From: a virus
Length of the DNA: 23,252 nucleotides
Reading direction: 5' to 3' (one strand)
Virus record (IMG/VR): IMGVR_UViG_3300042887_001469
Span: 1 to 23,252 of that record
Positions within the stretch are counted from its first letter, which is position 1; each line of letters opens with the position of its first letter. Below are positions 1-23,252 of this stretch, one piece after another. Position numbers and translations under genes: made by a program. The notes beneath the pieces are model-generated. The model made no database searches. It was not told the origin of the DNA and saw nothing but the letters and a program-made list of their open reading frames with translations.

Positions 1-118
1 AACCACATGGGTGACAGCGGCTGGAAATACTGCGCCTACGCTCAGTGCAAGTAATACTCTTGTCTTTTGGAAAATCAGCTCAACACTTTACGGTGCGCTG
101 GTTGGGAAGTCAGCATAA
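1..118 (+). CDS. C-terminal end of an upstream tail protein (5' truncated)
   Basis: An open frame entering from the left edge (codons start at base 2) ends with TAA at 116-118. The visible 38 residues end in NTLVFWKISSTLYGALVGKSA-like sequence without a membrane segment. The stop overlaps the next ATG as TAATG, the junction style used throughout the window, which supports this frame over the other two. Its position directly before a large tail protein suggests a tail fibre or another tail component, but too little is visible to assign a domain. The start lies outside the window. Confidence 0.6.
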   Translation, partial: TTWVTAAGNTAPTLSASNTLVFWKISSTLYGALVGKSA

Positions 119-2016
119 TGTTATCAGCCAAATTAAAAGAAGCCGCAGGTAACAGCGCAGACGCAACGCTCTATGTCGATGACGTATTTTCCACTTGGCT
201 CTATACTGGCAACAATACAACGCAAACCATCACTAACGGTATTGACTTGGCTGGGAAAGGTGGGATGGTATTTAAAAAATCAAGAAATAACACAGGCGCA
301 CCCACATGGAATGATTCTGCGCGTGGGTTAAGTAATGGCTTTTTACGTTCAGATGGCACAAGTGCTGCGTCTGGGTCATCTAACATTATAACCGCATTCA
401 ACAGTAATGGTTTTGACGTTGGTGGGTCTGGTAGTAATGCTGGAGATACCTACGCCTCATGGACATTCCGCAAAGCCGCGAAGTTTTTTGATGTGGTGAC
501 TTATACGGGGACAGGAAGCGCAAGAACGATTGCACATAGCTTAGGCGTTGCTCCGGGAATGGTGATTGTTAAGCGTACTGACACGACAGGAAACTGGCAG
601 GTCTATCACAGAAGTTTAACGTCAGCCGCGTATTCAATGCAGTTAAATCTAACCGCTGCGCAAGCCTCAGCACCTACCGTATGGAACTCAACAGCACCGA
701 CAAGCTCAGTATTTTCTGTGGGTACGGACGCAACGGTTAACGCTTCTGGCGGTACTTACGTTGCCTACCTATACGCTCACGACACGTCATCAACTGGGAT
801 TATTCAGTGTGGGTCGTTTACGACTGATGGAAGTGGTAATGCAACTGTGAATTTGGGTTGGGAGCCGCAGTATGTGCTATTCAAACGCAGTTCTGGAGTA
901 GATGATTGGTATTTGAACGATACAATGCGTGGCATGAGTGAAACCACGTTTGCGGTATTAAAACCAAATTTGGCGGACTCAGAAAATGCCGGAACTGCTT
1001 CCGCTTATGTACCAACATCCACAGGGTTTAAAATTACAGGAGGTAGTGGGTATGCTTCATCAACCTACATCTACATGGCAATCCGTCGCCCAAACAAGCC
1101 GCCTACAACGGGGACGCAGGTGTTTAGTCCTAATTTACAAGCTGGTGGCGGAACAGTCACAACTAACTTTCCTGTTGACTTAACAATTACCACAAAACCT
1201 AGCGGTTTTCCTAGATATGCTGTGGATAGATTGCGAGGTAGTTCTACCGCTAGTTGTCAGTATTTAGTTACGAATTCTACGGCTGCCGAAGTAGCTTTGT
1301 CTGGTGCTGGTTTTGGGTATGATAATAATACTGGGTATAAAGATAATGGGTTTTATGGAAGTGGGGAAACTCCAATCTATTGGAACTTCAAACGCGCTCC
1401 CGGATTCTTTGATGAGGTTTGTTATAAAGGGAATGGGTCTACTCAAAATGTTAACCATAATTTAACAGTTATTCCCGAATTAATGATTGTTAAAGATAGA
1501 ACTTCAGCAGGGACACCTTGGTGTGTTTACTCTGCACCAACAGGAAATAGCTCTTTATTGCAACTTGAAACTACTGGTGCGGTTCAAACTGGCGCACCTC
1601 AATGGAATAGTACAACTCCAACAAGCTCAGTATTTTCATTAGGCGGTTCGTATTCAGCTAATAATAACGGTGATAACTACGTCGCCTACCTTTTTGCCAC
1701 ACTCGCTGGAATATCTAAAGTAGGTTCTTACACAGGTAATGGTACAGGACAAGCTATTGCGTGTGGATTTGGTTCTGGTGGTGCAAGATTTGTTTTAATT
1801 AAGCGTACAGACTCTACTGGTAGTTGGTACACATTCGATTCGGCTCGTGGGCTAACAAGTGGCTCAAGTCCATATTTACTGCTTAACAGCACAGCGGCAG
1901 AAGTCACAGGTAATAACGGTGTCTACGCATCATCGGGTGGCTTTACACTAGGTGCAACAGCATCGACAACCACGAATATCAGTGGAGCATCTTATATCTT
2001 TTTGAGCGTCAGCTAA
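118..2016 (+). CDS. Tail protein built of repeated beta-rich modules (DUF7483-like)
   Basis: This 632-residue protein is rich in Gly, Ser, Thr and Asn, with no signal peptide or membrane segment. I chose ATG 118, which overlaps the previous stop (TAATG), over an in-frame TTG at 67. Two long modules resemble each other: one with FFDVVTYTGTGSARTI, VIVKRTDTTGNW, WNSTAPTSSVFSVG and YVAYLYA in the first half, and one with FFDEVCYKGNGSTQNV, MIVKDRT, WNSTTPTSSVFSLG and YVAYLFA in the second. Shorter copies of the SYTGNG...VLIKRTDSTGSW part lie between and after them. I recall such modules from phage proteins annotated DUF7483 and tail or virion structural; no database check was possible. The downstream chaperone-like and lysis genes fit a place at the end of the late operon. 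A receptor-contacting fibre or tail needle decoration is the likely role, by inference. Confidence 0.8.
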   Translation: MLSAKLKEAAGNSADATLYVDDVFSTWLYTGNNTTQTITNGIDLAGKGGMVFKKSRNNTGAPTWNDSARGLSNGFLRSDGTSAASGSSNIITAFNSNGFDVGGSGSNAGDTYASWTFRKAAKFFDVVTYTGTGSARTIAHSLGVAPGMVIVKRTDTTGNWQVYHRSLTSAAYSMQLNLTAAQASAPTVWNSTAPTSSVFSVGTDATVNASGGTYVAYLYAHDTSSTGIIQCGSFTTDGSGNATVNLGWEPQYVLFKRSSGVDDWYLNDTMRGMSETTFAVLKPNLADSENAGTASAYVPTSTGFKITGGSGYASSTYIYMAIRRPNKPPTTGTQVFSPNLQAGGGTVTTNFPVDLTITTKPSGFPRYAVDRLRGSSTASCQYLVTNSTAAEVALSGAGFGYDNNTGYKDNGFYGSGETPIYWNFKRAPGFFDEVCYKGNGSTQNVNHNLTVIPELMIVKDRTSAGTPWCVYSAPTGNSSLLQLETTGAVQTGAPQWNSTTPTSSVFSLGGSYSANNNGDNYVAYLFATLAGISKVGSYTGNGTGQAIACGFGSGGARFVLIKRTDSTGSWYTFDSARGLTSGSSPYLLLNSTAAEVTGNNGVYASSGGFTLGATASTTTNISGASYIFLSVS

Positions 2017-2025
2017 GGAAACAAA

Positions 2026-2466
2026 ATGGCAAACTATATCAATTTAGCAACGAACCAACTCTGCACAGAATCTGAAATCCGTGCAGCTCACCCTAATACC
2101 TCATTTGCAACGCCATTCTCACCAGACGGCTATGCAGTAGTACACTGGGCAGGACAACCAGACTACGATAAGTACACACAGACAATCCAGCTAGGCGCAC
2201 CTGTAGAAGCACTGCCTAACCACTGGGAGCAAACATGGAGCATTATTCAGCTAACAGGCGACCAGCTCACCGATGCACAAGCGCAAAAGGTTGAAGACGA
2301 GAAAGCAAAAATCAAAGCTGACATCGCAACACTTGAAGCAACGATTACACCCAGAAGAACCCGCGAAGCTATTTTAGCCATCGACATCACATGGCTTGCA
2401 GACATTGAACTTCAAATTGGGCAGTTAAGACAACAACTAATGGAGGTGTCTAATGCCAGACGATAA
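2026..2466 (+). CDS. Tail-fibre-associated or tail chaperone-like protein
   Basis: A 146-residue soluble protein starting 9 bases after the tail-protein stop, with AAGGAA just upstream of its ATG. The N-terminal half carries aromatic patches (FATPFSPDGYAVVHW) and the C-terminal half is helical and charged (QAQKVEDEKAKIKADIATLEA), ending in a segment ITPRRTREAILA...WLADIELQIGQLRQQL. That ending resembles the C-termini of small phage proteins encoded right after tail-fibre genes and annotated as fibre assembly or hypothetical proteins. A chaperone or attachment role for the preceding protein is therefore plausible but rests on position and general resemblance. Its end overlaps the next gene by 14 bases. 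Confidence 0.65.
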   Translation: MANYINLATNQLCTESEIRAAHPNTSFATPFSPDGYAVVHWAGQPDYDKYTQTIQLGAPVEALPNHWEQTWSIIQLTGDQLTDAQAQKVEDEKAKIKADIATLEATITPRRTREAILAIDITWLADIELQIGQLRQQLMEVSNARR

Positions 2467-2668
2467 ATGCCGCTTGGCAAAAGTGGAACAACGCATGGAC
2501 GCGCTGGAGGAAGTGTTTGAAGATAGAGGAAAAAAACTCGATGCAATAATCCATGCGCTTGATGAAATGAAAACAGAACAATCAAGATACAAGGGATTTA
2601 TTGGTGGCATTGTTTTTACTGTAGGCGCGGTGTTCTCTTTTGTCACTTGGTGGCTAGGTAATCGATAA
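2453..2668 (+). CDS. Small coiled-coil membrane protein, XhlA-like, probable lysis accessory
   Basis: 71 residues. Residues 1-45 are charged and heptad-like (LAKVEQRMDALEEVFEDRGKKLDAII), followed by one transmembrane segment at about 47-67 (GFIGGIVFTVGAVFSFVTWW) and a very short tail. This coiled coil followed by a C-terminal membrane anchor is the layout of haemolysin XhlA-type phage proteins, which sit next to holins and lysins. Start ATG 2453 lies inside the end of the previous gene and is preceded by GGAGGTG at 2442-2448, a strong ribosome binding site. Its stop overlaps the next start (TAATG). A holin or holin partner is inferred from topology and the lysozyme downstream. Confidence 0.7.
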   Translation: MPDDKCRLAKVEQRMDALEEVFEDRGKKLDAIIHALDEMKTEQSRYKGFIGGIVFTVGAVFSFVTWWLGNR

Positions 2669-2931
2669 TGGAATTTCTCCAGTTTGCCTCGGACGTAGGG
2701 TTTCCTATCGCGGCGGCGACTGGCGGAATGTATTTTGTCTACCTGACACAGAAATTCTTGCTCGATAGTGTGCTTGAGAAGATTAAAAGCCTAATAGGCA
2801 TCATCAAGCAACTTGATAAACGTGTTACAGCCATGTCGCATGACATCGTTAGAATTGATGAATTAGCGTCTACGGCGCTTGAGATACCGCAAGAAAAACC
2901 CAAGCCCCCGTCAGTGGAGCGAAAAGACTAA
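2668..2931 (+). CDS. Holin-like membrane protein with N-terminal YvrJ-like segment
   Basis: 87 residues with one hydrophobic segment near the N-terminus (about 9-30, containing VGFPIAAATGGMYFVY), then an amphipathic helix (VLEKIKSLIGIIKQLDKRVTAM) and a proline- and lysine-rich tail. The FGFPI-type segment recalls the small YvrJ family, which is common beside phage lysis genes. It is a diverged relative of the next gene (shared GFPI-AA-GG--Y-VY pattern), so the two may be an old tandem duplication. It overlaps both neighbours by one base (TAATG). Position just before the lysozyme makes a holin or pinholin role reasonable, but one membrane segment alone does not prove it. Confidence 0.65.
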   Translation: MEFLQFASDVGFPIAAATGGMYFVYLTQKFLLDSVLEKIKSLIGIIKQLDKRVTAMSHDIVRIDELASTALEIPQEKPKPPSVERKD

Positions 2932-3173
2932 TGGACGCCGATGCTATCGCTAAATATATTAACCAGTATGGATTCCCAATTATCGCTGCTGGTGGTATGG
3001 GCTATATTGTCTACTTTGTCTGGCTCTGGGCGACCACCGTCGTAAAGCCTATTTTGCAAGAAGCAACAGACGCGCTAATTGAGCTAATCGACCAAGTGCG
3101 GGTGCTAGACAACGACATGATTCGGCTGACACAAAAGTTAACGACTATTTTATCGCTACGGGGAAAGAAATGA
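2931..3173 (+). CDS. Second holin-like membrane protein, paralogue of the preceding gene
   Basis: 80 residues. It opens with a short helix, then YGFPIIAAGGMGYIVYFVWLW at about 13-33 as the only membrane segment, then an amphipathic helix (VRVLDNDMIRLTQKLTTIL) and a basic end (RGKK). Layout and the GFPI...GG...VY motif match the previous 87-residue protein. Both start by TAATG overlap and this one ends by ATGA overlap with the lysozyme, giving a four-gene coupled lysis cassette. A holin/antiholin pair would fit, but which of the three membrane proteins makes the hole cannot be read from sequence. Confidence 0.65.
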   Translation: MDADAIAKYINQYGFPIIAAGGMGYIVYFVWLWATTVVKPILQEATDALIELIDQVRVLDNDMIRLTQKLTTILSLRGKK

Positions 3174-3616
3174 AGATTGGTGAGAAAGGGTTAGCCCTAA
3201 TTAAAGAATTTGAAAGTTGTAAGCTGCAAAGCTATAAATGCCCAGCAGGTGTTTGGACAATTGGCATAGGCTCAACCCGCTATGCGGACGGGACACCCGT
3301 GAAAGCTAATCAGGCATTGCCGGGCGAAGCAGCGGCATTGCATTTACTAGCGCAGACGTTAGCGCCGTATGAGCATACCGTCAACGCGATTGGCGAACCG
3401 CTTACCCAGAATGAATACGATGCGCTAGTTTGCCTCTGCTATAACATAGGCAGTGGAAATTTAGTTTCGTCAACGCTTGTTAAGATGCTAAAAGCAAAAG
3501 AACCTAAGTCTGAAATAGCAGAGCAATTTCTGCGGTGGAACAAGGCCGGCGGTAAAGTATTAGCTGGGCTTACTCGACGCAGAAATGCGGAAGCAGAATT
3601 GTTTTTAAGCGAGTAG
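3170..3616 (+). CDS. Endolysin, lysozyme of glycoside hydrolase family 24
   Basis: 148 residues, usual length for phage GH24 muramidases, which cleave the MurNAc-GlcNAc bond of peptidoglycan. The active-site region is clear: E15 in IKEFESCKL, C24 and T30 in YKCPAGVWTIGIG. The spacing matches the Glu-8x-Asp/Cys-5x-Thr triad of T4-type enzymes, with Cys in place of Asp as in many P22/P21-like endolysins. The helical C-terminal lobe contains NEYDALVCLCYNIGSGN and ends with GLTRRRNAEAELF, both typical. No signal peptide or SAR anchor is present, so export should depend on a holin, consistent with the three small membrane genes just upstream. The 3' end converges with, and overlaps by 12 bases, a leftward small gene. 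Confidence 0.93.
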   Translation: MKIGEKGLALIKEFESCKLQSYKCPAGVWTIGIGSTRYADGTPVKANQALPGEAAALHLLAQTLAPYEHTVNAIGEPLTQNEYDALVCLCYNIGSGNLVSSTLVKMLKAKEPKSEIAEQFLRWNKAGGKVLAGLTRRRNAEAELFLSE

Positions 3617-3784
3617 TTCGTCACGCTCACGATTAGCGCGGAGTATGCAGTAGCGCTGATGCAACCGCACCAAGATAGAGCGTCTACGTTTACCGTAGCG
3701 CTCTGATTCAATCATCACTTGTAATTCACCTTCTGTGTAATTGTTCAAATTAAAGAAGATGTCGCGCCATGTTAAGTTGTTCAT
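3605..3784 (-). CDS. Small basic protein of unknown function, last gene of the leftward operon
   Basis: 59 residues, from ATG at 3784-3782 to TAA at 3607-3605. The ATG overlaps the helicase stop (ATGA) and an AGAGGA ribosome binding site lies about 8 bases upstream, inside the helicase gene. The sequence begins MNNLTWRDIFFNLNNYTEGELQ and contains a very basic middle (ERYGKRRRSILVRLHQRY) ending in a charged helix (RANRERDELLA). No family recognised; nucleic-acid or helicase-partner binding would fit the charge and coupling, but is inference. It converges with the lysozyme gene. Confidence 0.7.
   Translation of the reverse strand: MNNLTWRDIFFNLNNYTEGELQVMIESERYGKRRRSILVRLHQRYCILRANRERDELLA
3677..3704. 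terminator. Strong hairpin at the convergent junction, possible bidirectional terminator
   Basis: AGAGCG-T-CTACG pairs with CGTAG-CGCTCT around a TTTAC loop: 11 base pairs with one bulged T. It lies 60 bases after the lysozyme stop, where rightward and leftward transcripts meet. No T tract follows on either strand, so it is not a standard intrinsic terminator. It falls in the coding sequence of the 59-residue leftward gene, so the pairing could partly reflect the codons for ERYGKRRRS. Confidence 0.35.
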
Positions 3785-5067
3785 TTTAATTCCTCTAAGG
3801 CAATATCTGAAATTGCGCGTTTGTCATGCAGACTTGCGAATATGCGCTCGTCTACGGTTTTGTCTGTTAGCAGTACATAGCAATATACGGCGCTCTTTTG
3901 CCCACTACGGTGCAACCGCCCAATGGTCTGCTCATATCTATCAAGTGACCAAGGAAGCGACAGGAAGACCATTTTACTGCCGCCAAATTGAAGGTTCAGC
4001 CCATGCCCTGCTGATTTAGGGTGAACAAGCAATAATTCCACTCGCCCAGCGTTCCACGACGAGATGACGCCCTGCTGGTCGATTGTTCGCGCGTTTGGGT
4101 ATCGGCGTTTAAGTTCTTCAAGCTCTGCCTGAAAGTTGTACACGATAATGGTGTTTGCGTGTTGGTTTTCCGCTAGTATTTCATCAAGACGGTCAAACTT
4201 GTGGCGCGAGAACCAAGTCGTAGGGTGTCCTTCGATGTAAGAAAACCCGCTAGCCATTTGCTGTAGCTTATTCACCACCACAGCGGCGTTAACCGCAATG
4301 ATTTCTTTTTCTTCGTAGTACACCACAAAGTCTTTCTTCATCTCACCGTATTGCTTCATATCCATCGCGCATTTGACTGGCACGATGTTAAGCGGGGGTA
4401 AAGTATCCATATACTCTTGCGTGTCGATAAGGTACGTTGCGGGTTTAATTTCCGCCATGACGTCACGCAGTGATGTGGACTTGGCAACCCATTCGCCAAA
4501 GTCTTTATTGAGTAGCACAAAATATGTCTGAAGAAACGCTGTTTTGGATTTGCCAAGTAGCGTTGCGTCAACTATCTTGCATTGCCCAAACACGTCTTCA
4601 AGCCCGTTACTGGTAAACGAACCGGTAAGCCCCCATTTAATTTTGAAGTCTTTGATACGCGCAAACAGCGCTTTAAAGCGCTTGCCTGATGGGTTCTTCA
4701 AAACAGTCAATTCGTCAAACACCACGCCATCAAAGTCAGGCAATGGCGGTAGCGTTTGAAGGGTGTCGTAATTAGTCACAACCACCTGCGTAGGCGCGTC
4801 AAATGCCGCTAAACGCTGATTTAGCGAGCCAACGGCGATAGATACGGTCAGACTTGGCGCCCACTTCGCTGGCTCTATCGTCCACACATCCGTGCAGACA
4901 CGCTTTGGCGCTATCACTAAGAATCGACGTACTCTGCCCGTGTCGAGCGCCTCCTTCATCGCTGTCAATGTTATTGCTGTTTTGCCTGCCCCTACTGGGG
5001 CAAGAATCATTCCTTTGTCTATTTGGCTCAAAAAGGCAACAGCTTCTATCTGATTCGGTCTTAGCAT
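3781..5067 (-). CDS. SNF2/DEAD-like superfamily 2 helicase
   Basis: 428 residues, both RecA-like lobes present. Motif I is APVGAGKT (23-30), motif Ia region LVIAPKRV, motif II DELT (118-121), motif III GLTGS (146-150), and motif VI TIGRLHRSGQ (about 381-390), whose RLHRSGQ form is typical of the SNF2 group. The protein is compact, with no accessory domains, as usual for phage SNF2-type helicases encoded beside VRR-NUC nucleases, DUF2800 proteins and family A polymerases. Motif II has Thr instead of the usual His, leaving the metal-binding Asp-Glu intact. ATP-driven remodelling or unwinding of phage DNA during replication or recombination is expected. Start ATG 5067 overlaps an upstream small frame as TAATG. 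The end overlaps the next gene by ATGA. Confidence 0.93.
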   Translation of the reverse strand: MLRPNQIEAVAFLSQIDKGMILAPVGAGKTAITLTAMKEALDTGRVRRFLVIAPKRVCTDVWTIEPAKWAPSLTVSIAVGSLNQRLAAFDAPTQVVVTNYDTLQTLPPLPDFDGVVFDELTVLKNPSGKRFKALFARIKDFKIKWGLTGSFTSNGLEDVFGQCKIVDATLLGKSKTAFLQTYFVLLNKDFGEWVAKSTSLRDVMAEIKPATYLIDTQEYMDTLPPLNIVPVKCAMDMKQYGEMKKDFVVYYEEKEIIAVNAAVVVNKLQQMASGFSYIEGHPTTWFSRHKFDRLDEILAENQHANTIIVYNFQAELEELKRRYPNARTIDQQGVISSWNAGRVELLLVHPKSAGHGLNLQFGGSKMVFLSLPWSLDRYEQTIGRLHRSGQKSAVYCYVLLTDKTVDERIFASLHDKRAISDIALEELK

Positions 5068-5204
5068 TAATAAATTTCCATCTTAAGTACGCCGTTTTGG
5101 GGTGGTCTGCCATCATCGGAATGGAGCAGCAAGGGGTGTAGCATATCCACACCCCATTCATCGTTTTGAGCTTTGGTTTCATCTATCCCGCCAAGGCAGC
5201 ACAA
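5067..5204 (-). CDS. 45-residue protein with a TTG start, between two overlapping genes
   Basis: An open frame from TTG at 5204-5202 to TAA at 5069-5067 fills the otherwise empty gap before the helicase gene and ends on its ATG as TAATG. The product starts MCCLGGIDETKAQNDEWGVD and continues with LHPLLLHSDDGRPPQNG; the composition is that of a normal soluble protein. An AAAAGG stretch lies about 9 bases before the TTG, and an in-frame TAA just upstream rules out a longer form. A competing frame from ATG 5182 overlaps the previous stop by ATGA but runs 270 bases into the helicase gene and is Cys/Ser-rich. An internal ATG (MLHPLLL...) would give only 25 residues. Function unknown. Confidence 0.5.
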   Translation of the reverse strand: MCCLGGIDETKAQNDEWGVDMLHPLLLHSDDGRPPQNGVLKMEIY

Positions 5205-5340
5205 TGTCGCTTACCTTAAAAGGGATAAACGGCACGGTATCTAGCCATTTGAGCAAATTCATGTAGTTTTCCATGTCCTCGCCGCGAAGCGCTTTGATGG
5301 TTGGGTCTTGGTCTACTGGGTAACCTTTAAATGCGTACAT
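5179..5340 (-). CDS. Small conserved-looking protein of unknown function
   Basis: 53 residues beginning MYAFKGYPVDQDPTIKALRG, then ENYMNLLKWLDTVPFIPFKV and a short end DIVLPWRDR. I chose ATG 5340 because it overlaps the upstream stop as TAATG and has GGAG 8 bases upstream; a longer frame to 5379 has no such support. No membrane segment and no recognised domain. It overlaps the following TTG-started frame by 26 bases. It lies in the coupled leftward replication operon, so a role in DNA metabolism is possible but unsupported by motifs. Confidence 0.65.
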   Translation of the reverse strand: MYAFKGYPVDQDPTIKALRGEDMENYMNLLKWLDTVPFIPFKVSDIVLPWRDR

Positions 5341-5579
5341 TAGAAATTCTCCAATTTGATTAGTCTGTCTAAATACCACCGTGCTTTGCGCAAGTCTTCA
5401 AGCCCACCTTTATCTCTAAAACGCCATTGGTACTTAAAAACATTACCACGCAAATACCCTCTAAATTCATCAACACTTAGCATTGCCTCCATTGCGTCGA
5501 TGCACTGCATTTTGTTACCTTGATAGTGCGCTGGCGCGTCTACGGGGTCGCCTGCGTGTACTGAGTCGCCTGTTAACAT
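5340..5579 (-). CDS. DUF3310 family phage protein
   Basis: 79 residues. The core DPVDAPAHYQGNKMQCIDAME...FRGYLRGNVFKYQWRFRDKGGLEDLRKARWYLDRLI is the hallmark of DUF3310 proteins: a PxHY entry motif, CIDA, an RGNxxKY stretch and a KGGxEDLxKAxWYLxxLI ending. These are widespread small phage proteins, sometimes labelled nucleotide kinase, but the biochemical role is not established to my knowledge. ATG 5579 is preferred over a TTG at 5594 because GGGAG lies 8 bases upstream and the ATG overlaps the preceding stop. The end overlaps the next start by TAATG. Confidence 0.9.
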   Translation of the reverse strand: MLTGDSVHAGDPVDAPAHYQGNKMQCIDAMEAMLSVDEFRGYLRGNVFKYQWRFRDKGGLEDLRKARWYLDRLIKLENF

Positions 5580-6160
5580 AATGTCATCTCCCAACCTTTA
5601 GGCACGATAGTGTGCGTTCTCAAGAATTCCATAAAATGTTCATTTCGACGTCTGCCCATCGGACGCTTTTTAGGCTTTTCTCTAATTTCTTCATCGCGGA
5701 GCTTCTTAGCTAGAAGTTTAGCGCAATTAGCTTCTAGTAAGCTCTTGCTAAAATACGCTCTTGAATACCCGTTTTCTACTCGACGGGTAAACGGTTCGCC
5801 GCGCATAAGCGCTGACACGCTAGGGTAGCGCAAGTCGTTTTCGTCGCAAAAGTCAATCATAGTCATTTCGTCTTCAGACGCTTTAATGACTCTAATATTG
5901 CTGATGCGCAGATTAGTTGGATTGTCATCTAAATACTCTACCGCGTCAGTATGCGCTGGATACCAACCGTAGGCTAAGAACACCGCAACCTTCCACGCTA
6001 AAAAGTTAGAGTGCAGTCCACTTTTTTTAACGTTGATTGTTGCGTTTTTGTTTTTCCAGTTAAGCGCAGCAGGCGTAGATGCGCCGCCTTTGTAAAAGTG
6101 ACCTGTTTGACTGTTGTACTTTACCGCTTCTCTTACTATATCTAAATCTTTGTCATTCAT
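5573..6160 (-). CDS. Degenerate HNH-endonuclease-like DNA-binding protein
   Basis: 195 residues. Residues 13-90 follow the fold order of phage HNH_3 endonucleases: YNSQTGHFY, a beta stretch, FLAWKVAVFLAYGWYP, then AVEYLDDNPTNLRISNIR. In active enzymes the last segment reads roughly VDHIDGNPxNNRxSNLR. Here the catalytic His is Tyr76 and the middle Asn is Leu84, while Asn88 is kept. A second part (about 100-140, DFCDENDLRYPSVSALMRGEPF) looks like a helix-turn-helix or NUMOD-type module, and 155-180 is strongly basic (KPKKRPMGRRR). The likely state is a DNA-binding protein that has lost nuclease activity, perhaps domesticated from a homing endonuclease. It overlaps both neighbours by a few bases, so it is fully integrated in the operon. 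Confidence 0.7.
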   Translation of the reverse strand: MNDKDLDIVREAVKYNSQTGHFYKGGASTPAALNWKNKNATINVKKSGLHSNFLAWKVAVFLAYGWYPAHTDAVEYLDDNPTNLRISNIRVIKASEDEMTMIDFCDENDLRYPSVSALMRGEPFTRRVENGYSRAYFSKSLLEANCAKLLAKKLRDEEIREKPKKRPMGRRRNEHFMEFLRTHTIVPKGWEMTLC

Positions 6161-6386
6161 GTCCGCTCACCACATCAAAAAACCGCAATCTATCATTCAT
6201 TGTTAAGTTGTTTAGCGCTTTGTACAGCTTGCGCGTTTCGCCGTTGTGCTGACGTATCAATCGTCTGCATCTAGCACGAAAGCGTTGCTCGTTTAGCTCG
6301 TTAATAAGCCCAAGCGTAAATACCTCGCTTGTAAATCTGTCTTTTAAGAAGGGTGACAACCCTATGAATATTTGTGAAATGTTCAT
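6153..6386 (-). CDS. Small basic protein of unknown function
   Basis: 77 residues, start ATG 6386 overlapping the previous stop (ATGA), end overlapping the next gene by 8 bases. Begins MNISQIFIGLSPFLKDRF; the centre is Arg-rich (EQRFRARCRRLIRQHNGETRKLY) and followed by ALNNLTMNDRLRFFDVV. Probably all-helical and nucleic-acid binding by charge, without a recognised domain. A competing frame (6301-6492) is excluded because it conflicts with two tightly coupled genes. Confidence 0.65.
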   Translation of the reverse strand: MNISQIFIGLSPFLKDRFTSEVFTLGLINELNEQRFRARCRRLIRQHNGETRKLYKALNNLTMNDRLRFFDVVSGHE

Positions 6387-6541
6387 CTTTGATGCCGTAT
6401 ATCGTTAAAAATGGGTCTTTGTTCTTTGCACCGGTCACACTCGCGGTAGCCAAGGCTATTATATACGCGCCAATGGTCATGTTTACAGTCAACGGCTGTT
6501 GGCGCAGGTGTTACTGGAGATACAGGTTTGACTAATGACAT
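6383..6541 (-). CDS. Small putative zinc-binding protein
   Basis: 52 residues from ATG 6541 to TGA 6383-6385, the stop overlapping the next ATG (ATGA). After a Pro/Val-rich start, C19-x-H21 and C35-x2-C38 form a plausible single zinc site (DCKHDHWRVYNSLGYRECDRC). The spacing resembles short phage zinc-ribbon proteins. Its start lies inside the tiny membrane gene upstream, in another frame. Binding to DNA, RNA or a host protein is possible; nothing more specific can be said. Confidence 0.65.
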   Translation of the reverse strand: MSLVKPVSPVTPAPTAVDCKHDHWRVYNSLGYRECDRCKEQRPIFNDIRHQR

Positions 6542-6609
6542 AGCCACAACCCCGTTAAAAATAATACGCCAATGTAAAACATGAGCGCTGCAACATCATC
6601 AATTTCCAT
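6532..6609 (-). CDS. 25-residue single-pass membrane peptide
   Basis: ATG 6609 overlaps the upstream stop (TAATG) and follows GGAGGAAGGG, one of the best ribosome binding sites in the window. The product is MEIDDVAALMFYIGVLFLTGLWLCH: an acidic N-terminus and one hydrophobic stretch of about 16 residues. The following gene starts inside its last codons. Translation is well supported by the ribosome binding site; function is unknown. Confidence 0.6.
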   Translation of the reverse strand: MEIDDVAALMFYIGVLFLTGLWLCH

Positions 6610-6743
6610 TACCCTTCCTCCAGTGCGCGAAGCATTAACTTCAGTTGCTCGATTTCTTTAAGGAGTTGAAGTTTAATTTTCTTCAATTCCTTTTTGTTTT
6701 TCTGCGCCATTGTCAGGCGTTTGTAAAGTTCGTCTTTAGTCAT
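6609..6743 (-). CDS. 44-residue Lys/Leu-rich coiled-coil protein
   Basis: From ATG 6743 (overlapping the previous stop as ATGA) to TAA 6611-6609. MTKDELYKRLTMAQKNKKEL is followed by KKIKLQLLKEIEQLKLMLRA, a regular heptad-like pattern over most of its length with high Lys content. Likely a small helical oligomer. No strong Shine-Dalgarno sequence is visible, so translation probably depends on coupling to the gene upstream. No family recognised. Confidence 0.6.
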   Translation of the reverse strand: MTKDELYKRLTMAQKNKKELKKIKLQLLKEIEQLKLMLRALEEG

Positions 6744-6940
6744 TTTGCTACCATTTCGCCACGAACATTTCTTTCCATCTCATATACTGAGTAGATGCGC
6801 CCGTCATGGATAATAAACTCACCGATTGTGGTTTTGGTGATTTCGTAATAATGTCTGTGCGTGGCGTATATTGTCAACGTTGACACAATAACGCCAATCA
6901 AGAACGCGCCAATGGCGATATATATAAGGTCGTTTTTCAT
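6740..6940 (-). CDS. Small membrane protein of unknown function
   Basis: 66 residues. One membrane segment at about 5-25 (LIYIAIGAFLIGVIVSTLTIY) preceded by MKND, then a polar domain (THRHYYEITKTTIGEFIIHDGRIYSVYEMERN). No cleavable signal peptide pattern is obvious, so the C-terminal part may face the periplasm or cytoplasm. ATG 6940 overlaps the previous stop (ATGA). A 14-base perfect palindrome, TGTCAACGTTGACA, lies in its coding sequence at 6872-6885. Confidence 0.7.
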   Translation of the reverse strand: MKNDLIYIAIGAFLIGVIVSTLTIYATHRHYYEITKTTIGEFIIHDGRIYSVYEMERNVRGEMVAK

Positions 6941-7137
6941 TTTCCATTCCCTCTAATGCCAAGTCTTAGTCTGGCTTTGTCTAAATCTTTAACGCGCCAC
7001 AAGAATGACGGTGCGCCTGCCTGAGATAATCTTATACTGCCGGCAGGATATACCCCCATCTTAACGATGTGATAGTCCATACTGGTGCGGCTAACTTTAT
7101 GCGCCGCGCAGTAGGCTTTTAAAGTTATCTCGGTCAC
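6937..7137 (-). CDS. Small putative helix-turn-helix protein
   Basis: 66 residues starting with GTG at 7137, which overlaps the previous stop as GTGA. The N-terminus (TLKAYCAAHKVSRTSMDYHIVKMGVYPAG) reads like a helix-turn-helix of the excisionase/MerR-like kind: a helix, a turn at KVSR, a recognition-like helix and a short wing, followed by FLWRVKDLDKARLRLG. This pattern is common among small phage DNA-binding proteins, but no family can be named. It is one candidate regulator for the palindromic sites in the control region, purely by elimination. Confidence 0.6.
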   Translation of the reverse strand: MTEITLKAYCAAHKVSRTSMDYHIVKMGVYPAGSIRLSQAGAPSFLWRVKDLDKARLRLGIRGNGK

Positions 7138-7382
7138 TCTACCACTCCCATTGCGCTGTCATTACACACCGCCATTATAATGCGCGTAGGGCGCTTACTC
7201 ATTTGGTAAGCACCAATAGCAAGATTCCACTCCTCCCGTGCATTAGTACACGCCCGCATAGACTCGTAGGGTATAGCGCTAGTTGTGTACGCAATTGTTT
7301 CATGCGTAGTTGTTTTGCCACGTTTGTCGATATTAGTATCGACAGTAAGGAAGCTCAAAGTAAGTAGTAAAGTTGCGCTCAT
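7134..7382 (-). CDS. Small protein of unknown function with hydrophobic N-terminus
   Basis: 82 residues. ATG 7382 is chosen because it overlaps the upstream stop (ATGA) and follows AGGTGATGAG; a longer frame to 7466 lacks support. MSATLLLTLSFLTVDTNID is mildly hydrophobic but lacks a basic N-region, so a signal peptide is doubtful. The remainder (REEWNLAIGAYQMSKRPTRIIMAVCNDSA) is polar with no recognised domain. Confidence 0.6.
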   Translation of the reverse strand: MSATLLLTLSFLTVDTNIDKRGKTTTHETIAYTTSAIPYESMRACTNAREEWNLAIGAYQMSKRPTRIIMAVCNDSAMGVVE

Positions 7383-7525
7383 CTCATCACCTGCTTTAAA
7401 ACTGTGCGAAGACGTGCGACTTCGGATACCGCTTTGGCTCGCGAACGCGCCATTAGCAAGAAACAAAACAGCATAATAAGGTACGCTAAATTGCTTTCAT
7501 CGAGGTATTGTACAAATTCAATCAT
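7379..7525 (-). CDS. 48-residue single-pass membrane protein
   Basis: From ATG 7525 to TGA 7381-7379. MIEFVQYLDESNLAYLIMLF leads into CFLLMARSRAKA, giving one membrane segment at about 13-26, then a basic helix (SEVARLRTVLKQVMR). GGAGAG lies 6 bases upstream of the ATG. It overlaps the nuclease gene upstream by 8 bases and the next gene by ATGA. Positive residues after the membrane segment suggest N-out/C-in topology. Function unknown. Confidence 0.65.
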   Translation of the reverse strand: MIEFVQYLDESNLAYLIMLFCFLLMARSRAKAVSEVARLRTVLKQVMR

Positions 7526-7793
7526 TGTTTTCTCTCCAGTTGTTAATATCTTCTTTGCTCCAAAGGCAAGCGTACTTTTGATTAAGTTTGCTCATATCTG
7601 ATGCAAAGACTTTTTGCAGTGCTGACAGACTGCCACCTGCGGTTTTAAGCTCAATAAACCATGTACTGCCATTCGGTAGGCACACGATTCTATCTGCCAC
7701 TCCCCGACACGCTGGAGAGGTGAACTTATATGATTTGCCGCCAAGCTCTTTGACGACTTTTACTAAATATTTTTCGACGTCTTTTTCTAACAT
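7518..7793 (-). CDS. VRR-NUC domain nuclease
   Basis: 91 residues forming one VRR-NUC fold, a PD-(D/E)XK-type nuclease common in phages; homologues act on branched DNA or flaps (the domain is also in eukaryotic FAN1). The core is visible: helix VEKYLVKVVKELGG, YKFTSPACRGVADRI with Asp34, then WFIELKTAGG with Glu48 and Lys50, and Gln60 in LSALQKVF. The SxxxxGxxDRI and ELK...Q signature fits the family. It is the first gene of the leftward operon that ends with the SNF2-like helicase; the pair recurs in many phages and probably acts together in replication or recombination. No Shine-Dalgarno sequence precedes ATG 7793 and an in-frame TAA lies four codons upstream, so the start is firm and may be leaderless. 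Confidence 0.93.
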   Translation of the reverse strand: MLEKDVEKYLVKVVKELGGKSYKFTSPACRGVADRIVCLPNGSTWFIELKTAGGSLSALQKVFASDMSKLNQKYACLWSKEDINNWRENND

Positions 7794-7874
7794 GGCTAAA
7801 GCTTATCATTGCAAACTTTTCTTTGCAAACTTTTTTTGATATACTGCAATCTCACTAAACTAGAGGAAACTAAA
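7794..7874. promoter_or_regulatory. Divergent promoter region with tandem TTGCAAACTTTT repeat
   Basis: This gap separates the leftward operon (start 7793) from the rightward replication operon (start 7875). TTGCAAACTTTT occurs twice, at 7809-7820 and 7823-7834, period 14. Rightward, TATACT at 7840-7845 is a good -10, though no clear -35 lies 16-18 bases upstream. Leftward, TTGCAA (7828-7823) followed after 15 bases by no strong box, or the minus copy with GATAAG-like -10 near the ATG, gives only a weak promoter very close to the start codon. The repeat could bind a regulator of both directions. GAGGAA 8 bases before ATG 7875 is the rightward ribosome binding site. Confidence 0.5.
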
Positions 7875-8993
7875 ATGAGCCATTCAAGTATCGCCGGCGG
7901 TAGCACCGCCAAACGTGTTATTGCCTGCCCCGCCAGCGTAAAGTTAGTGCAACAAATGCCGCCTAAGCCGTCGTCATCGTTTGCCGATGAAGGTACACTT
8001 TGCCATTTAGCAATGGAAAAGTTACTGACTGAGGATAACTTCAACATCTACAGTCTATCTTATGCTGGCATTGATATGACAACTGAGCTGGCAAAGGAAA
8101 AGATTGAGCCGGCGTTAGCGGCGCTTGATGAAATTGACCCAACCAAGTCGATGGAGTTTACCGTTGAAGCCAATGTCAGTTATGGTGACTTCTTGCCCGA
8201 GGTGTTTGGTAGTGTTGACCTCATTGGCCGATTGGGTGACCGAGCCGTTATTCTTGACTGGAAGTTTGGCAGTGGCGTTAGCGTAGAAGTAGAGGAGAAC
8301 GAACAGCTCATGTTCTACGCCGCCGCCGCAATGCGCACAAAAGGGCTAGAATGGGTGTTTGATGGCGCGGCGTCTATTGAACTTGTGATTGTTCAGCCGC
8401 CTTCTGTTAAGCGCTGGAAAACCACCTTTAAACGCATTAGAGAGTTTGAAAATACACTTAAGAAAGCTATCGATTTGTCTGATGCACCTGATGCACCGTT
8501 AGCTAGCGGTAAGCACTGCAAGTGGTGCGCAGCTAAACCAACTTGCCCGCTGATGACAGGTGAGGTAGATAGAGCGTTGCAGGCGTCGCTTGATAATATC
8601 GATGCAGATTCTATTGCAAACTATTTACAACAAGCTGAGATTCTGGAACAATGGATTACCGATTTGAGAGCGCTTGCGTTTCAAATGCTCGAAGCGGGCA
8701 GACCCGTCCCTAACTACAAATTAGTAGCTAAACGAGGAACAAGAAAATGGACTAATGAATCAGAAGCAGTAGAATCGCTTTTGGCGCTTGGTCTAGCAAA
8801 TGACGACATCTTCGATTCTAAATTAGTTTCGCCGGCACAGGCAGAGAAGAAATTAAAGGCTCTGAAACTGCCTATGCCAACAGATGTTGTCGCAGTGGTA
8901 TCTTCTGGCAGTACGATGGCGCACGAAAGTGACCCCCGCCCTACTGTCTTACTAATCGGGCAACAATTAACAAATGCCCTCAATAAACTTTAA
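7875..8993 (+). CDS. DUF2800-like PD-(D/E)XK nuclease of Cas4/RecB type
   Basis: 372 residues, start ATG 7875 with GAGGAA upstream; an in-frame extension to 7809 lacks a ribosome binding site. The layout matches DUF2800 phage proteins: N-terminal CPASVKL (C18), FADEGTLCHLAME, GSVDLIGRLGDRAVILDWKFG with D115, D128 and K130 as the nuclease triad, ENEQLMFYAAAAM, then a C-terminal cluster KHCKWCAAKPTC (C215, C218, C224). C18 plus the C-terminal three is the usual iron-sulphur arrangement of AddB/Cas4-like nucleases. It should act on DNA ends in replication or recombination. First gene of the rightward replication operon, followed 12 bases later by the SSB-like gene, as in many phages with family A polymerases. 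Confidence 0.9.
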   Translation: MSHSSIAGGSTAKRVIACPASVKLVQQMPPKPSSSFADEGTLCHLAMEKLLTEDNFNIYSLSYAGIDMTTELAKEKIEPALAALDEIDPTKSMEFTVEANVSYGDFLPEVFGSVDLIGRLGDRAVILDWKFGSGVSVEVEENEQLMFYAAAAMRTKGLEWVFDGAASIELVIVQPPSVKRWKTTFKRIREFENTLKKAIDLSDAPDAPLASGKHCKWCAAKPTCPLMTGEVDRALQASLDNIDADSIANYLQQAEILEQWITDLRALAFQMLEAGRPVPNYKLVAKRGTRKWTNESEAVESLLALGLANDDIFDSKLVSPAQAEKKLKALKLPMPTDVVAVVSSGSTMAHESDPRPTVLLIGQQLTNALNKL

Positions 8994-9005
8994 AGGTAAA
9001 TTAAA

Positions 9006-9647
9006 ATGACATCATTAACCGTATTTGGCAACGCCAACCTTCCAGCAGTAAATTCAATCAGCAGCGCACTTCGTAACATTCAAACTGACACCAGCACAAC
9101 TGGCGGCGTGACTATCCTTAAAATGGATAGAACCGGTCACTGGGTGTATGGCGCGTCAGAAACCGAAGTAGACAATGACAGCATTTGGGCAGTTAATCCG
9201 TTCAGCTTTACGCATGGCTTTATTGCATGGGGTGAAGGTGAAGTTTTAGGCGAGAAGATGGTTAGCGTCACTGAGCCATTGCCGCAGTTAGACCCTGCGC
9301 CTGCTGGTGCTAAACGTGGCTGGGAAACGCAAGTCGGGTTTTCGCTCAAATGTATTGATGGCGAAGACAAAGGCGAAGAAGTACGCTACACCGTTACTTC
9401 CGTAGGCGGTAAACGGGCAGTGCAAACGTTAGCTGTCAATATCGCTAATCAAGTAGAAACAGACCAAACAAAGCCAGTAGCTGTTGTTTCTTTGGGCAAA
9501 GAACATTATCAGCATAAAGCCTACGGGCGTATCTACACACCGATGTTTGACATCGTAGAATGGATTAGCCTAGACGGTGAGCCTGCACCCAAAGAAGAAG
9601 AAGCTGTCGAGGATGAAGCGCCTGCCGCCCGCCGCAGACGCGCATAA
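9006..9647 (+). CDS. Putative single-stranded DNA-binding protein (DUF2815-like position)
   Basis: 213 residues between the DUF2800-like and DNA polymerase genes, the place normally held by the gp2.5-like DUF2815 protein. It is beta-rich, with a core including WAVNPFSFTHGFIAWGEGEVLGEKMVSV and MFDIVEWISLDGEP, and a flexible acidic tail (APKEEEAVEDEAP) ending in RRRRA. An acidic tail is common to phage and bacterial SSBs, where it recruits partners; the closing arginines are unusual. The sequence resemblance to DUF2815 is not obvious to me, so the call rests on length, tail and context. AAAGG lies upstream of ATG 9006. Its reading frame is the same as that of the polymerase gene, with a single TAA between. 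Confidence 0.65.
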   Translation: MTSLTVFGNANLPAVNSISSALRNIQTDTSTTGGVTILKMDRTGHWVYGASETEVDNDSIWAVNPFSFTHGFIAWGEGEVLGEKMVSVTEPLPQLDPAPAGAKRGWETQVGFSLKCIDGEDKGEEVRYTVTSVGGKRAVQTLAVNIANQVETDQTKPVAVVSLGKEHYQHKAYGRIYTPMFDIVEWISLDGEPAPKEEEAVEDEAPAARRRRA

Positions 9648-9652
9648 CCGAT

Positions 9653-9686
9653 AAGGAGAGGGGCGGCTGAAAAACCGCCTTTTTTT
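9653..9686 (+). terminator. Hairpin plus T7 between the Shine-Dalgarno and the ATG of the polymerase gene
   Basis: AAGGAG (9653-9658) is followed by a GC stem GGCGG (9662-9666) / CCGCC (9675-9679) with loop CTGAAAAA, then seven T (9680-9686) directly before ATG 9687. This has every element of an intrinsic terminator, yet it stands between ribosome binding site and start codon. Unfolded, the AAGGAG-ATG spacing is 28 bases; with the stem excluded it becomes about 10. It could serve as attenuator, translational spacer, or both. Confidence 0.75.
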
Positions 9687-11600
9687 ATGCTATATATTGA
9701 CTTTGAAACAAGAAGCGAATGTGACCTGCCAAAACACGGCGTTTACAATTACGCGCAAGACCTCACCACTGACGTGCTGTGTATGTGCTACGCCTTCGAT
9801 GATGGTGACGTGCAGACATGGACGCCAGATATGCCTTTCCCCGATGACGTGCTCAACTACACGGGTCAGATACGCGCACACAACGCCGCTTTTGAGCGGC
9901 TAATCTTTTGGTTCGTTCTTCAGATAGATTTTAAACTAGAGCAGTTTTACTGCACGGCTGTGCAAGCGAGAGCTAATTGTCTTCCGGGCAGTCTTGAAGA
10001 CGTTGGTCGTGCTATCTCTAGCGAGATGCGCAAAGACCATCGTGGCAAGATGCTAGTCAAGCAGTGCTGCACTCCACCATTTAACACCAAGTTGTTACCT
10101 GAGCTTATTGAGTATTGCCGTCAAGACGTGCGGACTATGCGAGCCGTGTCTACGGCACTGCGTCAGTTGACTGATGACGAGCTTGCGGACTATCACGTCA
10201 ATGAGCGCATTAACGACGCGGGTGTTCTCGTGGACGTTGACTTGTGTCGCGCCGCGATGCGTTACGCCAGTGTTGAGCTTGAGGAAATCCAATCGCGTGT
10301 CGTGGAGTTAACCGACGGTGCAATTAAGTCCGTTCGTTCCCCGAAGATGCGTGAGTGGGTGCTTGAGCGTGTTGGCCCTGCCGCGCGTGAGTTGATGTGG
10401 AACGGTGAGAAGTATTCTATCGACAAAAGCGTTCGCGCTAATCTAATGCTGATGGACGACCTTAAGGAAATCCCATCGCACGTTGGCGAAGTTATCCAGT
10501 GCGCCGATGACTTGTGGGCGTCGTCTGTGGCTAAGTTTAACCGTCTGCTTTACCTTGCCGATTTTGAAGACCATCGTGTGCGTGGCGCGTTTGTGTTCAA
10601 CGGTGGCAGTGCGACTGGTCGAGCGTCGTCATACGGTGCGCAGGTGCATAACTTCACGCGTAAATGCGCTAAAGAGCCACAGCGAGTGCGTGATGATATG
10701 GTCATTGGGCGCAACATCGTTCCGGTGCATGGCAAGCGCGTGACGGACGTTCTCAAAGGTATGCTTCGCCCTGCGCTGATGCCTGCTATCGGAAACGTGT
10801 TTGTGGTAGCAGATTGGGCAGGTATTGAAGCGCGTGTGACGCCTTGGGCGAGTTTGCAGCATGGCAGTGAAGACGTGCTTGACGTGTTCCGCACGGGTGA
10901 GGACATTTACATTCGCGCCGCAGCGGGTATCTTTAACCGCCCAATGGACGCGATAACGCCTGACCAACGCCAGATAGGTAAAGTGGCGATTTTGTCGTGT
11001 GGCTATATGGGTGGCGCTGGCGCGTTTGGTGCAATGGGCAAAGCCTACGGCATCTCACTGCCTGAAGCAGAGGCCAAGCGCACGGTTGACGCATGGCGTC
11101 GCAGTAACACTTGGGCGGTGCAATACTGGGGTGAGCTTGAGCGGGCGTATATGTGCGCCATGCGTCACAAAGGCCGTGAGTTTACCGCCGGGCGCGTGAC
11201 GTATCTGTTTGACGGTGTGAATTTGTGGTACGCCCTGCCTTCGGGTCGGGTGCTGTGTTACCCGTCGGCATACATTGAAGATGGAAGCGTATCTTACGCT
11301 AAGGCGGCGTGGAAACCCGCTGCTGATGCAGTTGAATGGCCGCGAGCTAGGCTATGGGCTGGACTTGCTTGTGAGAATATTACACAAGCGATTGCCAACG
11401 ATTTACTTCGTGACGCGTTGCGTCGAATCGGGCATACTGTCGTGCTTCATGTGCATGATGAAATTGTCTTAGAAGTGAAAAAAGAAGACGCGGAAAGCGC
11501 CGCGCGAGATTTGGAAACGGTGATGTGTAGTGCTCCTGCTTGGGCAGAAGGGTTACCGTTAGCTGTTGGTGTTTCAACATTAGAGAGATATGGAAAATGA
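9687..11600 (+). CDS. DNA polymerase, family A, with 3'-5' exonuclease domain
   Basis: 637 residues. The exonuclease domain has Exo I DFETRS (D5, E7), Exo II AHNAAFERLIF and Exo III YCRQDVRTMRAV. The polymerase domain has motif A VADWAGIEAR (D376), motif B RQIGKVAILSCGYMGG (R428, K432) and motif C HVHDEIVLEV (D591). All catalytic residues are present, and the 5'-3' exonuclease of bacterial Pol I is absent, as usual for phage enzymes. It is the replicative polymerase of the phage by family and context. No better start exists than ATG 9687, since the typical N-terminus (LYIDFETRS) begins there. The end overlaps the primase-helicase gene by ATGA. Confidence 0.96.
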   Translation: MLYIDFETRSECDLPKHGVYNYAQDLTTDVLCMCYAFDDGDVQTWTPDMPFPDDVLNYTGQIRAHNAAFERLIFWFVLQIDFKLEQFYCTAVQARANCLPGSLEDVGRAISSEMRKDHRGKMLVKQCCTPPFNTKLLPELIEYCRQDVRTMRAVSTALRQLTDDELADYHVNERINDAGVLVDVDLCRAAMRYASVELEEIQSRVVELTDGAIKSVRSPKMREWVLERVGPAARELMWNGEKYSIDKSVRANLMLMDDLKEIPSHVGEVIQCADDLWASSVAKFNRLLYLADFEDHRVRGAFVFNGGSATGRASSYGAQVHNFTRKCAKEPQRVRDDMVIGRNIVPVHGKRVTDVLKGMLRPALMPAIGNVFVVADWAGIEARVTPWASLQHGSEDVLDVFRTGEDIYIRAAAGIFNRPMDAITPDQRQIGKVAILSCGYMGGAGAFGAMGKAYGISLPEAEAKRTVDAWRRSNTWAVQYWGELERAYMCAMRHKGREFTAGRVTYLFDGVNLWYALPSGRVLCYPSAYIEDGSVSYAKAAWKPAADAVEWPRARLWAGLACENITQAIANDLLRDALRRIGHTVVLHVHDEIVLEVKKEDAESAARDLETVMCSAPAWAEGLPLAVGVSTLERYGK

Positions 11601-13867
11601 ATTTTGTTACCTATTTAGAGAGAATAGCACCAGAAGGCGAAACCGTCCTTCTGGTCAAACAAATAGCTAAAGACAATGGTCAGTTTGCATGGCCAGCCTA
11701 CCTGCCAGCAAAGTATGATGGTAAAGGTGCATGGTATGGCAATACCGCGTCGTTTATCACGTCACGTTTTAAAGATGGCAAGCCGTCTGCGAGTGCGGGC
11801 AATTGCGAGTACGTTGCTTTTCTCGTGCTTGATGACATTGGCACCAAGAGTCTGCGTCCGCTAATCGAGCCGACATGGATAATGGAAACCTCACCACAGA
11901 ATTTTCAGTGGGGTTACACGTTTGCTTTAGATGATATGCCCACTAAGGGTGAATTCAGTGCAGCTATTAAAGCAATCGCTGACGCTGGCTACACTGACAG
12001 CGGCGCAATTAACCCCGTGCGTAATTTTCGCCTGCCTGCGTCGGTGAATTTAAAGCCTGACCGTGCGTCGTTTCAGTCTATTCTTGTGGAATTCCACCCG
12101 GAGCGTGAGTTTACCCTCAACCAAATCTGCTCGGCGCTTGACGTTCACCCGTCTGATGCTGACACCGCGTCCGTGCGGCCAATCGCTATCATTGACACAG
12201 GCAGTGATGAAGTGCTTGAGTGGTTAGCCTCTCGTGGCGACGTGATGGAGTCTGCTAACGCGGAAGGCTGGGTTGGGGTGGTCTGCCCTAACCACGCCGA
12301 GCATACCGATGGGCAGTTGATGGGTAGATACCACCCGCTTAACCGCGCGTACTGTTGCTTTCATGGTCATTGCTCGTCGTGGGACAGCCGCGCTTACCTC
12401 GCGTGGGTAGCTGAGATGGGCGGGCCTAAACACTCACATGGTCTTCGTGAAGAAATACTTGCGGAGGTGATGCACAATGCGATTGGCAAACTCGAACCGT
12501 CTGATATGTTCAGCACTGACGCGGCGGCGATTATTGCAGAAGTCGAGCAGAAGGAAATCGCGCGGCTTGAAAAGGCGGAGTGGTATCAACGCTTTGCATA
12601 TGTCATGTCTGACGATTCTTACTTCGATTTGCAAAACCGTCGTGAATTCTCACGTCAGACGTTTAACGCGGTGTACCGTCATGTGTCGTGTAAAAGTATT
12701 CACTCTGACCGTAAAACAGAAGCGGCGGTGAGCTTTGACGAGAACCGTCAGGTGATGGGCGCTAAGGTGCTTGCTGGTATCACCTTTGCTGCTGGTGATT
12801 CTGTCATTGCCACGCGTGACGGTGAGCTTTATGGCAACCGGTGGCGCGACGCTCGTCCCAATTCGTCCCGTGGCGGAAATTTGGGCGGTGATATATCTTT
12901 GTGGCTTGACCACTGTAAATCCCTTGTTCCTGATGAGCGTGAGCTTGCGCATATCTGGGACTATATGGCGTTCAAGGTACAGAATCCACGCGTTAAGATT
13001 AACCACGCTATCCTTCACGCTGGTGGTCAAGGTATCGGTAAAGACACCATGTACGCGCCGTTTATTTACGCCGTGTGCGGCCCTAACCTGCGCAATTACT
13101 CTCTGATGTCTACTGATACGATTCAGTCGGCGTGGGGCTACCATCTTGAAGCAGAAATCGTGGTCATTAACGAGCTTAAAGAAGCCGACAGCGCCGCGCG
13201 ACGGATGCTTGCTAATAAACTCAAGCCAGTCATCGCCGCGCCACCTGAGATGCTATCAGTTAACCGTAAAGGTCTTGCCCCATACAATCTTGTAAACCGT
13301 CTTGCTGTGCTGGCGTTCTCTAATGACCGTGTACCGCTATCGCTTGAATCGGGTGACCGTCGGTGGTATGCCACTTGGAGTAGCGCGTCGCGTATCTCTC
13401 CTGCCGCCGCGTCACATATTTGGAGCTGGTTTGGCAACGGCGGATATGACCTTATAGCCAACTGGTTGTTTTTGCGTGACGTGTCAGCGTTTAACCCTGC
13501 CGCGCCTGCGCCTATGACGGACTTTAAGATGTCACTGGTGCAGAACGGTATGTCGGCTGTTGAGTCATCACTGCTGGATATGATTTCCCTTCGCATGGGT
13601 GAGTTTGCGTCCGGCGTGATTGCCTCTCCCTTTCAAGCAATATGTGAACGCGCCGCTATGTCGTTTGGCTGTAAACAGTTTCCGCCTGCTGCGCTGTTCC
13701 ATGCGCTTGAAGAAGCAGGTTGGGTGGATGTTGGTATGTGTGCGTCGCGCTCTGTCAAGACTAAGAAGCACGTCTTCTGCGCACCTGAGTTTGCGCACAT
13801 GAGCAAATCTAGTCTTCGGGACTTGGCAGAGCAGAAACCTGTTGCAAAAGTTGTAGCAATCAAATAA
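11597..13867 (+). CDS. Primase-helicase (DUF5906/D5-like superfamily 3 helicase)
   Basis: 756 residues; ATG 11597 overlaps the polymerase stop. Residues 1-190 resemble a RepB-like primase region, with YVAFLVLDDIGTK, LDDMPTKGEFSAAIKAI and GAINPVRNFRLPASVN. A zinc-binding segment follows (about 230-262): CPNH, HTDGQ, CCFHGHC. The C-terminal helicase has Walker A GGQGIGKDT (476-484), Walker B EIVVINE (520-526) and a later arginine-containing stretch (SLESGDRRWYATW) typical of DUF5906/D5-type phage proteins. It should prime and unwind at the phage origin, working with the polymerase and SSB-like protein just upstream. A terminator follows the stop. I am sure of the helicase; the primase activity is inferred from domain order. 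Confidence 0.9.
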   Translation: MNFVTYLERIAPEGETVLLVKQIAKDNGQFAWPAYLPAKYDGKGAWYGNTASFITSRFKDGKPSASAGNCEYVAFLVLDDIGTKSLRPLIEPTWIMETSPQNFQWGYTFALDDMPTKGEFSAAIKAIADAGYTDSGAINPVRNFRLPASVNLKPDRASFQSILVEFHPEREFTLNQICSALDVHPSDADTASVRPIAIIDTGSDEVLEWLASRGDVMESANAEGWVGVVCPNHAEHTDGQLMGRYHPLNRAYCCFHGHCSSWDSRAYLAWVAEMGGPKHSHGLREEILAEVMHNAIGKLEPSDMFSTDAAAIIAEVEQKEIARLEKAEWYQRFAYVMSDDSYFDLQNRREFSRQTFNAVYRHVSCKSIHSDRKTEAAVSFDENRQVMGAKVLAGITFAAGDSVIATRDGELYGNRWRDARPNSSRGGNLGGDISLWLDHCKSLVPDERELAHIWDYMAFKVQNPRVKINHAILHAGGQGIGKDTMYAPFIYAVCGPNLRNYSLMSTDTIQSAWGYHLEAEIVVINELKEADSAARRMLANKLKPVIAAPPEMLSVNRKGLAPYNLVNRLAVLAFSNDRVPLSLESGDRRWYATWSSASRISPAAASHIWSWFGNGGYDLIANWLFLRDVSAFNPAAPAPMTDFKMSLVQNGMSAVESSLLDMISLRMGEFASGVIASPFQAICERAAMSFGCKQFPPAALFHALEEAGWVDVGMCASRSVKTKKHVFCAPEFAHMSKSSLRDLAEQKPVAKVVAIK

Positions 13868-13874
13868 CATACGT

Positions 13875-13898
13875 CTAACAATTCTCTCTAATTGTTAG
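13875..13898. repeat. Perfect 9-bp inverted repeat after the replication operon
   Basis: CTAACAATT (13875-13883) and AATTGTTAG (13890-13898) flank the loop CTCTCT. There is no T tract, so it is not itself a terminator. On the minus strand it reads AATTAGAGAGAATT-like and resembles the leader motif TTAACAATAGAGAGA found before two leftward genes at 15957 and 16241. Confidence 0.6.
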
Positions 13899-13903
13899 TT
13901 CAT

Positions 13904-13949
13904 GGAATTCCTCAATTATCAACTCCGGGATGATTGGGGAATTTTTTTT
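13904..13949 (+). terminator. Intrinsic terminator of the rightward replication operon
   Basis: AATTCCTCAATTATC (13906-13920) pairs with GATGATTGGGGAATT (13929-13943) through 15 positions including two G-U pairs, loop AACTCCGG, followed by a run of eight T ending at 13949. It lies 37 bases after the primase-helicase stop and is the expected end of the 7875-13867 transcript. Confidence 0.85.
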
Positions 13950-13956
13950 GCCAATC

Positions 13957-14048
13957 GGTTTCGTGGCAGAATTTCCCAAATCGTTTCGTGGCAGAATTTG
14001 ACCGTTCATTAGATTTGAAATCCTGAGCTTTACCAGAATTGAAATCCT
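13957..14048. repeat. Two pairs of direct repeats with 24-25 base period
   Basis: GTTTCGTGGCAGAATTT occurs at 13958-13974 and 13983-13999 (17 identical bases, period 25). TTGAAATCCT occurs at 14015-14024 and 14039-14048 (period 24). All four units include AGAATT- or AGATTT-like sequence. The regular spacing, about two and a third helical turns, and the AT-rich surroundings resemble iterons or protein-binding sites. A role as replication origin or regulator site is inference. Confidence 0.6.
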
Positions 14049-14246
14049 ACCCTTATCAAATGACCATCAAATAAGATTTTACCCGCTTGATTGCCTGCTA
14101 CCCCGTACCACGCCTGCTATTGAATAGGGCTATAGAATAGCCTTTATAGCCTTGCTGCAAGCCGATTGAATGTTAAGCAATAGGGTAGTATTGCTGTAAA
14201 TTGTTTAGCACTATAGCGGTCACTGTAGGTTGTTAAATGGTAGGCA
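14049..14246. other. AT-rich noncoding stretch with one inverted repeat
   Basis: No gene with a credible start was found here on either strand. GGCTATA (14128-14134) and TATAGCC (14145-14151) form a 7-bp stem around GAATAGCCTT. Related words (TGAATAGGGC, AGAATAGCC, CAATAGGGTAG) recur nearby. Together with the repeats just upstream it makes a noncoding block between two converging operons. Confidence 0.5.
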
Positions 14247-14248
14247 AT

Positions 14249-14270
14249 AAAAAAGGGCGGTTAAGCCCTT
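14249..14270 (-). terminator. Leftward intrinsic terminator, distal of a tandem pair
   Basis: Read on the minus strand: AAGGGC, loop TTAACC, GCCCTT, running into TTTTTTATT. The 6-bp perfect stem and T run are standard. It stands behind the stronger terminator at 14291-14313 and shares the word TAATAAAAAAGGGCGGTTA with it, so the two probably arose by duplication. It backs up termination of the leftward small-gene operon. Confidence 0.75.
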
Positions 14271-14288
14271 GCTATTGTTTAAGGTAAT

Positions 14289-14316
14289 AAAAAAGGGCGG
14301 TTATTAGCCGCCCCTT
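14289..14316 (-). terminator. Leftward intrinsic terminator, proximal of a tandem pair
   Basis: On the minus strand GGGCGG, loop CTAATAA, CCGCCC, then TTTTTTATT. It lies 5-8 bases beyond the stop of the 20-residue peptide at 14321 and is the first terminator met by transcripts from 16649. GC-rich stem plus T6 make it convincing. Confidence 0.85.
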
Positions 14317-14320
14317 ATGT

Positions 14321-14383
14321 TTAGTTTTCTAGCATTATTGCTAGTATTGCGAATTTAATCAGCATTAAAAAAATTATTATCAT
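14321..14383 (-). CDS. 20-residue hydrophobic membrane peptide
   Basis: ATG 14383 overlaps the previous stop (TAATG) and TAA is at 14323-14321, immediately before the terminator. The product is MIIIFLMLIKFAILAIMLEN, one membrane span with a single Lys. The overlapping start follows the rule of this operon, and the peptide fills the space up to the terminator exactly. No separate ribosome binding site is evident; translation would rely on coupling. Its size and character recall short toxic or regulatory membrane peptides, but this is only resemblance. Confidence 0.45.
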   Translation of the reverse strand: MIIIFLMLIKFAILAIMLEN

Positions 14384-14553
14384 TAGTTCTCCCCCATAGC
14401 ATCAAGCGCCCACATAGGATAAACTTGCACAATTGGTGGCGTTGATAGCTCAACGTATTCTTTGTATAAATCGCATATTCTTACGCCGTTGTAATTCCAT
14501 TCTTTTATATCTTCAGCGCTTAGCGTGTCGTAAAATTCTTTATATGTCAGCAT
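14383..14553 (-). CDS. Small acidic protein of unknown function
   Basis: 56 residues beginning MLTYKEFYDTLSAEDIKEWN, with YNGVRICDLYKEYVELSTPP and an end ALDAMGEN. ATG 14553 is preferred to TTG 14574 because GGGAG lies 7-8 bases upstream. The upstream stop is 4 bases away. Probably helical and soluble; no domain recognised. Confidence 0.65.
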   Translation of the reverse strand: MLTYKEFYDTLSAEDIKEWNYNGVRICDLYKEYVELSTPPIVQVYPMWALDAMGEN

Positions 14554-14557
14554 AATA

Positions 14558-14779
14558 TTACTCCCAACTATCAACGTAAATTTTGACGCCCTTAATGACG
14601 ATATAAAGACACGCTACGTTAGAAAAACATGACGCATAAACGCGGTATTCTCTATTTCCAACTAATGCTTTTTTGCCGGTGTTTAGTTTTTTACCGTAGC
14701 CGGTCGCCGTTTGCATTAGCCCGCGCGTGTGATACCACATTGGCGCGTCGATAAAATCAAGATATATTGTTTTGTTCAT
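14558..14779 (-). CDS. Small protein of unknown function
   Basis: 73 residues. It starts MNKTIYLDFIDAPMWYHTRG, has a Lys/Gly-rich middle (GYGKKLNTGKKALVG) and ends in beta-like ACLYIVIKGVKIYVDSWE. ATG 14779 overlaps the previous stop as TAATG. No membrane segment strong enough to call, no domain recognised. Its MNKT start is shared with the gene at 14979-15248, possibly chance. Confidence 0.65.
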   Translation of the reverse strand: MNKTIYLDFIDAPMWYHTRGLMQTATGYGKKLNTGKKALVGNREYRVYASCFSNVACLYIVIKGVKIYVDSWE

Positions 14780-14979
14780 TACGCCCCCTTTGTTGCAAGT
14801 AAATCACCATCTTTAAATTTAATGTTTTTATAGCCGTTTAGTTTTAAATCGTTAAAAACGTTTTTTAAATATTCGTCATGATTTTCATAGACCAAAACAT
14901 AATCATCACCAATAAAAACAATGTGTTTGCGGTATCTGATAGCCGTTTGAGTCTTTTCTAGCATTACTTTAATTTTCAT
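14779..14979 (-). CDS. Small Lys/Asp-rich protein of unknown function
   Basis: 66 residues, MKIKVMLEKTQTAIRYRKHI followed by VFIGDDYVLVYENHDEYL and a NDLKLNGYKNIKFKDGD segment. It looks like a small alternating beta/alpha domain. It overlaps the previous stop and the next start by TAATG. No family recognised. Confidence 0.65.
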   Translation of the reverse strand: MKIKVMLEKTQTAIRYRKHIVFIGDDYVLVYENHDEYLKNVFNDLKLNGYKNIKFKDGDLLATKGA

Positions 14980-15248
14980 TAGTTGTCTACCCCGTACTCA
15001 ATCGCAAATAACGGGCGACGCGTTGAACGTTCAACGATAACAATATTGTATTGGTCGTCATCAATTGCGCATTTACCCGCGCTTTTTTCAGATAAAAAAC
15101 CGTTATCACGGAAATACTTTAATAGCTTTCGCGCATTCCAGTGACTTGCATCAACGTCGATATCTCCCACGTCATACCACGCATTCCAAGTGTAACCGTC
15201 ACACTCCCGCCACGCGTCAATTGATAAAATTCTATATGTTTTGTTCAT
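14979..15248 (-). CDS. Small acidic protein of unknown function
   Basis: 89 residues: MNKTYRILSIDAWRECDGYT, a Trp-rich stretch (WNAWYDVGDIDVDASHWNARKLLKYF) and a C-terminal beta hairpin-like part (YNIVIVERSTRRPLFAIEYGV). AAAGG lies 8 bases before the ATG, and unlike its neighbours it starts after a 76-base gap, so it may be translated independently. Similar short proteins occur in phage early operons; no function known to me. Confidence 0.7.
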   Translation of the reverse strand: MNKTYRILSIDAWRECDGYTWNAWYDVGDIDVDASHWNARKLLKYFRDNGFLSEKSAGKCAIDDDQYNIVIVERSTRRPLFAIEYGVDN

Positions 15249-15324
15249 TGTTTAACCTTTATTTTTATTAGGTGCGAAATTACACCGCATAACGCGCTAT
15301 TGCTAACGCGCTACACGCTGGAAT
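15249..15324. other. Short noncoding gap in the leftward operon
   Basis: TAACGCGCT is repeated directly with ATTGC between the copies (about 15290-15312). AAAGG for the next leftward gene lies at the left end. The only frame from an ATG here is 12 codons long. One of the very few gaps among otherwise overlapping leftward genes. Confidence 0.4.
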
Positions 15325-15525
15325 CTAAGGTAAATCCTGAATAGATAATCTATATTTACCGCATACTACTTTTTTATGTTTAGCAAGGGCCGCGCGTAAT
15401 TCGCGCGCTCTTACGGCTTGAAATGATGGGGCAAGGCCTGAACATAATTCTAAACAGACTTTTTTTATCTCACTGGTAGGGAGCTGCACTTTTTTACCCT
15501 CCCATTCAATCGTTAAAATATTCAT
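15325..15525 (-). CDS. Small basic protein of unknown function
   Basis: 66 residues starting MNILTIEWEGKKVQLPTSEI, then an Ala/Arg-rich helix (SFQAVRARELRAALAKHKKV) and YRLSIQDLP. ATG 15525 overlaps the preceding stop (ATGA). The basic helix could bind nucleic acid. No recognised domain. Downstream, TAACGCGCT is directly repeated (15291-15311 region) in the short gap before the next gene. Confidence 0.65.
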   Translation of the reverse strand: MNILTIEWEGKKVQLPTSEIKKVCLELCSGLAPSFQAVRARELRAALAKHKKVVCGKYRLSIQDLP

Positions 15526-15800
15526 AGCGCGCCTTCTACTTTTGACGCGTCAAAGCAGAATGAATAGCCACGCCCGTCCGCGCTGTCGCCGTATCGCATA
15601 CCGTCTGTTTTCCATTCTAGGTTGTTTTTTTCTATTAAGGCTTTAACGGCCTCAAAATGACAGGCGACGCCTGATAACTCGCATGGGTATGAAATAGTAG
15701 CGCTAAAGCCTTTTAGCCCCATGCTGCTAGCAGTATATGCTTTAATTCTGCTACCGCGTGCATTTGACGCGCTTATGTATTTAGTATGTATAGCAATCAT
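15522..15800 (-). CDS. Conserved small phage protein of unknown function
   Basis: 92 residues. The N-terminus IAIHTKYISASNARGSRIKAYTA and the middle YPCELSGVACHFEAVKALIEK are of a kind I have seen repeatedly in short hypothetical proteins of phages of Gram-negative bacteria. A clear GGAGGTG stands 5 bases before ATG 15800, and the start also overlaps the upstream stop (ATGA). No catalytic motif or membrane segment. Likely an early-expressed accessory protein by position. Confidence 0.75.
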   Translation of the reverse strand: MIAIHTKYISASNARGSRIKAYTASSMGLKGFSATISYPCELSGVACHFEAVKALIEKNNLEWKTDGMRYGDSADGRGYSFCFDASKVEGAL

Positions 15801-15949
15801 GACAGCACCTCCATAACTTCGCCAATTTTTTCTATAGGCATACCATTTTCATCATGTAAGTGAGCTGTAACTATATCGCCTACTTCTACACTTGAGCTGT
15901 AAACATAGCCACAAGTACCATCTTTTAAAAGTACAATTAAATCATTCAT
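15797..15949 (-). CDS. 50-residue protein of unknown function, SH3-like
   Basis: From ATG 15949 to TGA 15799-15797. MNDLIVLLKDGTCGYVYSSS leads to VEVGDIVTAHLHDENGMPIEKIGEVMEVL. The string of short beta strands with VGDIV and a Gly turn resembles a small SH3-like barrel (KOW or YorP-like), but this is a fold impression only. It is preceded by the TTAACAATAGAGAGA leader with the ribosome binding site, and its stop overlaps the next ATG. Confidence 0.65.
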   Translation of the reverse strand: MNDLIVLLKDGTCGYVYSSSVEVGDIVTAHLHDENGMPIEKIGEVMEVLS

Positions 15950-15956
15950 AATATTT

Positions 15957-15971
15957 TCTCTCTATTGTTAA
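15957..15971 (-). promoter_or_regulatory. Leader motif TTAACAATAGAGAGA, copy 1
   Basis: Plus-strand TCTCTCTATTGTTAA, 8 bases upstream of the start at 15949. GAGAGA acts as ribosome binding site; the AT-rich left part is shared exactly with copy 2 at 16241-16255, and related words occur at 7531-7546 and 13883-13898. Confidence 0.55.
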
Positions 15972-15977
15972 GTGAAG

Positions 15978-16232
15978 TTAAAACTGCGCTACTACAACCC
16001 ACCCTCTGCGAGGTGTTTTACGGCAAACCAAGAAGGCTACGCCATGCTGGTCATCAAACTGCGAACACCAGTCAGCTCTATTTTGTGCGAACTTATCTGC
16101 ATCAGCGCGTTTATGAGTAATGAAGTCTCCTCCATTGACAAAGCCATTGGAGACAAAGTCTCCTTTGACCGCGATTCTGCCAACTTGGTTAAAACCACCC
16201 ATGTTGGTGACTGCTATTTTAAATTTTTTCAT
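15978..16232 (-). CDS. Small protein of unknown function
   Basis: 84 residues: MKKFKIAVTNMGGFNQVGRI, AVKGDFVSNGFVNGGDFITH, then a KRADADKFAQNRADWCSQFD helix and a basic C-terminus (CRKTPRRGWVVVAQF). The start has the second copy of the leader motif with GAGAGAG about 9 bases upstream. A single domain of beta strands plus helix is likely. No family recognised. Confidence 0.65.
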   Translation of the reverse strand: MKKFKIAVTNMGGFNQVGRIAVKGDFVSNGFVNGGDFITHKRADADKFAQNRADWCSQFDDQHGVAFLVCRKTPRRGWVVVAQF

Positions 16233-16240
16233 TGTTGTTC

Positions 16241-16255
16241 TCTCTCTATTGTTAA
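16241..16255 (-). promoter_or_regulatory. Leader motif TTAACAATAGAGAGA, copy 2
   Basis: Identical over 15 bases to copy 1 at 15957-15971 and placed the same way, 8 bases before ATG 16232. Conservation extends beyond the Shine-Dalgarno part, suggesting binding by a protein or small RNA, or recent duplication of a leader. Confidence 0.55.
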
Positions 16256-16261
16256 TGTGCA

Positions 16262-16284
16262 GCGCGGTCAGCTCACGACCGCGC
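16262..16284. terminator. GC-rich hairpin between two leftward genes
   Basis: GCGCGGTC (16262-16269) and GACCGCGC (16277-16284) form a perfect 8-bp stem with loop AGCTCAC. It lies between the stop at 16296 and the next leader. Without a T tract it is more likely an RNA-stabilising or processing hairpin, or a partial attenuator, than a full terminator. Confidence 0.45.
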
Positions 16285-16295
16285 GTTAAATAAGG

Positions 16296-16586
16296 TTATT
16301 TTGTTAATGTGATATGGCCATCAATTACGTTAACGCGATATTGCGGCGCAGTAACTAATACGGCAGTGATAAGCGCAGCAATTGCACACGATGCAATTAA
16401 TGATAACGTTAGCACTTTAATTGACTTGTTAGCGTAAGTATTAACGCCGACTGTATCAATTAGTGCATACACTATTGAATGAAATTTTGTATCTTCACGG
16501 CGATATGCGCGTGAAAATCTAAAGCCTGTCAATTTCATGACAGGTGTCAAAATAATGGCACTTATGGTTCTAATCAAGTTTTTCAT
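16296..16586 (-). CDS. Small membrane protein, first gene of the leftward small-gene operon
   Basis: 96 residues from ATG 16586, chosen because AGAGA lies about 9 bases upstream; a longer form from ATG 16613 has no ribosome binding site. MKNLIRTISAIILTPVMKLT gives a first weakly hydrophobic helix, then a basic loop (FSRAYRREDTKFHS), and a strong membrane segment near the C-terminus (LTLSLIASCAIAALITAVLV, about 62-81). The last residues APQYRVNVIDGHITLTK would sit on the other side of the membrane. Function unknown; its first place after a repressible-looking promoter marks it as an early product. Confidence 0.65.
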   Translation of the reverse strand: MKNLIRTISAIILTPVMKLTGFRFSRAYRREDTKFHSIVYALIDTVGVNTYANKSIKVLTLSLIASCAIAALITAVLVTAPQYRVNVIDGHITLTK

Positions 16587-16621
16587 GTTGGCAGTCTCTA
16601 AAAATGTTGTCATTGTAGGCA

Positions 16622-16639
16622 GTCGTCAAAATTGACGAC
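16622..16639. promoter_or_regulatory. Operator-like palindrome GTCGTCAA-AA-TTGACGAC
   Basis: Perfect 8-bp arms with a 2-base centre, just downstream of the leftward promoter where a bound protein would block transcription. It contains the GTCAA...TTGAC core shared with sites at 17019, 17076 and 17242. The same sequence could also form a hairpin in the 5' leader. Confidence 0.6.
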
Positions 16640-16648
16640 CTGCAAAAC

Positions 16649-16676
16649 ATTATAAAGCAAGTTTTAACTTTTGCAA
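16649..16676 (-). promoter_or_regulatory. Leftward sigma70-like promoter of the small-gene operon
   Basis: On the minus strand TTGCAA (16676-16671), 16-base spacer, perfect TATAAT (16654-16649). It is followed about 10 bases later by an 18-base operator-like palindrome at 16622-16639 and then by the first leftward gene. It is the best -10 in the window. Confidence 0.7.
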
Positions 16677-17013
16677 CATTTTTTGTTGTTTGTTGGCAGC
16701 GTGTCTGTATATGGTGGGCAGTTTAGCAAGTGATTGACTGCCAACGCGCGCGCCCACGCCCCGCCTATGCTGGCGAGTTTGTGGGTGGTTGTAGGTATAC
16801 CATTATCTACTTTAAAAATTAGATGTATATTATATAGGCTATAGAATTCCCCACGAATTTCTGGCGACTTTGTAGGCAGTGCCTACACTGCCTACACTGC
16901 CTACACTTTTAGACCGGCGCAAACTGGCAAGGCGTAGTGTAGGCGGTCGTATCCAGTACTAAATTCATTGCCTACCACTGCCCACAAGCCTAGTAGAACG
17001 ATGTGAAGTAGCC

Positions 17014-17092
17014 TTAGTGTCAATATATTGACGTTTACCCTTGATAAGCTATAGTAATCAATGACTTACAATAACGTCAAATAATTGACACT
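17014..17092. promoter_or_regulatory. Mirror-image operator pair with face-to-face promoters
   Basis: GTCAATATATTGAC (17019-17032) and GTCAAATAATTGAC (17076-17089) are palindromes whose flanks continue as an inverted repeat (AGTGTCAAT...TTGACGTT versus AACGTCAA...ATTGACACT). The inner TTGACG of each is a -35 box. Rightward: TTGACG 17028-17033, 16 bases, TATAGT 17050-17055. Leftward: TTGACG 17080-17075, 18 bases, TACTAT 17056-17051. The two -10 boxes overlap, so only one promoter could fire at a time. Confidence 0.6.
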
Positions 17093-17101
17093 TAGCCTTG
17101 A

Positions 17102-17366
17102 ATCCTCTGTAACCCGCGTATTCCGTGGCTTGCAGGGGATAGGGGGGGGATTAAAATAAAAAATAAAAGCGCAGGCGGGGAGGACTTGACAAGACGACTG
17201 GCAGGCATACCATGTCTAGTAGAAGCATTTTCATATATACCGTCAAATAATTGACGCATAGGGGGGGGCGTTCAATTCCGAAGGCGATGCAAAACATTCA
17301 CAGACAAAAAAGACATTTCCATATATATTATAAATATTTTTTAACGAGCTAAGGATTCATGCGACC
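17102..17366 (+). promoter_or_regulatory. Leader of the packaging operon: promoter, operator and two G8 tracts
   Basis: TTGACA (17186-17191), 16-base spacer and TACCAT (17208-17213) make a candidate rightward promoter. The palindrome GTCAAATAATTGAC follows at 17242-17255. ATAGGGGGGGG occurs twice, with G8 at 17142-17149 and 17261-17268. ATCCTCTG (17102-17109) can pair with CAGGGGAT (17133-17140). A further TATAAA (17329-17334) lies just before terS. AAGGA stands 11 bases before ATG 17367. Noncoding DNA directly before terS is the usual place of cos or pac sites. Confidence 0.55.
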
Positions 17367-17744
17367 ATGCAATCATTTCCATATTCACCAAGAGAGTTAA
17401 AAGTGACAGAGACGCGTCTAAACGCCATTTACGATGCGTCAGCGCTTGGGCTAAAGGGTGACAAGCTAGCCCTCGCTGCGGGGCTACTTCCAAGCGAATA
17501 TCGGCAGTTGTGTCAGCTAGACCCAAACGTCGAGTTAATGACGATGAAGGGCGCTGCCGACGCAGAGGCGCAAATGGCACAGGTGTTAAAAGACGCGGCG
17601 CTAGGTGGCGACACAAAGGCGGCGTTAGCTATCCTTCAGAACGTACACGGGTGGGCAAGCGCTAAGGAGCAAAGCAGAGTGGCGTTTGGCATTACTAATG
17701 CGGACGGTACCGCCGCAAGCCTTGTCATAGGGTGGGAATCATGA
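17367..17744 (+). CDS. terS: Terminase small subunit
   Basis: 125 residues directly upstream of, and overlapping (ATGA), the large terminase gene. The N-terminal region (TETRLNAIYDASALGLKGDKLALAAGLLPSEYRQL) fits a helix-turn-helix for recognising the packaging site, followed by a helical oligomerisation part (GAADAEAQMAQVLKDAALGGDTKAALAILQNVHGWA) common in small terminases. The tail GITNADGTAASLVIGWES would contact the large subunit. Length is normal for the family. ATG 17367 is the only in-frame ATG near the AAGGA site; GTG at residue 13 is a weaker alternative. Assignment rests on position and domain pattern. Confidence 0.88.
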   Translation: MQSFPYSPRELKVTETRLNAIYDASALGLKGDKLALAAGLLPSEYRQLCQLDPNVELMTMKGAADAEAQMAQVLKDAALGGDTKAALAILQNVHGWASAKEQSRVAFGITNADGTAASLVIGWES

Positions 17745-19045
17745 AGGTTGTCATACCCTATAAGCCAAGAGATGTATTTCGACCACTCCACGCAAGAAAA
17801 GAAAGATGGGCAGTTGTGGTTGCTCACAGAAGGGCGGGCAAGTCGGTAGCGTGTATTAATGAATTGATAAAGTGTGCTTGTATGGATTCTAGTGGAGATG
17901 GTAGGTATGCCTACATCTGCCCATACTACTCACAGGCAAAACAAGTTATCTGGGATTACTGTAAGACGTTTACAAAACCCATACCCAACATAAAGGTGAA
18001 CGAAAGTGAATTACGACTCGATTTTCCAAACGGGGCGCGTATTCAGTTATTTGGTGCTGACAATCCTGACAGGTTGCGCGGTCTTTACTTTGACGGGATT
18101 ATTGCTGACGAGTATGGCGATTGGAAGTCAACTGTATGGCCATACGTTATCCGTCCTGCGCTGGCTGACCGCAAAGGGTGGGCGATAATTATTGGGACGC
18201 CAAAGGGTAAGAATAGCTTTTACGAACGCTTTGAAGCAGGAAAACAAGATAAGGACTGCTTTACCCTGCTGTTGACAGCATCAAATTCGGGTATCCTCGA
18301 CCAAGAAGAAATTGACGCGCTGAGGAAAGAGTTGTCGGAGGACGCATGGCTACAGGAGATGGAGTGCAACTTCGACGCGGCGATACCGGGGGCTATTTAC
18401 GGCAGAGAGATGTACGAAGTGGGGCAATCGGGGAGAGTACGACCTTGCTATGACCGCAAACTCAAGACATTCGCGGCTATCGATTTGGGGTGGAGCGACG
18501 ACACGGCGATTTGGTGGTTTCAGGTGGCGGGCAAAGAGCTTAGGTTTATTGACTGCTACAGCAACAGTGGAATGCCTATCGCGCATTACCATGACATTTT
18601 GCAGAGTAAAGGCTATGATTATGGCGAATGGTTATATTTGCCGCACGACGCGAAGGCTAAATCACTGCAAACGGGCAGAAGTATCGAGGAGCAGTTTAGG
18701 TCACTGGGGTGGTCACCTAGAATTGTGCCAAACATATCACTTATGGACGGGATACAAGCCGCTAGGTTATCATTAGCAAACTGTTGGTTTGACCCAAGCT
18801 GCAAAGAAGGAATGGAAGCGCTAACACAGTACCAAAGAGAGTATAATGTAGACAAAAAGGTGTTTAATGAACGACCTAAACACGATTGGACATCTCACTT
18901 TGCTGACGCTTTCCGGTACGCGTGTCTTGCATGGCGTGAACAACGACCAGACGCAGCGCCAAAACCCAAAGCAAAATTCTGGGAAGACCAGTCCTTAGAG
19001 GAGTTGTGGGAACACAGCTCGAAACGTAGAGGTAGACGAATATAA
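17741..19045 (+). CDS. terL: Terminase large subunit (packaging ATPase and nuclease)
   Basis: 434 residues. ATPase domain: Walker A AHRRAGKS (28-35), Walker B GIIADEYG with D123 and E124, and a coupling motif IIGTPKGK. Nuclease domain: AAIDLGWSDDTA (D248), HDAKAKS, and the final acidic residue in HFADAFRY (D389), giving the RNase H-like metal site. Length is typical. It drives DNA into the procapsid through the portal encoded next and cuts the concatemer. ATG 17741 is preferred to GTG 17732 since it overlaps the terS stop. The C-terminus is basic (SSKRRGRRI), as often at the portal-contacting end. The stop overlaps the portal start (TAATG). Confidence 0.96.
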   Translation: MKVVIPYKPRDVFRPLHARKERWAVVVAHRRAGKSVACINELIKCACMDSSGDGRYAYICPYYSQAKQVIWDYCKTFTKPIPNIKVNESELRLDFPNGARIQLFGADNPDRLRGLYFDGIIADEYGDWKSTVWPYVIRPALADRKGWAIIIGTPKGKNSFYERFEAGKQDKDCFTLLLTASNSGILDQEEIDALRKELSEDAWLQEMECNFDAAIPGAIYGREMYEVGQSGRVRPCYDRKLKTFAAIDLGWSDDTAIWWFQVAGKELRFIDCYSNSGMPIAHYHDILQSKGYDYGEWLYLPHDAKAKSLQTGRSIEEQFRSLGWSPRIVPNISLMDGIQAARLSLANCWFDPSCKEGMEALTQYQREYNVDKKVFNERPKHDWTSHFADAFRYACLAWREQRPDAAPKPKAKFWEDQSLEELWEHSSKRRGRRI

Positions 19046-21264
19046 TGAGTGACAAACTATCAGCACAGCCTTGGCACGACGAAATATCGCGCTACCAAGA
19101 AGAATATAAGAAGTGGACAGAGCGTGGCGAGAAGATTGTCAAGCGCTACCGCGACGAGCGTAAGGACGCAGAGCAAGCGGACGCACGATTTAACATTCTT
19201 TGGTCTAACGTACAGACGCTAAAACCGGCAATTTACGCAAAACCGCCCAATCCTGACATTTCAAGACGTTTTGACGATAAAAATAACGCCGGCAGAGTAG
19301 CGGCGATGATTTTAGAGCGCGTTCTTGACTTTGAAATTAAAGAATACCCCGATTTTCACGATACGCTGTCTTGCGTGGTGGACGATAGACTACTTCCGGG
19401 CAGAGGCGTGGCATGGCTGCGCTACGAACCTAAGATTGAAGCGTTTGAGCCTTCAATTACCAATTATGCGGAAGTAGGCGGCGAAGAATACTCACCTGAG
19501 CGCACGTTGGACGAAGAAAACGGGCTGGCGCAGACGGAAGTCTACGAACACGTTGTGTCTGAAACAACACCGGTGGATTATGTCTATTGGCAGGACTTTG
19601 CGCATCTACCTGCTCGGACGTGGGACGAGGTGACGTGGGTTGCGCGTCGCGTCTATATGACGTTAGACGAAGGAACAGAACGCTTTGGCGACATCTTTGA
19701 AAAAGTCCCCTTAACTAATACATCAAACCGTAAAGACGGCGACAAAGAAACCACTAAAGCCGATAAAAAGGCAGAAATCTGGGAAATTTGGTCAAAAGCA
19801 GAAAAATGCGTCTATTGGATAGCGGAGCAGTACGATGTCATTTTAGACCACAGAGATGACCCGCTAGAGCTTTCAAACTTCTTCCCCTGCCCTAAGCCTT
19901 ACTTTGCCACTACATCGACAGGGACGCTGATTCCTGTAGCAGATTTCCTACTCTATCAAGACCAAGCAGACGAGATTGACGAGCTAACAGGTCGAATTAA
20001 GCATTTGACCAAAGCACTCAAAGTCATGGGCATCTACGCGGCGGACGAGCCTGCAATTGAACGCTTGATGAAAGAAGGTAACGATGGGGTGCTTGTTCCT
20101 GTCAAAAACTGGGCGGCGTTTGTTGAAAAAGGCGGATTGCAAGGTGCTGTGCAATTTATGCCACTTGGCGACGTTGCGTCTGCGCTGCAACAGCTATATC
20201 AAGCGCGTGAGTCATGTAAGCAAATCATTTACGAAACAACTGGCCTGTCCGACATCATGCGTGGCGCGTCAGTAGCGAGTGAAACCGCGACAGCACAGCA
20301 AATTAAGAGTCAGTTTGCGTCACTGCGCCTTGGCAACATGAAAGACGGGTTGTATCGCTTCGCGCGTGAAATTCTACGCATGAAGTCAGAGATTATCTGC
20401 TCGAAATACCAACCACAGACCTTAGTTGAAGTATCAGGCATTATGAACACGCCTGACGCGCAATTTGCGCAAGAGGCGATTCAGCTGCTTAAAAATGAGC
20501 CTGCTAGGGTTTTTAATATTGATATTGAAACAGACACGCTAGTTGAGCTTGATAAGCAGACTGAAAAACAAAACCGCATGGAGTTTTTGACGGCGGTGAG
20601 CGGTTTTATTAAAGACGGCATTGGCGCGGTTAAAGAAGACCCTGCAATGGCGCCGTTAGTTGGAGAGCTATTGCTTTATGGCGTTCGTGGGTTTAAAGCG
20701 GGCAGAGAACTTGAAGGTGTCCTTGAGCAGTTTGTTGACCAAGCGACCAAAAAAGCAGCAGGCCCGCAGCCGCCAAGCAAAGACGAACAACGTACACAAG
20801 CAGAGGCTCAAATTGCCCAAATGAAGATGCAAGCACAACAGCAATCAGAACAAGCGACAATGCAACTTGAACAGGTTAAACTTCAAGCTAGCAATCAACT
20901 TGAACAAGCTAAACTTGAGTTTGATAAATGGAAAACACAGCTTGATAACGATACTAGAATTGCCATCGCGCAAATTCAAGCTCAAAATAGCATGAAACAA
21001 CACGTCTTAACACTGAACGCAAATAAAGAACCTGACTCAATGACAGAGCTTGATGAAACGGGAACACCGCAAGTTAGCCAATTATTGTCAAGCTCACTGG
21101 GGAATGTTATCGACAGTGTTAACATGAATATGACGCAAATGATGACAATGGCAAATCAACAAAATCAAGCATTGCTCGACAGAATGTCTGAAATGCACAA
21201 CCAAGTAACTCGTCCAAAACAAGTTGTTCGGGACGCTAACGGCAAAATTATAGGAGTCAAATAA
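19045..21264 (+). CDS. Portal protein
   Basis: 739 residues immediately after terL, the standard place of the portal ring through which DNA enters the head. The N-terminus is charged and helical (EISRYQEEYKKWTERGEKIVKRYRDE), followed by ARFNILWSNVQTLKPAIYAK, a segment usual in large podovirus-type portals. Around residues 390-430 lies the crown/stem-like part (YETTGLSDIMRGASVASETATAQQIKSQF). Residues about 575-655 are a Gln/Ala/Lys-rich coiled coil (KDEQRTQAEAQIAQMKMQAQ and on), which may form the long barrel or contact internal head proteins. Size fits the P22-like larger portals rather than the 400-500 residue siphovirus type. Start ATG 19045 overlaps the terL stop. Confidence 0.9.
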   Translation: MSDKLSAQPWHDEISRYQEEYKKWTERGEKIVKRYRDERKDAEQADARFNILWSNVQTLKPAIYAKPPNPDISRRFDDKNNAGRVAAMILERVLDFEIKEYPDFHDTLSCVVDDRLLPGRGVAWLRYEPKIEAFEPSITNYAEVGGEEYSPERTLDEENGLAQTEVYEHVVSETTPVDYVYWQDFAHLPARTWDEVTWVARRVYMTLDEGTERFGDIFEKVPLTNTSNRKDGDKETTKADKKAEIWEIWSKAEKCVYWIAEQYDVILDHRDDPLELSNFFPCPKPYFATTSTGTLIPVADFLLYQDQADEIDELTGRIKHLTKALKVMGIYAADEPAIERLMKEGNDGVLVPVKNWAAFVEKGGLQGAVQFMPLGDVASALQQLYQARESCKQIIYETTGLSDIMRGASVASETATAQQIKSQFASLRLGNMKDGLYRFAREILRMKSEIICSKYQPQTLVEVSGIMNTPDAQFAQEAIQLLKNEPARVFNIDIETDTLVELDKQTEKQNRMEFLTAVSGFIKDGIGAVKEDPAMAPLVGELLLYGVRGFKAGRELEGVLEQFVDQATKKAAGPQPPSKDEQRTQAEAQIAQMKMQAQQQSEQATMQLEQVKLQASNQLEQAKLEFDKWKTQLDNDTRIAIAQIQAQNSMKQHVLTLNANKEPDSMTELDETGTPQVSQLLSSSLGNVIDSVNMNMTQMMTMANQQNQALLDRMSEMHNQVTRPKQVVRDANGKIIGVK

Positions 21265-21636
21265 ATGGCAGTTTCACTTAATACCACTCTGCGCAATACT
21301 CGCGCGGACGCAATCACTACTTTTGCTGGCAACGGCGCAAAACTTAGAATTTATACTTCTGGCGCGGTTCAATTAGTGGAGTGCGTTTGCGGAACACCTT
21401 TTGCTGGTGCGGCATCTAGCGGCGTACTTACGTTAAGCGCAATTACCGCCGGCACAGCAGGCGCAACAGGCACAGCGGCTAACGCAAGCATTTATAAATC
21501 GGACGGGACTACGTTGGTGGTGTCGGGCTTAACAGTTGGCACGTCAGCGAGCAATATCAATTTATCAAGTACATCTATCACAACTGGCGACAGTGTGGCA
21601 ATTTCATCTGCAACGATTACGGAAGGTAACGCGTAA
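21265..21636 (+). CDS. Putative virion structural protein
   Basis: 123 residues beginning one base after the portal stop, with AGGAG before the ATG. It starts MAVSLNTTLRNTRADAITTF, continues with AGNGAKLRIYTSGAVQLVE, and the rest is Ala/Gly/Ser/Thr-rich beta sequence. I recall similar openings (SLNTTLRNARLDAI) in short phage proteins encoded in head or tail clusters and left unnamed. A capsid decoration or minor structural role is inferred from composition and context. The stop overlaps the next ATG. Confidence 0.7.
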   Translation: MAVSLNTTLRNTRADAITTFAGNGAKLRIYTSGAVQLVECVCGTPFAGAASSGVLTLSAITAGTAGATGTAANASIYKSDGTTLVVSGLTVGTSASNINLSSTSITTGDSVAISSATITEGNA

Positions 21637-22418
21637 TGGCATTATGGGACGCTGGAATATGGGACACCGCGCAGTGGTCTACCATTGAAGCGACTGCGTC
21701 CCTAACGCTTGATGACATCACGTTTGCTAGCACGGGAACACTAACGCATAACGGCACGTTAGCTGTCACGCTTGATGACGTCACGTTTGCTAGTACAGGA
21801 AAGCTAACGCACAACGGCACGTTAACCGTTACGCTTGATGACATCACGTTTGCTAGCACGGGAACACTAACGCATAACGGCACGTTAACCGTTACGCTTG
21901 ATGACGTCACGTTTGCTAGTACGGGGATGCTAAAGCATAACGGCACGTTAGCCGTTACGCTTGATGACATTACGTTTGCGGCTGTTGGCGGGTTCGTCAA
22001 CAACGGTACGCTAGCGCTTACATTAGAGGATATTGCTTTTGTAGCGTCAGGTCATGAGGTTCAATCAGGGCCGTTAGAGCTTATTCTAGATGATATTACT
22101 TTTGAAGCCACAGGCTCGGAAACACCTCCATTCTTGGTAGACCCTAGACGCGGTGGCTTAAAAGCTAAAAAGAAAGAATATAAAAACAACAGCGCCGACG
22201 TTAAGAAAGCAATTGAATATGCTGTTGAAGCAGTGACCGGAGAACCTAAGCCAAAGGTTAAGGTTGCACCTAAAGTTGAAGAAGAACCGAGCACCTTTGT
22301 CGAGGACTATGAAGCAATCCTCCGCATGGAAACTGAAAAGGCTGCACTAGAACTTGCTATCGCGCAAATGCTTGAAGACGAGCGTGATGACGAAGAAGCC
22401 ATACTTTTATTATTATGA
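21636..22418 (+). CDS. Putative virion protein with 21-residue tandem beta repeats
   Basis: 260 residues. After a short Trp-rich N-terminus (LWDAGIWDTAQWS), residues 25-160 are almost seven copies of a 21-residue unit with consensus LDDITFASTGTLTHNGTLAVT; the last copies are diverged and the seventh is partial. The repeat probably stacks as a beta-solenoid or string of hairpins. The C-terminal 90 residues are charged and helical (RRGGLKAKKKEYKNNSADVKKA, KPKVKVAPKVEEEPS, MEDERDDEE-like end). The combination of a repetitive exposed part and a helical anchor suits a virion surface fibre or decoration. Start overlaps the previous stop (TAATG). No family name recognised. Confidence 0.75.
   Translation: MALWDAGIWDTAQWSTIEATASLTLDDITFASTGTLTHNGTLAVTLDDVTFASTGKLTHNGTLTVTLDDITFASTGTLTHNGTLTVTLDDVTFASTGMLKHNGTLAVTLDDITFAAVGGFVNNGTLALTLEDIAFVASGHEVQSGPLELILDDITFEATGSETPPFLVDPRRGGLKAKKKEYKNNSADVKKAIEYAVEAVTGEPKPKVKVAPKVEEEPSTFVEDYEAILRMETEKAALELAIAQMLEDERDDEEAILLLL
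21708..22115 (+). repeat. 63-base coding tandem repeat with 126-base higher-order unit
   Basis: Units start at 21708, 21771, 21834, 21897, 21960, 22023 and 22086 (partial). Units 1 and 3 share GATGACATCACGTTTGCTAG and ACGGGAACACTAACGCAT, while units 2 and 4 share GATGACGTCACGTTTGCTAG, so the first four units look like a duplicated pair of units. Units 5-7 have diverged. Confidence 0.9.
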
Positions 22419-22430
22419 TTGGAGATTAAA

Positions 22431-23027
22431 ATGGGATTTGAAGTTATTTCAGCCGTTAGTAGCACTGGTATTCCAGTGGCTGCAAGAGCCGACGGCAATG
22501 TTGTAGGTATTAGCACCAACGGGACACGCGCCACATTTCGGTATGTCGCGCAAGACATTACACCTGTAGCAACGGCTACTGACGTGCTTGTGTTGACTGG
22601 CTCGGCAACAAAAGTCATCCGCGTAACAAAAGTGGAAGTTGTGGGAACGGCTACAACAGCGTCTATCTACGACCATTACATTGTTAAGCGCACCACCGCT
22701 AATACCGGAGGTACATCAACCAACGTAACTGCTGCAAAGTCAGATTCAGCCGACGATGCGCAAACAGCGGCACTAGCACTATACACGGCAAATCCTTCAG
22801 CAGTAGGCACAGGCATTGCGGTAGAAGCCCATAAAACATACTTATCAGCTAGCGCAACGCCGGGAGCGGCAGCACTGCCGTCATCCTATGAGTTTGGCGT
22901 TCGAAATGACAAAGCCATCGTTCTTAGAGGCACTTCAGAGTCTTTAGCGATTAACTTTAACGGGCAAGCCGTCCCAGCAGGTGCTAGTTTGTACCTGAGC
23001 TTTGAATGGACAGAGGACGCCGCGTAA
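22431..23027 (+). CDS. Putative virion structural protein
   Basis: 198 residues starting at ATG 22431 with TTGGAGAT as ribosome binding site 6-8 bases upstream. Ala/Thr/Val-rich beta sequence without membrane segment: ARADGNVVGISTNGTRATFRYVAQD, VIRVTKVEVVGTATTASIYDHYIVKR, and a C-terminal SYEFGVRNDKAIVLRGTSESLAINFNG...ASLYLSFEWTED. The final LxxxFEWTE pattern is common at the ends of phage decoration or tail-associated proteins. Its place three genes after the portal suits a head or connector component. The major capsid protein is not in this window as far as I can tell, though this protein cannot be fully excluded from a capsid role. The stop overlaps the next start (TAATG). Confidence 0.65.
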   Translation: MGFEVISAVSSTGIPVAARADGNVVGISTNGTRATFRYVAQDITPVATATDVLVLTGSATKVIRVTKVEVVGTATTASIYDHYIVKRTTANTGGTSTNVTAAKSDSADDAQTAALALYTANPSAVGTGIAVEAHKTYLSASATPGAAALPSSYEFGVRNDKAIVLRGTSESLAINFNGQAVPAGASLYLSFEWTEDAA

Positions 23028-23252
23028 TGCCGCTGTACGAAGTCACTTGCAAGAAATGCGGAGCGTCGCAAGACATCTTCAGAAAGCTGGCAGACTATGA
23101 CAATTTGCCGGAGTGTTGCGACACGATAATGACGCGAGTTATCTCAGCGTCTTTTGTACACGCCGAGTTTGCACCTTATAGGTCACAAATTGATGGCAGT
23201 ATGATTTCTGATAGAGGTCAGCATCGTAGGCATTTAAAGAACAATGGGTGCA
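23027..23252 (+). CDS. FmdB-like zinc-ribbon phage protein (3' truncated by the window)
   Basis: 75 codons are visible from ATG 23027. MPLYEVTCKKCGASQDIFRK and PECCDTIMTRVISASFVHAEFAPYRS match the zinc-ribbon proteins often annotated FmdB family in phage structural operons: a CxxC knuckle (C8, C11), a second Cys pair (C30, C31), and then a PYxSxIDG...ISDRGQHRRHLKNNGC segment typical of the phage branch. Role unknown; a scaffold or assembly function has been proposed by annotation only. The end lies beyond the right edge. Confidence 0.8.
   Translation, partial: MPLYEVTCKKCGASQDIFRKLADYDNLPECCDTIMTRVISASFVHAEFAPYRSQIDGSMISDRGQHRRHLKNNGC

Follow-up and report, generated by a model that had tools for sequence, protein, structure and literature searches.

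The GTCAA...TTGAC palindromes of this freshwater phage are three different things: a cluster of sites upstream of the small terminase gene (terS), an RNA hairpin, and a chance match. We tentatively read the sites with a 4-b spacer (N4; A, B and C in the table) as a local cluster at which a dimeric regulator, probably encoded by the host, would act on the start of the packaging/late operon, with the palindrome at 16622 as a separate hairpin and the match at 6872 as chance. This is the explanation we prefer, although our confidence in it stops somewhat short of even.

The window, that is, the whole stretch of DNA that was analysed, is a 23,252-b fragment which encodes phage replication genes, the large terminase gene (terL) and the portal. 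Its relatives by terL include contigs of 37-39 kb, among them the near-complete relatives G001-G004, and the map is circular. Pfam and PHROG profile searches with the terS product gave no match; by eye, an HTH-like segment can be read in it. Note that E-values and counts over related contigs, here and below, stand for non-independent events. A tail-protein-like gene (21705-21979) carries a 63-b in-frame tandem repeat of about 4.4 copies.

Table. Features in and around the terS-upstream region of the window
Feature	Position	Strand	Basis or remark
In-gene match TGTCAACGTTGACA	6872..6885		destroyed in G001-G004
Hairpin stem at the 5' end of the leftward transcript, RNA GUCGUCAAUUUUGACGAC	16622..16639	-	fold and covariation
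Leftward candidate promoter TTGCAA-16-TATAAT	16649..16676	-	consensus match; TATAAT then hairpin in relatives
TGTAGGCA-G-TGCCTACA palindrome and 9-b tandem TGCCTACAC repeat (second repeat family)	16871..16907		
Left site A, GTCAATATATTGAC, T before and G after	17019..17032		exact match
IHF consensus WATCAANNNNTTR match, AATCAATGACTTA	17056..17068	+	only exact match in region
Left site B, GTCAAATAATTGAC	17076..17089		exact match
G-run	17142..17149	+	read from sequence; kept in relatives
Conserved core GCGCAGGCGGGGAGGACTTGACAAGACGACTGGC, holds TTGACA of candidate promoter	17169..17202	+	column conservation
Right site C, GTCAAATAATTGAC, 125 b before terS	17242..17255		mean column conservation 0.94
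Second G-run, a few bases after site C	17261..17268	+	read from sequence; kept in relatives
Candidate terS-proximal promoter CAGACA-17-TATATT	17301..17329	+	consensus match; function inferred
terS (small terminase)	17367..17744	+	place before terL and relatives
terL (large terminase)	17732..19045	+	PHROG terminase large subunit, E 7e-39

A search of the window for GTCAA-N(2-4)-TTGAC gave five matches (at 6873, 16625, 17019, 17076 and 17242), in the places where the initial annotation had seen them. Only 0.07 were expected and none of 100 dinucleotide-preserving shuffles reached five, which speaks against a core that simply recurs often by chance. The spacer is 4 b long at 17019, 17076 and 17242 and 2 b long at 16625 and 6873, so that the half-site geometry differs and the five matches are not one class; the assumption of a single kind of site holds for the first three, but not for the other two. 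The in-gene match, previously noted as a fifth matching word, has been lost through base changes in all four near-complete relatives, and we therefore regard it as a chance match.

Judged over the relatives, the N4 class is better described by GTCA-N6-TGAC, or in full by YGTCA-N6-TGACR, a 16-bp site with half-sites one helical turn apart. Conservation of the core in related phages was borne out for these sites: at least one right-hand site, within 200 b of terS, is present in 45 of 46 distinct close relatives, often as a tandem pair 19 b apart (22 pairs). Left-hand sites are found at least once in 34 of the 46 and twice in 17, and A and B are then 56 or 57 b apart (17 cases). The arms are almost invariant and the centre is variable. 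Some alleles have unrelated sequence in place of site B, and one close relative (L035) is without sites.

The freshwater sites show a strong positional asymmetry, being intergenic and restricted to the region upstream of terS. The four 37-39 kb relatives (G001-G004) have no exact site outside this region, so that the proposed regulon of operons sharing one site is not supported; judging from these genomes, the cluster is local and confined to the packaging side. In two related clades, whose TerS proteins are 72% and 65% identical to that of the window, the sites are absent (0/14 and 0/25, respectively), while the HTH-like segment of TerS is almost unchanged. For this reason, we consider TerS an unlikely reader of the sites.

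The leftward palindrome at 16622-16639 directly follows the TATAAT of the leftward promoter. The leader RNA folds with -13.2 kcal/mol (z -4.3), and the leaders of relatives vary in sequence (for example GTCAGCAATATTGCTGAC, GTCGTCAATTTTGGCGAC, GTCATCCATTTTGATGAC and AGTTAAAAATATTTTAACT). Compensatory base-pair changes are present on the transcribed strand, with three pairs changed on both sides and some G-U pairs, and the covariation score was reached by none of 500 shuffles. Slid versions of the hairpin pair worse; a slide of -3 comes near in covariation score, but then no more than 58% of the cells are paired. The hairpin is kept in relatives although the first gene of the leftward operon differs in some of them. 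Since the pairing stays while the sequence changes, we interpret this palindrome as a 5'-leader stem-loop, separate from the operator copies. Of the palindromes described between the two divergent operons it can thus be maintained that they are conserved, operator-like and intergenic; a single regulon over both operons, on the other hand, is not supported, as one of its members is this hairpin.

Both candidate promoters named in the initial annotation do exist as consensus matches, namely the minus-strand TTGCAA-16-TATAAT and the plus-strand TTGACA-16-TACCAT (17186-17213). The latter begins in a 34-b core that is flanked by sites and has a mean column conservation of 0.98 (over 17171-17204). 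Its TTGACA is found in 43 of 46 relatives, each time with CATTAT, TACCAT or CACCAT at a distance of exactly 16 b, and by eye the core is homologous to that of the clade with 72% identical TerS. Mean conservation is equally 0.98 in columns 17256-17267 around the second G-run, and 0.97 in the AT-rich block that holds CAGACA-17-TATATT. Relative to the likely start from the core promoter, site C is about 25 b downstream, and the second candidate start follows about 85 b after it. In three related clades, an IHF consensus match occurs in 24/46, 8/14 and 14/25 members, respectively. This consensus shares TCAA-N4-TTG with the palindromes, which do not meet it: IHF wants WA where the palindromes have YG at the first two places, and it does not need the GTC/GAC arms that the palindromes conserve.

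The same intergenic region contains further repeats. In the window, TGCCTACA repeats, including TGTAGGCA-G-TGCCTACA, are dispersed over 16614-16980; other clades have their own repeats (TTGCTAACAT, TTGTGTACAC), and in the Rhodoferax phage P26218 the stretch before terS contains CTGCTACAA repeats. Such repeats may be iterons. To the left of site A, in the relatives' equivalent of window positions 16900-17018, there is a hypervariable tandem array (L015, L009, L013, L014, L027), the units of which differ wholly between close relatives: GGCAGACAGCAG, TGGAAC, GCTGGT, CAAGGGTAG and GGCTGACCACCTCA. The near-complete contigs G002 and G003 break inside this array. In the clade with 65% identical TerS (L127-L140), terS is preceded by modules made up of a C-run and then AARTTTTTTTT, repeated about 40 b apart. 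Rfam gave no match in the window or in three marine loci, and nucleotide searches with the terS-upstream region and one array gave no convincing match.

We then asked whether the same site is found in other phages. Viral contigs were scanned for arrays, defined as two exact sites 2-32 b apart, with the same half-sites in opposite orientation as a control. Arrays of GTCA-N6-TGAC occur in at least 120 viral stretches, compared with 26 in all for the control. Among the matches listed, an array holds up to eight sites; most arrays are intergenic, whereas most control arrays lie inside ORFs. The flanks, which were not set in the search, show a symmetrical preference for Y before (0.90) and R after (0.89) the site. 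Five tandem TGTCA-N6-TGACA units, 16-17 b apart, are found in L403 (3707-3787) directly before a serine recombinase gene, with a comparable array of five in L423. TTGAC arms are half of sigma-70 -35 boxes, and we tested arrays as -35 elements; this was rejected, as TATAAT is not enriched at 16-18 b in other arrays. Literature searches with the motif strings found no published occurrence.

Out of 60 listed loci with a detectable TerL, 33 have an array within 1.5 kb upstream of it, where 10 were expected. After clustering of TerL at 70% identity, this becomes 10/31 compared with 4.5 expected (the largest of 2000 permutations was 12), which means that a few groups account for the greater part of the excess. 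For this reason, we tested one marine group by protein, gathering the relatives of its TerS without using the motif. This TerS belongs to Terminase_2 and is unrelated to that of the window. A site is present within 700 b upstream of terS in 45 of 51 members, there are none in 126 kb downstream of terS, and the opposite-orientation control is rare. The site type thus recurs in unrelated phage lineages, as seen in this group and in the listed arrays. No sites were found upstream of the terminase in the Pelagibacter phages HTVC027P and HTVC023P, in DSL-LC04 or in Rhodoferax P26218.

Close relatives within the marine group swap GTCA-N6-TGAC units for other boxes in the same terS-upstream stretch: TGATAATnATTATCA, which we take to be a Fur 7-1-7 type box (16 loci), GTTC-N7-GTTC, presumably of the alpha-LexA type (30 loci), TAGAA-N3-TTCTA, in our reading an Irr type box (12 loci), and GTTATATTGTAAC, assumed to be of the Zur type (5 loci). 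These counts include each palindrome on both strands, and they come from loci that are mutually related. All four boxes are absent or nearly so downstream and in shuffles. An unbiased count of palindromes with 6-b arms, headed by TGTCAA-N4-TTGACA, GATAAT-N1-ATTATC and TTAGAA-N3-TTCTAA, finds the boxes again in part without naming them. The 700 b before terS in this group (L517-L577, e.g. L520, L542, L548, L564) also contain TTGTTGYA..TRCAACAA. In the freshwater terS-upstream regions, Fur, LexA, CRP, FNR, ICE, Zur and ArgR boxes are essentially absent, and the clade of the window has only the GTCA site type, in 2-4 copies, unlike the rich marine arrays. A wider reading would be that unrelated aquatic phages keep an exchangeable operator bank for several host repressors before the terminase operon, combining GTCA-N6-TGAC with Fur-, alpha-LexA-, Irr- and Zur-like boxes and sensing or titrating the metal and DNA-damage state of the host, and that the window phage is a minimal, single-type version of it; we consider this conceivable but doubtful.

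In the explanation that we prefer, a dimeric and probably host-encoded regulator would bind A, B, C and, where it occurs, D, and would modulate the start of the terS-terL packaging/late operon, either by repression or by activation. Late transcription might then be switched by the state of the host, as CtrA does in some Alphaproteobacteria phages. A host-encoded regulator is favoured because the sites recur in unrelated phages; the exchange of the marine sites for boxes that resemble those of known host regulators points the same way. That dimeric HTH regulators can use this site geometry is suggested by bacterial genomes, where TGTCAA-N4-TTGACA pairs adjoin marR in three of the genera examined, Demequina, Nocardia and Nakamurella, and a lacI-type gene in Paenibacillus. 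The likeness to MarR-family operators is limited in that these are other hosts and no MarR is present among the small phage proteins scanned. We also compared proteins of the window's clade with those of array-bearing loci in search of a shared regulator gene, and obtained TerL and a few other genes, with no candidate regulator among them. On the other hand, the sites are missing in the two clades with 72% and 65% identical TerS and in L035, there are only 2-4 sites of one type here as opposed to the rich marine arrays, and the excess upstream of TerL shrinks once related TerLs are removed.

The closest published system appears to be the CtrA-site clusters in Alphaproteobacteria phages, which are dense and intergenic in unrelated phages and turn over among close relatives; the phages are pili/flagellotropic LPEG phages, for which 'lytic deferment' has been described (PMC9437464). 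These clusters are of a host-regulator type, as the sites presented here would be, and like them are crowded in one large intergenic region, recurrent and turning over. They differ in their motif, the marine group mixes several site types, and the reader is putative in our case. In the literature on decoys and host boxes in phages we found no precedent beyond the CtrA paper (PMC9437464).

Alternatively, the palindromes and the conserved core could be a pac-type packaging-initiation site recognised by the terminase, as in SPP1/SF6. The SPP1 pac region spans the terS promoters and has three sets of direct repeats (PMC4737164), so repeats and promoter-like elements lie just before and into terS in both cases; moreover, the circular map is what is seen in headful packaging, and the isolate relative P26218 has been described as terminally redundant or circularly permuted (PMC4657236). 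However, the SPP1/SF6 repeats are direct and near the pac cleavage site, while ours are palindromes that do not track TerS: its HTH-like segment is nearly the same in clades without sites, and the marine group has the same sites with an unrelated TerS. Furthermore, SF6 TerS binds DNA without sequence preference (PMC4737164), and contig ends are scattered over the region without a pile-up. Taken together, this makes a pac site unlikely. A cos site at the GC-rich core was rejected as well, given the scattered contig ends and the four near-complete relatives that read through.

Still less probable, in our opinion, is that the sites, the IHF box, the G-runs and the repeat arrays make up the initiator region of a replication origin. 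This would agree with the IHF consensus in three clades, with the AT-rich stretches and G-runs, and with the concentration of a second short-repeat family (TGCCTACA, or TTGCTAACAT in another clade) in the same intergenic region. Yet there are clades without the sites in which the remaining elements are retained, and we know of no initiator that reads GTCA-N6-TGAC. Measured at four-fold sites, the GC skew goes with the direction of the genes and does not switch here; as an indicator of the origin, we found it uninformative.

Lower again we place the possibility that the sites are a decoy (sponge), which titrates a host repressor and derepresses the host regulon and not phage genes. The marine sites would fit such a role, as they are many, stacked in several types, fast in turnover and hundreds of bases before terS. 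The clade of the window, however, has only 2-4 sites at fixed positions close to terS, and so small a number could titrate a repressor only if the genome were present in many copies.

Finally, the suggestion that one phage repressor acts on four sites to control both divergent operons is very improbable: there are indeed four exact palindromes within 640 b, but the covariation of the leftward one, an RNA hairpin with other spacing, and the absence of sites from the other operons of the four 37-39 kb relatives largely refute it, and among the listed Pfam matches (25 of 28 families) of 58 small proteins from the window and from G001 and G004 there is no repressor, ribbon-helix-helix or HU/IHF family, although an unknown fold could be missed, in agreement with the earlier remark that no repressor gene is recognisable.

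If host regulators do read these sites, as in our preferred explanation, when abundant uncultured phages package their DNA and lyse the cell would depend on host physiology, with metal status and DNA damage as possible host inputs. Which sites a phage has, and how they turn over, would then be a readable record of the regulators that matter.
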